DNA of 64,000 nt, from positions 3,580,501-3,644,500 of the forward strand of contig NC_023065.1 of NCBI RefSeq assembly GCF_000513295.1. The letters run 5' to 3'. The stretch comes from Magnetospirillum gryphiswaldense MSR-1 v2. GTDB taxonomy: Bacteria; Pseudomonadota; Alphaproteobacteria; Rhodospirillales; Magnetospirillaceae. The notes beneath the pieces are model-generated. The model ran no database searches. It saw only the letters and a program-made list of their open reading frames with translations, and was not told where the DNA came from. Positions 1 through 64,000 of this stretch are shown here, piece by piece. The number at the start of each line of letters is the position of its first letter. Positions within the stretch are counted from its first letter, which is position 1. The translations under genes and the position numbers were made by a program.

Positions 1-929
1 GCCAGATGCTTGACCTCGTTGGCGACCACGGCGAAACCCTTGCCGGCCTCGCCGGCGCGGGCCGCCTCGATGGTGGCGTTAAGCGCCAGCAGATTGGTTT
101 GGCTGGCGATCTCGGTGATCATCTTGACCACGTCGCCGATCTTTTGCGCGGCATCGGCCAGCCCTTGGATGGCATGGTCGGTTTCCGCCGCCACTTGCAC
201 CGTATCTTGGGCCATGTTGGCCGATTGCTGGATGCGTTCGGCCACTTCGCGGATACCAGACGACACCTGCTCGGCTGCCGCCGCCACCGATTCGACGCTG
301 GCCGAGGCATCCTCGGCGGCGCGGGCGACGGTGGACGACTGGTCGCTGGTCTGGTTGGCGATGTCGCGCATCTGCTGGGCAGTGGCTTCCAACTCGGTGG
401 CGGTGGCGGCCACCGCCTGGCTCATGTGCTTGATGGTGTTGCCGACGCCGGTGGCCTCGGTGACGAATTCCTTGGATTTGTTTTCCATGCTGGTCAACGC
501 ATCGTTGATCAGGCGGGCGTGGTCGGAAAACTCGCCGACCAGACCTTCCAGCAGGATATGACGGAAATAGCGGCCCTGGGCGGTCATAGCCATGGCGGCG
601 TCGGCTTCCTTGGTGAAAGCCTCGGTCAGGTCGAGCAGGCGGTTGATGGCGTGGTCCAGGTCGCCCAGCACCCCGGCTTCGCGGATGCCGATGACGCGGG
701 CATCCAGACGACCGGCGGCGGCCTGGGAAATGATCGCGGTGGCCCGGTGCACGGACGACCGGGTGCGCAGCACCATCAACAGGCAGAGCAAGGTGGCAGC
801 ACAGCTGATGGCGGCGAGAACGGCATTGAGAACCGAGCCCGACAACAGGCTGGCCACCAGCAAGATTGCGGCGGCGGCGGCGGCGGCGATGGCGGCCAGC
901 CAGGCCTTAGAGAGCGAAGACGAATTCAT
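1..929 (-). CDS. Methyl-accepting chemotaxis protein, C-terminal end cut by window edge
   Basis: This is a membrane chemotaxis transducer that would signal to CheA/CheW. Translating the minus strand from the ATG at 929 gives about 309 residues without a stop to the window edge. The N-terminus (about residues 8-55) is Ala/Leu/Val-rich and can form two membrane helices with almost no periplasmic loop. A HAMP-like linker follows, then the signalling domain, including the highly conserved stretch around '[20 protein letters not shown]' near the edge. Translation starts inside the preceding PAS gene, whose stop is at 907-909, so the two overlap by 23 bases and are probably coupled. There is no sensory domain in this ORF. 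The PAS protein next to it is the obvious input, as in Aer split over two genes. The true C-terminus lies outside the window. Confidence 0.9.
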
Positions 930-1431
930 CGTAGGGCACCCCCAGCGCCTGCAGCTTGTCGGTCAAGGCCTGATAGGCCGCTTCCATTCCCTTTTTGCGG
1001 TCTTGCGACGCGTTTTCGATGGCCGACAATTCGGCATACAGCGCTTCCGCCTTGGCCACCGCCTGACGGGTGGGCACCCGGCGGTTGGAGTGATAGCTGA
1101 CGATCTCGCCCGCAGCATTGAAGGTGGGGGTGACGTGGGCCAGAACCCAGTAATGGTCGCCGTTCTTGGAGCGGTTCACCACATAGGCGAAGCATTCCTT
1201 GCCCGAGGCGATGGTGTCCCACAATAGCTTGAATACGCACCGCGGCATGTCCGGGTGGCGGATGACATTGTGGGGCTGCCCCAGAACCTCGGCCTCGCTA
1301 TAGCCGGCCAGGCGCAGGAAAACCTCGTTGGCATAAATCAACCGGCCCTTCGGATCGGTCTTGCTGACGATGATCTCGTCAGTGCCGAAGGTGCGCTCGG
1401 TTCCAGTCAGTTTAACATCGCTTCGTGCCAT
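907..1431 (-). CDS. Aer-like PAS domain protein
   Basis: A 174-residue cytoplasmic protein, almost all of it one PAS fold (about residues 15-130). It has the start typical of Aer-type aerotaxis sensors ('[16 protein letters not shown]', '[19 protein letters not shown]'), which in that family binds FAD. The C-terminal 45 residues are helical and charged. There is no membrane segment or output domain. The downstream MCP begins inside the last 23 bases of this gene, which suggests translational coupling and a shared job in redox or energy taxis. FAD binding is inferred from the family. A stand-alone PAS protein with another partner is the alternative. Confidence 0.85.
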
Positions 1432-1720
1432 ATCCCCCCCACGGGTCGGCTCGTTGATGACGGATCCCGCGAAGCACCGGTGGCCCTTCGCGAGGCGTTA
1501 ACATATAGAGGGAAGGAATTAAGCGATAATTAAAAATACTTATCCCGATATGGTTAATGCTCCGATATTAGCTTGCAAGTGGATCGACTGATACTATCGG
1601 CAACCATGGATTTTGGAATGTAGACGCTTGTTCACTTTAGATGCGCTCTAAAATTACTGCGCACAGAGCGTACGGCTAATTTTCTTGCGCTTTTCCCCGC
1701 TTTTAGCCAAAAGCCAGAGG
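1432..1720. promoter_or_regulatory. AT-rich divergent intergenic region with operator-like palindrome
   Basis: This 289-base gap separates the minus-strand PAS-MCP pair from rlmJ and is clearly AT-richer than its surroundings. It contains a perfect inverted repeat TTTAGA-TGCGC-TCTAAA at 1636-1652. A possible plus-strand promoter, TTGTTC (1628-1633) and TAAAAT (1649-1654) with a 15-base spacer, overlaps the repeat. The promoter is weak by consensus and is an inference; the repeat is directly visible. Confidence 0.4.
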
Positions 1721-2563
1721 ATGAATTACCGACACGCATACCACGCCGGCAATTTTGCCGACGTTCATAAGCATGCTGCCCTGGCGTTGATCCTGGAACA
1801 CCTGAAGCGCAAGGATGCCCCCTTCGCTTACATGGACAGCCATGCCGGCATCGGCGCCTATGATCTGGCTTCGGTGCAGGCGGAAAAAACCGGGGAATGG
1901 CAAGGCGGCATCGCCAAGGTGATGGCGGCGGCCAACCCGCCCGAGGAACTGGCGCCGTTCCTGGATGTGGTCCACCGGCTCAACCCCGATGGTGGTCTGC
2001 GCCATTATCCCGGCTCGCCCATGATCGCCGACCTGTTGGCGCGCCCTGCCGACCGCTTGGCCTTGTGCGAATTGCACCCCGAGGATTGCGCCCAATTGCG
2101 TGCCCGCTTCGCCGCTGATCGCCGGGTTGGCGTGCACCATCGGGATGGCTATGACGGCGTCAAGGCGTTGTTGCCGCCGCCGGAACGGCGCGGTCTGGTG
2201 CTGATCGACCCGCCCTTCGAGGTGCGCGACGAATTCGAACGCATGCGCAAGGGGTTGGTCCAGGCGATGAAGCGGTGGCCCACCGGGCTTTATGCCCTGT
2301 GGTATCCCATCAAGGCCCGCGCCGCCATCGACCGTTTTCATGCCGATCTGGCCATGCTGGGCCTGCCCAAGACCTTGGCGGCGGATATCTGGATCCGGGG
2401 CGGTGATGCGCCCGACCGTCTGAACGGCTGCGGTCTGGTGCTGATCAACCCACCGTGGAAGCTGGACGAGGCTCTGGGTCGGCTGATGCCGTGGTTGGCG
2501 ACGACCTTGGGCGAGGCCGACGCGTCATCGCGGCTGGATTGGATCGTAGCCGAAAAGAGCTAA
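1721..2563 (+). CDS. rlmJ: 23S rRNA (adenine(2030)-N6)-methyltransferase RlmJ
   Basis: A SAM-dependent methyltransferase that makes N6-methyladenosine at A2030 of 23S rRNA. The protein starts with the family signature MNYRHAYHAGNFADVHKH, and the catalytic motif DPPFE lies in 'GLVLIDPPFEVRDEF' at about residue 165. The length of 280 residues matches the E. coli enzyme. The reading frame is open upstream to a TTG at 1685, but the family N-terminus begins at the ATG at 1721, so that start was chosen. The stop overlaps the convergent cobC stop by four bases. Confidence 0.93.
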   Translation: MNYRHAYHAGNFADVHKHAALALILEHLKRKDAPFAYMDSHAGIGAYDLASVQAEKTGEWQGGIAKVMAAANPPEELAPFLDVVHRLNPDGGLRHYPGSPMIADLLARPADRLALCELHPEDCAQLRARFAADRRVGVHHRDGYDGVKALLPPPERRGLVLIDPPFEVRDEFERMRKGLVQAMKRWPTGLYALWYPIKARAAIDRFHADLAMLGLPKTLAADIWIRGGDAPDRLNGCGLVLINPPWKLDEALGRLMPWLATTLGEADASSRLDWIVAEKS

Positions 2564-3168
2564 ACCGCCGTTACATTGACGCATTCCACCCGCCAGCCAT
2601 CGGCGGTGGCGTCCAGGCGGGTCAGCGACAGCGGCTGGATGGCGAAGCGCAGCGCCTGGGCCGGGTCCAGACCCAAAGCCAGGGCCAGGGCGGCGCGGAT
2701 CGAGCCGGCATGGATGACGGCGACGATGTCGCGCCCGGCATGGGCCTGCGACAGCCGTTCCATCGCCGCTTTCACCCGCAGGCAGACTTGGGCGAAGCTT
2801 TCGCCGCCGGGCGGGGCGGTATGGGCGGGATCGCGCCAGAAATCGGGCAGTTCCGGCTCTTTCGCCGTCTCCAGATCGGCCCAGGACCGGCCTTGCCAGC
2901 GTCCGAAGCTTTGTTCGATCAAATCCGGTTCGATCAGGGGCGGCGGCAATACCATGCCGGCGGCCTCCAGTGCCCCCGAGGTCTGGCGGCAGCGCATCAG
3001 GCCGCTTTCCACCAACACCGCATGCGACGGCACCCGCTGGGCCAGTTGGCGGAAATCGTCGTCGTCGGACACATCGCAGGCGACGTCCAATTGACCGTGG
3101 ATGCGACCATGGGGACAGGGCACGGGACCATGGCGGACCAGCCACCAGCGGGCGAAAGAGGCGTTCAT
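2560..3168 (-). CDS. cobC: Histidine phosphatase, probable alpha-ribazole phosphatase CobC
   Basis: A phosphoglycerate-mutase-like phosphatase of about 202 residues. The RHG motif ('WLVRHGPV') is near the N-terminus and the second active-site histidine is in 'VAVIHAGSIRAAL'. In cobalamin assembly CobC removes the 5'-phosphate from alpha-ribazole phosphate or adenosylcobalamin phosphate. The specific role is assigned from context. Its ATG at 3166-3168 overlaps the cobS stop in an ATGA arrangement, so the two are translationally coupled, and cobT lies just beyond. An in-frame TTG six bases upstream is possible but unnecessary. Confidence 0.8.
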   Translation of the reverse strand: MNASFARWWLVRHGPVPCPHGRIHGQLDVACDVSDDDDFRQLAQRVPSHAVLVESGLMRCRQTSGALEAAGMVLPPPLIEPDLIEQSFGRWQGRSWADLETAKEPELPDFWRDPAHTAPPGGESFAQVCLRVKAAMERLSQAHAGRDIVAVIHAGSIRAALALALGLDPAQALRFAIQPLSLTRLDATADGWRVECVNVTAV

Positions 3169-3953
3169 GACCAATATCCGGCAAGAGCGATGAAAATGGC
3201 GATTTCGGCCAATTGCTGGGCCGCCCCCAGTATATCGCCGGTGAAGCCGCCGAAACAGCGCCGGGCCAGCCAGGCGATCAGACCCGCGCCGACAAGGGCG
3301 GCGACGATGGCCGGGGCGGCACCCAGGCCGGTGGCGATGGCGGCGATGATCGAGCCCAGCACCAGGGCGGTGGCGGCGATGCCGGCATGGGGCAAGCCGG
3401 CGCCGGCGCCCAGGCCGTCGGCGCGGGCCGGTGGCAGGATCTGCATGATCGCCGGCACGGTCGCCCGCGACAGCGCTGCCGCCGCGATCATGGCGCCCAG
3501 ACCGGCCAGGGCGGTGGGGGCGGCGGCCAGGGCCGTGGCGCGCAAGGCGACGGAAAAGACCAAGGCGGCGACGCCATAGGCACCCGAGCGCGAATCGCGC
3601 ATCACCTCCAGCCGCTTTTCCCGTCCACCACGCGCCCCCAGGCCATCGGCGGTGTCGGCCAGGCCGTCTTCATGCAAGGCGCCGGTAACCATGAGGGTGG
3701 CAAGCAAAGCCAGCAAAGCTGCCAGCAAGGGCGGCAACAGGGTGTGGCCGACAACGAAGACCGCGCCGCCGATCAGCCCGATCACTGCCCCGGCCAGCGG
3801 AAACAGACGCATGGAGCGGGCCAGGGCGCCGGGGACGTAGGCGCCGGTATCGGGCAGTGGCAGCCGGGTGAGGAAGGCCAAGGCCAGATGGGCGTCGGCA
3901 ACAACGCCGCGCCAGCCGGCAACGGGGTGGGTGGGGTCGGTCACTTCATTCAT
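3165..3953 (-). CDS. cobS: Adenosylcobinamide-GDP ribazoletransferase CobS
   Basis: An inner-membrane cobalamin synthase that joins adenosylcobinamide-GDP with alpha-ribazole (phosphate) in the last steps of the nucleotide-loop pathway. The 262-residue protein has the family signature 'GALHEDGLADTADGLGARG' at about residue 92, followed by 'RLEVMRDSRSGAYG' and several Ala/Leu-rich membrane helices. Length and order are typical. It is coupled to cobC by an ATGA overlap and diverges from cobT, with only about 75 bases between their starts. That is too short for a cobalamin riboswitch. Confidence 0.95.
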   Translation of the reverse strand: MNEVTDPTHPVAGWRGVVADAHLALAFLTRLPLPDTGAYVPGALARSMRLFPLAGAVIGLIGGAVFVVGHTLLPPLLAALLALLATLMVTGALHEDGLADTADGLGARGGREKRLEVMRDSRSGAYGVAALVFSVALRATALAAAPTALAGLGAMIAAAALSRATVPAIMQILPPARADGLGAGAGLPHAGIAATALVLGSIIAAIATGLGAAPAIVAALVGAGLIAWLARRCFGGFTGDILGAAQQLAEIAIFIALAGYWS

Positions 3954-4028
3954 CTTTGATGACGCCGAGGAATGGATGGTTTATAGGACGAGGCACCGCG
4001 CCCGCGCAATATGTTGTGGAGAATACCC

Positions 4029-5039
4029 TTGAATACGTCCATTTCTAGTGTGTTGCAGCTTCGGGAAATTCTGGCGGCGTTGCCGGGCGAGGATGGTGGG
4101 GCGGTGGCCGCCTGGGCCGCGCGTGAGCCGCAATTGACCAAGCCGCCGGGGTCGCTGGGCCGGCTCGAGGATCTGGGGCGCTGGCTGTCGGCGTGGCAGG
4201 GACAGCATCCGCCGCGTCTGAACAAGGTGGTGGCCCGGGTTTTCGCCGGCAATCACGGCGTTGCCGCCTTGGGCGTGTCGGCGTTTCCGCCGGAAGTGAC
4301 GGTGCAGATGGTCGCCAATTTCCGCCATGGCGGTGCGGCCATCAACCAGTTGTGCACCACCTTCGGCACTGAATTAGAGGTGATCGAGCTTGAGCTTGAC
4401 CGCCCCACCGCCGATTTCACCCAAGGCCCGGCCATGAACGAGGCCGAGTTCATCCAGGCGTTCCAGGCCGGAATGGATGCGGTGCCGGCGGATGCCGATC
4501 TGCTGTGTATCGGCGAAATGGGCATCGCCAACACCACCGCGGCGGCGGCCATCCCCTGCGCCCTTTATGGCGGCGAGGCCGGGTTGTGGACCGGGCGCGG
4601 CACCGGCATCGACGGCGCTGGCCTCGACCGCAAGACCCAGGTGGTGGCCGCCGGGGTGGCCCGTCATGGCGGACAACAGGGTCTGGATATCCTGCGCTGT
4701 TTGGGCGGGCGCGAACTGGCGGCCATGGCCGGTGCGGTGGTGGCGGCCCGTCTGAAGCGGGTGCCGGTGCTGCTGGACGGCTATGTGTGCACCGCCGCCG
4801 TGGCACCCTTGCAGGCGGAGTTCCCCGGCGCCTTGGACCATTGCGTCGTCGCCCATGCCTCGGCCGAGCCGGGCCACCGCCGTTTGATGGCGGAACTGGG
4901 CAAGCAGCCTTTGTTCGATCTGGGCATGCGCCTGGGCGAGGCTTCGGGTGCTGCCCTGGCGGTGGGGGTGGTGCGCGCCGCCCTGGCCTGTCACACCGGC
5001 ATGGCCACCTTCGCCGAAGCCGGGGTCAGCGGCGGCTAA
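4029..5039 (+). CDS. cobT: Nicotinate-nucleotide-dimethylbenzimidazole phosphoribosyltransferase
   Basis: Makes alpha-ribazole 5'-phosphate from nicotinate mononucleotide and 5,6-dimethylbenzimidazole (called CobU in the Pseudomonas nomenclature). Recognised from 'EPQLTKPPGSLGRLEDLGRW' near the N-terminus, 'RVFAGNHGVAALGVSAFP', 'GEMGIANTT' and the C-terminal 'LGEASGAALA', which carries the catalytic glutamate. About 336 residues, the normal size. I chose the TTG at 4029 because GTGGAG lies seven bases upstream. The alternative ATG at 4011 adds six residues and lacks a good ribosome binding site. It is divergent from cobS-cobC, so the lower-ligand genes are grouped. Confidence 0.92.
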   Translation: MNTSISSVLQLREILAALPGEDGGAVAAWAAREPQLTKPPGSLGRLEDLGRWLSAWQGQHPPRLNKVVARVFAGNHGVAALGVSAFPPEVTVQMVANFRHGGAAINQLCTTFGTELEVIELELDRPTADFTQGPAMNEAEFIQAFQAGMDAVPADADLLCIGEMGIANTTAAAAIPCALYGGEAGLWTGRGTGIDGAGLDRKTQVVAAGVARHGGQQGLDILRCLGGRELAAMAGAVVAARLKRVPVLLDGYVCTAAVAPLQAEFPGALDHCVVAHASAEPGHRRLMAELGKQPLFDLGMRLGEASGAALAVGVVRAALACHTGMATFAEAGVSGG

Positions 5040-5146
5040 GTCCGCCGTCTGTGAACGGCCATCCACACCCCGCCGTCCAGCGCTGGACATCTGGTTCACG
5101 CCGGGCAAACCTTGGTGATGTGCCGATGGGCAGGGTGGGGGTGGAT

Positions 5147-6166
5147 ATGGTCAGGACGGTTGCACTGCTTTTGTCGCTGCTGGTGCTGGCGGCTTGCGAG
5201 ACGGTTCCCATCACCGGGCGTCAGCAGATCAATCTTTACGGCGATCAGGAATTGTCGACCATGGCGGCGCGGGAATACCGCGACATCATCAGGGAAAGTA
5301 CCGTCATCCGTACCGGCGCCAAGGCACAGCAGGTGCAGAAGGTCGGCGCCAAGATCAAGGATGCCGTCACCCAATATTTCCGTCAGAACGGCGAGGAAGC
5401 CCGGATCAGCGGCTATCGCTGGGAATTCAATCTGCTGGATGAGGACGAGGTCAATGCCTTTTGCCTCCCCGGCGGCAAGGTGGCCATCTATTCCGGCATC
5501 ATGGACGTGACCCAAAGCGAAGCCGGTCTGGCGGTGGTCGTCGGCCACGAAGTGGCTCACGCCATCGCCAATCACGGCAATGAACGGATGAGTCAGTCCT
5601 TGTTGCTGGAGGTGACGGGGGCGGCCCTCAGCATTGCCCTGGCCGGCGACGATCCGGCGGCGCAAGAGGTATTTTCCATGGCCTTCGGCATCGGGACATC
5701 CCTGGCGGTGGCGCTGCCGTTCAGCCGCATGCATGAAAGCGAGGCGGATCGGTTGGGCCTGATCTTCATGGCCATGGCCGGATATGATCCGCATGAAGCA
5801 CCGCGTTTCTGGGGTCGCATGGCGGCGGCCAACGATAATGACGGGACGCCGGAATTTCTGAGCACGCACCCCTCCGACCAGACCCGGATCGCCGATCTGC
5901 AAAGCGAGATCGCCGAGGCCATGCGCTATTATCGCGGCGGCTCGGGCGTGCCGCCCTCGGGATCGGCCAACAGCCGTTCGCAAAGCCGGGCCGAGGTCAG
6001 CCCCAACCGGCCCGAGCGAAAAGCCTCACAGGATGAGGAAGAGGACAGCGCCGACAATGATGCGGACGACGACATGGACGATGACGACGGTCCATCGGCC
6101 GGAATCGTGGTCAACAAGGTGACCGGGTCCAGCAAGAAAGCCCGTGCGGCGAAAAATCGACACTGA
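5147..6166 (+). CDS. M48-family periplasmic metalloprotease, lipoprotein
   Basis: A Zn-dependent peptidase of the Oma1/LoiP/BepA type, 339 residues. The N-terminus MVRTVALLLSLLVLAAC is a lipoprotein signal with a lipobox cysteine, so the enzyme should be membrane-anchored in the periplasm. The catalytic HExxH is in 'VVVGHEVAHAIANHGNERMS', and the third ligand glutamate is probably in 'HESEADRLGL'. After the peptidase domain comes a low-complexity tail rich in Ser/Arg and then Asp/Glu (about residues 265-325) of unknown use. The frame stays open upstream through cobT, but the ATG at 5147 gives the signal peptide and has a G-rich ribosome binding site before it. Likely role: quality control of envelope proteins. 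Confidence 0.9.
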   Translation: MVRTVALLLSLLVLAACETVPITGRQQINLYGDQELSTMAAREYRDIIRESTVIRTGAKAQQVQKVGAKIKDAVTQYFRQNGEEARISGYRWEFNLLDEDEVNAFCLPGGKVAIYSGIMDVTQSEAGLAVVVGHEVAHAIANHGNERMSQSLLLEVTGAALSIALAGDDPAAQEVFSMAFGIGTSLAVALPFSRMHESEADRLGLIFMAMAGYDPHEAPRFWGRMAAANDNDGTPEFLSTHPSDQTRIADLQSEIAEAMRYYRGGSGVPPSGSANSRSQSRAEVSPNRPERKASQDEEEDSADNDADDDMDDDDGPSAGIVVNKVTGSSKKARAAKNRH

Positions 6167-6177
6167 TTATGACAATC

Positions 6178-6206
6178 GCCATGCGGGACGATATAGCCCG
6201 CATGGC
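6178..6206. terminator. Convergent hairpin between M48 protease and thyX
   Basis: Perfect inverted repeat GCCATGCGGG / CCCGCATGGC with a nine-base AT-rich loop, placed between two converging genes. No T-run follows on either strand. It may act as a Rho-assisted or mRNA-stabilising end rather than a classical intrinsic terminator. Confidence 0.5.
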
Positions 6207-6214
6207 TGTGCCGA

Positions 6215-7150
6215 TCAGCAGCCGAAGCGGTCCTTGAACTCGCGGATCTCGCGCTTGGTCAGGCCATAGCGTTCGGCATCGGCCATACTCGCCTTGCCGG
6301 CCAGCAGGTCGCGTACCAAGCCGAGCTCCATGCGCGACAAGCGCCCGGCTTCCAATTGATAATCGCGGAAGGCCTCGGTGGTTACCGGCACCCAATCGGC
6401 CATGATCGCCAGCATCTTTTCCGCATAGACGCGGATTTCGTACTGGGCGTGCGGGTCGGCGCGCAGACGCAGGAAGTGCATCAGATTATGCAGGTTGGTC
6501 TGCCAGTACATCTGGGTATAGGTGGATAAAGGCAGGCCGATGCGGGCCAGTTCGCGGGCGATGCCGTCACGGTCCTCGTCGATGGCGTTGCCGTCTTCAT
6601 CGGCATTCAGCAAGTTGTGATAGGTGCTGAAATTGCGTTGGGCGTCTTCCTTCAGGATGCGCAGCACCTCGGCCGCCTGTTCGGCGGTCAGGGAATCGCC
6701 GCGGCCTTGCTTGTTGTCCTTGGACTGCACCGCCAACAGGTGCGGCTCGGGCATGTAGAATTCGTCGGGCAGGATGGAATAGCGGGCGGAATATTCGTTC
6801 AAGCTGGCGGTGCGGTGGCGCACCCATTGGCGCATGACGAAGATGGGCAGCTTGACGTGCAGCTTGATGACGCAGCCCTCGAACGGGCTGGTGTGCAGGT
6901 GGCGCATCAGATAGCGCAACAGCGCCCGGTCGTCGGATACCCCCTTGGTGCCCTTGCCATAGCTCATCCGCGCCATTTGCAGGATCGAGACGTCGTCGCC
7001 CATGTAATCCTTGACGGCGATGAAGCCGTGATCGAGCACCGGATGATAGACGTTGACGTGGCCTTCCATGCCCTCGGCCACCGGACGGAAGGTGGTGGCG
7101 CTTTCACGCGTCGGCGCGTCGGGGTGTTGGGGGAGCGGCTTGTCGGACAT
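6215..7150 (-). CDS. thyX: Flavin-dependent thymidylate synthase ThyX
   Basis: Makes dTMP from dUMP using methylene-tetrahydrofolate, NADPH and FAD, replacing the classical ThyA. The ThyX motif [15 protein letters not shown] is present at about residue 118, with '[10 protein letters not shown]' after it and the C-terminal '[21 protein letters not shown]'. At 311 residues it is of the longer alphaproteobacterial type. The start ATG is preceded by GGAGAAG. It is last in a same-strand row with the CNBD and RatA-like genes. Confidence 0.96.
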
Positions 7151-7165
7151 GGTCTTCTCCGGTGG

Positions 7166-7591
7166 TCAGGCGCCGTACAGGGCATTGGCCCGCTGGCGGA
7201 ACTGGCTGACGATGCGGCGTTCTACCTCGGGCATGGCGAAACCGGCAAGGCCTTGCAGCAACGGGGACGCCAACGCGATCTGGTATTGGGCTTTAACATG
7301 GCCGTCGGCGAAGGTCCATTCCAGGCGAAAGGCCGTGAACGGGCCGTCATCGCCGGTGATGGTCAGGCATTCGGGGGCTTGGGCCACGGCTCGGGTGGTG
7401 AAGCGCAGATCGACGGGGCCGGCGCCGAAATGATTTTCCACCATTGTCGCGTCGCCATCCTGACCGATCACCCGGGCCGCGCGGCACCAGGGGATGAAAT
7501 GGGGATAGCTTTCGATGTCGGCGGCGATGTCGAACAATTGTCGCGCGGTCAGATGCGGGAAATCCACGCGGAACCGACCGCTCAAGCCCAT
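7166..7591 (-). CDS. COQ10/RatA-like START-domain protein
   Basis: A 141-residue single-domain SRPBCC/START-fold protein. The N-terminal 'LFDIAADIESYPHFIPWCRAA' and the closing 'ERRIVSQFRQRANALYG' are typical of the family holding mitochondrial Coq10 and bacterial RatA (YfjG). Coq10-type members bind ubiquinone and help its use in respiration; RatA was described as a ribosome-association inhibitor. In an alphaproteobacterium the quinone-binding role is the more likely one. The gene starts two bases after the CNBD gene ends and is followed 15 bases later by thyX, so the three are probably co-transcribed. Confidence 0.82.
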   Translation of the reverse strand: MGLSGRFRVDFPHLTARQLFDIAADIESYPHFIPWCRAARVIGQDGDATMVENHFGAGPVDLRFTTRAVAQAPECLTITGDDGPFTAFRLEWTFADGHVKAQYQIALASPLLQGLAGFAMPEVERRIVSQFRQRANALYGA

Positions 7592-7593
7592 GA

Positions 7594-7944
7594 TCAGCGG
7601 GTCAGGTTGCGGATATTGCGGACAAAGATGTTCAGCAGGCCACGGATGAAGGGGTCGGCCTTGGCCAGCTTCTCGCGGAAGGAATCGCGGCCGATGATGA
7701 CGACGGAGACGTCGGTCAGCGCCTTGGCGGTGGCCATGCGCGGCTGGTCATCGACCAGGGCCATCTCGCCGAACAGCTCGCCTTTGTTGAGAGTGGCCAA
7801 AACCAGGCCGTGCTTGGAAATCTCGACCGATCCTTCCTGGATCAAATAGGCGCGATCCCCGGAATCACCCTCGCCGAAAACCTTCTGGCCCGCATAAAAA
7901 ACTTTGCGTTCCAGGACTTTACCTTTTTCCATGGAAGCCCCCAT
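7594..7944 (-). CDS. Small cyclic nucleotide-binding domain protein
   Basis: A 116-residue protein consisting of one CRP-type cNMP-binding beta-barrel and no DNA-binding or catalytic domain. The phosphate-binding cassette 'GELFGEMALVDDQPRMAT' is intact, including the expected Glu and Arg, so cAMP or cGMP binding is likely. The C-terminal helix is 'FIRGLLNIFVRNIRNLT'. It may act by interacting with a partner. Start choice is open: an ATG 12 bases downstream has a better GGGGGC ribosome binding site. It heads the CNBD-RatA-thyX row. Confidence 0.82.
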   Translation of the reverse strand: MGASMEKGKVLERKVFYAGQKVFGEGDSGDRAYLIQEGSVEISKHGLVLATLNKGELFGEMALVDDQPRMATAKALTDVSVVIIGRDSFREKLAKADPFIRGLLNIFVRNIRNLTR

Positions 7945-8078
7945 GACCCACTATGGTTTTAAGATTAGGCACAGATGCTGTCCTTGTCACCCCCTGACGA
8001 GGGATTAATTCTTCGGCGCAATCGACAGTACCGCCCAGAACGGCCTAGACTGCCATCAAATCGTACGGAGTTTCGCCC

Positions 8079-8585
8079 TTGTCGGCTTCCTCGACCATAA
8101 AGGACAGCGTGCGCGACCGCTTGTTGCACCGGTTGCGGGCATTGATGGCCCGCACCGTCGCCAATGGTGCTTCGCCCGATGAGGAATTGGTGGCGGCGCG
8201 CATGGTGGCCAAATCCATCGCCCAATTGGACGGTACCGCCCCGCCGGCAGCGGAAGCGCCGCCGCCGCCCAATTGGGCTCAGGCCGAGCGGGATTCACGC
8301 GAGTACCAGCAATTGCTGGAGAAAAACACCACGGAAACCCTGTTGAAGAACGCGGTGCAGGAACTGGCGCTCGAGCAGATCAATCGGGTGGCACCGCCAC
8401 GGCGGCGGCAGCCGGGGGAATATCTGGAGCGGGTCGGGATCCACGATCTGCTCGACGCCCATCTGGGCATGGCGCTGGCGGTGGGCGGCAACCGGCTGGC
8501 CCGCGACATCCTGGCCCGGACCATCGACGAACTGGTCTATGACGGCCAGTTGCCGTCGCACCTGGATATCCCCGCCGGGCGGTGA
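8079..8585 (+). CDS. Conserved protein with N-terminal DUF2786-like segment
   Basis: A 168-residue soluble protein. Residues 8-47 ('RLLHRLRALMARTVANGASP', then 'EELVAARMVAKSIAQ') resemble the DUF2786 helical pair. A Pro/Ala linker follows, then a conserved-looking C-terminal helical part ('YLERVGIHDLLDAHLGMALA'). There is no known catalytic motif, signal peptide or membrane segment. The start is a TTG placed eight bases after ACGGAG; no better start exists. It diverges from the CNBD gene and converges on the DUF4139 gene, so context says little about function. Confidence 0.72.
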   Translation: MSASSTIKDSVRDRLLHRLRALMARTVANGASPDEELVAARMVAKSIAQLDGTAPPAAEAPPPPNWAQAERDSREYQQLLEKNTTETLLKNAVQELALEQINRVAPPRRRQPGEYLERVGIHDLLDAHLGMALAVGGNRLARDILARTIDELVYDGQLPSHLDIPAGR

Positions 8586-8589
8586 GGGA

Positions 8590-9987
8590 TCAAAGCTTGA
8601 CGCGGACGCGATAGCGCAGCACCGCCTCGCCCTTGGCCGGCACCTGCACGCTCCAACCGGCCCGATGGGCGTCGGTCTTGTCGTGGCGCTGGCTTTCCTC
8701 CAGCACCAGCCATTCACCGGCGAAGGTCTCGCGCACGAGCACCTTGACCGGATTGGCCCCGGCATTGGCCAGTTTGACTTCCCAGGCGGTTTCGCTGATC
8801 TCGGTCGCCACCTTCTGGCTGTCGGTCTGCACCCGCGTGGCGGTGACGTCGAAGGTTTTGCCCAGGCTCAGGCGGAACGGCGCCCCCGCCGGCACCATGG
8901 GCATCTGGTCGTCGCCGGCCAGGGCCAGCCCGCCATCGCCACCGCGCAGGAACAATCGGGCCGGGCCCGCCGGCAAGGGTTGGCCGGTGCTGTTGCGCAA
9001 GGCCAGGATGGTGTCGGGGTGCTGCTTTTGGGTCTCGGTGCCGAAGCGTCCGAGCCAGGCATGGGGCGGCAACGGCGGCAATTCCAGCAGGCGGTCGGCG
9101 CTGATGTGGGTCGGCGGCAGGAACGGCACCTGGGTGCTTTGGCCGTCACGCAGGGAAACCGGCTGGGCCAGGGTATAAAGGTGATGCGGCCCCAGGGCTT
9201 CGCGGCTGGGGGCGGCATCCAGGGAGGCCGCCATCATGGCCTTTTCCATCCGTGCCGGACGCGGCATGGGGGTGGGGGCGGCGCCCCGGTTGGGTTCGCC
9301 GGCCAACAGCCGGACTTGGGCGGCGGGGAAATCACCGCCGCTGCCGTTGGTCAGGGTGGCCCAGGACGACAACAGCGCTTTGCCGTTTTCTTCCAGCTCG
9401 ATCACATAGGCGGGCTGCCACGATAGGCCGTGGGTGACGTACGACAGCTCCACCGCGCGTTTGCCGGCCTTGTCGGCGGCGATGTCGGCGCGATAGACCG
9501 GCACCGCGTGCAGGCCGGCGGGCAAGGTGTCGTAAAGCACCCGTTCCGGCTGGCCGCTGACCACCTTGCCGTCGACACCGAACACCGGGATGCCGTCGGC
9601 GGACAGTACGGTGGCGCGTTCTTCCCGCTCGGCCCCGCTGCCGGTGCGCCAGACGATGGTCACCTGCTTGCCGCGATGGGCGGCCAGCAAGGCCTGGGCA
9701 TCAATCCCGTTCAGATCGAGATATTGGCTGCGCACACTGATGCCGGGGCCGGTCAGACCGCCGGCCTCCAACCGGGCCTGACGCGGCAGCGGTTCGATGA
9801 TCAGGGCTTGCTCTCCAGCCTCCAAGGTGGCGCTGCGACGGTCGTGCACCAGGGCCGCACCGTCCTGGGCGATGGTCAGGATCAGGTTGGTGCGGGTATC
9901 GTCGCGCAAGACGGTGTCGGCCCAAACCCCGGCGGCCAACAGGGGCGACAGGGCGATGGTGGAGAAAAGGGCGGTGCGCCAGCGCAT
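8590..9987 (-). CDS. Exported DUF4139 domain protein
   Basis: A secreted, probably periplasmic protein of about 465 residues with a Sec signal peptide (MRWRTALFSTIALSPLLAAG). The body matches the DUF4139 pattern: 'RDDTRTNLILTIAQDGAALVHD' type start, 'AVELSYVTHGLSWQPAYVIE' in the centre and a beta-rich end 'VPAKGEAVLRYRVRVKL'. Members are found in many bacteria, sometimes named mucoidy inhibitor-like, but no reaction is known. I chose the ATG at 9987 because GGAG lies eight bases upstream; an in-frame ATG at 10008 is possible. It is divergent from rmuC. Confidence 0.82.
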   Translation of the reverse strand: MRWRTALFSTIALSPLLAAGVWADTVLRDDTRTNLILTIAQDGAALVHDRRSATLEAGEQALIIEPLPRQARLEAGGLTGPGISVRSQYLDLNGIDAQALLAAHRGKQVTIVWRTGSGAEREERATVLSADGIPVFGVDGKVVSGQPERVLYDTLPAGLHAVPVYRADIAADKAGKRAVELSYVTHGLSWQPAYVIELEENGKALLSSWATLTNGSGGDFPAAQVRLLAGEPNRGAAPTPMPRPARMEKAMMAASLDAAPSREALGPHHLYTLAQPVSLRDGQSTQVPFLPPTHISADRLLELPPLPPHAWLGRFGTETQKQHPDTILALRNSTGQPLPAGPARLFLRGGDGGLALAGDDQMPMVPAGAPFRLSLGKTFDVTATRVQTDSQKVATEISETAWEVKLANAGANPVKVLVRETFAGEWLVLEESQRHDKTDAHRAGWSVQVPAKGEAVLRYRVRVKL

Positions 9988-10065
9988 GATGATGCTCCGA
10001 AAATCCATGACGGCGCCAAAGCTATGCTATGAAAGCGGCCAGACGATGGCGAAAATGGGGAAAAG

Positions 10066-11205
10066 ATGGTGGACCCGGTTTTGATCGGAGCAGCGGCGGC
10101 GGCGGCCTTGGCGGTGGTGATCGTCATCGTCGTGCTGGGGCAAAATGCGCGCGGACGTCAGGACGGCGCCATGTTGCGGGCGGTCGACGGCATGATGCAG
10201 GCGCAATCGTCCCTGGCCGGGCGGCTGGCGCAATTGGCGGAAACCCAGGCGGCGGCCCAGACGCAATTGGGTGAACGCCTGCAGGCGCAGGAACGCGCCC
10301 TGGCCAAGACGGTCGAGGAACGTCTGGCCGATATGGCCAAGCGCATGGATGACGGCTTGCAGCAATCGTCGCATCGTCAGGCCACCAGCCTGCACGATCT
10401 GCGCGAACGGCTGGCGGTGATCGACGCGGCGCAAAAGAACATCACCGAATTGTCGGCCCAGGTGGTGTCGTTGCAGGACATCTTGTCCAACAAGCAAACC
10501 CGTGGCGCCTTCGGCGAAATTCAACTGGCCGATCTGGTGCAGGCGGCGCTGCCGCCTTCGGCCTATGAGTTCCAGGCGACGCTTCCCGGCGGCAAGCGGG
10601 TGGATTGCCTGTTGAAGCTGCCCAATCCGCCCGGCCCTATCGGCGTCGATGCCAAGTTTCCGCTGGAAAGCTGGCACCTGATGCGCCGGGCCAAGGACGA
10701 CGCGGAAAAGCTGGTTGCCGGTCGCGCCTTCGCCACCGACATCCTGAAGCATGTGCGCGATATCGCCGAGAAATACATCATCCCCGGCGAAACGGCGGAA
10801 TCGGCGCTGATGTTCCTGCCGTCGGAAGCCATCTACGCCGAATTGCACGCCAATTTCCCCGAAGTGGTGGAAAAGTCCTACCGGGCCAAGGTGTGGATCG
10901 TCTCGCCCACCACCTTGATGGCGACCTTGAACACGGTGCGTGCGGTGCTGAAGGATGCCCGCATGCGCGAACAGGCCGGGTTGATCCAAAAGGAAGTGCG
11001 GCTGCTGCTGGACGATGTCGAGCGGCTGGACGGGCGGGTGGCGCAACTGGACAAGCATTTCGTCCAGGCGACGGAAGACATCCGCCAGATCCGCATTTCC
11101 ACCGACAAGGTGGTCAAGCGCGCCGACCGCATCGAAGCGGTGCAGGTGGGCGACGACGCCGAGGCGGTCGAGGTGCAGGTGACGGCCAAGCTGCCGGGAA
11201 ATTAA
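10066..11205 (+). CDS. rmuC: DNA recombination protein RmuC homologue
   Basis: A 379-residue RmuC family protein. It has an N-terminal membrane anchor (about residues 5-27), a coiled-coil stretch (about 30-140) and the nuclease-like core with 'KQTRGAFGEIQLADL', 'DAKFPLESW' and 'IPGETAESALMFLPSEAIYA'. In E. coli RmuC limits inversions at short inverted repeats; the core belongs to the PD-(D/E)xK-like fold. The ATG follows a GGGGAAAAG ribosome binding site. Its stop overlaps by four bases the stop of the convergent coiled-coil gene. Confidence 0.93.
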   Translation: MVDPVLIGAAAAAALAVVIVIVVLGQNARGRQDGAMLRAVDGMMQAQSSLAGRLAQLAETQAAAQTQLGERLQAQERALAKTVEERLADMAKRMDDGLQQSSHRQATSLHDLRERLAVIDAAQKNITELSAQVVSLQDILSNKQTRGAFGEIQLADLVQAALPPSAYEFQATLPGGKRVDCLLKLPNPPGPIGVDAKFPLESWHLMRRAKDDAEKLVAGRAFATDILKHVRDIAEKYIIPGETAESALMFLPSEAIYAELHANFPEVVEKSYRAKVWIVSPTTLMATLNTVRAVLKDARMREQAGLIQKEVRLLLDDVERLDGRVAQLDKHFVQATEDIRQIRISTDKVVKRADRIEAVQVGDDAEAVEVQVTAKLPGN

Positions 11206-12989
11206 CAATCTTCCTTGTCGATTTTTTCCAGCACCGGCCAGAATTCCAGGAACAAGGCGGCCTTGTCAGGATGTTCGCGCCCGCCCTGGTCGGGGTGGAA
11301 GGCGCGGGCGAAGGCGCGTTTGGCATCGCGGAAACGATGGTCGACGGCGGGCATGTTGCCATTGGCGGGGCGCGCCTTGGCCAAGGCGAGCGCGTCCTTC
11401 AGGACTTCGATCTTGTTGGCGGCCAGTTGCGCCTCGGCCTCGGCCCGCTGGGCGCGTTCCAGCGCATCGTTGACCCGGGCTTCCCAATCGATGCCGGGCT
11501 TGGTCTTGTGCAGCGGGATGATCTCGGCGGAGGGAGGAGGCTGCGGCTGACTTTCGCTCTGCGCCACCTGGCGTTCCAACTCGGCGATGCGGCGGCTGCT
11601 GTCCAGGCGCAGCCGGGCCAGTTCCCGATTATGGTCGGCGATGATCGCCGCCACGTCGGGCGGCGGCGGCGGCGGGGTTCCGTCCCGCAGCCGTTGGATT
11701 TCCGCCCGCAATTCCTCCAGCTTGCCGGTCTGTTCGTGCAAGACACGGCGTTCCGTTTCCAATTCGGCTTGCAGCCGCTGGGCCCGTTCACTGGCCAGCC
11801 GTTCGGCCGCCAGGGCATCGGCAAGGGTGCTGCCGGACTGGATTTCCAGCTGGCGGCGCGCCTCGCGTTCCGCCGCCAGTTGTTCGGCCAGTTGGTTTTC
11901 CCGGGCCTGCGCCCCTTCCAGACGATCGCCGTCCAGAATCTGTGCCTGACGCGTCTGCCCCAACTCGGTCGATAATTCGGCGATGCGGCCTTGCGCGCGA
12001 ACCAGAGATTGCGCGGCGTGCTCGAACTTTTCGCGCAGGCTGGCCGTTGCCTCGGCGTGGGTTTCTTCCTGTTCGTTCAGGCGTCGGCGCAGATCGGTGA
12101 TCTGGCGTTTGGCGTCGCCCAGCGCCCATTCGCCGTTGATGCGGGTTTCCGCCAGTTCCTCGGCATGGCGGGTGCGCAAGGCGGCCAGGGCGGCATCGTG
12201 GTGTTGCTGGGCCTGCCGCAACGCCGTTTCCTTGTCGAGTTCCGCCGCCGCCACCTGCTGACGCAGGGTTTCGCTCTCGCTCTCGGCCTGATCCAGGTAT
12301 AGCTGGCGGCTCAGGCTCAGTTCCTTGGCCTGGTTGGCGTTCAAGGCCTTGATTTCGTCGCGCAGCACCGCCATGCCGGTTTCGGCGGCCTTGGCCGCCT
12401 CCTCGGAATAGTGGCGCAATTGTTCCTGATGGCGGCTGGCTTGGGCGGCCAATTCCTCTTCCAGGGCGGTGATGCGGTCCTGGGCGGCGTCCAGCGCATT
12501 CTGCCCCTCGCTCTGGCCGCGTTCCTGCGCTTTGGCCATCTCGGCCCTGTAGACGCGCTCGAGCTCTGCCGTGAGCTGCTCCAACTGCGTCACCCGCTGG
12601 CGTTCCCGCTCCAGATCCTGGCGCAGGTTCTGGCTAGCCGCTTCCGCCTCGGCCATGATGCCGGCGCGCATGGAGCCGAAGGATTGCAGGTGTGCGGCCT
12701 CGATTTCCTGGACGATAAGGTCATGGGCCTGCTTTTGCGCCGCCAGATCACGGTCGTGATTTTGGCGCAGCCGTTCCAGCTCCATGTCGTAATTGTCGAG
12801 GAGCTTGGAGACCTGTTCGGCGTTTTTGGCCTGGGTCAGCCGGCGGGCACCGGCTTTCCACAGCCAATAGCGCAGATTTTGACCGAAGCCGGGCTTGGCC
12901 GGTTCCACGCTGTCGTCACTCGACCCAAGCAGGCGCTGGGTCAAGGCGATGGCGGTGTTCAGATCGGCGTCGCGGGCTTTGTCGTCCAT
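11202..12989 (-). CDS. Long coiled-coil protein with C-terminal J-like domain
   Basis: A 595-residue cytoplasmic protein. After a short N-terminal region (about 1-55), residues 60-540 are almost continuous Ala/Glu/Gln/Arg/Leu heptads, interrupted near residues 420 and 475 by Pro-rich breaks. The last 45 residues, '[20 protein letters not shown]' and onward through '[11 protein letters not shown]', look like helix II, the HPD tripeptide and helix III of a DnaJ J-domain. A terminal J-domain would let it recruit DnaK. I do not recognise a named family. The coiled coil suggests a scaffold or tether. It converges on rmuC. Confidence 0.75.
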
Positions 12990-13152
12990 AGCCGTAACAA
13001 TGCCAGGACGCGGGGCTTTCAGGAAGTCGGAGAGTATCCGTCAGAAGGCGGAAGGCTGTGCGTTTTCGTCCTTTCGCAGCGCAAGCTTGCCCGCGCCGCG
13101 CCAGGGTCTATACTGCTGCGTTCAATCTTTCCCATTTCCAGGGGCGTTTGCC

Positions 13153-14367
13153 ATGAAGGGCGAAGTCAAGAAGGTCGTGCTGGCGTATTCCGGCGGCCTG
13201 GATACCTCGATCATCCTGCGCTGGTTGCAGGACCAATATCAATGCGAAGTGGTGACCTTCACCGCCGATCTGGGCCAGGGCGAAGAACTGGAGCCGGCGC
13301 GCAAGAAGGCCCAGCTGATGGGCATCAAGGACGAGAACATCTTCATCGACGATCTGCGTGAAGAATTCGTCCGCGATTTCGTCTTCCCCATGTTCCGCGC
13401 CAACGCCCTGTACGAAGGCGTCTATCTGCTGGGCACCTCCATCGCTAGGCCGCTGATTTCCAAGCGTCAGATCGAGATCGCCAATCAGGTCGGCGCCGAC
13501 GCGGTGTCGCACGGCGCCACCGGCAAGGGCAACGATCAGGTCCGCTTCGAGTTGGGTTATTATGCCCTGAAGCCGGACATCAAGGTGATCGCGCCCTGGC
13601 GTCTGTGGGATCTGACCAGCCGCACCAAGCTGTTGGACTTCGCCGAGAAGCATCAGATTCCCATCGCCAAGGACAAGCGCGGCGAGGCGCCTTATTCCAC
13701 CGACGCCAACCTGCTGCACATCTCGTACGAGGGCAAGGCGCTGGAAGACCCGTGGACCGAGCCGGACGAGGACATGTTCACCCGTTCGGTCAGCCCGGAA
13801 AAGGCCCCTGATAAGCCGACCTATGTGGAAATCCAGTTCGAGAAGGGCGACGCGGTGGCCGTCGACGGCGTGCGGCTGAGCCCGGCGCAATTGCTGACCA
13901 AGCTGAACGAACTGGGCGGCGCCAACGGCATCGGTCGTCTGGATCTGGTGGAAAACCGCTTCGTCGGCATGAAGAGCCGCGGCGTCTACGAGACCCCCGG
14001 CGGCTCGGTGCTGATCGTCGCCCATCGCGCCATCGAAAGCCTGACGCTGGATCGCGGCGAGTCGCACCTGAAGGACGACATCATGCCGCGCTATGCCGAG
14101 CTGATCTACAACGGCTTCTGGTTCAGCCCGGAACGCATCGCGTTGCAGCAGATGATCGACCATATCAGCCAGAACGTCTGCGGTGTGGTGCGGTTGAAGC
14201 TCTACAAGGGCAACGTCACCGTCGTCGGCCGCAAGTCGGAAAAGTCGCTCTATCGCATGGATTACGTCACCTTCGAGGAAGACAGCGTCTATGACCAGCG
14301 CGACGCCCAGGGCTTCATCAAGTTGAACGCTCTGCGCATGCGGCTGGCCAAGATGGCGCGCGGCTGA
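13153..14367 (+). CDS. argG: Argininosuccinate synthase
   Basis: Joins citrulline and aspartate with ATP to give argininosuccinate, the penultimate step of arginine synthesis. The PP-loop '[16 protein letters not shown]' is at residues 9-24, with '[10 protein letters not shown]' and '[15 protein letters not shown]' following. The length of 404 residues is normal. The frame runs upstream to 12895, but the family N-terminus and sequence similarity begin at the ATG at 13153. A strong terminator follows, so the gene appears to be monocistronic. Confidence 0.97.
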
Positions 14368-14387
14368 TTTTTCCCGTGTTGATGACG

Positions 14388-14418
14388 AAAAGGCCCCGGA
14401 GCGATCCGGGGCCTTTTT
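14388..14418 (+). terminator. Intrinsic terminator after argG
   Basis: Stem GGCCCCGGA / TCCGGGGCC with a GCGA tetraloop, preceded by AAAA and followed by TTTTT. It can work for argG and, in reverse, for the facing PepSY gene. Confidence 0.92.
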
Positions 14419-14421
14419 GCT

Positions 14422-14871
14422 TCAGCGGATCTGACCGCTTTGGGCATCGACGCGGAACTTTTCCATCTGGCCGGCATCGTCGGCGGCTTTCACCTGCCAG
14501 GCCCCGTTTTTCAGCCCGATTTCGCGGACATCCCAATGGCCGGTGGCGGCCACCGTTTGCACCGCCTGGGCGGCGTCCACCGCTGGGGATTGATGGTTGT
14601 TGTTGCGGCTGTCGTTGAAATCGGCGGTCAATTCCGCATTGTGCGGATCGACGCCGACCTTGACCAGGGTGCCGTCACCGGCATCGACCCAGGCCTCGTA
14701 GACATTGTGTTCGGTCTCCAGTTTGCGCAACTGAACGCCGTCTTGAACCAGCTTGTAGACGATATAGGTGGGCGGCAGGTGGCCATTGTCGGGGGTGGCG
14801 GCAAAGGCTTGGGCCGACAGGATGGCGCCGCCCAGAACGGTGGCGATGATGGCAGTGGCGATGGTCTTCAT
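14422..14871 (-). CDS. Secreted PepSY-domain protein
   Basis: A small exported protein of 149 residues with a signal peptide (MKTIATAIIATVLGGAILSA, then QAFA). The C-terminal half has the PepSY pattern ('WDVREIGLKNGAWQVKAADD', 'EKFRVDAQSGQI'), a fold seen in peptidase propeptides and in small periplasmic proteins linked to redox or metal homeostasis. Function here is unknown. The ATG at 14871 was chosen over an upstream in-frame start because of its signal peptide and a GGAG nine bases before it. Confidence 0.8.
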   Translation of the reverse strand: MKTIATAIIATVLGGAILSAQAFAATPDNGHLPPTYIVYKLVQDGVQLRKLETEHNVYEAWVDAGDGTLVKVGVDPHNAELTADFNDSRNNNHQSPAVDAAQAVQTVAATGHWDVREIGLKNGAWQVKAADDAGQMEKFRVDAQSGQIR

Positions 14872-14957
14872 GATGGTCTCCACAGTGGGGAATTCGTCTG
14901 TGAAGACAATGGCGGATTCTACAGTAACCAAGCCTGAACGGCTTGTTCAGCCGCCGT

Positions 14958-15218
14958 TCATCCGCGTCGCCATTCCAGCAGGCGCGCCATCACCTCCTTG
15001 CCGTCGGTGCAGCCGTGCAGCAACGGCCCGTTGGGGCTGGCCTTGATGTTGGGGCCGAGGGCGCAATGGCCCAGGCAGGGCGACAGGCGGATGTCCCAAC
15101 CCAACCCGCGTGCCTCGATTTCGGTGCGCAGCACCGCCATCACCTCATAGGCACCGCCGCCCGAGCACGAGCCGGCGCCACGACGGCGATTGACGCAGAT
15201 GAACAGGGTCGGTGTCAT
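14958..15218 (-). CDS. Thioredoxin-like [2Fe-2S] ferredoxin
   Basis: An 86-residue protein of the thioredoxin-like ferredoxin (Shethna-type) family. Four cysteines are placed as in [2Fe-2S] members: one in 'LFICVNRR', one in 'AGSCSGGGAYE' and two in 'SPCLGHCALGP'. It carries the 'G-P-N-I-K' turn before the last strand. Electron partner unknown. Its ATG follows directly on the stop of the P-type ATPase gene, so the two are co-transcribed. Confidence 0.87.
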   Translation of the reverse strand: MTPTLFICVNRRRGAGSCSGGGAYEVMAVLRTEIEARGLGWDIRLSPCLGHCALGPNIKASPNGPLLHGCTDGKEVMARLLEWRRG

Positions 15219-17870
15219 CTACCCCAGATGGGGACGCACCAGGCGTTCGGCAAGCTTGCGGATTTCATCCAGCACCAGCACCGATGATGCCACCGCCGTC
15301 GCCAAGGCCCAATCGGACCAGGACAGCGCCGTGGTATGGAAGATGGCCTGCGCCGGCCCCCAATGCACCGCCACCACCTGCAAGATCAGCACGCCCCCCA
15401 AGGCCAGCCACAGCTTGGCATTGTGGAACAGATGCGGGCCGAAGGCCGATTCCGATCCGACACGGGCGTTGAAGATGTTGAAGAACTGGAACAGCACAAA
15501 GGTGGTGAAGGCCAGCGTCCGGGCGCGCTCCAGGTCGCCTTGGCCTTGCGCCCACCACAACACCCCCAAGGTGCCGACCATCATGGTGGCGCCGTACGCC
15601 AAGAGCCGCCGCAGCCGGGCGGCGGGCAGGATGGGGGCGCTGCGCGGGCGCGGCTTTTCCGTCATCAGCCCGGCGCGGGCGGGGTCGAAGGCCAGGGCCA
15701 TGGCCGGTGGGCCGTCCATGATGATGTTGACCCACAAGATCTGGATGGCGTGGAACGGGCTGATCAGACCGATGAAGGGGGCGACGAACACCGACAACAG
15801 CGCCCCCATGTTGGTGGACAATTGGAAACGCACGAACTTGACGATGTTGTCGGTGATGGTGCGGCCCTCACGCACGGCCCGCACCACCGAGGCGAAATCG
15901 TCGTCGGTCAGCACCATGGCGGCGGCCTCGCGCGTCACGTCGCTACCGGTGCGGCCCATGGCGACGCCGATATCGGCCCGCTTCAGCGCGGCGGCGTCGT
16001 TGACGCCGTCACCGGTCATGGCCGCCACGTGTCCCTTGGCCTGAAGGGCGGCGACGATGCGCACCTTGTGTTCGGGGGCGACGCGGGCGAACACGGCGAT
16101 GTCCTCGACCCGGTCGGCCAATTGGGCATCGTCCATGCGGTCGAGCTCGGCCCCGGTCACCACCTCGCCGTCCAGTCCCAGCAGGCGGCCGATGGCGGCG
16201 GCGGTGACGCGGTGATCGCCGGTGATCATCTTGACGCCGATACCGGCGGCACGGCAGGCGGCGATGGCGTCGCGGGCGGCGGGGCGGGGCGGGTCCATCA
16301 GCCCGACCAGGGCGGTCAGGGTCAGGGCACGGGCGGCGGCCAACGGGTCGGCCAGGGCCGCTTCATCCACCCGCGCTTCCGCCAGGGCGAGAACGCGCAA
16401 GGCCTGACTAGCCATGTGTTCGTTCTCGGTCGCCAATTGGTCGTGCCATTGTTGGGTCAAGGCGTGGTCGCCATCGGCCAGGGCGACGAAACCGCAGCGT
16501 TCCATCACCACGTCGGGGGCGCCCTTGACCAGCAGGCGCAGGCCGTCGGGGGCGCGGTGAATGGTGACCATGAATTTATGGGCGGAATCGAAGGGCATCT
16601 CGGCCACTCGCGGCCATTGCTCGGTGATGCCGGCTTTCAGGGCCAGCGACAGCAGCGCGCCTTCGGTGGGGTCGCCGACCAGGGTGCCGTCGGCGCCCAG
16701 GTGGGAATCGTTGCATAATCCCGCCGCCAACAGGGCCGGGCGCAGGTCGGGCAACGTCTCGCCACTGATGGCGGTGATGGCGCCCTGGCCACCATAGCCG
16801 TCGCCGCTGACGGCGAAGCGTTGGCCCAAGGCCCAACCGGTCCGCGCGGTCATCTGGTTGAGCGTCAGCGTGCCGGTCTTGTCGGAACAGATGATGGTGG
16901 TCGAGCCCAGGGTCTCCACCGCCGCCAGCCGCTTGACGATGGCGCCGTGACGGGCCATGCGGTACATGCCGATGGCGAGCGTGACGGTGACCACCGCCGG
17001 TAGGCCTTCGGGGATGGCGGCGACCGCCAGGGCGACGGCGGTCAGCACCGATTCGCCCCAAGGCTGGCCGCGCAGCAGGCCCACCGCCAGGATGATGCCG
17101 ACGACGACAGCGGCGATCAGGGCCAGACGACGACCCAGGCCGTCGAGCCGCTCCTGCAACGGCGTGCGGCTTTCCGGGGTGTCGGCCAGCATACCGGCGA
17201 TGCGGCCCATCTCGGTGGTGGCGCCGGTCTGGGTGATCAGCATCTCGCCGCGTCCCCGGGTAACCACGGTGTTCATGAAGGCCAGGTTGGAACGTTCGGC
17301 CAGGGGGGTGTCGGCATCGTGCAGGTTGGAATGGTCCTTGCCGACCACCACCGATTCGCCGGTCAGGCTGCTTTCATCGATTTCCAGGCCATGGCTGGCC
17401 ACCAGTCGGCCATCGGCGGGAACGCGGTCGCCGGCCTCGATCAGCACCAGATCGCCGGGCACCAGTTGTTCCGCCGGGATTTCCTGTTTGCTGCCGCCGC
17501 GCCGCACCCTGGATTGGGGGGCGAGCATGGATTTCAGCGTCTCCAGGATGCGTTCGGCCCGGTATTCCTGATGGAAGCCCAAGAGCGCGTTGAACACGAC
17601 CACCGATAAGATGACCACCATGTCGGTGGTGTCGCCGATGATGCCGGCCAGGATGCCGGCGCCCAGCAACACCAGGGTGAGCAGGCTTTGAAACTGCTCG
17701 AGCAGCATGCGCGCCTTGGATTTGGCCTTTTTCTCGGGCAGGCGGTTGGGGCCGTGCGCGGCCAACCGGGCCGTGACCTGATCGGGTGGCAAGCCGTCAT
17801 GAAGGTGCGATTGCAGGTGCGCGCACGCTGATTGCGCCGTCACACCGTGCCACGATGGCTGCCCGGTCAT
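15219..17870 (-). CDS. P2A-type cation-translocating ATPase (probably Ca2+ or Mn2+)
   Basis: An 883-residue P-type ATPase of the inner membrane. It has the N-terminal cation-ATPase domain, the actuator 'DESSLTGES', M4 'IPEGLPAVV', the phosphorylation motif DKTGTLTLNQM, 'MITGDHRVTA', the hinge 'TGDGVNDAAALK' and M6 'NIIMDGPPAMALAFDP'. These define the SERCA/PMCA-like P2 group. In M5 the stretch is 'STNMGALLSVF', lacking the SERCA site-I glutamate, while the site-II residues (M4 Glu, M6 Asn and Asp) are present. That suggests one ion per cycle, as in PMCA/PMR1. The start ATG is preceded by GGAGACAGG. The ferredoxin gene follows directly. Confidence 0.92.
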   Translation of the reverse strand: MTGQPSWHGVTAQSACAHLQSHLHDGLPPDQVTARLAAHGPNRLPEKKAKSKARMLLEQFQSLLTLVLLGAGILAGIIGDTTDMVVILSVVVFNALLGFHQEYRAERILETLKSMLAPQSRVRRGGSKQEIPAEQLVPGDLVLIEAGDRVPADGRLVASHGLEIDESSLTGESVVVGKDHSNLHDADTPLAERSNLAFMNTVVTRGRGEMLITQTGATTEMGRIAGMLADTPESRTPLQERLDGLGRRLALIAAVVVGIILAVGLLRGQPWGESVLTAVALAVAAIPEGLPAVVTVTLAIGMYRMARHGAIVKRLAAVETLGSTTIICSDKTGTLTLNQMTARTGWALGQRFAVSGDGYGGQGAITAISGETLPDLRPALLAAGLCNDSHLGADGTLVGDPTEGALLSLALKAGITEQWPRVAEMPFDSAHKFMVTIHRAPDGLRLLVKGAPDVVMERCGFVALADGDHALTQQWHDQLATENEHMASQALRVLALAEARVDEAALADPLAAARALTLTALVGLMDPPRPAARDAIAACRAAGIGVKMITGDHRVTAAAIGRLLGLDGEVVTGAELDRMDDAQLADRVEDIAVFARVAPEHKVRIVAALQAKGHVAAMTGDGVNDAAALKRADIGVAMGRTGSDVTREAAAMVLTDDDFASVVRAVREGRTITDNIVKFVRFQLSTNMGALLSVFVAPFIGLISPFHAIQILWVNIIMDGPPAMALAFDPARAGLMTEKPRPRSAPILPAARLRRLLAYGATMMVGTLGVLWWAQGQGDLERARTLAFTTFVLFQFFNIFNARVGSESAFGPHLFHNAKLWLALGGVLILQVVAVHWGPAQAIFHTTALSWSDWALATAVASSVLVLDEIRKLAERLVRPHLG

Positions 17871-17942
17871 TGGCCTGTCTCCGATCCTTTATGCTGGCAA
17901 CAGCATAGGCCCGGATGGTCGTGGTTCAAGCCGCCCGGTTGA

Positions 17943-18596
17943 TTATTGCGGCGCCGAAGTCAGGCCCATTTGGGCGGCGGCGACCACCGCGCGGGTGCGG
18001 TTGTTGACGTTGAGCGCCTTCAAGATGGCGGTGACGTGCAGCTTCACCGTGCCTTCCGCCAGTTCCAGGATGCGGGCGATTTCCTTGTTGGACTTACCTT
18101 CGCCCAGCAGACCCAGAACCTCGCGCTGGCGCGGGGTCAGGATGGACATGGCCTGCTCGACCACCGCCGGGCTCAGGCCCTCGCCGCGCGGGGTCGACCG
18201 CTCGATCAGGGCCGGCGGCAGATAGACGCCGCCCGACAGCACCAGCTTCAAGGCTGACAGCATCACCCGGCTGGACGAGGTCTTGGGAATGAAGCCGGCG
18301 GCGCCGATCTCCACCGCCTGCAATACGCTGCGGCGATCGTCGGCGGCGGATAGCACCACCACCGGCACTTCTCCCGGCAAAATGGCGCGCAGACGGGTCA
18401 GGCCGTCATCCCATTGGGCGCCCGGCATGTTCAGGTCCAAGAGCACGATATCGGTGTCGGGGTGGCTTTCCGCCAGAGCGAAGGCTTGGGGGAAATCCCC
18501 CGCCTCGACAACCTCGACGTTGTCTTCCAATTGTCCCAAGACGTGGCGCAGTCCCTCACGGAACAACTCGTGGTCGTCGGCGATCAAAATCTTCAT
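17943..18596 (-). CDS. LuxR/NarL-type response regulator
   Basis: A 217-residue two-component regulator. The receiver domain (about 1-120) has the acidic pair in 'ILIADDHELFREGLRHVLG', the phosphorylation Asp in 'IVLLDLNMPG', and the Lys in 'FIPKTSSS'. A LuxR helix-turn-helix follows ('LTPRQREVLGLLGEGKSNKE', 'GTVKLHVTAILKALN'). The ATG at 18596 gives the normal N-terminus; the frame is open upstream. No histidine kinase is adjacent, so it is an orphan in this window. Confidence 0.93.
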   Translation of the reverse strand: MKILIADDHELFREGLRHVLGQLEDNVEVVEAGDFPQAFALAESHPDTDIVLLDLNMPGAQWDDGLTRLRAILPGEVPVVVLSAADDRRSVLQAVEIGAAGFIPKTSSSRVMLSALKLVLSGGVYLPPALIERSTPRGEGLSPAVVEQAMSILTPRQREVLGLLGEGKSNKEIARILELAEGTVKLHVTAILKALNVNNRTRAVVAAAQMGLTSAPQ

Positions 18597-20046
<1,450 letters not shown>

Positions 20047-20058
20047 GTTTCGCGATTG

Positions 20059-20087
20059 GGGCCTGTTTCGACTGTCGGAACAGGCCC
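20059..20087 (+). terminator. Hairpin between gap and pgk
   Basis: Stem GGGCCTGTTTC / GGAACAGGCCC (one G-T pair) with a seven-base loop, followed by TTATT. It is 12 bases after the gap stop and about 80 bases before pgk. The short T-rich tail suggests partial termination or an RNA-processing point that sets the gap to pgk ratio. Confidence 0.6.
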
Positions 20088-20169
20088 TTATTCCATGTGC
20101 GTTTTGCGCCCGTGCCGGGCTCGCTCAGTCGCCGCGCGGGCTTGATCCCTTCTTCAGTGGAGACATCCC

Positions 20170-21390
20170 ATGTTCCGCACCATCGACGCTTTCGACGTCA
20201 AGGGTAAGCGCGTTCTGGTCCGCGCCGATCTCAACGTGCCGTCCAAGGACGGCAAGGTCACCGACAGCACCCGCATCGACCGTTCCGCCGCCACCTTGAA
20301 GGAACTGGCCGAGCGCGGCGCCAAGGTCATCGTGCTGACCCATTTCGGTCGCCCCAAGGGCCGCGAGGACAAGTATTCACAAAAGTTGTTGCTGGAGCCC
20401 CTGGCCAAGGCCGTGGGTCAGGCCGTCGCCTGGGCCGACGATTGCATCGGCCCGGATGCCGAAGCGGCCATCGCCAAACTGAACAACGGCGATATCGCCC
20501 TGCTGGAAAACGTCCGCTTCCATCCGGAAGAAGAAAAGAACGATCCGGCCTTTGCCCAGGCCCTGGCCAAGTTGGGTGATCTTTACGTCAACGACGCTTT
20601 CTCCACCGCGCACCGGGCGCATGCCTCGACCGAAGGTCTGGCCCATCTGCTGCCGGCGGCTGCCGGTCGCCTGATGCAGGTGGAACTGGAAGCCCTGGCC
20701 AAGGCCCTGGGCACGCCGGAAAAGCCGGTGGCGGCGGTGGTCGGCGGTGCCAAGGTGTCGACAAAGCTGGACCTGCTGGGCAATCTGGTGTCGCGGGTCG
20801 ATTACCTGATCATCGGCGGCGGCATGGCCAACACCTTCCTGTTCGCTCAGGGCAAGGCAGTGGGCAAGTCGTTGTGTGAAAAGGACATGGCCGACACCGC
20901 CCGTGAGATTCTGGAAAAGGCCAAGGCGGCCAAGTGCCACATCGTCCTGCCGGTGGACGCGGTGGTGGCGGCTGAATTCGCCGAGAACGCCGCCAACAAG
21001 GTGGTGTCGGTGGATGCGGTGCCCGACGACATGATGATCCTGGATGCCGGCCCGGCCAGCATCGAGGCGATCATCGACCGACTGGGCGGCTGCAAGACCC
21101 TGGTGTGGAACGGTCCGTTGGGCGCGTTCGAGATCAATCCCTTCGACAAGGCCACCAACGCCGTCGCCCAAGCCGCCGCCGAGCGGACCAAGCAAGGCAA
21201 GCTGCTGACCGTGGCCGGTGGGGGCGACACCGTCGCCGCCCTGGCCAAGGCCGGTGTGGACGAGGCTTTCTCCTATGTTTCCACCGCCGGCGGTGCCTTC
21301 CTGGAATGGCTGGAAGGCAAGACCCTGCCCGGCGTTGCCGCCCTGGAAATCAAGTCCGGCGGCGGTTGCGGCTGCGGCCACAGCCATTAA
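20170..21390 (+). CDS. pgk: Phosphoglycerate kinase with Cys/His-rich tail
   Basis: Transfers phosphate from 1,3-bisphosphoglycerate to ADP. The family start '[19 protein letters not shown]', 'HFGRPKGR', '[10 protein letters not shown]', '[14 protein letters not shown]' and the nucleotide-binding '[11 protein letters not shown]' are all present. At 406 residues it carries a short C-terminal extension, [10 protein letters not shown], beyond the normal end, with two Cys and two His that could bind a metal ion. It probably shares a transcript with gap and is followed by a terminator. Confidence 0.96.
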
Positions 21391-21401
21391 GGGCTAAATG
21401 A

Positions 21402-21430
21402 TGCCGCCCCCGTGAGGGGGCGGCGTTTTC
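21402..21430 (+). terminator. Intrinsic terminator after pgk
   Basis: Stem GCCGCCCCC / GGGGGCGGC with a four-base GTGA loop (21403-21424), followed by GTTTTC. It closes the gap-pgk unit and also lies at the end of the facing exported-protein gene. Confidence 0.87.
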
Positions 21431-22622
21431 ATGCTTTGCACTTTTCGCTTTGCAGATGCCGCCGATAGGGGGCTTGCGTGGTTTCGTCCCAGTCCAAGGA
21501 CTTGGCGGCATCCAGCAGGCCGGCGGAAATGCGGCAATTCAATGCCGCTGTCGACAGGTTAGCATTGGCCTTGGCGATGGCTGGTCCCAGTAATGCCCCC
21601 AAGGCATCGACACTGGAGACCGTCACCGGGTCGCGTGTGAAGGCGAGATAGCCGCCCCCTGTTGCTTTCTTGTCTTCGATATAGGTGGTTTTGTAAACAG
21701 TGAGCGGACTGAACACGCTGTATTTCAGACTGGGCATATAGCGCACCTCGTGGACGCCGGCCATCTGGTTGCGCAGGTGTGGCGGCAGGCGCGGCAGCAT
21801 GTCCATGGTTCGGCGCATGGTGTCGAAGAATGGCTGGTTCTCTCTTCCGGCATAACCGCGCAGGACGATGCCCTTATAGGTTTCCACCGGTGGGGGTGGT
21901 GCGGTCATTCGCACCATGCGGTCATTCACCAGTTCCCGTGCCGCAGGCATCAGCAGGCTGATCGCTTTGGCGGCAGGCATTTCCGCCAGGGCTGCGCTGA
22001 CGACCAGCATATTGCCCTGCGGCGTGCGGGCGATGGCGGCATTGACATCGACGGAATCGGTGAAGTTGACGGAATCGACCGAGCGCAGATACGGTCCGGC
22101 GTCGACCTGACTGTGATGGGCGTTCTCGACCAGACGCATCCACCAGTCGTACAGGCGCTCCCGCTGCCCCATCAAGGCGGGAACCACGCTGAGCTGCACA
22201 GGGATGGAGCCGGGTTGGCATGTGGGGGACAAATTGGGGCGCCAACCATCTGCCCGCTCCTGCACGGCGATGATTTTGTCCATGGGCAGTCGGCTCTCCA
22301 GCGCGCGGATATCGCCATTAATTCCGGGCATTTCGCCTCGCCGGGCCAAGCGCAACCACAGCAATCCCGTTTCGTCATCCTGGGCTGTCCCCTGCCCGCC
22401 GATGACCATGCGTCCCATCAACCACTGTGCCGGCGCGAAACCGTTTTCGGCCAGGGGCCGCAAAATCGACAAGGCTTTAGCGTGATCGCCACTGTCAAAG
22501 GCCGCATGCCCGCGCTGCCATTCATTGGCTAGGTTCTGACCGGCGCAGAATACCGCATCCGCGTGGGCCGGCATGGTGGCGAAGACCACCAGGGCTGCCA
22601 GCGTCATGTTCCATAAGCGCAT
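21429..22622 (-). CDS. Exported protein with Sel1/TPR-like N-terminal region
   Basis: A 397-residue exported protein of unknown function. The signal peptide is in MRLWNMTLAALVVFATMPAH. Residues about 30-110 form one or two Sel1/TPR-like helical repeats ('FDSGDHAKALSILRPLAENG', 'DDETGLLWLRLARRGEM'). The remaining 280 residues match nothing I recognise; they are mixed, with 'TYKGIVLRGYAGREN' and several Cys. The ATG at 22622 follows AGAGGGGG and gives the signal peptide. It is a single gene between terminators. Confidence 0.7.
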   Translation of the reverse strand: MRLWNMTLAALVVFATMPAHADAVFCAGQNLANEWQRGHAAFDSGDHAKALSILRPLAENGFAPAQWLMGRMVIGGQGTAQDDETGLLWLRLARRGEMPGINGDIRALESRLPMDKIIAVQERADGWRPNLSPTCQPGSIPVQLSVVPALMGQRERLYDWWMRLVENAHHSQVDAGPYLRSVDSVNFTDSVDVNAAIARTPQGNMLVVSAALAEMPAAKAISLLMPAARELVNDRMVRMTAPPPPVETYKGIVLRGYAGRENQPFFDTMRRTMDMLPRLPPHLRNQMAGVHEVRYMPSLKYSVFSPLTVYKTTYIEDKKATGGGYLAFTRDPVTVSSVDALGALLGPAIAKANANLSTAALNCRISAGLLDAAKSLDWDETTQAPYRRHLQSEKCKA

Positions 22623-22691
22623 GATGCCCCCTCTATGGATAGACACGTAGAATGGACAATGATCCAAACGATGACAACCCTGAAGAGTACA

Positions 22692-22728
22692 AAAAAGCCC
22701 CCTTCCCACGGGGGGAAGGGGGCGATCC
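22692..22728 (-). terminator. Intrinsic terminator after the diiron-reductase unit
   Basis: Read on the minus strand, the stem GCCCCCTTCCC / GGGAAGGGGGC (22723-22697) is followed by TTTTTTGT. It ends the transcript of the reductase gene, whose stop is at 22754. Confidence 0.9.
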
Positions 22729-22753
22729 GGCAGCCATGAACCCGAAGGTGGGG

Positions 22754-23803
22754 TTAGACCACGGGCGCCAGCCGGTCGGCGGGCGGCTGCTCCGGTTTGT
22801 GTTGGTGGAAATAGCCCTCGGAATGAATCTGATCGGCCTTGGCCCCCAGGGCCTTCACCGCCGTCACGCAGGCCTCGACGAAATCGGGGCTGCCGGCGAT
22901 GAAGATGGAATGGTTGGACAGATCCTGGAACAGGCCGGGCAGCACGGCGGGAATGCGCCCCATCAGCCCGTCATGCTTTTCCTGGGTCAGGGTGGGGACG
23001 AAGCGGAAGCGGCGGTTGCGCGCCTGCCACAGCGCCATGCTGCCCTGGCAATAGATGTCTTCCTTGGTCTTGCCGGAAAACACCAGGGTGACCGGCTGGT
23101 TGTAGCCGCGCCTAAGGGCGGCGTCGGCCAAGCTCATGATTGGGGCCAGACCGGAGCCGGCGGCCAGGCACAGCACCGGGGTATCCACCGACGGATCACC
23201 GATGAAGGTGCCATAGGCGCCCGACACCTTGATGAAATCGCCCACTTTCACGCTGTCGTGCAGCCAGCGGCTGGTGGCGCCGTCATCGACGCGGGTGATG
23301 TGCAGGTTGATCTCGCCGTCGGGCTTGGGGGCGTTGGCGATGGAATAGCACCGGGGCGGCACGCCCCGGCTTTCATCACCCAGCACCAGATACTGGCCGG
23401 GCCAGAAGCGCATGGGCTTGCCCACCGGCTTCAAGACGAATTCGGTGATGCGCGGGGTGCGCGGGAACTTGTCGACGACCACGAACAGCATGTTCTCGCG
23501 CGGGGGGAACAGCTTGGGCTTGGCGTCGTCGGTGCCCCACTCGATTTCCAGCAATTCCGACAACGGCTTGGCCATGCACATCAGGCCGAAGCCATCCTTG
23601 CGTTCGGCCTGGGACAGGGCCATGTCCAGCACCATGCCCTGGTCGAACTGACCCGAGGTCACCTTGACCTTGCATTCGCCGCAGGCGCCGGCGCGGCAAT
23701 TGTTGGGCAGCGCATAGCCGGCCTTTTCCAGCGCCGACAGCACGGTTTCGCCGTCAGGGCATTCGACCTCGCGCCCCGAGGGCAGCAGACGGATACGACT
23801 CAT
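22754..23803 (-). CDS. Ferredoxin/FAD/NAD(P)H reductase of a diiron oxygenase
   Basis: A 349-residue electron-transfer protein. Residues 1-95 are a plant-type [2Fe-2S] ferredoxin with CX4CX2C in 'NNCRAGACGECKVKV' and the fourth Cys in 'GLMCMAKPL'. Residues about 105-205 are a flavin domain with the FAD motif 'RCYSIANAP'. The rest is a nucleotide-binding domain with 'GSGLAPIMSLADAA' and 'FIAGSPDFVEACV'. This order is that of reductases feeding bacterial diiron or Rieske oxygenases (phenol hydroxylase P5, MmoC, BenC). It lies 93 bases after the diiron gene. The ATG at 23803 follows GAGGTGGGGAA. Confidence 0.9.
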   Translation of the reverse strand: MSRIRLLPSGREVECPDGETVLSALEKAGYALPNNCRAGACGECKVKVTSGQFDQGMVLDMALSQAERKDGFGLMCMAKPLSELLEIEWGTDDAKPKLFPPRENMLFVVVDKFPRTPRITEFVLKPVGKPMRFWPGQYLVLGDESRGVPPRCYSIANAPKPDGEINLHITRVDDGATSRWLHDSVKVGDFIKVSGAYGTFIGDPSVDTPVLCLAAGSGLAPIMSLADAALRRGYNQPVTLVFSGKTKEDIYCQGSMALWQARNRRFRFVPTLTQEKHDGLMGRIPAVLPGLFQDLSNHSIFIAGSPDFVEACVTAVKALGAKADQIHSEGYFHQHKPEQPPADRLAPVV

Positions 23804-23839
23804 TTCCCCACCTCGACGTCTTGTTTTTTTGGACAAAGG

Positions 23840-23865
23840 GCCGGTGAGGGTTTTCCCCCACCGGC
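23840..23865 (-). other. Intercistronic hairpin between diiron gene and reductase
   Basis: Inverted repeat GCCGGTG / CACCGGC around a G/C-rich inner part (GGG TTTT CCC). It lacks a T-run on the minus strand, so it is more likely an RNA stability or processing element than a terminator. Confidence 0.5.
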
Positions 23866-23896
23866 TCTGGTCATATTTTGGTACTGAAGGGCCGGC

Positions 23897-24925
23897 TTAG
23901 AAGACCGGGATGATGTCCTTCATCTCGATATCGGTGACTTCCTGGCCGGAAATGCCCACTTCCGGGATGGCCGGGAAGGGGATGCCGTAGCGGTCGAGCA
24001 CGCCCTTGAGGTTGAGCATGGCGTTCTTCCAGTTTTCCAGCTTGGCGTCGTAAGCCGGGATGTGGAAGCCGGCGCCGCGGGCGATTTCTTCGCCCTTGCG
24101 CTGGTTGGCGATGAAGTCTTCCGGCAAGTCCCAGAAATCGGCCGGCGGCTCGAACAGGACGGCGGACAGGAACAGATAGCCGGCGCGCACCTGCTTGGTG
24201 ATGGTGGCGGCGTCTTCCTTGGGCAGGTTGGGGTAATCGCGTTCCATCAGCGCCATGCAGATGGCCATGTGGCGGCCTTCGTCACGACCGATGTTGCGGA
24301 AGCCTTCCTTGAACACCGGCTCGGTGCAGCCGGCGGCCATCTGGTGGAAGATGGTGGCGGCGGCGATTTCGCCCATCAGGAAGGACGAGAACAGCACGGC
24401 CAGCGAGTACTTGGGCACCGCCTGCTTGTAGCCCGACCAGTAACGGCCACCGTTGTAATACAGCCACTTGGCGTTCTTTTGCAGGGCCTTGCCGATCTCG
24501 GTCTTGGGCTGATAGGTGATCGGATCGGGATGTTCCAACAGCTTGGTGATGGCCAGGCCGCACATCTGCTCGTGGTTCTGCTCGTCGCGGGTGACCGAGA
24601 AGAAGCAGCGGCGCACCGGGTCTTCTTCATGCATTTCATAGGTCTTGATGAAGGCCGAGGCGAAGACCGGCGGGGCCGACGCGTCGAACACCGACAGCAG
24701 CGTCCACCAATAGGCGATAGCTTCGCGTTCTTCCCAGGTATAGGTGGAAACGTCGAAGGTGTCCCACGGCAGCTTGGACGGATCCCAGGCTTCGCGCAGC
24801 GAGGCGGCCCACACTTCTTCCATCTTCTTGCTCTGGGCGTGCCAGGACAACGGATAGACGTTGGGCTGTTCCGTTTCCGGCGGGAATTCCATGGTGAGAG
24901 CAAGCTTCTCGTTCGAGGCGCTCAT
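23897..24925 (-). CDS. R2-like diiron protein, probable oxygenase component
   Basis: A 342-residue ferritin-like protein. Two ExxH motifs are visible: E115-Q-N-H118 ('TRDEQNHEQM') and E216-G-R-H219 ('GRDEGRHMA'). E186 ('LMGEIAA') and probably D81 (or E97) would complete a diiron site, a spacing like that of ribonucleotide reductase R2. The position four residues after H118 is Cys (C122), where R2 has its radical Tyr, so an oxygenase role is more likely than radical storage. A dedicated reductase follows in the same unit. It has its own promoter and GGAGCG ribosome binding site, and a terminator separates it from livF. I do not recognise a named family; the substrate is unknown. Confidence 0.75.
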   Translation of the reverse strand: MSASNEKLALTMEFPPETEQPNVYPLSWHAQSKKMEEVWAASLREAWDPSKLPWDTFDVSTYTWEEREAIAYWWTLLSVFDASAPPVFASAFIKTYEMHEEDPVRRCFFSVTRDEQNHEQMCGLAITKLLEHPDPITYQPKTEIGKALQKNAKWLYYNGGRYWSGYKQAVPKYSLAVLFSSFLMGEIAAATIFHQMAAGCTEPVFKEGFRNIGRDEGRHMAICMALMERDYPNLPKEDAATITKQVRAGYLFLSAVLFEPPADFWDLPEDFIANQRKGEEIARGAGFHIPAYDAKLENWKNAMLNLKGVLDRYGIPFPAIPEVGISGQEVTDIEMKDIIPVF

Positions 24926-25009
24926 CTGACGCTCCTAAAGTGGTCCGGCAAGATTGGCCGGGGGTTGCCTCCGATGGCCGGTGGTTGTTCCACCGCCTTT
25001 GTGAGGATT

Positions 25010-25038
25010 AATATGATACATCATTTGTCATTAGTCAA
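25010..25038 (-). promoter_or_regulatory. Promoter and operator of the diiron-reductase unit
   Basis: On the minus strand, TTGACT (25038-25033), a 17-base spacer and CATATT (25015-25010) form a sigma-70 promoter about 85 bases before the diiron ATG. The palindrome ATGAT-AC-ATCAT (25013-25024) covers the spacer and part of the -10, a good place for a repressor. PaaX, encoded 5 kb away, is the candidate. Confidence 0.6.
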
Positions 25039-25104
25039 AGAAAAATGTGTCGCTTTGTGAATTGGAAAATAACGGCGGAAATCCTTATGTTTTAGGCATT
25101 AAAA

Positions 25105-25142
25105 AAGCGCCTTGTCGCATGTTGTGATGCGGCAAGGCGCTT
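25105..25142 (-). terminator. Strong intrinsic terminator after livF
   Basis: A 16-bp stem AAGCGCCTTGYCGCAT with a six-base loop; on the minus strand it is followed by TTTTTTAA. It lies 22 bases after the livF stop and separates the importer transcript from the diiron unit. Confidence 0.93.
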
Positions 25143-25164
25143 ATAATTACAAAAAATGTGGGAT

Positions 25165-25869
25165 TTATAGCCCCAGATAGGCCGCCTTGACCCGCTCGTC
25201 GCCCAGCAACACCTGGGCGTCGTCGGCCATGGTGATGTCGCCGGTTTCCATGACATAGCCGCGATCGGCGATGCCCAGGGCCTGAAAGGCGTTTTGTTCC
25301 ACCAGCAAGATGGTCATGCCTTGGGCCTTCAGCCGCTCGACGGCGTTGAAGATTTCGCCCACCAGCAGCGGCGCCAGCCCCATGCTGGGCTCGTCCAGCA
25401 GCAGCAGGCGCGGGTTGCTCATCAGGGCGCGGGCCATGGCCAGCATCTGCTGCTGACCGCCCGACAGCAGGCCGGCGGCCTGTTTGCGCTTGGTCTTCAG
25501 GATGGGGAAGGTGTCGTACATGCGCTCCATGTCGTCCGCCGGCTTGGCGCCGCGACGGCGATAGGTGCCCATCAGCAGATTGTCCTCGACGCTCATGGGG
25601 CCGAACACCTGACGGCCTTCCGGCACCTGGGCGATGCCCAATTGCACCCGCTTGTGGGCGGGCAGGCGGGTGATGTCGTGGCCGTCGAAACGGATGCTGC
25701 CGGCGCTGATCGATTGCACCCCCGACAAGGCCCGCAGCAAGGTGGTCTTGCCGGCACCGTTGGCGCCGACCAGGGCGACCAGTTCGCCCGGCTTGACGGC
25801 GACGTCCACGCCCTTCAGCGCCTTGACCCGCCCGTAATGGCTTTCCAGCCCTTGGATTTCTAACAGCAT
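25165..25869 (-). CDS. livF: Branched-chain/aromatic-type ABC importer ATPase LivF
   Basis: A 234-residue ABC ATPase, the second of the pair in HAAT-type importers. Walker A 'GANGAGKTTLLRAL', signature 'LSGGQQQMLAMARAL', Walker B 'LLLLDEPSMGLAP' and the H-loop region replaced by 'ILLVEQNAFQAL', as usual in LivF. Last gene of livKHMGF, ten bases after livG. The transported compound cannot be told from the ATPase; context (PaaX, oxygenase) suggests an aromatic or related acid rather than an amino acid. Confidence 0.92.
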   Translation of the reverse strand: MLLEIQGLESHYGRVKALKGVDVAVKPGELVALVGANGAGKTTLLRALSGVQSISAGSIRFDGHDITRLPAHKRVQLGIAQVPEGRQVFGPMSVEDNLLMGTYRRRGAKPADDMERMYDTFPILKTKRKQAAGLLSGGQQQMLAMARALMSNPRLLLLDEPSMGLAPLLVGEIFNAVERLKAQGMTILLVEQNAFQALGIADRGYVMETGDITMADDAQVLLGDERVKAAYLGL

Positions 25870-25879
25870 CGGGGCCTCC

Positions 25880-26637
<758 letters not shown>

Positions 26638-26641
<4 letters not shown>

Positions 26642-27594
26642 GGGGCCTCCTTGCGGCGCAACAGCTTGGCGATGGTGGGAACCAGGCCCTTGGGCATGAA
26701 GATCATGGTGCCCATCATGATACCGCCCAGGATGATCGGCTCGAAATCCTCGAAGGCGGCCAGCGCATTGGGCAGCAGCGTCATGATGACGGCGCCGACC
26801 ACCGAGCCCATGACCGAGGCCATGCCGCCGAACACCGCCATCACCACGAATTCCACCGATTTGATGAAGCCCAGGATCGACGGCGTCACCGTCGGCGTGT
26901 GGTGGGCGAACAGCGATCCGGCGAAGCTGGCGAACATGGCCGAGATGACGAAGATCAGCACCTTGTAGCGGGTGGTGTCGATGCCGACGACGCGGGCGCC
27001 GATCTCGGCCCCGTGCAAGGCGCGCAAAGCCCGGCCAATGGGCGAATCGATCAGGTTGGTGGACAGCCACACGGTCAGCAGCAAGGCGCCGCCGACCAGC
27101 CAGTACCAGGATTGCTCGGTGGCGAAGGTGTAGCCCAGCACGGTGAAGGGGGCCGCCGACATGCCGTCGGGGCCGCCGGTCACCTGCGCCTCGGTGTTGA
27201 GGACGATGGAGATGATGACACCGATACCCAAGGTGGCCATGGCCAGATAATGGCCCTTGAGGCGCAGGATGGGCCGGGCGATGACATAGGCCAGGATGCC
27301 GACGACGGCGATGCCGGCGGCCATGGCCCCCAGCGCCGGCCAGCCATAGGTGGTGGTCAGGATGGCCGAGGCATAGGCGCCCAGGCCGAAGAAGGCGGCA
27401 TGGCCCAGGCTGATTTGGCCGGCATAGCCGATCAGCAGGTTGAGGCCGACGACGACGATGGCGTTGAGCCCGGCATTGATGACCACGTCATAGTGATAGT
27501 CATTGCGCAGCGCCAAGGGCAGCACGGCGATGACCGCCGCCAGCACGATCAGGCCGCGATGTCGTTGCAAAGCGGGGGGGAGCATGGAGGTCAT
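26638..27594 (-). CDS. livM: Branched-chain/aromatic-type ABC importer permease LivM
   Basis: A 318-residue inner-membrane permease with eight to ten helices. The 'LNLLIGYAGQISLGHAAFFG' signature near residue 52 is characteristic of LivM, and the cytoplasmic loop 'DSPIGRALRALHGAEIGARV' is the EAA-like ATPase contact. Start and stop both overlap neighbours by four bases (ATGA), so livH, livM and livG are tightly coupled. Confidence 0.93.
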
Positions 27595-28466
27595 ACCCGG
27601 TCGATCCCTTTCTTGCCGAACAGGCCGTTGGGACGGAACACCAGCACCACCAGGATGATGATGAAGGCGATGGCATCCTTGTAGGCAGAGGACAGATAGC
27701 CGGCGCTGAGCGCCTCGACGATACCCAGGATCAGGCCGCCGGCGACGGCGCCGACGCCGTTGCCAAGGCCGCCCAGGACCGCCGCCGAAAAGCCCTTGAG
27801 CCCCAGCATGATGCCCGATTCATAGGAGACGAAGGTGATCGGGGTCACCACGATGCCGCCCACCGCGCCCAACAGCGCCGACAGGGCGAAGGCCGACAGC
27901 AGCACCCATTTGGTGTCCACCCCCATCAGCCGCGCGGCCAGCGCGTTATAGGCGGTGGCCAGCATGGCCTTGCCGGCCAAGGTGGCGTTGAAGAACCACG
28001 CGATCACCACGATCAGGGCCGAGCTGATGCCCATCACCCACAGGCTTTGCGGCATCAAGGTGGCACCCATCAGATTGAGCGGCGTTTCACCGGAAAAGGC
28101 CGGCAGCGAGTGGATGTCCTTGCCGAACACCAGTTGCACCACGCCGCGTAGGAAGATCGAGGCGCCGATGGTGATGATGATCAGGGCGACCACGTCGGCA
28201 TCCTTGGCCGGCTGGATGGCGAATTTGGCCAAGGCCATGCCCACCAGCATGGTTACCAGGGTCGCCAGCACGATGGCCAAAGGCAGCGGCACGCCCGCCG
28301 CCAACAGCGCCACCGTGCTCATGCCGCCGATGACGATGAACTCGCCCTGGGCGAAATTGATGACGTGGCTGGCATTGTAGATGATGGAAAAGCCCAGGCC
28401 GACCAGCGCATAGATGGCGCCGCTGGTCAATCCGGCCAGGATGAACTGGATCATCGACTCGATCAT
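27591..28466 (-). CDS. livH: Branched-chain/aromatic-type ABC importer permease LivH
   Basis: A 291-residue inner-membrane permease. 'LTSGAIYALVGLGFSIIYNA' and 'VINFAQGEFIVIGG' are the LivH N-terminal signature; 'YNALAARLMGVDTKWVLL' is the ATPase-contact loop. A GGGGGC ribosome binding site precedes the ATG. It pairs with LivM to form the channel. Confidence 0.93.
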   Translation of the reverse strand: MIESMIQFILAGLTSGAIYALVGLGFSIIYNASHVINFAQGEFIVIGGMSTVALLAAGVPLPLAIVLATLVTMLVGMALAKFAIQPAKDADVVALIIITIGASIFLRGVVQLVFGKDIHSLPAFSGETPLNLMGATLMPQSLWVMGISSALIVVIAWFFNATLAGKAMLATAYNALAARLMGVDTKWVLLSAFALSALLGAVGGIVVTPITFVSYESGIMLGLKGFSAAVLGGLGNGVGAVAGGLILGIVEALSAGYLSSAYKDAIAFIIILVVLVFRPNGLFGKKGIDRV

Positions 28467-28554
28467 GGGAAAGCCCCCGTTGCGGCCCGTCTTGCCGCCC
28501 TTAAGGCGGCGGCAAGACGGAGTCCCGGACGGTTAAAGTTCGCAACGCTTCAGG

Positions 28555-29706
28555 TCAGTCGACCATCTTCCAGTCGCCCTTGCTGATTTCCACCATGTGG
28601 AAGGCCGACAGGTTCAGACCCATGTGGTCGGTGGCCGACATGGAAACGATGCCGCCGGTACCCACATAGCCCGAAGTCTTCTCGATCTCGTCGCGGACCT
28701 TGGCCTTGTCGCTGGAGCCGGCGCGCAAGATCGCCGCCAGGGCGATCTGCAAACCGTCATAGGCATGACCGGCGAAGGTCGAGACCTCGGTCTTGAAGGC
28801 GGCTTCGTATTCGCTCTTGAAGGCGGTGACCACCGGCTTTTGCGGATCGGTGGCGGCCAGCTGGCTGGCGATGACCAGACCGGCGGCAGGCAGACGCACG
28901 CCTTCCGAGGCATCGCCGGCCAGACGGATGAAGTCCTTGGAGGCGACACCATGGGACTGGTACAGCGGCTGGGTGATGCCCAATTGCTTGTAGTTCTTGG
29001 TGACGATGGCCGGGCCCTGGCCGAAGCCGAAATTGAAGATGGCCTGCACGCCAGCGGTGTTCTTGATCTTGGTCAGCTGGGCGGTGACGTCGGGGTCTTT
29101 GGGCGAATAGACCTCGTCGGCGACGATCTCGATGCCGTATTGGGGCGCGACCAGCAGCGACTGGTCATGGCCCGACTTGCCGAAGCCGGCATTTTCCGAA
29201 ATCAGCGCCACCTTGGTCAGGCCGCGCTTCTTCATGTCCGAGAACACCTTCTCAGCCGCCATGCGGTCGGTGTGCGGGGTCTTGAACACCCATTTCTTCA
29301 CCGGGTCGACGATGTCGATGCCGCCGGCCAGGGAAATGAACGGAACCCCGGCCGGGTCGGCGATCTTGATCGCCGCCATGGAGGTACCGGTGGTGGTGCC
29401 GCCGATCAGGATGTCGACGTTGTCGCTTTGGATCAGGCGCTTGGCGAAGGTCGCCGCCTTGTCCGGGGCGCCGCCGTCGTCATAGACGGTCAGTTCGATC
29501 TTGCGACCCTGGACGCCGCCTTGCTTGTTCAGCCGGTCCACATACATTTCCAAGGTCTTCTTTTCCGGCTCGCCCAGAAACGACGCAGGGCCGGTCACCG
29601 ACAGGAACGCACCGATCTTCACCGGATCGGCGGCCTGGGCGGTCCAGGATACGGCCAAGGCGCAGCCGGCAACAGCCAGACTCGCCAGAGTCTTCAATCC
29701 ACGCAT
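28555..29706 (-). CDS. livK: Periplasmic solute-binding protein of the Liv-type importer
   Basis: A 383-residue type-I periplasmic binding protein (Peripla_BP_6 type) with a signal peptide MRGLKTLASLAVAGCALAVS ending in AQAA. 'PVKIGAFLSVTGPASFLGEP' begins the mature part, and 'LIGGTTTGTSMAAI' and 'ISLAGGIDIVDPVKKWVFKT' form part of the ligand site. The ligand motifs differ from the Leu/Ile/Val binder as I remember it. First gene of the importer operon; ATG at 29706 follows AGGGAGGAAAAAAG. The gene symbol describes the position in the transporter, not the ligand. Confidence 0.9.
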   Translation of the reverse strand: MRGLKTLASLAVAGCALAVSWTAQAADPVKIGAFLSVTGPASFLGEPEKKTLEMYVDRLNKQGGVQGRKIELTVYDDGGAPDKAATFAKRLIQSDNVDILIGGTTTGTSMAAIKIADPAGVPFISLAGGIDIVDPVKKWVFKTPHTDRMAAEKVFSDMKKRGLTKVALISENAGFGKSGHDQSLLVAPQYGIEIVADEVYSPKDPDVTAQLTKIKNTAGVQAIFNFGFGQGPAIVTKNYKQLGITQPLYQSHGVASKDFIRLAGDASEGVRLPAAGLVIASQLAATDPQKPVVTAFKSEYEAAFKTEVSTFAGHAYDGLQIALAAILRAGSSDKAKVRDEIEKTSGYVGTGGIVSMSATDHMGLNLSAFHMVEISKGDWKMVD

Positions 29707-30074
29707 CTTTTTTCCTCCCTGTGGTCGATTATGACCATCATGTTTCCACTTTATCCGGCGACATTGGAAAATTTCGTAACGCAAGTGCGAAAGGAAAAAT
29801 CCTGGCAATCAGCGGAGTAACGGACATCTTTGATTTTTATCGCATCTGATATGATGCTTTTTTAGAATATTTCCGAAGCATATTGTATCGGTTCCAGCCT
29901 GTCAACGGCACTGCGCCGACCGTGGTTATGAATAAAGAAACTTGTTACATGATGCAGAATATTGAATCGACTCTAATTTTGCAATGCTGCGGACCCGCGT
30001 GAAAAACTTCGGTTGCGCCGCCAAGCCGCTTGGCTAGGATGGGCGCACGCAGCCACACCGGTGACACTCAAGGC
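29707..30074. promoter_or_regulatory. livK-paaX divergent control region
   Basis: A 368-base AT-rich gap without a gene. Minus-strand promoter for livK: TTGACA (29905-29900), 17-base spacer, TATGCT (29882-29877). The perfect inverted repeat GCATC-TGATAT-GATGC at 29842-29857 lies about 15-30 bases downstream of the predicted start. A further ATGATGC occurs at 29949-29955 on the paaX side. I find no clear promoter for paaX itself. Confidence 0.55.
29842..29857. promoter_or_regulatory. Palindromic operator candidate before livK
   Basis: Five-base arms GCATC/GATGC around TGATAT. It contains TATGATGC, close to the TATGATAC inside the palindrome at the diiron promoter. Position downstream of the livK promoter fits repression. 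PaaX as the ligand-responsive repressor is an inference from neighbourhood. Confidence 0.45.
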
Positions 30075-31022
30075 ATGAGCGCCAAATCCCGCCTGGATGA
30101 CATGGTCCAAGCCACCCTGGAACAGCTTCGCCCCAAGGCGAAATCGCTGATCGTCACCGTTTACGGCGATGCCATCCTGCCCCATGGCGGTTCCGCCTGG
30201 CTGGGCAGCCTGATCCGGCTGGTCGAACCCTTCGGCCTTAACGAGCGCATTGTCCGCACCTCGGTGTTCCGGCTGTCCAAGGAAGACTGGCTGACCTCGT
30301 CCCATGTGGGGCGGCGCAGTTATTACAGTCTGACCGAGACCGGACGGCGGCGGTTCGAGGCGGCGCATCGGCGCATCTACTCCTATGCGCGGCGGCCTTG
30401 GGACAAGCAATGGACCATGGTCTTCACCAATCTGACCGGCACCGAAGGCGAGCGGCGCGAGGCGCTGCGCCGTGATCTCGGCTGGCTAGGCTTCGGCCAG
30501 TTGTCGCCCGGTGTCATGCTCCATCCCGATCCCGATCAGGCCGCGGTGCGTCAGGCCCTGATCGACGCCGAGGCGGGCGAGCAGGCGGTGGTCATGCGCG
30601 CTTCCGCCGAAAGCTGGGTGGCGCCCGAGGCGCTGCGCGACGTCATCCGCACCTGCTGGGACCAGGACCGGTTGGCCCACGACTATCTGGGTTTCCTCGA
30701 TATCTTCCGGCCCTTGTGGCGGGCGTTGGACGGCTTGAGCGAGCCCGACCCGGAAACCTGTTTCCTGGTGCGATCCTTGCTGATCCACGGCTATCGCCGG
30801 GCGCTGCTGCGCGATCCCATGCTGCCGGACGAATTGCTGGCCCCCGACTGGCCGGGGGCGGCGGCACGGCTGTTGTGCCGCAACCTGTACCGGCTGGTCC
30901 AGGCCCCGGCGGAGCGCCATCTGATGAGCGTGCTGGAAACCGCCGAAGGTCCGCTGCCCGAGGCCAATCCTGCCTTTTTCGCCCGTTTCGGCGGTCTGGC
31001 CTTGCCCGACGCCGCCGCCTGA
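30075..31022 (+). CDS. paaX: PaaX-family transcriptional repressor
   Basis: A 315-residue GntR-like winged-helix regulator of the PaaX family. 'SLIVTVYGDAILPHGGSAWL', 'RIVRTSVFRLSKEDWLTSS' and 'GRRSYYSLTETGRRRFEAAH' match the E. coli PaaX N-terminus closely, and the C-terminal 'LLIHGYRRALLRDPMLPDEL' is the PaaX_C signature. In E. coli PaaX represses phenylacetate degradation and is released by phenylacetyl-CoA. No paaABCDE, paaK or paaG genes are in this window, so the regulated genes may be the neighbouring importer and diiron oxygenase. The start was set by alignment to PaaX; its ribosome binding site is weak. Confidence 0.9.
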   Translation: MSAKSRLDDMVQATLEQLRPKAKSLIVTVYGDAILPHGGSAWLGSLIRLVEPFGLNERIVRTSVFRLSKEDWLTSSHVGRRSYYSLTETGRRRFEAAHRRIYSYARRPWDKQWTMVFTNLTGTEGERREALRRDLGWLGFGQLSPGVMLHPDPDQAAVRQALIDAEAGEQAVVMRASAESWVAPEALRDVIRTCWDQDRLAHDYLGFLDIFRPLWRALDGLSEPDPETCFLVRSLLIHGYRRALLRDPMLPDELLAPDWPGAAARLLCRNLYRLVQAPAERHLMSVLETAEGPLPEANPAFFARFGGLALPDAAA

Positions 31023-31062
31023 TCGATAGTTTCCCGGCCAGTTGTGGGCCAGGGGAACCATC

Positions 31063-34000
31063 ATGCAGCGCGGACTTGCCTTCATCGCCGTTTCCATCGT
31101 GGCCGGGGCGGCTGCCCTGGGGGCCTGGGGCACCCATGATCTGCGTCCGGCGGTGCAGCCCGTCGTCGCCGCCATCGAGGCGCCGCCGCCGCGATCCGGT
31201 GACGTGGCGCCGCTGGCCTCGGTCAATCCCGGGCTCGATCAGGTCAAGCCCAGCCCTGGCGTGCTGACCTATCAACGCCTGATCACCAATGCCGAGAGCG
31301 ACACGCCGGAAGCCTGTCTGGTGTTTTCCGCCCCGCTGGACCCAGGAATCGCCTATCAGGATTATCTGACCATCCCGACCCAGCCGCGCCCCGGCCTGCG
31401 GGTGGATCAGGCGCGGCTGTGCGTGAGCGGTCTTGCCTTTGGCCGCGAACACGCCGTCACCATGAAGGCCGGGCTGCCGGCTGCCGACGGCAGCAAGCTG
31501 GCCGCCGATACCAAGCTGTCGGTGAGTTTCGGCGACCGCCCGCCGCAGGTGGCTTTCGGCCCCGGCTTCATCCTGCCGCGCCACAGCGGCGACGGCCTGC
31601 CGGTGACCACCGTCAACGCGCCGCGGCTGGAGATGAAGCTGTACCGGGTGGGCGACCGCCTGCTCGCCCGCATGCGCCAGGATCTGGTGGACGAAAAAAC
31701 CGTCTATCCCTATCAGGCCGGCGAGTACGCCGATGACGAAGGCCGGCTGGTGTGGTCGGGCGGCATGGACATCAAGGGCGAACGCAACGAAAGCACCATC
31801 AGCCTGTTCCCCCTGGCCCAGGCCATGGGCAAGCCCGAGCCGGGCGCCTATCTGCTGGTCGCCGCCTTGCCCAAGGTCGGCAAGGAAGACGTCAGTGACG
31901 AATATGATTACCGCCCCATCGCCGGCCAATGGGTGGTGCATTCCGATCTCGGCCTGACCTCGTTTCGCGGTGATGACGGCCTGACCGTGTCGGTGCGCTC
32001 CCTGGGCAGCGCCAAGGCCAAGCCGGGGGTGCGCCTGACCCTGATCGCCCGCAACAACGACGAGTTGGCCCAGGCGGTGACCGATGCCGAGGGCCGCGTC
32101 CATTTCGCCCCCGGCCTGCTGCGCGGCCAGGGCGGCATGGCCCCAGTGATGGTCATGGCCTATGACGGCGACGACTTCAATTTCCTCGATTTGCGCCGCC
32201 CCGATTTCGACCTGTCCGACCGTGGCGACCAGGGCCGCGACCCCGCCGGGCCGGTGGATGCCTTCCTCTATACCGAACGCGGTATCTATCGCCCCGGTGA
32301 AAGCATCGAGTTGGTGACCTTGCTGCGCGATCCCGATGTGCGCGCCATCGCCAATGCCACCCCCATCCTGTCGGTGCTGCGTCCCGACGGGCGCGAATAT
32401 CGCCGTTTCACCGCCGCCGATCGCGGTGCCGGCTCGTATCACCTCACCATTCCCTTGCCGAAAAGCGCCAATCGCGGCCTGTGGCGCATCAATGCCCTGA
32501 TGGACCCCAAGGGCGAGCCGGTGGGCACGGTGCAGATCGACGTGCAGGATTTCGTCCCCCAGCGTCTGGCGCTCGACATCGCCGCGCCGCCCGCGCTTTT
32601 GCGCCCCGGCCAGGACATCGCCTTGGATGTGGCCGGGCGCTTCCTCTATGGCGCCCCTGCCGCCCATCTGGGCGGCGAGGCCGAGCTGACGCTGGAAGCC
32701 GATCCCAATCCGTTCCCCCAACACAAGGGCTTCGTTTGGGGGGTGGATGGCGGCAAATATGCCGGCGAGCGGGTGACCCTGAAGCTGGCCGACACCGATG
32801 AAGCCGGCAAGACCCGGGTGACCGGGGCGTTGCCTGCGCGCATGGACAGCCCGGTGCCGGTGCGGGCGGTGCTGAACGTGGCCCTGCGCGAGCCGGGCGG
32901 GCGCACCACCTCGGATCAGGTGATGGCGCCGGTGGCGCTGGGGCCGCTGGCCCTGGGCCTGCGCCCGCATTTCGACGGTGTGGCGCCGCAAAATCAGGAC
33001 AGTGTGTTCGATGTGCTGGCGGTGGACGAAACCGGCAAGCCAGTGGCCACCGATCAGGTCGAGTACCGCCTGTTCCGCGATGTCTCCACCTGGCAATGGT
33101 ATCGCGCCAATGGTGAATGGCGCTATCAGCGCGTCGCCAAGGAAAGCCAGATCGCCGGCGGCACCCTGACGGTGGGTGCCGACAAGCCGGCACAGGTGCG
33201 GCAGACTCTGAGCTGGGGCAGCTATCGCCTCGAGATGCGCAAACAAGGCGTGCTCACCAGCAAGGCTTTTTATGTGGGCTGGTACGGCCAGGCCAGCGCC
33301 GACCGTCCCGACCGCCTGAAGGTGGGCGCCGACCGTCCCGGTTATGCGCCGGGCGACAAGGCGCGTGTGCGGGTGGAAACCGATCAGGGCGGCGAGGCCC
33401 TGCTGGTCATCGCTAATGAACGGGTCCAGCACGTGCAAAGCGTCACCCTGGCCCCTGGTGGTGGCGAGATCGCGGTGGAGATGAAGCCGGAATGGGGACC
33501 GGGCGCCTATGCCCTGGTCACCTTGTACCGCCCGTTGACCGACAAGGTCAGTCACGCGCCGGTGCGCGCCGTCGGCACCGTCTGGCTGGGGCTCGACCCG
33601 GCGCGGCGAACCTTGGCGGTGACGCTGGAGGCCCCCGACAAGATCATTCCGCGTCAGCGTCTGACCGTGCCGGTCAAGGTCTCGGGCGGCGACCAGGCGT
33701 TCGTCACCCTGGCGGCGGTGGATCAGGGCATCTTGCAACTGACCCGCTTCAAGACGCCGTCGCCCACCGGCCATTATCTGGTCCAGCGCCGTCTGGGCGT
33801 GGGCATGCGCGACGATTACGGTCGTCTGATCCGTGGCCTGCCCGGCCAGGGCGACGACCAGGGCGGCGATGCCATGGGCCGTGGCCTCGACGTGGTGCCG
33901 ACGCGCACGGTGGCGCTGTTCTCCGGCGTGGTGCCGGTTAAGGACGGTATCGCCAGCATCGAGCTGGACATCCCCGATTTCCAGGGTGAATTGCGCCTGA

Positions 34001-35901
34001 TGGCGGTGGCCTTCGACGGCACCAAGCTGGGCTCGACCGAGCGCCGGCTGACCGTGCGCGATCCGGTGGTGGCGGAAATGATCCTGCCGCGCTTCCTCGC
34101 CCCCGGCGACCGGGCCGCCGCCACCGTGCTGTTGCACAATCTGTCCGGGGCGGCGGGGGATTTCCGCCTGGATTTGACCAGCGACGGGCCGGTGCATCTG
34201 GCCGAACAGCGCACGGAAACGCTGGCGGCGGGGGAACGGCGCATTCTGTCTCTGCCCATCCGGGCGGATCAGCCGGGCATCGCCAATCTGGGCCTGATCG
34301 TCTCGGGCCCCGACAATTTCGCCGTCAGCCGCACCTGGCCCATCCAGGTGCGCCCGGCCCAGGCGCCGGTCAGCGTGCAGAACACCGTCTCGCTGGCCGC
34401 CGGAGCCCAGGAAAAGCTGGATGGGCAAATCCTCGACGCCTATCTGCCGGGCAGCGCCCAGGTGTCGCTCAGCCTGTCGCGCTGGCAGGGGCTGGATGTA
34501 CCCGGCATGTTGCGCTGGCTCGACCGCTATCCCTATGGCTGCCTGGAACAGACCACCAGCCGCGCCTTACCGCTGCTTTATTTCAACGATCTGGCCGCCA
34601 TGGCCGGCACGGCCCAGGATGCCAACGCCGATGCCCGCATCCAGCAGGCGGTGGACCGGGTGCTGACCATGCAGGGGGTGGATGGTTCCTTCCGCATGTG
34701 GGGGCCGTGGGGCGACGATGCCAATGCGTGGCTGTCGGCTTTCGCCCTCGACTTCCTCGACCGCGCCGCCGCCAAGGGCTTCGACGTCCCCGAGGCGCCG
34801 CGCGCCCTGGGCCGGCGCTGGCTGGCGGCGGACGCCTTCACCGATTCACGCCCCGAGGTCAAGGCCTATGCCGCCTTCCTGCTGGCCCGCGCCGGCAAGG
34901 CCAATGCCAGTGATCTGCGTTATTTCTTCGACAGTGCTCCACCCAAGGGGGCCATGGCCTGGGCCCATCTGGGCGCGGCTTTGGACAGTGTGGGTGAACG
35001 CGCCCGCGCGGCCCTGGCCTTCGACCGGGCCCGCCAAGCCCTGAACAGCAATCCCAGCGGCTATAAACCACTGCCCTATGGCAGCTATGTCCGCGACGTC
35101 TTCGCCGTCGCCGCTATCATGGCCGAGGCCGGACGATCGGCACAAATCCCCGATCTGCTGGCCATGGGCTTTCAGCAGAACGTTCAGGCCGAGCAGACCA
35201 CCACTCAGGACAAGGCGTGGATTCTGATGGCTGCCGCCGCGCTCGGCAAGAATGCCGGCCAAGTGGCGGTGCAGGTGGACGGCAAGGCCGTGGGCAAGGG
35301 CGATCCGGTGGCCATGGCCCTGGATGTGGCCGCCCTGACCCGTGGGGTGAGCATCGACAATACCGGCAGCGGCGCCATCTTCCGCACCCTGTCGGTGGAC
35401 GGCATCCCGGCGCAGGAAGTACCGGCCCAGGAAAACGGTGTCGGCTTGTCCAAGCAGGTGTTCAGCCTGGACGGTCAGCCCGTGGATCTGGCCCAGGTCA
35501 AGCGCAACGACCGGCTGGTGGTGGTGCTGGAAATGAACGCCCACGGCAAGCGGGCCGGCGATTATGCCCTGCTCGACCTGTTGCCGGCGGGGCTGGAGGC
35601 GGAAGGGGTGATCAAGGCGGATCAGCCCGGCTATCCCTGGCTGAGCGGCATCACCGACCCCAGCATGCGCGAACTGGGCGACGACCGTTTCATCGCCGTG
35701 CAAACCCTGCCGCGTTATGTCCGTGGCCCCGATCAGCCGGAATGGGAACAGGGTAATCCGGTCCATACGGTCAAGCTGGCCTATGTGGTGCGTGCGGTGG
35801 GCTTGGGTGAATTCGCCATGCCGGCGGCACTGGCCGAGCACATGTACGCGCCGGGCATCACCGCCCGCACCGCCATGGGCCGGCTCGGCATCGTGGAATG
35901 A
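31063..35901 (+). CDS. Bacterial alpha-2-macroglobulin
   Basis: A 1612-residue protein of the YfhM/ECAM type, acting in the periplasm as a protease trap. An N-terminal signal or anchor segment (MQRGLAFIAVSIVAGAAALG) is followed by many MG beta-sandwich domains. The thioester motif CLEQ is intact at about residue 1160 in 'YGCLEQTTSR'. Unlike E. coli YfhM there is no lipobox Cys, so it may be anchored by the uncleaved N-terminal helix. The last four bases overlap pbpC, the classical partner that repairs peptidoglycan. AGGGGAA precedes the ATG. Confidence 0.95.
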   Translation: MQRGLAFIAVSIVAGAAALGAWGTHDLRPAVQPVVAAIEAPPPRSGDVAPLASVNPGLDQVKPSPGVLTYQRLITNAESDTPEACLVFSAPLDPGIAYQDYLTIPTQPRPGLRVDQARLCVSGLAFGREHAVTMKAGLPAADGSKLAADTKLSVSFGDRPPQVAFGPGFILPRHSGDGLPVTTVNAPRLEMKLYRVGDRLLARMRQDLVDEKTVYPYQAGEYADDEGRLVWSGGMDIKGERNESTISLFPLAQAMGKPEPGAYLLVAALPKVGKEDVSDEYDYRPIAGQWVVHSDLGLTSFRGDDGLTVSVRSLGSAKAKPGVRLTLIARNNDELAQAVTDAEGRVHFAPGLLRGQGGMAPVMVMAYDGDDFNFLDLRRPDFDLSDRGDQGRDPAGPVDAFLYTERGIYRPGESIELVTLLRDPDVRAIANATPILSVLRPDGREYRRFTAADRGAGSYHLTIPLPKSANRGLWRINALMDPKGEPVGTVQIDVQDFVPQRLALDIAAPPALLRPGQDIALDVAGRFLYGAPAAHLGGEAELTLEADPNPFPQHKGFVWGVDGGKYAGERVTLKLADTDEAGKTRVTGALPARMDSPVPVRAVLNVALREPGGRTTSDQVMAPVALGPLALGLRPHFDGVAPQNQDSVFDVLAVDETGKPVATDQVEYRLFRDVSTWQWYRANGEWRYQRVAKESQIAGGTLTVGADKPAQVRQTLSWGSYRLEMRKQGVLTSKAFYVGWYGQASADRPDRLKVGADRPGYAPGDKARVRVETDQGGEALLVIANERVQHVQSVTLAPGGGEIAVEMKPEWGPGAYALVTLYRPLTDKVSHAPVRAVGTVWLGLDPARRTLAVTLEAPDKIIPRQRLTVPVKVSGGDQAFVTLAAVDQGILQLTRFKTPSPTGHYLVQRRLGVGMRDDYGRLIRGLPGQGDDQGGDAMGRGLDVVPTRTVALFSGVVPVKDGIASIELDIPDFQGELRLMAVAFDGTKLGSTERRLTVRDPVVAEMILPRFLAPGDRAAATVLLHNLSGAAGDFRLDLTSDGPVHLAEQRTETLAAGERRILSLPIRADQPGIANLGLIVSGPDNFAVSRTWPIQVRPAQAPVSVQNTVSLAAGAQEKLDGQILDAYLPGSAQVSLSLSRWQGLDVPGMLRWLDRYPYGCLEQTTSRALPLLYFNDLAAMAGTAQDANADARIQQAVDRVLTMQGVDGSFRMWGPWGDDANAWLSAFALDFLDRAAAKGFDVPEAPRALGRRWLAADAFTDSRPEVKAYAAFLLARAGKANASDLRYFFDSAPPKGAMAWAHLGAALDSVGERARAALAFDRARQALNSNPSGYKPLPYGSYVRDVFAVAAIMAEAGRSAQIPDLLAMGFQQNVQAEQTTTQDKAWILMAAAALGKNAGQVAVQVDGKAVGKGDPVAMALDVAALTRGVSIDNTGSGAIFRTLSVDGIPAQEVPAQENGVGLSKQVFSLDGQPVDLAQVKRNDRLVVVLEMNAHGKRAGDYALLDLLPAGLEAEGVIKADQPGYPWLSGITDPSMRELGDDRFIAVQTLPRYVRGPDQPEWEQGNPVHTVKLAYVVRAVGLGEFAMPAALAEHMYAPGITARTAMGRLGIVE

Positions 35902-37934
35902 CCCGCCGCCGCCTGCTGGCGGTGGGTGGGGTGCTGCTGGCCCTGGTCTTGGGGCTGGGATTGGCCGATCTGCTGTTGCCGCCGGATTTGACCCGGCTGC
36001 ACCGGCAATCGGCGGTGGTCGAGGACAGCAGCGGCACTTTGCTGCGCCCCTTCGCCCTGGCCGACGGCACCTGGCGGCTGGACAGCGACCCGGCACGGAT
36101 CGCACCGCTTTATCTGGCCATGCTGCGCGAGATGGAGGATGGCCGTTTCGGCTGGCATCCCGGCATCGACCCGCTGGCCCTGACCCGTGCCGCCTTCCAG
36201 GCGGTGAGCCAAGGCCGGGTGGTGTCGGGCGGCTCGACCTTAAGCATGCAATTGGCCCGACTGCTTGACCCCAAGCCGCGCACTATGGCGGCCAAGCTGA
36301 CCGAGATGGCCCGCGCCGTGCAATTGCAGATGCGCCTGGGGACAGCCGGGGTGCTGCGCGCCTATGTCACCTTGGCCCCGTTCGGTGGGCGGGTGGAAGG
36401 GGTCAGGGCCGCGTCGCTGGCCTGGTTCGGGATCGAGCCGGCCCATCTCGGCCCGGCCCAGGCGGCGTTGTTGGCGGCCTTGCCGCAATCGCCGGAACGC
36501 CTGCGCCCCGACCGTCATCCGCAGGCGGCGAAAGCGGCGCGCGACCGCGTGCTGGATCGCGCGGTGGGGGCCGGCTTGCTGTCCGCCGACGTGGCCCAGG
36601 CGGCCAAGGCCGAGGCCTTGCCCACCTTCCAGCGCGACCTGCCGATGTTGGCGCCGCATCTGGCCGAACGTCTGAGCGCCGAGGGTGACAAGCGGATCAG
36701 GACCACGATCGACGGCAATTTGCAGCGGGTGGTCGAGGGACTGGCCCGTGCCCTGTCCGCTGGCTGGGATGACGGGGCCGAACTGGCCTTGCTGGTGGTG
36801 GCCAATGACGGGCGGCGGGTGCTGGCCCATGTGGGCAGCGGCGATTGGCGGCGCTGTCAGGTCGATCTGACGCGGGCGTCACGCTCGCCCGGATCGACGC
36901 TCAAGCCGTTCATCTATGCCCTGGCCTTCGATGATCTGTCATTGCATCCCGGCACCTTGATCGAGGATGCGCCGCAACGCTTCGGCCTGTGGCTGCCACG
37001 CAATTTCGACCAGGACAGCCACGGGGTGATGACCGCGCGCGAGGCGTTGCAGCGGTCCTTGAACATCCCCGCCGTGCTGGTGCTGGATCAGGTGGGGCCG
37101 GTGCGGCTGGCGTCGCTGCTGCGGCAAGTGGGGGCGGAACTGGCCTTCCCCGCCTTGGCCGAGCCCAGCCTGCCCTTGGCCTTGGGCGGTGTCGGCATGC
37201 GACTGGTCGATCTGGTCATGCTTTATGCCGGTCTGGCCGAGGATGGTCTGGTGCGCCCGCTCGCCTTCGTCCACGGAGCGGAAACGCCCACCGGGCGGGC
37301 CTTGGTCGGCCAGCCGGCGGCCCGCGCCGTGGTGCAGGCCTTGGAAGGATCGCCGCCGCCACCGGGGGTGGCCTCGGCCCGGCTGACCCAGCGCGGTCGG
37401 GCCATCGCCTTCAAGACCGGCACCTCATACGGCTTCCGCGATGCCTGGAGCATCGGCGTGTCGCGCGACTACACCATCGGTGTCTGGGTCGGGCGCCCCG
37501 ACGGCGCCCCGCGTCCGGGCCAATACGGATTGGCGGCGGCAGCGCCGATCCTGTTCCAGCTGTTCGACCTGTTGCCGCCCGACCAGGGCCGTCGCTCGCC
37601 GCCGGCCCAGCCCGACCATGCGCTGTATCACGCTCAGCCGCCCGCCGCCCTGGCCCGGCTGAGTGGGCGCGGTGAGGATACGGTGCTGTCCGGTCCGGGC
37701 CGTCCACGCATCCTGTTCCCCCCCGACGGCACCACCGTCGAAGCGCTGGCCGACGGCATCGCCTTGGCCGCCCAAGGCGGGGTGGCGCCGCTCAAATGGA
37801 TCGTCGATGGCGTGCCGCTGGCTGACGACGTCCGCTTCTGGCGGCCCGAGGGCGACGGTTTTTCCCGGTTGGTGGTGGTGGACGGCAACGGCCAGCGGGC
37901 GGTCTCGACCATTCGGGTGGTGACGGGGCAATAG
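35898..37934 (+). CDS. pbpC: Penicillin-binding protein 1C
   Basis: A bifunctional peptidoglycan synthase, 678 residues, anchored by an N-terminal helix (about 5-25). The glycosyltransferase domain has 'EDGRFGWHPGID' and 'GGSTLSMQLARLL'. The transpeptidase domain has the SxxK motif in 'SPGSTLKPFIYA', 'QRSLNIPAVLV' and KTGTS. A C-terminal PbpC-type beta domain follows (about 590-678). It is slightly shorter than the E. coli protein as I recall it. ATGA overlap with the macroglobulin gene indicates coupling. Confidence 0.95.
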   Translation: MTRRRLLAVGGVLLALVLGLGLADLLLPPDLTRLHRQSAVVEDSSGTLLRPFALADGTWRLDSDPARIAPLYLAMLREMEDGRFGWHPGIDPLALTRAAFQAVSQGRVVSGGSTLSMQLARLLDPKPRTMAAKLTEMARAVQLQMRLGTAGVLRAYVTLAPFGGRVEGVRAASLAWFGIEPAHLGPAQAALLAALPQSPERLRPDRHPQAAKAARDRVLDRAVGAGLLSADVAQAAKAEALPTFQRDLPMLAPHLAERLSAEGDKRIRTTIDGNLQRVVEGLARALSAGWDDGAELALLVVANDGRRVLAHVGSGDWRRCQVDLTRASRSPGSTLKPFIYALAFDDLSLHPGTLIEDAPQRFGLWLPRNFDQDSHGVMTAREALQRSLNIPAVLVLDQVGPVRLASLLRQVGAELAFPALAEPSLPLALGGVGMRLVDLVMLYAGLAEDGLVRPLAFVHGAETPTGRALVGQPAARAVVQALEGSPPPPGVASARLTQRGRAIAFKTGTSYGFRDAWSIGVSRDYTIGVWVGRPDGAPRPGQYGLAAAAPILFQLFDLLPPDQGRRSPPAQPDHALYHAQPPAALARLSGRGEDTVLSGPGRPRILFPPDGTTVEALADGIALAAQGGVAPLKWIVDGVPLADDVRFWRPEGDGFSRLVVVDGNGQRAVSTIRVVTGQ

Positions 37935-37981
37935 GGCGCTGATATGGTCTGGCCGTCCGTGAACCATATGGGCGTACGGCC

Positions 37982-39238
37982 TTGAAAATCCTGTTCCTGA
38001 CCGAGAATTTCCCGCCTGAAACCAATGCCGCCGCCACCCGCGTCTACGAGCGCGCGCTTTACTGGGTCCGTGACGGCCATCAGGTGACCATCCTGACCTG
38101 TGCTCCCAATTTCCCCCAGGGCAAGCTGTTCGACGGCTGGGAAAACAAGTGGCGTCAGGTCCAGCATATGGATGGCCTGCGGGTGGTGCGGGTGAAGACC
38201 TATATTTCCGCCAATGAAGGCTTCGCCAAGCGCACGCTGGATTTCGTCAGCTTCATGGCCACCGCCTATGGCGCCGGCCTGTTCGAGGACCGGCCCGACG
38301 TGGTCATTTCCACCTCCCCGCAATTTTTCGCAGCTGTCGGCGGCTGGGCCTTGGCCGCCAGCCGCCGCGTGCCCTTCGTCTTCGAGTTGGGCGATCTGTG
38401 GCCGCGCTCGATCACCGCCGTCGGCGCCATGAAGCAAAGTCCGGTGATCCGGGCGTTGGAGCGGCTGGAACTGTTTCTGTATCGCCGCTCGGCGGCGGTC
38501 ATCGCCCTGACCCGCGCTTTCAAGGATGATTTGACCCGCCGCGCCATCGATCTGCGCAAGGTGGCGGTGGTCATCAACGGCGTCGACCTGCCGCGCTATG
38601 CGCCGCGTCCGCGTGATGCCGAGTTGGCCGCCGCCTGGGGTCTGGCCGGCAAGTTCGTGCTGGGCTATGTCGGCACCCACGGCATGGCCCATGGCCTGAT
38701 CAACGTGCTGGATGCGGCCGAACGGCTGAAGGATGACGACCGCATCCGCTTTTTGTTCGTCGGCGCCGGGGCCGAGCGGCAGATGCTGATGGATCAGGCG
38801 GCCCAGCGCGGCTTGACCAATGTGGTGTTCCAGGGCATGCAGCCGAAAGAGATGATGCCGCGCATCTGGTCCTTGTGCGACGTGGCGCTGGTGCATCTGA
38901 AGGACGACCCGGCCTTCGCCGAGGTCATCCCGTCGAAAATCTTCGAGGCCATGGGCATGGGCCTGCCGTTGTTGCTGGTGGCGCCCGAAGGCGAGGCCAG
39001 CCGCATCGTCATCGACGACCGGGCCGGGTTGTGGGTGCCCGCCGCCCAGCCCCGGAAACTGGCGGCGGCGGCGCAAGCCCTGGCCGGCGACGATGCCCAT
39101 CGGGCTGAACTGGCCGCCGCCAGTCTGGCCGCCGCGCCGCGCCATTCGCGCGAGTATCAGGCCAAACGCTACATGGATGTGCTGGATCTGGTGGTGGCAG
39201 GGGCTGGTCCGACCCGCGCCGGCACCATCGAGACCTGA
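37982..39238 (+). CDS. Glycosyltransferase family 4, WbuB-like
   Basis: A 418-residue GT-B glycosyltransferase. 'ILFLTENFPPETNAAATRVYE' type N-terminus, 'FVFELGDLWPRSITAVG' and the GT4 donor-site stretch 'IPSKIFEAMGMGLPLLLVAP' resemble WbuB, which adds an N-acetyl-fucosamine-type sugar in O-antigen or capsule synthesis. It should act at the cytoplasmic membrane on an undecaprenyl-linked sugar. The start is a TTG with only a weak ribosome binding site. The dehydratase gene follows after 47 bases, consistent with making and adding an amino-deoxysugar. Confidence 0.88.
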   Translation: MKILFLTENFPPETNAAATRVYERALYWVRDGHQVTILTCAPNFPQGKLFDGWENKWRQVQHMDGLRVVRVKTYISANEGFAKRTLDFVSFMATAYGAGLFEDRPDVVISTSPQFFAAVGGWALAASRRVPFVFELGDLWPRSITAVGAMKQSPVIRALERLELFLYRRSAAVIALTRAFKDDLTRRAIDLRKVAVVINGVDLPRYAPRPRDAELAAAWGLAGKFVLGYVGTHGMAHGLINVLDAAERLKDDDRIRFLFVGAGAERQMLMDQAAQRGLTNVVFQGMQPKEMMPRIWSLCDVALVHLKDDPAFAEVIPSKIFEAMGMGLPLLLVAPEGEASRIVIDDRAGLWVPAAQPRKLAAAAQALAGDDAHRAELAAASLAAAPRHSREYQAKRYMDVLDLVVAGAGPTRAGTIET

Positions 39239-39285
39239 CGCAATCCCTTGGACAGCGCCCACCCGTTACGATAACAGTTGCAGCC

Positions 39286-41205
39286 ATGATGCCCCGATTG
39301 ACATTGCACCGCGGACATATCGCCCTGGTCCATGACTTGGTCATGGCGGCGTTGTCGTTTCTGGTCGCCATTTTCCTGCGCATGGATGCGACCTGGGTGC
39401 CCGGCTGGGGGGCAGACATGCTGGTCATTGCCACCGCCTTGTTCACCGCCATCGCCTGCGTGTCGTTTCTGACCGCGCGCATGTACAAGGGGGTGTGGCG
39501 CTATGCCAGTGTCAACGATCTGCTGACCATCGCCCGCGGCGCCACCGTCACCGTGGTCGCCTTTTACCTGCTGATGTTTTTGGTTACCCGCTTGCAGGAT
39601 CTGCCGCGTTCGGTGCTGATCATCAACTGGCTGGTGCTGCTGGCGCTGCTGGGCGGACCGCGTTTCATCTATCGCTCGTGGAAGGACCGCCGCCGCACCG
39701 CCAAGCAGGTGGCGGGGGCCGGGCGCATTCCGGTGCTACTGGCCGGGGCCGGTGACGAGGCCGAGCTGTTTTTGCGGGCCACCTCGGCCCCCGATGCCGA
39801 ATATCGGGCGGTGGGGCTGATCAGCGAGGGCGCCGGTCGGGTCGGGCGCAATATCCATGGCGTCGACGTGCTGGGTGAAATCGGCGATTTCGCTGGAGTG
39901 GTCGAGCAATTGCGGGCCAAGGGCCAGGGACCGCAGCGGCTGATCGTCACCGATGACCGTCTGGACGGGTCGGTGGTGCGCCGGCTGTTGGATGAATGCG
40001 ACCGCCTGGGCCTGACCCTGGCCCGTATCCCGCGCCTGACCGATTTGAAGGACGGGGTCGAGGACAAGCTGAGCCTTCGCCCCATCGCCGTCGAGGATTT
40101 GCTGGGCCGTCCACAAAACCTGCTGGACCGCGCCGGGGTCCAGGCCATGCTGACCGGCAAGCGGGTGCTGATCACCGGCGCCGGCGGCTCCATCGGTTCG
40201 GAACTGGTGCGTCAGGTCGCCGGTTATGCCCCCGAGATGCTCGCCCTGTTCGATGCTGGCGAGTTCAATCTTTACGCTATCGATCTGGAATTGGCGAAGA
40301 CTCATCCGGATGTCCCCCGCCGGCCCATGCTGGGCGATGTGCGCGATGGCCAAAGGGTCCGCGCCACCATGGCCGAAATCCGCCCCGACGTGGTCTTCCA
40401 CGCCGCCGCGCTGAAACATGTGCCGATGGTCGAATGCAACCCGGATGAAGGTCTGCTCACCAACGCCATCGGCACCCGCATCGTCGCCGATGCCTGCGTC
40501 GAGGCCGGGGTCAGGGTAATGGTGCAGATTTCCACCGACAAGGCGGTCAATCCCACCAATGTCATGGGGGCGAGCAAGCGGGTGGGCGAGATGTACGCCC
40601 AGGCGCTGGACATGGCCGGCGATGGGCACACCCGTTTCGTCACGGTTCGTTTCGGCAACGTATTGGGTTCCACCGGCTCGGTGGTGCCCCTGTTCCAGAA
40701 GCAACTGGCCGAAGGCGGACCGCTGACCGTCACCCACCCGGACATGACCCGCTATTTCATGACCGTGCGCGAGGCGGTGGAACTGGTGTTGCAGGCCTCG
40801 GCCTTCGGTCTGGCCCATCCCGATTATCGCGGCAAGATTTTCGTCCTCGACATGGGCGAGCCGGTGCGCATCGTCGATCTGGCCCGGCAAATGATCCGGC
40901 TGGCCGGCTTGCGCCCCGATGCCGATGTCAAGATCGCCTTCACCGGTCTGCGTCCGGGTGAGAAGCTGTTCGAGGAAATCTTCCACGGCTCCGAACCGCC
41001 CATGCCGACCGAGGCCAAGGGTATCTTGCTGGCCTCGCCGCGCTGGGTCGACCGGGCCGAGTTGGGCGGCGCCCTTGATGATCTGGATATCGCCTGCCGC
41101 AGCCACCAGGGTGACCGCGCGGTGGCCATCGTCAGCCGGCTGGTGCCGGAATACACCCTGTCGGCCGAGGCCTTGGCCCTGACCGGCGCCACCGAGGCGA
41201 AGTAA
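39286..41205 (+). CDS. Membrane NDP-sugar 4,6-dehydratase, CapD/WbpM type
   Basis: A 639-residue long-form dehydratase/epimerase. Four N-terminal membrane helices (about 15-120), a CoA-binding-like domain, then an extended SDR domain with 'GAGGSIGSELVRQ'. The catalytic region is 'STDKAVNPTNVMGASKRVGE', with Met in place of the usual Tyr of YxxxK, as in WbpM/PglF UDP-GlcNAc 4,6-dehydratases. It probably makes UDP-4-keto-6-deoxy-GlcNAc for surface polysaccharide. Its TAA shares one base with the next ATG (TAATG). Confidence 0.92.
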   Translation: MMPRLTLHRGHIALVHDLVMAALSFLVAIFLRMDATWVPGWGADMLVIATALFTAIACVSFLTARMYKGVWRYASVNDLLTIARGATVTVVAFYLLMFLVTRLQDLPRSVLIINWLVLLALLGGPRFIYRSWKDRRRTAKQVAGAGRIPVLLAGAGDEAELFLRATSAPDAEYRAVGLISEGAGRVGRNIHGVDVLGEIGDFAGVVEQLRAKGQGPQRLIVTDDRLDGSVVRRLLDECDRLGLTLARIPRLTDLKDGVEDKLSLRPIAVEDLLGRPQNLLDRAGVQAMLTGKRVLITGAGGSIGSELVRQVAGYAPEMLALFDAGEFNLYAIDLELAKTHPDVPRRPMLGDVRDGQRVRATMAEIRPDVVFHAAALKHVPMVECNPDEGLLTNAIGTRIVADACVEAGVRVMVQISTDKAVNPTNVMGASKRVGEMYAQALDMAGDGHTRFVTVRFGNVLGSTGSVVPLFQKQLAEGGPLTVTHPDMTRYFMTVREAVELVLQASAFGLAHPDYRGKIFVLDMGEPVRIVDLARQMIRLAGLRPDADVKIAFTGLRPGEKLFEEIFHGSEPPMPTEAKGILLASPRWVDRAELGGALDDLDIACRSHQGDRAVAIVSRLVPEYTLSAEALALTGATEAK

Positions 41206-43178
41206 TGTCAGCCCTGCACGCTTTGAAGGTTTTGGCCGCCATGGACCGCAAGGCGGCGGCGGCAAAGGTCGTTTCGGTGTTGGCGCGCCGGGTCAAACAA
41301 CGCTTCATCGGCGCCCTGATGCGCAATCACTGCACCTATCCGCCGTCCTACGGCCAGGTGCCGCTGGCCCGCCGCCTGCCTGCCCTGGCGGTGACCGATG
41401 ACGATGGCAGCTTGCGCCGCCGCGCCTTGCTGGCGGCGAGCCACACTTTCGACCTGCTGGGGTCGGGACCGCGAAAGGTGGTCCATCCGGCGGCGAAATA
41501 TCCCGATTGGCGCGACATCATTGCCGCCGGTCACCATCGCGGCAACCGCAAGCGCGCCGCCAGCCTGCTGGCCATGATCACGACGCCGGGCTATGTGCCG
41601 GTGGATTGGCATGTGGATTTCCGCTCGGGCTATCGCTGGCCGGTGCGGGTATGGGGTGGGGCCACCGCCTATGGCCATCGCCACGGTGTCGACGTCAAGG
41701 TGCCGTGGGAACTGGGGCGGCTGCAACACCTGCCGCATCTGGCCCTGGCCTATGCCGCCCAGGCGGACGAGCGGCTGGCCACCGAGTTCCACGATCAGGT
41801 GTTGGACTTTTTGGGGGCTAATCCACCCGGTTGGGGGGTGCAATGGGCCTGCGCCATGGATGTGGCCATCCGTGCCGCCAATCTGGTGTTGGCCTGGGAA
41901 ATTTTCACCGCCCATGGCGCCCGCTTCAGTCTGGAATTCGAGGAAGAGCTGGCCTCGTCGCTGTCCGCCCATGCCCGCCATATCGCCCATAATCTGGAAT
42001 GGTCGCCCCAGCATCGCGGCAATCATTACCTTGCCGATATAGTTGGTCTGGCCTTTGCTGCCTGCGCCTTGCCGCGCGGAACCGAGAGCGATCTGTGGCT
42101 GGTCTTTGCCGCCCAGCAGCTGAACGCGGAAATCAAACATCAGTTCCTGGCCGATGGCGGCAATTTCGAGGCCTCCACCGCCTATCATCGCCTGTCGCTG
42201 GAAATGGCGCTCTATGCCGTCGCTCTGATCCTGGGGTTGGACGATGACCGTAAGGCGGTGTTCGCCGAATATGATGCCGCCGCCTGGGGTCTGATTCCCA
42301 AGGTCGCCCCCGGCCCCATGGCCTGGCCGCCGTTCAGCCCCGAGGTGGTGGAACGGTTGGCTCTAGCCCTGGGTTTCAGCCAGAACGTGACCAAGCCGTC
42401 GGGTGACATGGTTCAGGTGGGCGATAACGATTCCGGGCGTTTTTTCATTCTGGAACCGAACCAAAGCCCGCTGGCCTTGGGCTATCTGGTCGATGGTCGT
42501 TTGACCCAGGCCATGCTGACCGCCCTGTCCGGCGGTGCCTTGCCGGTGCCACCCCGGTTTGCTGCCACCGTCGCCATCGATGGCGCGATGCCGACGGAAA
42601 GCCCGTCGGTGCGGCTGCGGCTGGTTGCCGCCGATCCCACCGCGCTGGATGGACTGGAGACTTTCGCCTGCCCGGATTTCGGCCTTTATGGCTGGAAGAA
42701 TGGGCGCAGCTTCATTTCCATCCGCTGTGGCCGTCTGCATGACGGTCGTGGAGCCCATGCCCATAACGACCAATTGGCGGTGGAAATCGAAATCGACGGC
42801 GTGGCCTGGGTGCGTGATCCGGGCAGCTTCGCCTATACCGGCGATCTCGCCGCCCGCAACGCCTATCGTTCCGCTCTGGCTCATTTCGTCCCCCGCTGCG
42901 GCCAAGCGGAACCGGCGGCCCTGAACCAGGGGCCGTTCCACCTGGACGACAGTGCCCAGGCGCGGGTGCTGCGGTTCAGCGGCCAGGATTTCGTCGGCAG
43001 CCACCAGGGCTTCGGCGACAGCGTCTGGCGCCGCCTGCGCATCGAGGACGGCGCCATCGTCATCGAGGACGGCCCCGGTGGCGGGGCGGACGAGGTGGTT
43101 GTCACCAGCCCCGACCAACTGGCCGTCCTTTGGCGGCTGACCGTGCCGTTTTCCCCCGCCTATGGGGTGCAGGTTTAA
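41205..43178 (+). CDS. Heparinase II/III family protein
   Basis: A 657-residue putative polysaccharide lyase. The alpha/alpha-toroid region carries 'EWSPQHRGNHYLADIVGLAF' and 'NFEASTAYHRLSLEMALYAV', containing the Asn, His and Tyr typical of the catalytic site; the C-terminal beta-sandwich has 'GRGAHAHNDQLAVEIEIDG'. No signal peptide is evident. Such genes often sit in capsule and O-antigen clusters beside WbuB-like transferases, where they may trim or edit the polymer. Coupled to the dehydratase by TAATG; its end overlaps the convergent radical-SAM gene by four bases. Confidence 0.88.
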   Translation: MSALHALKVLAAMDRKAAAAKVVSVLARRVKQRFIGALMRNHCTYPPSYGQVPLARRLPALAVTDDDGSLRRRALLAASHTFDLLGSGPRKVVHPAAKYPDWRDIIAAGHHRGNRKRAASLLAMITTPGYVPVDWHVDFRSGYRWPVRVWGGATAYGHRHGVDVKVPWELGRLQHLPHLALAYAAQADERLATEFHDQVLDFLGANPPGWGVQWACAMDVAIRAANLVLAWEIFTAHGARFSLEFEEELASSLSAHARHIAHNLEWSPQHRGNHYLADIVGLAFAACALPRGTESDLWLVFAAQQLNAEIKHQFLADGGNFEASTAYHRLSLEMALYAVALILGLDDDRKAVFAEYDAAAWGLIPKVAPGPMAWPPFSPEVVERLALALGFSQNVTKPSGDMVQVGDNDSGRFFILEPNQSPLALGYLVDGRLTQAMLTALSGGALPVPPRFAATVAIDGAMPTESPSVRLRLVAADPTALDGLETFACPDFGLYGWKNGRSFISIRCGRLHDGRGAHAHNDQLAVEIEIDGVAWVRDPGSFAYTGDLAARNAYRSALAHFVPRCGQAEPAALNQGPFHLDDSAQARVLRFSGQDFVGSHQGFGDSVWRRLRIEDGAIVIEDGPGGGADEVVVTSPDQLAVLWRLTVPFSPAYGVQV

Positions 43179-44821
43179 GCGGTACCCAACCGCAGGCGGC
43201 TTTTGACCTTGGTGAGCAGCGATCCCACTTCGCCGCGCGCGATCATGCGGACGACGATCCAGCCGCGCCGCAGCCAGACCAGGGCGGGATTGCCGCGGAA
43301 ATCCAACTGATAGCGCCAGGCGGCCAGGATGTTGGCCAGCACGGCGAGGACCGGATTGTGGTGCTTGGCCAGCGACAGAGCCAGCCACCACACCAGCGGA
43401 TTGCTCCACGGGATCAGATAGACGCAGTTCTCCAGGACTGTTTTTTCATCGAAACGACTTATCACCGGACGATAGACGAAATCGTACAAGGTGCGTTCGG
43501 CCACCACCTCTTCCGCCAGATCGGCCTGGGTGATGTGGCCGGCGGCCAAGGCCCGCTGGGTGAATGGGTAATGGGGGAAATACTGCATCTTGTAAGTGTT
43601 GAGCTTGAGCGGCTTGGGCATGTCGGCCAGCAGCAGGATGGTTTCGCGCAGAACCTGGGCGGTATCGAAAGGATTGCCCAAGATCAGATCGCATTGCACC
43701 TGCACGCCGGTCCCGGCCAGCATGCGGGCGGTTTCCAGCAATTCCACGTTCTTGCCCGGGCGATCCAGCACGGTGTTGCGGATTTCGTCCGATCCCGACT
43801 GGATGCCGAAATGCATTTCATACAGCCCGGCCTGGACCAGCGGGCGGATATTGCGTTCCTTGATCAGCTTGGGCACCAGCTCGCAATTGAAGCCGGGAAG
43901 CTTTTTCGCCGCATACTTCTCGGCGAATTCCAAGGTCCAGTCGTCGAAGACGCCGAAGACCTCGTCGTTGAAGGACACCAGGCGGGCGCCGGTTTGTCGG
44001 GCCAGGCGCTCTTCGACCTGGGCGATGACGTTATCGGGTGACCGCAGACGGATGAAGCGGCCATTGCCCTTGTTCATGGGAATCAGCAAGGCGTTGACGC
44101 AGTACGAGCAGACATAGACGCAGCCGCGCCCGGCCATCAGCAGGATTTCATCTTCATCCAACTCGGGGTCGCGGGTCTCCACCTTGTCGTGTTCGATGAA
44201 CCACATCTTGGCTTCGCCATAAGCCTCGAACGGCAGCACGTCCAGGTTCTGGATCAGGCGGCGCTGACCGCGATCAACGATGGTTCCGTCCCCGTCATGG
44301 TGCCACAGACCGCCGATACCGCTGAAATCGCGGCTCCCGGCACCCAGGCGCTCGAAGACGTCAAGCAGCACCAACTCACCTTCGCCCTTACAGGCGTAAT
44401 CGGCATAGGTCAGGGCTTCATCGGGGGAAATGGTCGGGTGCTTGCCGCCGGCGATGATGGGGGCGTCGCAAATCTCGCGCAGGGCCGCCACCACCCGCCG
44501 GGCCGCCGGCACATAGGGGGTCAGCACGCTGATGCCGATGAGGTCCGGGCGTATATCGCCGACCACCCGTTTCAGCAACTGGATTTCATGGTCGCTGATG
44601 GGCAGGTGCTGGTTGGTGAAGTTGTTCTTGAAGAACAAGGCGTGGGAATCGATGCCCGCCCGCTCGGCCAGGGCATGAAAGCCGCGCACCGGGAAAGATT
44701 TGTAGCAATAGAGCGAAATGAACAGAACCTTGGGTGCACCAGGGGAGACCGGCGTGGCGACGTCGGCCAGGGCGGCCAACTTGTCGAAGGAGGAATCTTC
44801 CTCGGTGTGCTTCAGGCTCAT
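43175..44821 (-). CDS. B12-binding-domain radical SAM protein
   Basis: A 548-residue radical SAM enzyme. The N-terminal 150 residues have a Rossmann-like cobalamin-binding fold ('LIGISVLTPYVPAARRVVAA', 'IIAGGKHPTISPDEAL'). The [4Fe-4S] motif CxxxCxxC is in 'GRGCVYVCSYCVN' at about residue 237. The C-terminal 150 residues include hydrophobic segments. Members methylate or rearrange unactivated carbons of lipids, sugars or natural products. No closer assignment is possible. It is last in a minus-strand row with a methyltransferase and a heptose-phosphatase-like protein. Confidence 0.85.
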   Translation of the reverse strand: MSLKHTEEDSSFDKLAALADVATPVSPGAPKVLFISLYCYKSFPVRGFHALAERAGIDSHALFFKNNFTNQHLPISDHEIQLLKRVVGDIRPDLIGISVLTPYVPAARRVVAALREICDAPIIAGGKHPTISPDEALTYADYACKGEGELVLLDVFERLGAGSRDFSGIGGLWHHDGDGTIVDRGQRRLIQNLDVLPFEAYGEAKMWFIEHDKVETRDPELDEDEILLMAGRGCVYVCSYCVNALLIPMNKGNGRFIRLRSPDNVIAQVEERLARQTGARLVSFNDEVFGVFDDWTLEFAEKYAAKKLPGFNCELVPKLIKERNIRPLVQAGLYEMHFGIQSGSDEIRNTVLDRPGKNVELLETARMLAGTGVQVQCDLILGNPFDTAQVLRETILLLADMPKPLKLNTYKMQYFPHYPFTQRALAAGHITQADLAEEVVAERTLYDFVYRPVISRFDEKTVLENCVYLIPWSNPLVWWLALSLAKHHNPVLAVLANILAAWRYQLDFRGNPALVWLRRGWIVVRMIARGEVGSLLTKVKSRLRLGTA

Positions 44822-44870
44822 GCGGGTATCCTTGGTTGGGCCGAGACTTTAGCAGGCTCGAACATTTATT

Positions 44871-45869
44871 TCAGCCCTGGTCGGATTGGGGCTTTTCCGC
44901 CACCGCCAGACCGGGGCGGCTGTGGATGTTTCGCAAGCCGCATTGCTGAAGAAGGGCGGCGACGTCCGTATGTTTTTGCCGGATTTCGTGGCGGGGGCCG
45001 TACCAGTCGAAGGTGTCGAGCAAGGTCCAGGCATATTGCTGGTCGCGGCTGAGGCTGGCATCGTGGCTGGAACAGATGGGCAGGAAGTGGTTGATGATGC
45101 GCACCTTACGGATGCCCGACAAGGCTCGCGACAGCGGGAACAGGCCCGCGACCAGCCCCCGGCACAGGGCCAGGGTCCAGTCGGTGGGCAGATGCGGGGT
45201 GATCAGCCTGAGGGTGTATTTGACCACCTGCAATTTGGGCCAGAAATCCGCCTCATAGAAATTATAGGCCAGCCGCCCACCCGGTTTCATCTGTGCCGGT
45301 AGGGTGCGCATCAATCGTTCCGGGTCCGGGGTGTGCTGGATCACCCCCATGCAGAAGATGCCGTCGAAGGCATCCTTACGCAGCGGCAGATCAAACAGCG
45401 ACGCTTGGATGGGCTGGACCCTGCCGTCCCACACCATGGTGTTGTCGCGGCAGGCATTGACCGCCGCCGACAGATCCACCGACACCACCCGCGCCCCGTG
45501 CTTGGCGGCGATATCGGTGAAGCGTCCGGCGCCGCAGCCGCAATCCAGGATCAGCTTGTCCCTGATCCATTCGGGTTCCCAGCCGGAATCGGCGAGGAAG
45601 CGGGTTTCGGACAGGCAATGACCGGACAGGCGGTCGATTTGCAGGCCTTTCCAGTGTTGCCACTGAAAACCGAAATTGCCGCAATAATCCTGGGCGGCAC
45701 CGACGAAGCGGGGAACACCGTCGCGCACCGGCCACTTGGCCCGACAATGCGGGCATTCCAGGCTGCCATCGATGATCTCGTCGTCCATGGCCCAGTCGAC
45801 GGCCAGTGTCAGCGCCTGTTCGCCCACGCAATGGGGGCAGACCAGCAGGTCCAGCAGCCAGCGTCTCAT
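44871..45869 (-). CDS. SAM-dependent methyltransferase with N-terminal zinc ribbon
   Basis: A 332-residue protein. Residues 1-55 form a Trm112-like zinc ribbon with CPHC ('LLVCPHCVGEQ') and a second CPHC ('LECPHCRAKWPVRDGVPRFV'). A class I methyltransferase follows, with motif I 'ILDCGCGAGRFTDIAAKHGA' and 'GIFCMGVIQHTPDPERLMRT'. Similar proteins occur in glycan and lipid clusters; the acceptor is unknown. Its ATG overlaps the stop of the HAD gene (ATGA). Confidence 0.87.
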   Translation of the reverse strand: MRRWLLDLLVCPHCVGEQALTLAVDWAMDDEIIDGSLECPHCRAKWPVRDGVPRFVGAAQDYCGNFGFQWQHWKGLQIDRLSGHCLSETRFLADSGWEPEWIRDKLILDCGCGAGRFTDIAAKHGARVVSVDLSAAVNACRDNTMVWDGRVQPIQASLFDLPLRKDAFDGIFCMGVIQHTPDPERLMRTLPAQMKPGGRLAYNFYEADFWPKLQVVKYTLRLITPHLPTDWTLALCRGLVAGLFPLSRALSGIRKVRIINHFLPICSSHDASLSRDQQYAWTLLDTFDWYGPRHEIRQKHTDVAALLQQCGLRNIHSRPGLAVAEKPQSDQG

Positions 45870-46408
45870 GCCTCGTCTCCCAAGATGATGTTTACCGCTG
45901 CCGGCAAGTCGGCGACCACGTGATCGGCCTTGCTGGTGGCTGCGTATTTCTCGCCATGGCCGGTCCGCACCAGGAAGGTGGCGGCGCCGATGGCTTTGCC
46001 CAATTCCACGTCCACTTCCTTGTCACCGATCACCGTGGATAGTTTGGGATCGAAACCATGCTCCTTCATGGCCTGTTCGGCCATGCCGGGCAGGGGCTTG
46101 CGGCAATCGCAATCGTCGTCGGGACCGTGCGGGCAGATATAGATGCCGTCCACAACCACCCCTTCCGCCGCCAGCAGCTGGCCCAGGCGATCATGGATTT
46201 CCGCCAGTCGTTCCAGGCTGAAATAGCCGCGCGCGATCCCCGATTGGTTGGTGATGATTGCGATGCCGTAACCGGCACGCCCGAGCCGCGCCAAGGCCGG
46301 GCCGACCCCAGGGATCAAGGCCAGATCCGCCGGATCGGACAGGTAATGTTTTTCCACGTTGATGGTGCCATCGCGGTCGATGAGCACGAAACGGCGGGGG
46401 CTCGGCAC
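45866..46408 (-). CDS. gmhB: HAD-IIIA phosphatase, GmhB-like
   Basis: A 180-residue HAD-superfamily histidinol-phosphatase/GmhB type enzyme. The nucleophile motif is 'LIDRDGTINVEKHYLSDP', with 'ITNQSGIARGYFS', the Zn loop 'CPHGPDDDCDCRKP' and 'VIGDKEVDVELGKAIG'. GmhB removes the 1- (or 7-) phosphate from manno-heptose bisphosphate on the route to ADP- or GDP-heptose. Its place in a glycan cluster fits, but other HAD-IIIA roles cannot be excluded. Confidence 0.86.
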   Translation of the reverse strand: MPSPRRFVLIDRDGTINVEKHYLSDPADLALIPGVGPALARLGRAGYGIAIITNQSGIARGYFSLERLAEIHDRLGQLLAAEGVVVDGIYICPHGPDDDCDCRKPLPGMAEQAMKEHGFDPKLSTVIGDKEVDVELGKAIGAATFLVRTGHGEKYAATSKADHVVADLPAAVNIILGDEA

Positions 46409-46411
46409 TTT

Positions 46412-47143
46412 CTACTCCTTCAGGAATTCCATGGCCTGATTCAGCTGGCTCATGCGGTCGTGGCTGCCGTAATTGCTGTCCGGATGGTGGATGGTGGCCA
46501 GCATGCGGAAGCGGGCGCGGACCATACGGCGGTCGGGGCGGGCGGTGGGCGGGAAACCCAGGACATGCAAGGCTTCCGCCCGAGAGTTGACGCCGCCGGG
46601 CAGGGGGTCGAACGCCAATACGTTGACGATGGCCTGCAAGCGTTCCAATTCCTCGTTCACCGCCGCCAGCGCCTGATGATCGGGGGCGGCGGCCATGGGT
46701 TCTGGCTTGGGCTCGGGTTTGATTTCGGGTTCGGGCGGCGGTGGCGCGGCGTTGGGATCTTCCAGTTTCAGCGTCATGTCGCCGCGATCCAGGGTCAGAG
46801 CCAGACCCAGGGCGCGACGGATGGCCACCGGATCGTAGCCGGGGACCATGCGCACCTGCAAACGTGGTTTGCGCCGCCAGGGGCGGCCCTGGGACGGGCC
46901 CGATTTCAGGATTACCGTTTCGCGGTCGCCGGCCTCGGGGTCGCCGGGATCGGGAAAGCCTTGGATTGCCGAGGGTGGCATCACCAGCAGCACCGAGCGG
47001 GCGATATCGCCCACATTGACGTGCCGGCGCGCGGCCAAGGCCTCGATAGAGTCGCGGAAAGCACTGGAGCAGGGGATGGTATAGGAATGCTTGACCACGG
47101 AGACGCCACGCGCCCCACCTTGTTCTTGTTTCGTGCCGTCCAT
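46412..47143 (-). CDS. Protein with C-terminal J-domain
   Basis: A 243-residue soluble protein. The N-terminal 100 residues hold a small fold resembling a CopG-like start ('HVNVGDIARSVLLVMPPSAI'). A Pro/Glu/Lys-rich linker (about 130-150) and a short helix follow. The last 55 residues are a J-domain with helix II 'RMVRARFRMLATIHHPDSNYG' cut here to its core HPD, then 'MSQLNQAMEFLKE'. It may direct DnaK to a substrate. It stands three bases before the GmhB-like gene and probably heads that transcript. Confidence 0.75.
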   Translation of the reverse strand: MDGTKQEQGGARGVSVVKHSYTIPCSSAFRDSIEALAARRHVNVGDIARSVLLVMPPSAIQGFPDPGDPEAGDRETVILKSGPSQGRPWRRKPRLQVRMVPGYDPVAIRRALGLALTLDRGDMTLKLEDPNAAPPPPEPEIKPEPKPEPMAAAPDHQALAAVNEELERLQAIVNVLAFDPLPGGVNSRAEALHVLGFPPTARPDRRMVRARFRMLATIHHPDSNYGSHDRMSQLNQAMEFLKE

Positions 47144-47246
47144 GACCGGAGGACTTTCCTCTATCCCTTACAGTGACGAAACGAATAGGCGGGGTTTGGG
47201 GTGGCCGTCAACTACAAATGCGGTGACAGCAACTTCTTTTGCAGAT

Positions 47247-49769
47247 TTACGGGGCGGTGCCGCTATTGCGCGGGGCCGGGCCGAAGTGCAGACACTTGCC
47301 ATCGGCGAGCATCTGGCCCATTTCCGTCGCCGGCAGGGGGCGCGAGAACAGGTAGCCCTGCATCTGGTCGCAGCCCAAGGCGCGAAGAAAATCAAGGTGT
47401 TGGGTGTGCTCGACGCCTTCGGCCACCACCTTCATCTTCAACGCCTTGGCCATGGCGACGATGGCATCGACGATAGCCGCGTCGTTAGGATCGGTGATGA
47501 CATCCATGACGAAGGAGCGATCGATCTTCAGTTTGGTGATGGGAAAGCGCTTCAACACCGACAGCGACGAATAGCCGGTGCCGAAATCGTCGATGGAACA
47601 GGAAATCCCCATGTCCTTCAGGGTCTGGACCACGGCAATGGCGCTGTCGGCATCGCGCATGGCCGAGCTTTCGGTCAGCTCGATTTCCAAATAGCGCGGG
47701 TCCAGGCCCGATTCCCCCAGACTGGTTTCCAGCGCGGTGATCAGGCGGCGGGCATATTGAAACTGGCGGCCCGACACGTTGACGGCCACCGGAATGGGGC
47801 GAAAGCCGGAATCCTGCCATTGCTTGTTCTGCCGCGCGCATTGGGCCAGCATGGATTCGCAGATGCCGTCGATCAGTCCCGATTCCTCGGCGACGGGAAT
47901 GAATTCACCGGGGCTGACCATGCCCAGTTCCGGATTGTTCCAGCGCACCAGGGCTTCCATGCCGACGATGGCGCCGGTGACCAGATCCACCTGGGGCTGG
48001 TAATAGGGGACGAACTCGCCATGCTCCAGGCCGCGGCGCAGCTTGTTTTGCAGCGACAGGGTCTTGGCCGCGCGTGAGCTCATTTCCTTGGTGAAGAATT
48101 GCAGCGTCGCCGGACCCTGGCTCTTGGCCCGCTGCAACGCCGCCTCGGCATTCTTGATCAGGGTTTCGGCGTCCTCGCCGTCGCGCGGGAACAAGGCGAC
48201 GCCGACCGAGGTCGAGACCTCGAACTCGTCGCCGGCCACATGCACCGCCGATTGGGCCAGGCCGTGGATACGCTCCACCATCTCGGTCAGCTCGCGGCGC
48301 GAGGTGTGGCCGGACAGCAGCACCAGGAAGCGGTCACCCGAGGCCCTGGCCATGATGTCGTTGCGGCTGAGTCCGGATTGGACGATGTCGGCGGACGCGG
48401 TCAGCACCTGATCGCCGACCGAATGGCCCATGGTGGCATTGATGATGCCGAAGCGGTCGATGCCCAAGGACAGCACCGCCAGCAATTGATGCGAGCGGGC
48501 GGCGTTCTCGCGGGCACCGGCGAAGCGTTCAAGGAAAGCGGTGCGGTTGGGCAGCCGGGTCAGTGGATCGTAATAGGCCAGGAAGGATAGCCGTTGTTCG
48601 GCTGTCTTCCTTTCGGTGACGTCCAGCATGACGCCGTCCCATACCACCGAGCCATTGGGGCGCCGATTGGGGCGCGACTGGCCGCGCAGCCAGCGCCGGC
48701 GTCTGCCGGCGCCGAACACCGCCATTTCCTCGTCCAACGGTTCCAGCGTCTCCGCCGACCGGGCCAAGGCCGCCAGGAACAATTTTTGCTCGTCGGCGGT
48801 CATGCATTGCAAGAACAGTTCCGGGTCTTCCAGCAATTCTTCCGGCTCGACGCCCAGGAAGGTGCGGCAACCTTCGCTGACATAGGTGAAGCGCATGGTG
48901 CCATCGGGGCCAAGGACGCGCTGGAACACCATGCCCGGCATGTTGCCGGCGATGGCGCGCAGGCGCTGCTCGCTTTCCAACAGAGCGTTTTCCGTCGCCT
49001 TGCGCTGGGTAATGTCGCGCCCGATGCCGACGAACAGCCGATGGCCTTCCATGCGCACTTCGCTGGTGGTCAGTTCCAGCGGAAACTGGTCGCCGTTCTT
49101 GCGGATGCCGGTCAGCTCGCGCGGGCGACCGTCGCTGACGGCAGCCAGGAAGCCGCCGTTGCCCCCGCCGTTTTCGGCCAGCAGATCATCCATGGCCCGT
49201 CCGGCCAGATCGCTGGCGGCCCAGCCGAACAGAGCTTCGGCGGCGGTATTGGCGCTGTCGATCATCCCGGCTTCGTCGAGGATGAGAATGGAATCGGCGG
49301 CATGCTCCATCAGCATGTCCAGGCGGAACTCGGCGCGGCGCCCGTCGGTGACGTCGATCAGCACGCCGTCCCACACCACCTGACCGTTTTCCAGCCGGGG
49401 GGTAGAGGCGCCGCGCAGCCAGCGCACCTGACCGCCCTGGGTAATGGCGCGGAATTCCTCGTCGCAGGGGCGCATATTGGCCGCCGAGTGGCGGATGGCA
49501 TCCAGATGGCGGTCGCGGTCGGCCCAATGGATGACGTGCAGGCAGCCGTTGCTGTTGACGCCCATGTCTTTGGGGGCGAAGCCCAGAATCTTGGTGACGT
49601 TGTCGCTGAACCACGGATAAGCGATGGTGCCGTCGGCATTGAGGCGCCGCAAAAAGCCGAAACCGGGCAGGCTGGCGGTTAGCCCCGCGAACCGCGCGGC
49701 CAACGCTTCCGGCGAGGACAGGCCCTCACCGGCGGAATTCGTATCCCAAGCGTTGTTGTTACCGCTCAA
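47247..49769 (-). CDS. PAS-PAS-PAS-GGDEF-EAL protein, probable c-di-GMP phosphodiesterase
   Basis: A large cytoplasmic sensor of about 840 residues without membrane segments. Three PAS/PAC units come first (first with 'RWLRGASTP', second with 'DSILILDEAGMIDSANTAAE', third with 'MTADEQKLFLAAL'). The GGDEF domain is degenerate: 'RASGDRFLVLL' replaces GGDEF, so cyclase activity is unlikely. The EAL domain keeps 'VGMEALVRW', 'DDFGTGYSSLSVLKRFP', 'KIDRSFV' and 'EGVE', so c-di-GMP hydrolysis is likely. No ATG is available; TTG at 49769 after GGGGGCGAG is preferred, a TTG at 49853 is the alternative. It may control the polysaccharide genes around it. Confidence 0.87.
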   Translation of the reverse strand: MSGNNNAWDTNSAGEGLSSPEALAARFAGLTASLPGFGFLRRLNADGTIAYPWFSDNVTKILGFAPKDMGVNSNGCLHVIHWADRDRHLDAIRHSAANMRPCDEEFRAITQGGQVRWLRGASTPRLENGQVVWDGVLIDVTDGRRAEFRLDMLMEHAADSILILDEAGMIDSANTAAEALFGWAASDLAGRAMDDLLAENGGGNGGFLAAVSDGRPRELTGIRKNGDQFPLELTTSEVRMEGHRLFVGIGRDITQRKATENALLESEQRLRAIAGNMPGMVFQRVLGPDGTMRFTYVSEGCRTFLGVEPEELLEDPELFLQCMTADEQKLFLAALARSAETLEPLDEEMAVFGAGRRRRWLRGQSRPNRRPNGSVVWDGVMLDVTERKTAEQRLSFLAYYDPLTRLPNRTAFLERFAGARENAARSHQLLAVLSLGIDRFGIINATMGHSVGDQVLTASADIVQSGLSRNDIMARASGDRFLVLLSGHTSRRELTEMVERIHGLAQSAVHVAGDEFEVSTSVGVALFPRDGEDAETLIKNAEAALQRAKSQGPATLQFFTKEMSSRAAKTLSLQNKLRRGLEHGEFVPYYQPQVDLVTGAIVGMEALVRWNNPELGMVSPGEFIPVAEESGLIDGICESMLAQCARQNKQWQDSGFRPIPVAVNVSGRQFQYARRLITALETSLGESGLDPRYLEIELTESSAMRDADSAIAVVQTLKDMGISCSIDDFGTGYSSLSVLKRFPITKLKIDRSFVMDVITDPNDAAIVDAIVAMAKALKMKVVAEGVEHTQHLDFLRALGCDQMQGYLFSRPLPATEMGQMLADGKCLHFGPAPRNSGTAP

Positions 49770-49858
49770 CGACTCGCCCCCCGTTGTCCAGCGGCTTCTG
49801 CCGGTGGACGCAATCGGGATGGTATCGGCGAAGACGGGCCAAGGCAACGGCAACTCGC

Positions 49859-50809
49859 TTAGGCGTTCAAACGGGCGCGGAAATAATCGATGGTGCGGTG
49901 TAGGCCGTCCTCCAGCGCCACCTTGGGTTCCCAGCCCAATTTTTCCCGGGCTTTGGCGATGTTGGGCTGGCGTTGCAACGGATCGTCGGCGGGCAAGGGT
50001 TTGATCACCAGCTCGGATTTGGCTCCGGTCAGCTTGATCACCGCCTCGGCCAGTTCGCGGATGGTCATTTCCCGCGGGTTGCCCAGGTTGATGGGGCCGG
50101 TGACGTCGTCGGCGCTGTTCATCAGGCGGATGAAACCCTCGATCAGGTCGTCGACGAAGCAGAACGACCGGGTCTGGCTGCCGTCGCCATAAAGGGTGAT
50201 GGGCCGGCCTTCCAGCGCCTGGACGATGAAGTTGGACACCACCCGACCGTCGTCGGGATGCATGCGCGGACCATAGGTGTTGAAGATGCGGGCGACCTTG
50301 ATGCGCAAGCCATGCTGGCGGTGATAATCGAAGAACAGGGTTTCGGCGCAGCGCTTGCCCTCGTCATAACAGGCGCGCGGGCCGATGGGGTTGACCGAAC
50401 CGCGATAATCCTCGGTCTGCGGATGGACTTCCGGGTCGCCATAGACCTCCGAGGTGGAGGCCTGGAAAATCTTGGCATTGATGCGTTTGGCCAGGCCCAG
50501 CATGTTGATGGCGCCGTGGACCGAGGTCTTGGTGGTCTGCACCGGGTCGCGCTGGTAATGCACCGGGCTGGCCGGGCAAGCCAAGTTGAAGATCTCGTCC
50601 ACTTCCAGATAAAGCGGAAAGGTGACGTCGTGGCGGATCAGCTCGAAATAGGGGTTGCCGATCAGGTGGGCGATGTTGTCCTTACTGCCGGTATAGAAAT
50701 TATCAACGCACAGCACGTCGTGACCATCGGCCAGCAGGCGCTCGCACAGATGCGATCCCAGGAAGCCCGCGCCACCCGTCACCAAAACCCGCTTGCGTGC
50801 ATATTTCAT
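49859..50809 (-). CDS. UDP-glucuronic acid decarboxylase
   Basis: A 316-residue short-chain extended SDR. '[17 protein letters not shown]' is the NAD loop, '[16 protein letters not shown]' has the YxxxK pair, and '[20 protein letters not shown]' and '[20 protein letters not shown]' are signatures of UXS enzymes. It should convert UDP-glucuronate to UDP-xylose using bound NAD+. UDP-xylose would feed surface polysaccharide made by the neighbouring cluster. An RBS-like GGGGCTG precedes the ATG. Confidence 0.92.
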
Positions 50810-50966
50810 GATCAGCCCCGGAATACGAAGTCAGCCGTTCTTAAGCCTGAATCCGTTCGCAGGCAAGCCGGGCTTGACTCGGTCGCCGGGAAAGGCGTAA
50901 AAAACCAGCCTCTTCAGAGTCTCTGGAGAAATCCGTCACCACGGTGACCCGTCAGTCCGCGAATGT

Positions 50967-50990
50967 ACGCGCACTGGCGCGTTTTCGTTT
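50967..50990 (+). terminator. Small hairpin with T-rich tail in the ffh leader
   Basis: ACGCGC-ACTG-GCGCGT followed by TTTCGTTT, 23 bases before the ffh ATG. The shape is that of a short intrinsic terminator or attenuator. It could end read-through from upstream or tune ffh. Confidence 0.45.
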
Positions 50991-51012
50991 GGGGCGAATC
51001 ATAGGAAGGCCG

Positions 51013-52380
51013 ATGTTCGAAAGTCTTAGCCAGCGCCTGTCAGGGGTATTCGACAAACTCACCGGTCGCGGTGCGTTGTCGGAGGCCGATGTCACGGAAG
51101 CCCTGCGCGAAGTGCGCGTGGCGCTGCTGGAAGCCGATGTCGCCCTTTCCGTGGTCAAGGATTTCGTCGGTCGGGTCAAGGCCCGCGCAATCGGCCAGGA
51201 CGTTATCAAGTCGGTGACCCCCGGTCAGCTGGTGGTCAAGATCGTCCATGACGAACTGATTGCCACCCTGGGTACCGATGGTGTCGAGCTGAACCTGAAC
51301 GCGGTGCCGCCTGCCGTCATTCTGATGGTCGGTTTGCAAGGCTCGGGCAAGACCACCACCTCGGGCAAGCTGGCGGTGCGTCTCAAGAAGGACAAGAAGA
51401 AGGTCCTGCTGGCCTCCCTCGACGTCTATCGCCCCGCCGCCCAGCAGCAGTTGGAGATTTTGGCCCGTCAGGCCGATGTCGGTTCGCTTCCCATCATCAT
51501 GGGTGAGATGCCGGTGGCCATCACCAGGCGCGCCCTGGATGTGGGCCGCAAGGAAGGCTACGACGTCGTCATCCTCGACACCGCCGGTCGCCTGCATATC
51601 GACCAGGAACTGATGGCCGAGGTCGCCGCCGTGCGCGACGTGGCCAAGCCGGTGGAAACCCTGCTGGTCGTCGATGCGATGATCGGTCAGGACGCCGTCA
51701 CCCTGGCCCATGAATTCAACGAGAAAGTCGGCGTCACCGGTATGGTGCTGACCCGCGTCGATGGCGATTCCAGGGGTGGTGCGGCGTTGTCCATGCGCGC
51801 CGTCACCGGTCGTCCGATCAAGTTTTTGGGTATGGGCGAAAAGCTCGAGGCGCTGGAGCCTTTCCACCCCGACCGTCTGGCCGGCCGTATCCTCGGCATG
51901 GGCGATGTGGTCTCCCTGGTCGAAAAGGCCATGGAGAACATCGAGCAGGACGAGGCGGAAAAGCTCGCCAAGCGCATCGAAAAGGGCAAGTTCGATTTGA
52001 ACGATATGCTGTCGCAGTTCAAGCAGGTCGAAAAGATGGGTGATCTCAAGGGCATCATCGGCATGCTGCCGGGCCTGGGCAAGATGGCCAACCAACTGAA
52101 AGACGCCAAGATCGACGACAAGATGGTGGGCCGGCAAAAGGCCGTCATCCTGTCCATGACCTTGGCCGAGCGCAAGAACCCCGACCTGATCAAGGCGTCG
52201 CGCAAGAAGCGCATCGCCGCCGGTTCGGGGGTTTCGGTGCAGGATGTGAACAAGCTTCTGAAGCAGTACCAGCAGATGGCCGACGTCATGAAGAAGGTCG
52301 GCAAGCTGGGGCAGAAGGGGCTGATGCGACATGGCCTGGGCGGTTTGATGCCGCCGGGCATGAAAGGGTTCGGTCGCTGA
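51013..52380 (+). CDS. ffh: Signal recognition particle protein Ffh
   Basis: The GTPase subunit of SRP, which binds signal peptides of nascent membrane proteins and hands ribosomes to FtsY. N domain (about 1-95), G domain with 'GLQGSGKTTTSGKLA', 'DVYRPAAQQQLE', 'DTAGRLHID' and 'TRVDGDSRGGAA', then the Met-rich M domain (about 300-455) with 'SGVSVQDVNKLLKQYQQM'. 455 residues, normal. The ATG at 51013 follows GGAAGG. It heads the rpsP-rimM-trmD-rplS row, a common arrangement. Confidence 0.97.
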   Translation: MFESLSQRLSGVFDKLTGRGALSEADVTEALREVRVALLEADVALSVVKDFVGRVKARAIGQDVIKSVTPGQLVVKIVHDELIATLGTDGVELNLNAVPPAVILMVGLQGSGKTTTSGKLAVRLKKDKKKVLLASLDVYRPAAQQQLEILARQADVGSLPIIMGEMPVAITRRALDVGRKEGYDVVILDTAGRLHIDQELMAEVAAVRDVAKPVETLLVVDAMIGQDAVTLAHEFNEKVGVTGMVLTRVDGDSRGGAALSMRAVTGRPIKFLGMGEKLEALEPFHPDRLAGRILGMGDVVSLVEKAMENIEQDEAEKLAKRIEKGKFDLNDMLSQFKQVEKMGDLKGIIGMLPGLGKMANQLKDAKIDDKMVGRQKAVILSMTLAERKNPDLIKASRKKRIAAGSGVSVQDVNKLLKQYQQMADVMKKVGKLGQKGLMRHGLGGLMPPGMKGFGR

Positions 52381-52424
52381 TCGGCGACCGGTGAGTTCAA
52401 GTTTGTAAGCTAAAGGGAATAGAT

Positions 52425-52799
52425 ATGGCTCTGAAGATTCGTCTCGCCCGCGGCGGCGCCAAGAAGCGTCCGTTCTACCGCATCGTGGTGGCCGACGCCC
52501 GTTGCCCCCGTGATGGCCGTTTCATCGAGAAGGTGGGCACCTACAACCCGCTGCTGCCGACCGACCACGCCGAGCGCATCCTGCTGAACGTCGAAGCCAT
52601 CCAAAAGTGGCTGGCCGTCGGCGCCCAGCCGACCGACCGTCTGGTCCGCGTTTTCGCCGACAAGGGCCTGATCGCCGCTCCGGTCCGGGCCGAGCAGACC
52701 AAGAAGAGCCAGCCCAAGGCCAAGGCCCAGCAGCGCGCCAAGGAAGAGGCCGAGCGCGCCGCTGCCGCCGCCGCTGAAGCCGAATCGGCCGCCGAGTAA
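52425..52799 (+). CDS. rpsP: 30S ribosomal protein S16
   Basis: A 124-residue S16. The start '[20 protein letters not shown]' and '[15 protein letters not shown]' are diagnostic. The last 40 residues are a Lys/Gln/Ala/Glu-rich extension, common in alphaproteobacteria. AAGGGAA precedes the ATG. The stop is directly next to the rimM start. Confidence 0.97.
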
Positions 52800-53342
52800 T
52801 TGGCGGTGTCGGCCCGCGTGTGCATCGGCGCCATCGTTGGCGCACACGGGGTCCGCGGTGCGGTCCGCGTCAAAAGCTTCACCGCCGATCCCTTGGACGT
52901 GGTCGCCTATGGCCCGGTCGAGGACGAGGCGGGGAAACGCCGGTTCAAGCTGAAGGTGACCGGCGAAGCCAAGGGCTTCGTCCTCGCCACGCTGGACGGG
53001 GTCAATGATCGCGACGCGGCCGAGGCGTTGAAGGGAACGGGGCTTTATGTGCCCCGCGACCGCCTGCCGGAGGTGGAAGAGGACGAGTTCCTCTATACCG
53101 ATCTGGTGGGGTTGAGCGCTTTGGGGCTGGATGGTCAGGTGATCGGCACGGTCAAGGGTGTGGCCAATTTCGGCGCGGGTGATCTGTTGGATATCATCCG
53201 TCCGGGCCAAGGCAGTTTGCTGGTTCCCTTTACCAAAGTGGCGGTGCCGGTGGTGGACATGGTGAAGCGCCAGGTGGTCGTCGACCCCCCGGTCTTCGCC
53301 GAGGACGAAGAGAAAGAGGGCGAGGGTGGAAGAGCGGATTGA
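52800..53342 (+). CDS. rimM: Ribosome maturation factor RimM
   Basis: Helps 16S 3' domain assembly on the 30S subunit by binding S19. 180 residues: an N-terminal RimM barrel ('[20 protein letters not shown]') and a PRC-barrel ('[20 protein letters not shown]'). The start is TTG at 52800, immediately after rpsP; a GTG at 52806 is equally possible. The end overlaps trmD by 17 bases. Confidence 0.95.
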
Positions 53343-54048
53343 TCCGTGGCATGCCACGGTGTTGACCATCTTCCCCGAGATGTTTCCCGGACCGCTGGGC
53401 CTGTCCTTGGCCGGGCGGGCGTTGGCCAAGGGGACTTGGCGGTTGGATGCGGTCAATATTCGCGATTACGCGACCGACAAGCATCGATCCGTCGATGATG
53501 TGCCCTTTGGTGGCGGGGCCGGCATGGTCATGCGTCCGGATGTGCTGGACGCGGCCATCAAGGCCAATCGGGGGGCGGGCCCCTTGGTGTACATGACCCC
53601 GCGCGGGCGGCTGTTGGATCAGCCGCTGGTGCGGGAACTGGCGGCGGGGCCGGGGGCGACCATCCTGTGTGGTCGCTTCGAAGGCGTCGACCAACGGGTT
53701 TTAGAGGCCAACGAGGCCGTCGAGATATCCCTCGGCGATTTCGTCCTGTCGGGTGGCGAGTTGCCCGCCTTGGTGCTTCTGGACGCGGTGGTACGCCTGT
53801 TGCCCGGGGTTCTGGGCAACCAGGAGACGCTGGCCGAGGAAAGTTTCGAGTGGGGTTTGCTGGAATATCCCCACTATACCCGTCCCGCCGAGTGGCAGGG
53901 CCGGGCGGTGCCCGAGGTTTTGATTTCGGGTCACCACGAGAAGATACGCGATTGGCGCCATCGCCAGTCGGAAGAAGCAACGCGGACACGCCGACCGGAT
54001 CTTTGGGACCGGTATGCCTCTGCCCGGCGGCGGACGGAAACACCCTGA
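53326..54048 (+). CDS. trmD: tRNA (guanine(37)-N1)-methyltransferase TrmD
   Basis: Makes m1G37 in tRNAs, which prevents +1 frameshifting. A 240-residue SPOUT enzyme with the trefoil-knot sequences '[12 protein letters not shown]', '[20 protein letters not shown]' and 'RLLPGVLGN'. Starts with GTG inside the end of rimM, so translation is coupled. Confidence 0.96.
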
Positions 54049-54117
54049 GGGGTTTCAGCCGTCGCATGGTCTAACAATGCGTCCACCCGGGGTGGCGCAG
54101 GACAAGGAAGTGAAGAG

Positions 54118-54594
54118 ATGAACATCATTGAGCAGCTCGAGAAGGAGCAGATCTCCAAGCTCGTCGAAGGCAAGACCATCCCGGAATTCGCCGCCGGCGA
54201 TACCGTCAAGGTCAACGTCAAGGTGGTTGAAGGCAACCGCGAGCGCGTGCAGGCCTATGAAGGCGTGGTGATCGCCCGTCGCAACGACGGCCTGAACTCG
54301 TCCTTCGTCGTCCGCAAGATCTCCTACGGCGAAGGCGTCGAGCGTATCTTCCCGCTGTACTCGCCCAACATCGCTTCCATCGAAGTGCTGCGCCGCGGCG
54401 ACGTGCGTCGCGCCAAGCTGTACTACCTGCGCGACCGTCGCGGCAAGTCGGCCCGTATCGCCGAGCAGACCACCGGCTATTCGGCCAAGGTCAGCGCCGG
54501 CGAGCGTGAAGCCGTTGCCGCCGCCAAGGCCGATGCCTTGAAGGCCGCCGCCGCCGCCAAGGCCGAAGCCGCTTCGGCTGCCAGCGAAGAATAA
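54118..54594 (+). CDS. rplS: 50S ribosomal protein L19
   Basis: A 158-residue L19 with '[20 protein letters not shown]', '[20 protein letters not shown]' and '[20 protein letters not shown]'. An Ala/Lys/Glu-rich C-terminal tail of about 35 residues extends beyond the E. coli length. AGGAAG precedes the ATG. A GC-rich inverted repeat (CCGCCG / CGGCGG, 54601-54635 region) without a T-run follows. Confidence 0.97.
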
Positions 54595-54726
54595 GCTTTC
54601 CGCCGTCGCCGTCGCTCCTCTCGGGGGGCGGCGGGATGCGTCTGGAAATCTTGCTGTCCCGTCTCCGTCACCCTGGGGGATTCCCAGGGGGGCGGAGGAT
54701 CGGGACTTTGCTATATCCGGTGTAGT

Positions 54727-54746
54727 GATGGCTAAATTAAGCCATC
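54727..54746 (+). promoter_or_regulatory. Inverted repeat in the leuC control region
   Basis: Perfect repeat GATGGCT-AAATTA-AGCCATC, 30 bases before the leuC ATG and overlapping a weak possible -10 region. It may be an operator or a hairpin near the ribosome binding site GAGGAAGG. I looked for a Leu-rich leader peptide in 54595-54776 and found none. Confidence 0.4.
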
Positions 54747-54776
54747 GGCGAATCACTCGTTTCTTGAGGAAGGCCC

Positions 54777-56180
54777 ATGTCCAAGCCGCGCACGTTGTTC
54801 GACAAGATCTGGGACGCCCATCTGGTGGACGTTCAAGACGACGGCACCTGCCTGATCTATATCGATCGCCACATGGTGCATGAAGTCACCAGCCCGCAGG
54901 CGTTCGAAGGTCTGCGTCTGGCCGGCCGCAAGGTCCGCCACCCGGAACTGACCCTGGCGGTGGCCGATCACAACGTGCCGACCACCGACCGGTCCAAGGG
55001 CATCGAGAACGAGGAAAGCCGCATCCAGGTGGAAACCCTGGAAGCCAACGCCCGTGATTTCGCCGTCGAATATCTGCGCATGGACGATATCCGCCAGGGC
55101 GTGGTCCACATCGTCGGCCCCGAACAGGGCTTCACCCTGCCCGGCACCACCATCGTCTGCGGCGACAGCCACACCGCCACCCATGGCGCCTTTGGCTCGC
55201 TCGCCTTCGGCATCGGCACCTCGGAGGTCGAGCACGTTCTGGCCACCCAGACCCTGGTGCAGAAGCCGGCCAAGAACATGCGCATCACCGTCAACGGCAC
55301 CGCTCCGGCTGGCGTCACCGCCAAGGACATCGTGCTGGCCATCATCGGCAAGATCGGCACCGCCGGCGGCACCGGCTATGTGGTGGAATTCGCCGGTGAA
55401 GCCATCACCAGCCTGTCCATGGAAGGCCGTATGACGGTCTGCAACATGACCATCGAAGCCGGTGCCCGCGCCGGTCTGATTGCCCCTGACCAGACCACCT
55501 TCGACTACATCATGGGCAAGCCGCGCGCCCCCAAGGCCGCCGCCTTCGAAGCCGCCGTGTCGTACTGGAAGACCCTGTTCACCGATCCGGGCGCCAAGTT
55601 CGACGCTGAAATCGAACTGGACGCCAGCACCCTGGTGCCGCAGATCACCTGGGGCACCAGCCCGGAAGACGTCATCGCCATCACCGGCACCGTGCCCAAC
55701 CCCGCCGATATCGCCGATGAAAACAAGCGCCGCGCCGTCGAGCGTTCGCTCGAATACATGGGCCTGACCGCAGGCATGAAGGCCACCGACATCGCCGTCG
55801 ACGTTGTCTTCATCGGTTCGTGCACCAATGGCCGCATCGAGGATTTCCGCGCTGCCGCCGAAGTGTTCAAGGGCCGCAAGGTCGCCGCCGGCGTCCAGGC
55901 GTTGATCGTGCCGGGCTCGGGTCTGGTCAAGGAACAGGCGGAAGCCGAAGGCTTGGACAAGGTGTTCATCGAAGCCGGCGCCGAGTGGCGCGAACCCGGT
56001 TGCTCCATGTGTCTGGCCATGAACGCCGACCAGTTGAAGCCGGGCCAGCGTTCGGCGTCGACCTCGAACCGCAATTTCGAGGGCCGCCAGGGCCGCGGCG
56101 GTCGCACCCATCTGGTCAGCCCGGCCATGGCCGCCGCCGCTGCCATCACCGGCAAGCTGACCGACGTGCGTTCGCTGTAA
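54777..56180 (+). CDS. leuC: 3-isopropylmalate dehydratase large subunit
   Basis: With LeuD it isomerises 2- to 3-isopropylmalate in leucine synthesis through a [4Fe-4S] cluster. Cluster cysteines are in '[16 protein letters not shown]' and '[11 protein letters not shown]'. Also '[20 protein letters not shown]'-type start and '[13 protein letters not shown]'. 467 residues, normal. First gene of leuCDB. Confidence 0.97.
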
Positions 56181-56194
56181 GGGGAGATCGTTTC

Positions 56195-56800
56195 ATGGAA
56201 AAGTTCACCGTTCTCACCGGCGTCGCCGCGCCGATGCCGATGATCAATATCGACACCGACATGATCATCCCCAAGCAGTTCCTGAAGACCATCAAGCGCA
56301 CCGGTCTGGGTAAGAATCTGTTCGACGAGATGCGCTATACCGCCGACGGCAAGGAAGTGGACGGTTTCGTCCTCAACCAGCCGGCCTACCGCGCCGCCAA
56401 GGTTTTGATCGCCGGCAACAATTTCGGCTGCGGCTCGTCGCGCGAACATGCGCCGTGGGCCATCGCCGATTTCGGCATCCGCTGCGTCATCGCGCCTTCC
56501 TTCGCCGACATCTTCTTCAACAATTGCTTCAAGAACGGCATCCTGCCCATCCGTCTGCCGCAAGACGTGGTCGACCAGCTGTCCAAGCAGGCCGAAAACG
56601 GCGCCAACGCCACCTTCACCATCGATCTGGCGGCGCAGGAAATCACCGCTCCCGACGGCTCCAAGGTCGCCTTCGACGTCGATCCCTTCCGCAAGCATTG
56701 CCTGTTGAACGGTCTGGACGATATCGGCCTGACCCTGATGAAGGACGACAAGATCGCCGCCTTCGAGACCGCCCGCAAGACCTCCAGCCCCTGGCTGTAA
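56195..56800 (+). CDS. leuD: 3-isopropylmalate dehydratase small subunit
   Basis: The swivelling-domain partner of LeuC. 201 residues with '[20 protein letters not shown]' and '[20 protein letters not shown]'. Starts 14 bases after leuC with GGGGAG as ribosome binding site. Confidence 0.97.
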
Positions 56801-56815
56801 CCGGAGTACCCGCAT

Positions 56816-57922
56816 ATGACCGCCAAGAAGCTTCTCATCCTCCCCGGCGACGGTATCGGCCAGGAAGTGATGGTTCAGGTTCGCCGCATCATCGATTGGA
56901 TGGGCAAGAAGCGGAACATTTCCTTCGACATCACCGAAGGCCTGATCGGCGGTTCGGCCTATGACGTGCACGGCACCCCGCTCGCCGACGAGACCCTGGC
57001 CGATGCCATGTCCGCCGACGCCGTGCTGCTGGGTGCCGTCGGTGGCCCCAAGTGGGATGACCTGCCGTTCGACAAGAAGCCGGAACGCGGCCTGCTGAAG
57101 ATCCGCAAGGAAATGGGCCTGTTCGCCAATTTGCGCCCGGCCACCGTGTTCGATGCCCTGGTCGATGCCTCGACCCTGAAGGCCGATGTGGTCCAGGGTC
57201 TGGACATCATGATCGTGCGTGAACTGACCGGCGGTCTGTATTTCGGCCAGCCGCGCGGCATCGAGACCCTGCCCAACGGTGAGCGCAAGGGCGTCAACAC
57301 CCTGACCTACACCACCAGCGAAATCCAGCGCATCGGCCGCGCCGCCTTCGATCTGGCCCGGAAGCGCAACAAGAAGCTCTGTTCGGTCGACAAGGCCAAC
57401 GTGCTGGAATGCACCGTGCTGTGGCGCGAAGAGATGATCAAGCTGCAACAGACCGAATACCAAGACGTGGAACTGACCCACATGTACGTGGACAACGCCG
57501 CCATGCAATTGGTGCGCAACCCCAAGCAGTTCGACGTCATGGTCACCGAGAACATGTTCGGCGACATCCTGTCCGATTGCGCCGCCATGCTGACCGGTTC
57601 GCTCGGCATGCTGCCGTCGGCGTCCTTGGGCGCTGCCGATGCCAATGGCAACCGCAAGGCGCTGTACGAGCCGGTGCACGGTTCCGCCCCCGACATCCAG
57701 GGCAAGGACATCGCCAATCCGCTGGCCACCATCCTGTCCTTCTCCATGTGCCTGCGCTATTCGTTCAACATGGATGCCGAGGCCGACATGATTGAAAATG
57801 CGGTCAAGGCGGTGTTGAAGGGCGGCTTGCGCACCGCCGACATCATGGCCCCCGGCAAGGCCAAGGTCTCGACCTCGGTCATGGGTGAATCCATCATCCG
57901 CGAGTTGGAAAAGCTGGCCTGA
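56816..57922 (+). CDS. leuB: 3-isopropylmalate dehydrogenase
   Basis: Oxidative decarboxylation of 3-isopropylmalate with NAD+. 368 residues; '[20 protein letters not shown]', '[14 protein letters not shown]' and '[20 protein letters not shown]' are signature stretches. Starts 15 bases after leuD; followed by a terminator that closes the operon. Confidence 0.97.
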
Positions 57923-57943
57923 TATCCATCGGTCGGTAAACGA

Positions 57944-57975
57944 AAAACCCGCCGCAAGCGATTGCGGCGGGTTTT
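57944..57975. terminator. Bidirectional terminator between leuB and folE
   Basis: A 14-bp perfect stem AAAACCCGCCGCAA / TTGCGGCGGGTTTT with a GCGA tetraloop. The T-run is present on both strands, so it serves leuB and, in the other direction, folE. Confidence 0.95.
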
Positions 57976-57997
57976 GTCTTTTGCGGCGCCGGATCGT

Positions 57998-58660
57998 TCA
58001 GGCGTTGGACAGGCCGCTGCCGTGCTGGCCCTGGACCAGGGACATGAATTCCTTGCGGGTCGGCGGGTGATCGCGGAACACGCCCAGCATGCGGCTGGTG
58101 ACCATGGTGACGCCGGGCTTGTGGATGCCCCGGGTGGTCATGCATTGGTGCGCCGCCTCGATGATCACCGCCACTCCCTTGGGCTGCAACACCTCGTTGA
58201 TGGTGTTGGCGATCTGGGCGGTCAGCTTTTCCTGGATTTGCAGACGCTTGGAAAACACCTCGACGACGCGGGCCAGCTTGCTGATGCCCACCACCCGGCG
58301 GTCGGGCAGATAGGCCACATGGGCCTTGCCGATGATCGGCACCATGTGATGCTCGCAATGGGATTCCAGGCGGATGTCGCGCAGGATGACCATTTCGTCG
58401 TAGCCGTCGGTTTCCTCGAAGGTCCGCTTCAGCATTTCCACCGGGTCCAGGTCGTAGCCGGCGAAAAATTCCTCGTACGACCGCACCACCCGGTCGGGGG
58501 TACCGACCAGACCCTCGCGGTCCGGGTCGTCGCCGGCCCATTGGATCAGGGTGCGCACCGCCGCTTCCGCCTCTTCGCGGCTGGGGCGATGGCTGCTCTG
58601 GGCCTCGGTGTGGCGGGACGACAAGGGGCTATGGCTGTTCACATCGGGCTCCTGGCTCAT
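57998..58660 (-). CDS. folE: GTP cyclohydrolase I
   Basis: Converts GTP to dihydroneopterin triphosphate, the first step of folate synthesis (and queuosine precursors). 220 residues; Zn ligands in '[13 protein letters not shown]' and '[13 protein letters not shown]', plus '[20 protein letters not shown]'. The ATG at 58660 follows GGAGGA with seven bases spacing. It lies 52 bases after apaG on the same strand. Confidence 0.96.
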
Positions 58661-58712
58661 GGACACGATCCTCCATGTGGCGTCGCCCCACCGGCAATGC
58701 AAGGTCGCCCGG

Positions 58713-59105
58713 TCAATTCAACCGTACGGGCTGATGCGGGCTGTCCAGCGAGAAGGCGGGGATGGAAACGTCGAAGATGCTGCCATCCGGCCCCTGCATC
58801 TGATAGGTGCCGACCATGATGCCCGACGGCGTCGACAGTGGCGTGCCGCTGGTATACTCGAACGATTCACCCGGCCCCAGCACCGGCTGTTCGCCGACCA
58901 CGCCGGCGCCTTGCACCTCTTGCCGGCGACCCAGGGCGTCGGTGATCTTCCAGTGCCGGCTTTTCAGTTGCACGGTGTCGGCGCCCTGGTTCTCGATGCG
59001 GACGTGATAGGCCCAGACGTAATGATTTTCCGCCGGCGCCGATTGGTCGTCCAGGTAATCGGGGCGTACCGTCACCACGATGCCGCGGGTGGTTTGCGAA
59101 TACAT
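58713..59105 (-). CDS. apaG: ApaG protein
   Basis: A 130-residue fibronectin-III-like protein. '[21 protein letters not shown]', '[20 protein letters not shown]' and '[14 protein letters not shown]' identify ApaG/DUF525. Linked genetically to Co2+/Mg2+ handling in enterobacteria; biochemical role unclear. 37 bases after metZ. Confidence 0.95.
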
Positions 59106-59142
59106 GCTCAGGCTTCCCGCCCAGGTTATTCCTTGTTCGCCA

Positions 59143-60336
59143 TCATAGGACCTTTTCCAAGGCCAAGGCCAGATCGTCGATCAGGTCATCGGCATCTTCC
59201 AGGCCCACCGACAGCCGGATCAGGCCTTCGGTGATGCCCTGGGCCTGCTTGGCCTCGGGGCTCAGGCGCTGGTGGGTGGTGGTCCAGGGGTGACAGGCCA
59301 GCGATTTGGCATCGCCCAGATTGTTGGAAATGTCGATGACGTCCAAACCGTTGAGCAGGGTGTAGGCGGCATCCTTGCCGCCCTTCAGGGCAAAGGCGAC
59401 GATGCCGCCGAAGCCCGTCATCTGCCGCTTGGCCAGATCGTGCTGCGGGTGGCTGGTCAGGCCGGGATAGAGCACGCGGGCGATTTCGGGCCGCGATTCC
59501 AGGAAGGTTGCGACCTTAAGGGCATTGGCGCAATGGCGCTCGATGCGCAAATCCAGGGTTTCCAGACCCTTCAGCAAGGTCCAGGCGTTGAACGGCGACA
59601 GCGCCGGGCCGGTATGGCGGAGATACGGCCCCAGCACGTCGTTGCAGAATTCGGCGCTACCCAGGATGGCGCCGCCCAGGCAGCGGCCCTGGCCGTCGAT
59701 GTGCTTGGTGGCCGAATAGACCACCACGTCGGCGCCTAAGTGCAGCGGGCTTTGCAAAATAGGGGTGGCGAAGACGTTGTCGACCACCACTTTCGCTCCG
59801 GCCTTGTGGGCCAGTTCCGCCACCGCCGACAGGTCGATGATTTCCAAGGTGGGGTTGGACGGCGTCTCCAGGAACACGACCGCTGTCGGCTGCGCCAGGG
59901 CCGCCCGCCACTGATCCAGGTCGGTGCCGTCGACGAATACCGGCAGCACGCCGAAGCGCGGCAGCAGATCGTTGATGATCCAGGTGCACGAGCCGAACAG
60001 GGCGCGCGGCGCCACCACCCGGTCGCCGGCCTTCAGTTGACAGAGGATGGCGGCGTGGACGGCGGCCATGCCCGAAGCGGTGGCGCGGCAGGCCTCGGCC
60101 CCTTCGATGGCGGCCAGACGGTCCTCGAACATGGCGACGGTGGGATTCTTGAAACGGGAATAGACCATGCGGTCCAAGGTGCCGTCGAAACTTTGCTCGG
60201 CTTCCTCGGCGGTGGCGTAGACGAAGCCGGAATTCATGAAGATGGCTTCGCTGGTCTCGGAAAAGCCGGTGCGCGCGGTGCCGGCGCGGACGGACAGGGT
60301 GCGCGGGCGCAAGGTGCGGGTGGTGGTCTTGGTCAT
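59143..60336 (-). CDS. metZ: O-succinylhomoserine sulfhydrylase
   Basis: A PLP enzyme that makes homocysteine from O-succinylhomoserine and sulfide. 397 residues; the PLP lysine is in '[20 protein letters not shown]', with '[20 protein letters not shown]' and '[15 protein letters not shown]' typical of the Cys/Met PLP family. The SAM-II riboswitch 60-120 bases upstream supports a methionine role. The ATG at 60336 is preceded by GAAGGGG. An in-frame ATG at 60399, directly after the aptamer, would add 21 residues without family similarity and has its SD only two bases away. Confidence 0.94.
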
Positions 60337-60353
60337 GATGGCCCCTTCGGCAC

Positions 60354-60390
60354 GAAGTACCCGACCAGGGCGGGCACGGAAGGATACTTC
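60354..60390 (-). promoter_or_regulatory. Leader hairpin between SAM-II aptamer and metZ
   Basis: On the minus strand GAAGTATCC and GGGTACTTC can form a nine-pair stem (one T-G) around a 19-base loop. It begins just after the aptamer and ends just before the GAAGGGG ribosome binding site. Possible expression platform or spacer structure. Confidence 0.45.
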
Positions 60391-60397
60391 CGCGTCC

Positions 60398-60456
60398 ATT
60401 GCCTCTTTAGCGTTTGTTTAATGTGGCCGCAAGCCGGTCGGACAAATCACCACAGG
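60398..60456 (-). ncRNA. SAM-II riboswitch (metA motif)
   Basis: The minus-strand RNA reads GTGGTGATTTG, then a CCGACCGGCTTGCGGCCAC segment, then ATTAAACAAACGCTAAA followed by GAGGC. The first GTGG pairs with the CCAC to make P1, and the downstream GCTAAA region folds back as the pseudoknot. These conserved blocks and their order are those of the SAM-II class, known before metA, metX and metZ in alphaproteobacteria. SAM binding should lower metZ translation. Confidence 0.93.
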
Positions 60457-60558
60457 GCGTTATACATAGCGGTCCGGGCGGGCCAAGGTCAAGCACAGTG
60501 CTATCACAGGGGATTAAGTGTGAATAACCCCATGACGTTTCCGGGAAATCGGCGGCTG

Positions 60559-60577
60559 CCCCCTTGAGTTCAGGGGG
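60559..60577 (+). other. GC hairpin in the fabI leader
   Basis: CCCCCT / AGGGGG with a seven-base loop, about 50 bases before fabI. There is no T-run. The gap between metZ and fabI otherwise holds the SAM-II leader and, presumably, both promoters. Confidence 0.3.
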
Positions 60578-60625
60578 ATTCTACCGATATGTTGCATTGC
60601 AGCGAAACACAGGAGCACGCGTGCC

Positions 60626-61426
60626 ATGGATGCGACCAGCAAACCCTATCAACTGATCCAGACCTTGTCCTTGCAGGGCAAGAAGGGCCTGGTCATCGGT
60701 ATCGCCAATGACCAGAGCATCGCCTATGGCTGCGCGCTACATTGCCGGGCCAACGGCGCCGAACTGGCCGTCACCTACCTGAATGACAAGTCGGAAAAGT
60801 ACGTGCGCCCGCTGGCCGAGGGCCTGGACTCGTCGATCATCATGCCGTGCGACGTGCGCGAGGAAGGCCAGCTTGAAGCGGTTTTCGCCGAAATCGAAAA
60901 GACCTGGGGCCGCCTGGATTTCGTCATCCACTCCATCGCTTTCGCCAATCGTGAAGACCTGCATGGCCGCGTCACCGATTGTTCGCGCGACGGTTTCATG
61001 TTGGCCATGGACGTGTCGTGCCATTCCTTCATGCGGGTGGCCAAGCTGGCCGAACCGCTGATGACCAATGGCGGCTGTCTGATCACCGTGTCGTTCTACG
61101 GCGGTCGCAAGGTGGTCGAGCATTACAACGTCATGGGTCCGGTCAAGGCGGCGCTGGAAGCCTCGACCAAGTACATGGCCGCCGAACTCGGCCCCAAGGG
61201 CATCCGCGTCGTCGCCCTGTCGCCCGGCCCGCTGAAGACCCGCGCCGCCTCCGGCATCGACCGCTTCGACGAGTTGATGGAAGCCGCCGCCGCCAAGGCG
61301 CCGACCCATCATCTCGCCGATATCGACGATTGCGGGTCGTTCGCCGCCTATCTGGTCAGCGATCAGGCCAAGTCGGTGACCGGCACCACCTTGTTCATCG
61401 ACGGCGGTTACCACATCGTCGGCTGA
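60626..61426 (+). CDS. fabI: Enoyl-[acyl-carrier-protein] reductase FabI
   Basis: NADH-dependent last step of each fatty-acid elongation round. 266 residues of SDR fold: 'GLVIGIANDQSIAYGCALHC' is the FabI-type cofactor loop, and the catalytic pair Tyr-x6-Lys is in 'EHYNVMGPVKAALEA'. 'SVTGTTLFIDGGYHIVG' ends the protein. An AGGAG lies nine bases before the ATG. Alphaproteobacteria often carry two FabI copies; which one this is cannot be told. Confidence 0.93.
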   Translation: MDATSKPYQLIQTLSLQGKKGLVIGIANDQSIAYGCALHCRANGAELAVTYLNDKSEKYVRPLAEGLDSSIIMPCDVREEGQLEAVFAEIEKTWGRLDFVIHSIAFANREDLHGRVTDCSRDGFMLAMDVSCHSFMRVAKLAEPLMTNGGCLITVSFYGGRKVVEHYNVMGPVKAALEASTKYMAAELGPKGIRVVALSPGPLKTRAASGIDRFDELMEAAAAKAPTHHLADIDDCGSFAAYLVSDQAKSVTGTTLFIDGGYHIVG

Positions 61427-61432
61427 TCCACG

Positions 61433-61467
61433 TCCCGGCAAGCCCCGATCCACGGGGCTTGCCGGGA
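61433..61467. terminator. Terminator after fabI
   Basis: A 14-bp perfect stem TCCCGGCAAGCCCC / GGGGCTTGCCGGGA with a seven-base loop, then TCGATTACTTTT. It also closes the facing solute-binding gene. Confidence 0.88.
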
Positions 61468-61471
61468 TCGA

Positions 61472-62245
61472 TTACTTTTCCGCCTGATAGGATTGAACCC
61501 GCTCGGCATGAAGCGGTGTCGCCTTGATGTCGCGGATCGCACTCCAGAAGCATTCAGCCACGCCCTGGTGACGGGTATGGAATGCCTTGGACAGCATGAC
61601 ATAGCCGAACTTGTCCTCGATCGGCGGTTCACGCCGCGTCAGTGCCGCCGCCAAGTCGGGAGCGTCAGCCAGGACGGCGTCGGCGACCGACGTGATGATG
61701 GCGGCAGCGGATACCCGCCCGCCGGCGACCATGCGCAGCATGGTGACGGTGTCGTTGATTTCCACATGGGAAAAACCCTGCTCGACCAGCCGGGGAATGA
61801 TGGACGAGCCGCGCTCGGCGGCGACACGGCCATCCCAGGCCTGGGCCGGATGGCGGGGGACGTACAGACTGTAGCTGTAGCCTTTGAGCGCGCGGCTGGA
61901 ATCGGGTTTGCCATTGATCATGGGATAGACGCCATAGGTCGCCCGCTCGTCGTCGTAGCTGGAGGAGAACGCGCCGTCGGCATCGCCGTTCTTGACCTGC
62001 AGCAAGGCCCGTTGCCAGGGGACGAAGCGAAATTCGACGGCGGCGCCGCATTGCTTGCCGGCCTCGACCATCAGCTCGGCGTGGTGACCGGGGCGGTTGG
62101 CGGCGATGGTGCCATCGACCACCCGTATCTCATCGGTGTATTTCGGTGTCGTCACCAATACCATTGGCACCAGAGGCGAGCTCGCCCAGGAATTTCCTGC
62201 CAGCAGGCCGAATGTTGCCAAAGCCCAAAACCCAATCGCCTTCAT
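61472..62245 (-). CDS. Periplasmic SBP_bac_3-like solute-binding protein
   Basis: A 257-residue exported protein with signal peptide MKAIGFWALATFGLLAGNSW. The mature part resembles family-3 solute-binding proteins ('AELMVEAGKQCGAAVEFRFV', 'QRALLQVKNGDADGAFSSSY', 'GVYPMINGKPDSSRALKGYS'). No permease or ATPase is nearby, so it may be an orphan binder or a sensory accessory rather than a transporter part. GGGGA precedes the ATG. Confidence 0.82.
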   Translation of the reverse strand: MKAIGFWALATFGLLAGNSWASSPLVPMVLVTTPKYTDEIRVVDGTIAANRPGHHAELMVEAGKQCGAAVEFRFVPWQRALLQVKNGDADGAFSSSYDDERATYGVYPMINGKPDSSRALKGYSYSLYVPRHPAQAWDGRVAAERGSSIIPRLVEQGFSHVEINDTVTMLRMVAGGRVSAAAIITSVADAVLADAPDLAAALTRREPPIEDKFGYVMLSKAFHTRHQGVAECFWSAIRDIKATPLHAERVQSYQAEK

Positions 62246-62348
62246 GGTCCCCGTATCCCTTCCCCCAGAGATTATGCGTTCGTTACGCACAGTTTTAGAG
62301 GGGTGGGGGAGAAGCGCAAGTGAAGCTTGGGGGGCAGAAGTATAGGGT

Positions 62349-63626
62349 TTATCCGGCCAGAAATTCCAACTGCCAGATCATCTCGTCGCCGGTCAGCGGA
62401 AAGACGCCGTCGCGACCACGCAACACCCGAGGGGCGGGCAGGCGCAGCAATTTGGCCTGCAATTGCTCGGCCAGGGTCACCGACAAGCCGGCCTTCCAGG
62501 TGATGGCGGTGATACCCTTGGCGCTTTGCGTGGCCACCGTCTTGCGCACCACTGAAACCGGCAACTCGGCCAGTACCGCCAGGGCGCAGACGACGAAATT
62601 GGGGTCGTTGCCGGCCAGCGCGGTGTCGATGGTGCTTTCGTCCAACTGCCCCTTTTCCCGCAATTGGCGGGCGCGGACCAGGGCGGCGGCTTCATCCGAC
62701 GCCTTACGCGCCTCGGCCCGCTCGGGGCCGGTGGCTTCCATTTCGTCCAGGCGCTTGGCCACCACGGCGGCCACCGCCACCGCCGCCTCGCGGTCGAGAT
62801 CCTGACGCGCCGCCAGGGCCTGCAACAGGCTGGAGGCGACGAAACGGGCCAGTTTGGCGGCGGTCTTGGCCGGCAGCAGCGGGCGGTGGCACAGGGGTTG
62901 GTGCCAGGCTTCGATATCGGTGGCGCGGTCGGCCAGGCGGTCCAGGGTTTCCTCGCGGATTTGCGCCGATGGATTGCCCAGCAGGATGGCGATGGCGTCG
63001 ACGTCGTCGGTGGCGGCGATGGCATCGGCCACCCGCACATTGACGGTGGAACGCTTGGAAATCGCCGCCAGCGCACCGGGAATGGGGCCGCCGCCGATGA
63101 CTTCCAGCAAATCCTCGTCGGTGAGCACGGGTGAGAATTGCAGGATCGGCGCCGCCACCGCGATTTCGGCGTCGCGGGCCAGCCGGCGGATGACGTCGGG
63201 CGGCGCATTGGCCACGTCCTTCAGCGCCTCGGCCAGGATTTCGCGCACCTTGGGGATGCGGTCGCGAGCCAGCAATTCCAGCGCGTCATAGGTGGCGCGG
63301 CGCAGGCGGTCCTGTTCATGGGCGGTCAGGCCGGGGGCTAGCCGGGCGATCTTCATGGCCAATTGGGCGCGCACCTGATCGTCGTCATCGGCGGCCAGGG
63401 TGGGATGCGCCTGGGGCGGGGTGGCCGGATTGGCGGCCAGATGGCGCCGCACCTCGGCGCTGGGGTCCTCGACCAGGAAATACAGGATTTCCGGCCGCAC
63501 TTCCGGATGAGCGGCCAGTTTGGCGCGGATTGCGCTGTCTTCGTGCGCGGCCAATTCGCGCGCTTCCTCGTAGGTGAACTTGCGATCACCGCCGCCGAAC
63601 AGACGTTTGATCAATCCAACGACCAT
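62349..63626 (-). CDS. DUF2336 repeat protein
   Basis: A 425-residue soluble protein made of HEAT-like helical repeats. 'FTYEEARELAAHEDSAIRAK', 'HPEVRPEILYFLVEDPSAEV', 'LTAHEQDRLRRATYDALELL' and 'ILQFSPVLTDEDLLEVI' match the DUF2336 pattern. Such proteins are abundant in Magnetospirillum and relatives, often near signalling genes. It starts four bases after the stop of the diguanylate cyclase, so the two are co-transcribed. Confidence 0.85.
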   Translation of the reverse strand: MVVGLIKRLFGGGDRKFTYEEARELAAHEDSAIRAKLAAHPEVRPEILYFLVEDPSAEVRRHLAANPATPPQAHPTLAADDDDQVRAQLAMKIARLAPGLTAHEQDRLRRATYDALELLARDRIPKVREILAEALKDVANAPPDVIRRLARDAEIAVAAPILQFSPVLTDEDLLEVIGGGPIPGALAAISKRSTVNVRVADAIAATDDVDAIAILLGNPSAQIREETLDRLADRATDIEAWHQPLCHRPLLPAKTAAKLARFVASSLLQALAARQDLDREAAVAVAAVVAKRLDEMEATGPERAEARKASDEAAALVRARQLREKGQLDESTIDTALAGNDPNFVVCALAVLAELPVSVVRKTVATQSAKGITAITWKAGLSVTLAEQLQAKLLRLPAPRVLRGRDGVFPLTGDEMIWQLEFLAG

Positions 63627-63630
63627 GACG

Positions 63631-64000
63631 CTAGTCCCGCTTTCCAGTGGGCGCGGGCGCCAGCCGCCATGCCCCCTTGCCGTCACGCTTGACCTCGTAC
63701 ATGGCGGTGTCGGCGCGGGCCACCAACTCGTCCAGGGATTCGGCACTGGGGCCGGCATGGACGGCGACGCCCAGCGACATATGCAGGGGCTTGTCGGCGC
63801 TGCCGGAGAAATGCGCCAGTTCGGCGCTGGCCGCCAGCATGCCTTCACAGCGGCGGATGGCGATCTGTTCTTCCGCCGCTTCCAGCCAGATGGCGAATTC
63901 GTCGCCGCCCAGGCGCGCCACCAGATCGGTGGGCCGGGTGTGCTTCAGCAGCAGGTCGCGCACTGCCAGCAAGGCCATGTCGCCGGTGTGGTGGCCGTGC
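63631..64000 (-). CDS. Diguanylate cyclase GGDEF domain, N-terminal part outside the window
   Basis: The last 122 codons of a GGDEF protein; the frame stays open through the right edge (reading H-G-H-H-T-G-D-M-A-L-L). The active-site motif is intact in 'LVARLGGDEFAIWLEAAE', so c-di-GMP synthesis is likely. 'SLGVAVHAGPSAESLDELVA' and 'ADTAMYEVKRDGKG' end the domain. Input domains are not visible. Confidence 0.9.
   Translation of the reverse strand, partial: HGHHTGDMALLAVRDLLLKHTRPTDLVARLGGDEFAIWLEAAEEQIAIRRCEGMLAASAELAHFSGSADKPLHMSLGVAVHAGPSAESLDELVARADTAMYEVKRDGKGAWRLAPAPTGKRD

What the first reader, a model, noticed from the sequence alone, without database searches (positions are those of the whole stretch)
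22754..31022. PaaX repressor, Liv-type importer and two-component diiron oxygenase as one module
Seen: paaX diverges from livKHMGF; a 16-bp-stem terminator separates these from a second same-strand unit with a diiron protein and a ferredoxin/FAD/NAD reductase. Known: PaaX controls phenylacetate catabolism through phenylacetyl-CoA; Liv/HAAT importers can carry aromatic acids; such reductases feed oxygenases. Inferred: an aerobic uptake-and-hydroxylation system for an aromatic or related acid, without the usual paa genes and without a CoA ligase in the window.
Basis: partly seen in the sequence, partly recalled or inferred. Interest (0 to 1): 0.72.

Follow-up and report, generated by a model that had tools for sequence, protein, structure and literature searches.

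The report
Likely stand-in for phenylacetyl-CoA epoxidase
Next to a phenylacetate-type repressor and importer sits a two-gene oxygen-using enzyme that recurs in phenylacetate-degradation gene clusters of many bacteria and, in some that lack the standard multi-gene ring-attacking enzyme, looks like its unrelated replacement.

Summary
In detail: paaX diverges from livKHMGF; a strong terminator follows livF; a diiron protein and a ferredoxin/FAD/NAD reductase form a second unit. The 'aromatic acid' is most likely phenylacetate. The genome has a paa cluster about 350 kb away (PaaN, PaaF-like, PaaG, PaaH, PaaI, PaaJ, PaaK) without PaaABCDE; no PaaA/PaaC-family gene was found in the genome, and its only PaaX is in the window. 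The pair recurs at 77-99% identity in the 80 best loci of one scan, often beside paaN, paaK, paaX or liv genes. In 199 genomes of the order it occurs in 7 of 17 PaaN+ genomes and 0 of 182 others (one 25% match aside). Four named isolates, e.g. Dechloromonas denitrificans, have paa enzymes beside the pair and no PaaA-family gene. PaaX-box-like repeats lie upstream. Best reading: an R2-like two-component phenylacetyl-CoA ring oxygenase, a non-homologous replacement of, or companion to, PaaABCE. Pathway membership is strongly supported; the reaction is inferred. Because 52 of 80 carriers also have PaaA, another oxygenation step remains possible.

The parts
23897..24925 (-). R2-like diiron protein (DIIRON), candidate phenylacetyl-CoA ring oxygenase
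   Evidence: Six putative ligands D81, E115xxH118, E186, E216xxH219 invariant in 89 of 89 aligned sequences (assignment as ligands recalled from the R2 family); ColabFold model pLDDT 82.5; Foldseek best hits RNR R2 and R2-like ligand-binding oxidase; genomic context.
22754..23836 (-). NAD(P)H reductase, Fer2-FAD-NAD order; probable start 23803
   Evidence: Pfam; same-strand reductase ORF within 250 nt downstream of DIIRON in 73 of 80 loci.
25165..25869 (-). livF, ABC ATPase
25880..26665 (-). livG, ABC ATPase
26638..27594 (-). livM, permease
27591..28466 (-). livH, permease
28555..29808 (-). livK, periplasmic binding protein
30030..31022 (+). paaX repressor; only PF07848 match in the genome
25101..25142 (-). 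intrinsic terminator after livF
25014..25052 (-). candidate PaaX box over the diiron promoter, CGACAC-N27-GTATCA, 2 of 12 mismatches to TGATWC/GWATCA; conserved in the window and 5 relatives aligned
29852..29890 (.). candidate PaaX box between livK and paaX, TGATGC-N27-GTATCG

Best explanation
The diiron protein and its reductase are a two-component oxygenase of the aerobic phenylacetate (paa) pathway. The Liv-type importer brings in phenylacetate or a close relative; PaaK, encoded elsewhere, makes phenylacetyl-CoA; this relieves PaaX repression; NAD(P)H electrons pass through the FAD/2Fe-2S reductase to the R2-like diiron site, which activates O2 and attacks the ring of phenylacetyl-CoA, giving the 1,2-epoxide that PaaG isomerises to oxepin-CoA; PaaN, PaaF, PaaH and PaaJ finish. 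It replaces PaaABCE with an unrelated protein here, and supplements it in genomes that have both. Shown: gene content, linkage, co-occurrence, no PaaA-family match, operator-like repeats. Inferred: substrate, epoxide product, metal site, electron transfer, PaaX binding.
For: Own genome: PaaN 898.8 bits (cut-off 578.75), PaaG 433.5 (345.15), PaaH 673.7 (669.4), PaaI 144.5 (118.9), PaaK 728.8 (646.3) over NCBIfam cut-offs, a PaaF-like below it (343.4 vs 371) and a thiolase 75% identical to the PaaJ cluster, all in one cluster; PF05138 has no match. Order sample: pair in 7 of 17 PaaN+ genomes, 0 of 182 PaaN- if one 25%-identity match (G026) is set aside (Fisher 8.8e-9, not corrected for kinship). 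Each of the 17 PaaN+ genomes has at least one of canonical PaaA, a divergent PaaA-like gene, or this pair. G107 and G137 hold the pair inside the paa cluster and have no PF05138 match. Of 80 related loci, 29 carry at least 4 of 6 paa enzymes, 28 PaaX, 39 livK. 22 of 80 carrier genomes have no PF05138 match; the 12 of these tested for PaaG all have it. Upstream repeats: at most 1 mismatch of 12 with spacer 27 in 12 and spacer 28 in 18 of 80 upstream regions, 0-3 for each other spacer 15-39; the E. coli box is TGATTC(N27)GAATCA (PMC9493321 passage).
Against: 52 of 80 carrier genomes also have canonical PaaA over cut-off, so the pair is often not needed as sole epoxidase. Some genomes are PaaG+ but have none of the three oxygenases: 10 genomes of genus g4 with a lone PaaG, and partial clusters such as G039, G009, G051, G064. 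Many of the 22 PaaA-less genomes are MAGs and may be incomplete. The window's own diiron promoter has a weak left half-site; the 80 upstream regions are related, many from Azospirillum. No biochemical or expression data. The structural model matches known folds only weakly (best Foldseek E 8.5e-4).
Confidence: 0.72

Rival explanations
1. The pair belongs to the paa regulon but does a different oxygenation: an upstream step feeding phenylacetate or phenylacetyl-CoA, or a detoxification step; the ring oxygenase of the PaaA-less genomes is another, unseen gene.
For: 52 of 80 carriers also have canonical PaaA; partial paa-like clusters exist with no recognised oxygenase.
Against: G107, G137 and four named isolates have paa enzymes adjacent to the pair and no PaaA-family match; each of 17 PaaN+ genomes of the order sample has one of three oxygenases.
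Confidence: 0.2
2. Accidental neighbours: an ordinary branched-chain amino acid importer, a stray PaaX and an unrelated diiron protein.
For: Liv genes are common and occur in many contexts (general knowledge).
Against: Recurrent linkage across genera, restriction to PaaN+ genomes in the order sample, shared operator-like repeats, LivK nearest to 3sg0/4dqd.
Confidence: 0.03
3. The pair oxygenates free phenylacetate (or another free aromatic acid) rather than the CoA thioester.
For: No CoA-binding feature was tested; diiron hydroxylases of free aromatics are common (general knowledge).
Against: PaaG, which acts on the epoxy-CoA ester, is present in 12 of 12 PaaA-less carriers tested; PaaK lies in 29 of 80 loci; a 49% identical branch in Variovorax sits beside an AMP-binding protein, thiolase and enoyl-CoA hydratase.
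Confidence: 0.05

Closest known systems
PaaABCE phenylacetyl-CoA 1,2-epoxidase
   Same: Genomic place, PaaX control, diiron plus NAD(P)H-FAD-2Fe-2S reductase logic, downstream PaaG/N/F/H/J
   Different: No PF05138 domain; one diiron protein in the unit instead of PaaA, PaaB and PaaC; no PaaD in the unit; reductase has its ferredoxin at the N-terminus; hhalign to PaaA probability 0.9%
Ribonucleotide reductase R2 / R2-like ligand-binding oxidase
   Same: D-ExxH-E-ExxH pattern in sequence and an all-helical model
   Different: About 14% identity, below Pfam PF00268 cut-off (19.9 vs 33.6 bits), different genomic context
AurF-type N-oxygenases and BoxB benzoyl-CoA epoxidase
   Same: Non-haem diiron oxygenases; the AurF model matches 45 of 45 members weakly (best E 4.3e-6)
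   Different: AurF score of the window protein 17.6 bits, under the 29.6 cut-off; BoxB was not compared directly
paa regulon of E. coli (PaaX)
   Same: PaaX repressor; inverted repeat with N27 spacer at three promoters of G000
   Different: Split in two distant loci, includes a Liv importer and the diiron pair; right half-site GTATC rather than GAATC

Membership tests
PaaABCE epoxidase | PaaA/PaaC subunits (PF05138) | tested here: not met
   no PF05138 match in the protein or the genome; hhalign
PaaABCE epoxidase | PaaE reductase (TIGR02160) | tested here: not met
   127.9 bits vs cut-off 420.8; Fer2 at residues 17-91, whereas in PaaE it is C-terminal (recalled; PMC9493321 passage, names an N-terminal FAD domain)
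PaaABCE epoxidase | Converts phenylacetyl-CoA to the ring-1,2-epoxide | not testable with these tools
   inferred from context only
R2-like carboxylate-bridged diiron proteins | D/E-ExxH-E-ExxH ligands in a four-helix core | tested here: inconclusive
   residue pattern in 89 of 89 sequences and an all-helical model; the spatial arrangement was not measured
R2-like carboxylate-bridged diiron proteins | Over Pfam PF00268 cut-off | tested here: not met
   19.9 vs 33.6 bits
PaaX repressors | TIGR02277 equivalog score | tested here: met
   302.4 vs 264.55
PaaX repressors | Operator of TGATTC-N27-GAATCA type | tested here: inconclusive
   N27/N28 repeats enriched upstream of DIIRON; binding not tested
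HAAT/Liv importers | LivKHMGF five-gene set | tested here: met
   Pfam matches; NCBIfam scores are below the E. coli equivalog cut-offs
HAAT/Liv importers | Ligand is an aromatic acid | not testable with these tools
   nearest PDB relatives only; their ligands are recalled
Soluble bacterial multicomponent monooxygenases | alpha/beta hydroxylase subunits plus coupling protein | tested here: not met
   no Pfam match to such subunits; no further gene in the unit

The most novel reading that the evidence does not exclude
A new class of aromatic-CoA ring epoxidase, built on an R2-like single diiron subunit plus one reductase, arose independently of the PaaA family and spread horizontally among aromatic-degrading, often denitrifying bacteria; a more distant branch (Variovorax, Nonomuraea) acts on other CoA thioesters.
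Probability: 0.62. Interest if true: 0.85.

Novelty: new variant of a known kind. Interest (0 to 1): 0.74.

Why it matters
PaaA and PaaC have just been proposed as robust genomic markers of the phenylacetate pathway (PMC13186573, abstract and passages). If this reading holds, genomes that run the pathway with an unrelated oxygenase are missed, an O2-dependent dearomatisation has been invented more than once, and a simpler two-protein catalyst for aromatic-CoA epoxidation is available for study. It is directly testable by complementation of a paaA mutant.

Tried and rejected
Rejected: branched-chain amino acid import as the theme (LivK: 3sg0 at E 1.2e-43 against E. coli Leu/Ile/Val binders at 4e-9 and weaker; some PDB entries named 'putative leu/ile/val-binding' lie between at about 1e-26). 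DIIRON as a remote PaaA (hhalign 0.9% probability; the profiles are shallow, Neff about 1.5, so this is weak evidence). PaaG alone as pathway marker (10 g4 genomes have a lone PaaG; in two of these contexts, L113 and L114, a contig end cuts one flank), replaced by PaaN. Led nowhere: the Nonomuraea neighbourhood (ABC transporter, adenosine deaminase, UbiA, aminotransferase; no paa theme); L103/L104, the other two PaaK-like loci of G000 (L103 has transhydrogenase genes, no paa cluster). Papers seen as passages only that say nothing of this pair there: PMC9416434, PMC9493321, PMC9765128, PMC2653477, PMC6515984. PMC5378359 (passages): Magnetospirillum sp. 15-1 did not grow on phenylacetate with or without O2; its relation to the genomes here is unknown. 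In the pooled loci (2.24 Mb) the inverted repeat also peaks at spacer 23 (122 hits, against 112 for 27 and 108 for 28), unexplained; upstream of DIIRON spacer 23 has none. The half-site consensus was chosen after seeing three G000 sites and the E. coli box, so only the spacer comparison is independent. Cluster names come from single-linkage BLAST groups of which one representative was named by NCBIfam, so single members can be mislabelled; one PaaG/F member is.
Full report
WHAT IS IN THE WINDOW. The window lies at G000:C1:3580501-3644500 of a 4.37-Mb single-contig genome; its nearest named relatives by this protein include MAGs labelled Magnetospirillum sp. and Rhodospirillaceae. paaX (30030-31022 +) is divergent from livKHMGF (29808-25165 -). 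A hairpin of 15 pairs and one mismatch with a U run closes livF. A second minus-strand unit carries a 342-aa diiron protein (DIIRON) and a Fer2-FAD-NAD reductase. PaaX passes TIGR02277; the Liv genes have their Pfam domains; the reductase passes no equivalog cut-off. DIIRON passes no Pfam or NCBIfam cut-off and has one hit, at E 0.88, among solved-structure sequences.

WHERE IT RECURS. In 199 genomes of the order, 8 matched DIIRON: 7 at 76-100% identity (own genome included) and one at 25% (G026) that I do not count. In 398 genomes of the phylum 3 matched: the own genome, one at 76%, one partial at 25%. In the named genome collection 486 stretches matched a pattern and 307 encode a relative; the best 80 were kept, at 77-99% identity. 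By record titles they span Azoarcus/Pseudothauera, Dechloromonas, Azospirillum, Marinospirillum, Paraburkholderia, Comamonas, Castellaniella, Bacteriovoracaceae and others. The reductase follows on the same strand within 250 nt in 73 of 80 loci; in 4 of 80 my ORF caller found none in the locus.

NEIGHBOURS. ORFs of the 80 loci plus 7 unnamed-genome loci and the window were clustered. One representative of each main cluster was named by NCBIfam, over cut-off: PaaN, PaaK, PaaJ-type thiolase, PaaH, PaaI, PaaG, PaaA, PaaC, PaaD, PaaE. Among the 80 loci (many cut by contig ends): livK 39, PaaJ 33, PaaN 30, PaaK 29, PaaX 28, PaaH 27, PaaI 25, PaaG/F 23, PaaA 17; 29 loci have at least four of six paa enzymes. 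Plasmid pVF1 of Vitreoscilla filiformis carries an 81.5% homologue and reductase near paaABCDE, paaZ and a binding-protein gene.

THE OWN GENOME. About 350 kb away (L102, G000:C1 about 3247.7-3256.4 kb) lies a cluster: a hexapeptide-type gene that I call PaaY-like from recall, PaaN, PaaF-like, PaaG, PaaH, PaaI, PaaJ (by BLAST only), PaaK. It holds no PaaABCDE, and PF05138 has no match in the genome. The only PaaX is in the window. The two loci are read as halves of one pathway, with DIIRON+reductase in the vacant place.

CO-OCCURRENCE. Of 6 genomes of genus g1, 4 have DIIRON, PaaG and PaaN and 2 have none of them; none of the 6 has PF05138. In the order sample (199 genomes, the same handles) PaaN is over cut-off in 17; DIIRON is in 7 of those 17 and in 0 of the 182 others, G026 set aside (Fisher 8.8e-9; kinship not corrected). 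Oxygenases of the 17: canonical PaaA in 4 (G091, G115, G161, G167; one search covered 16 of the 17, G090 was tested with PF05138); a divergent PF05138 gene next to paaN in 10 (G016, G037, G054, G067, G079, G090, G091, G115, G143, G167); DIIRON in 7 (G000, G083, G164, G176, G107, G137, G161). Each of the 17 has at least one. Only G161 has both DIIRON and canonical PaaA; none has DIIRON and the divergent gene, though Azospirillum isscasi and A. soli elsewhere have both.

CARRIERS WITHOUT PAAA. Canonical PaaA (TIGR02156 over cut-off) is in 36 of 50 carrier genomes and 16 of the other 30: 52 of 80. Of the other 28, four have sub-cut-off matches and were not retested (G648, G655, G658, G662); 24 were retested with PF05138: 22 have none, 2 (A. 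isscasi, A. soli) have a divergent gene. Two of the 22, G628 and G640, seem to be the same genomes as G083 and G176, as their contigs coincide. Twelve of the 22 were tested for PaaG and all have it. Dechloromonas hortensis, D. denitrificans, Castellaniella sp. S9 and Brachymonas denitrificans have at least five of six paa enzymes beside DIIRON and no PaaA-family match.

RESULTS AGAINST. Most carriers also own PaaA, so DIIRON is often redundant or does something else. PaaG over cut-off occurs in 39 of 199 genomes, including 10 of genus g4 without DIIRON, PaaA or PaaN; their PaaG stands alone in the stretches fetched. Partial clusters without PaaN and without any of the three oxygenases remain unexplained (G039, G009, G051, G064, G065, G088 among them).

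REGULATION. Conserved footprints lie upstream of diiron (window and 5 relatives), of paaX-livK (window and L020) and of paaN-paaF (4 genomes of g1). All three G000 promoters hold an inverted repeat with a 27-nt spacer: CGACAC/GTATCA, TGATGC/GTATCG and TGATAC/GTATCT. The E. coli PaaX site is TGATTC(N27)GAATCA (PMC9493321, passage). In 250 nt upstream of DIIRON in 80 sequences (79 loci and the window) a repeat TGATWC/GWATCA with at most one mismatch has spacer 27 in 12 and 28 in 18; each other spacer from 15 to 39 occurs in 0-3. In several loci it brackets a TTGAC hexamer (sequences).

THE ENZYME. The predicted model (mean pLDDT 82.5, pTM 0.82, 45 sequences) is nearly all-helical; the best Foldseek matches are R2 of ribonucleotide reductase and R2-like ligand-binding oxidase (best E 8.5e-4, only 1 of 585 at E <= 0.001, about 14% identity). 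D81, E115, H118, E186, E216 and H219, the residues expected as R2-type ligands (recalled), are invariant in 89 of 89 sequences, including the 49%-identity homologues of Variovorax and Nonomuraea. No profile similarity to PaaA was seen. The reductase has its ferredoxin at the N-terminus.

UPTAKE. LivK's best solved relatives are 3sg0 (E 1.2e-43) and 4dqd (1.8e-42), then 7ylt, 3ukj, 3uk0, 3tx6 and 4jb0 at about 1e-34; E. coli Leu/Ile/Val binders follow at 4e-9 and weaker. That the first group are Rhodopseudomonas proteins binding aromatic acids (benzoylformate, phenylpyruvate, coumarate types) is recalled, not read here.

LITERATURE. Searches of the open-licence PMC library (listings) showed no description of a PaaA-unrelated phenylacetyl-CoA oxygenase; most subscription papers are not covered. 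PMC13186573 (abstract and passages) treats PaaA/PaaC as markers of the pathway and mentions 'other configurations' lacking the epoxidase. PMC3899980 (passages) reports growth on phenylacetic acid of two Azospirillum strains with split paa genes, paaX on the chromosome and paaABCDE on a replicon; whether they carry DIIRON was not tested.

VERDICT. Membership in the phenylacetate pathway: about 0.93. Acting as the ring oxygenase of phenylacetyl-CoA: about 0.72. Not filed as a PaaABCE enzyme, since its defining domains were tested and not met; it is proposed to work like one.

Noticed in passing
L125:11409-12389, L122:7517, L127:8434 and others: A divergent PaaA-like gene (PF05138; 57-70 bits to TIGR02156, cut-off 280) sits between paaN and paaF/paaG in the PaaN+ genomes listed (10 of 17), in 7 of them without canonical PaaA; nine of the ten tested with TIGR02156 also have a second such gene at 80-86 bits: a possible third type of ring oxygenase.
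   Followed up: partly
L105:9989-12041 (Variovorax sp. RA8 plasmid 2): A 49% identical DIIRON with reductase lies in a cluster with AMP-binding protein, thiolase, MaoC, enoyl-CoA hydratase, TetR and liv genes: probably a sister oxygenase for another CoA thioester.
   Followed up: partly
L129, L132, L133, L135 (G009, G039, G051, G064): Partial paa-like clusters with PaaG but no PaaN and none of the three oxygenases; L133 has a hemerythrin-domain gene and L129 a bacterial-globin gene nearby.
   Followed up: partly
window 31042-37934 +: Directly after paaX, same strand: a large ORF that looks like a bacterial alpha-2-macroglobulin and one that looks like PbpC, named from recall of the sequence only; an apparently ordinary pair.
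   Followed up: no
80 DIIRON upstream regions: The PaaX-like repeat uses spacer 28 (18 sequences) as well as 27 (12); whether the two go with different PaaX subtypes was not tested.
   Followed up: no
L111-L120 (genus g4): Ten kin genomes have a lone PaaG over the TIGR02280 cut-off without a paa cluster around it; the model may be too permissive or this paralogue has another role.
   Followed up: partly
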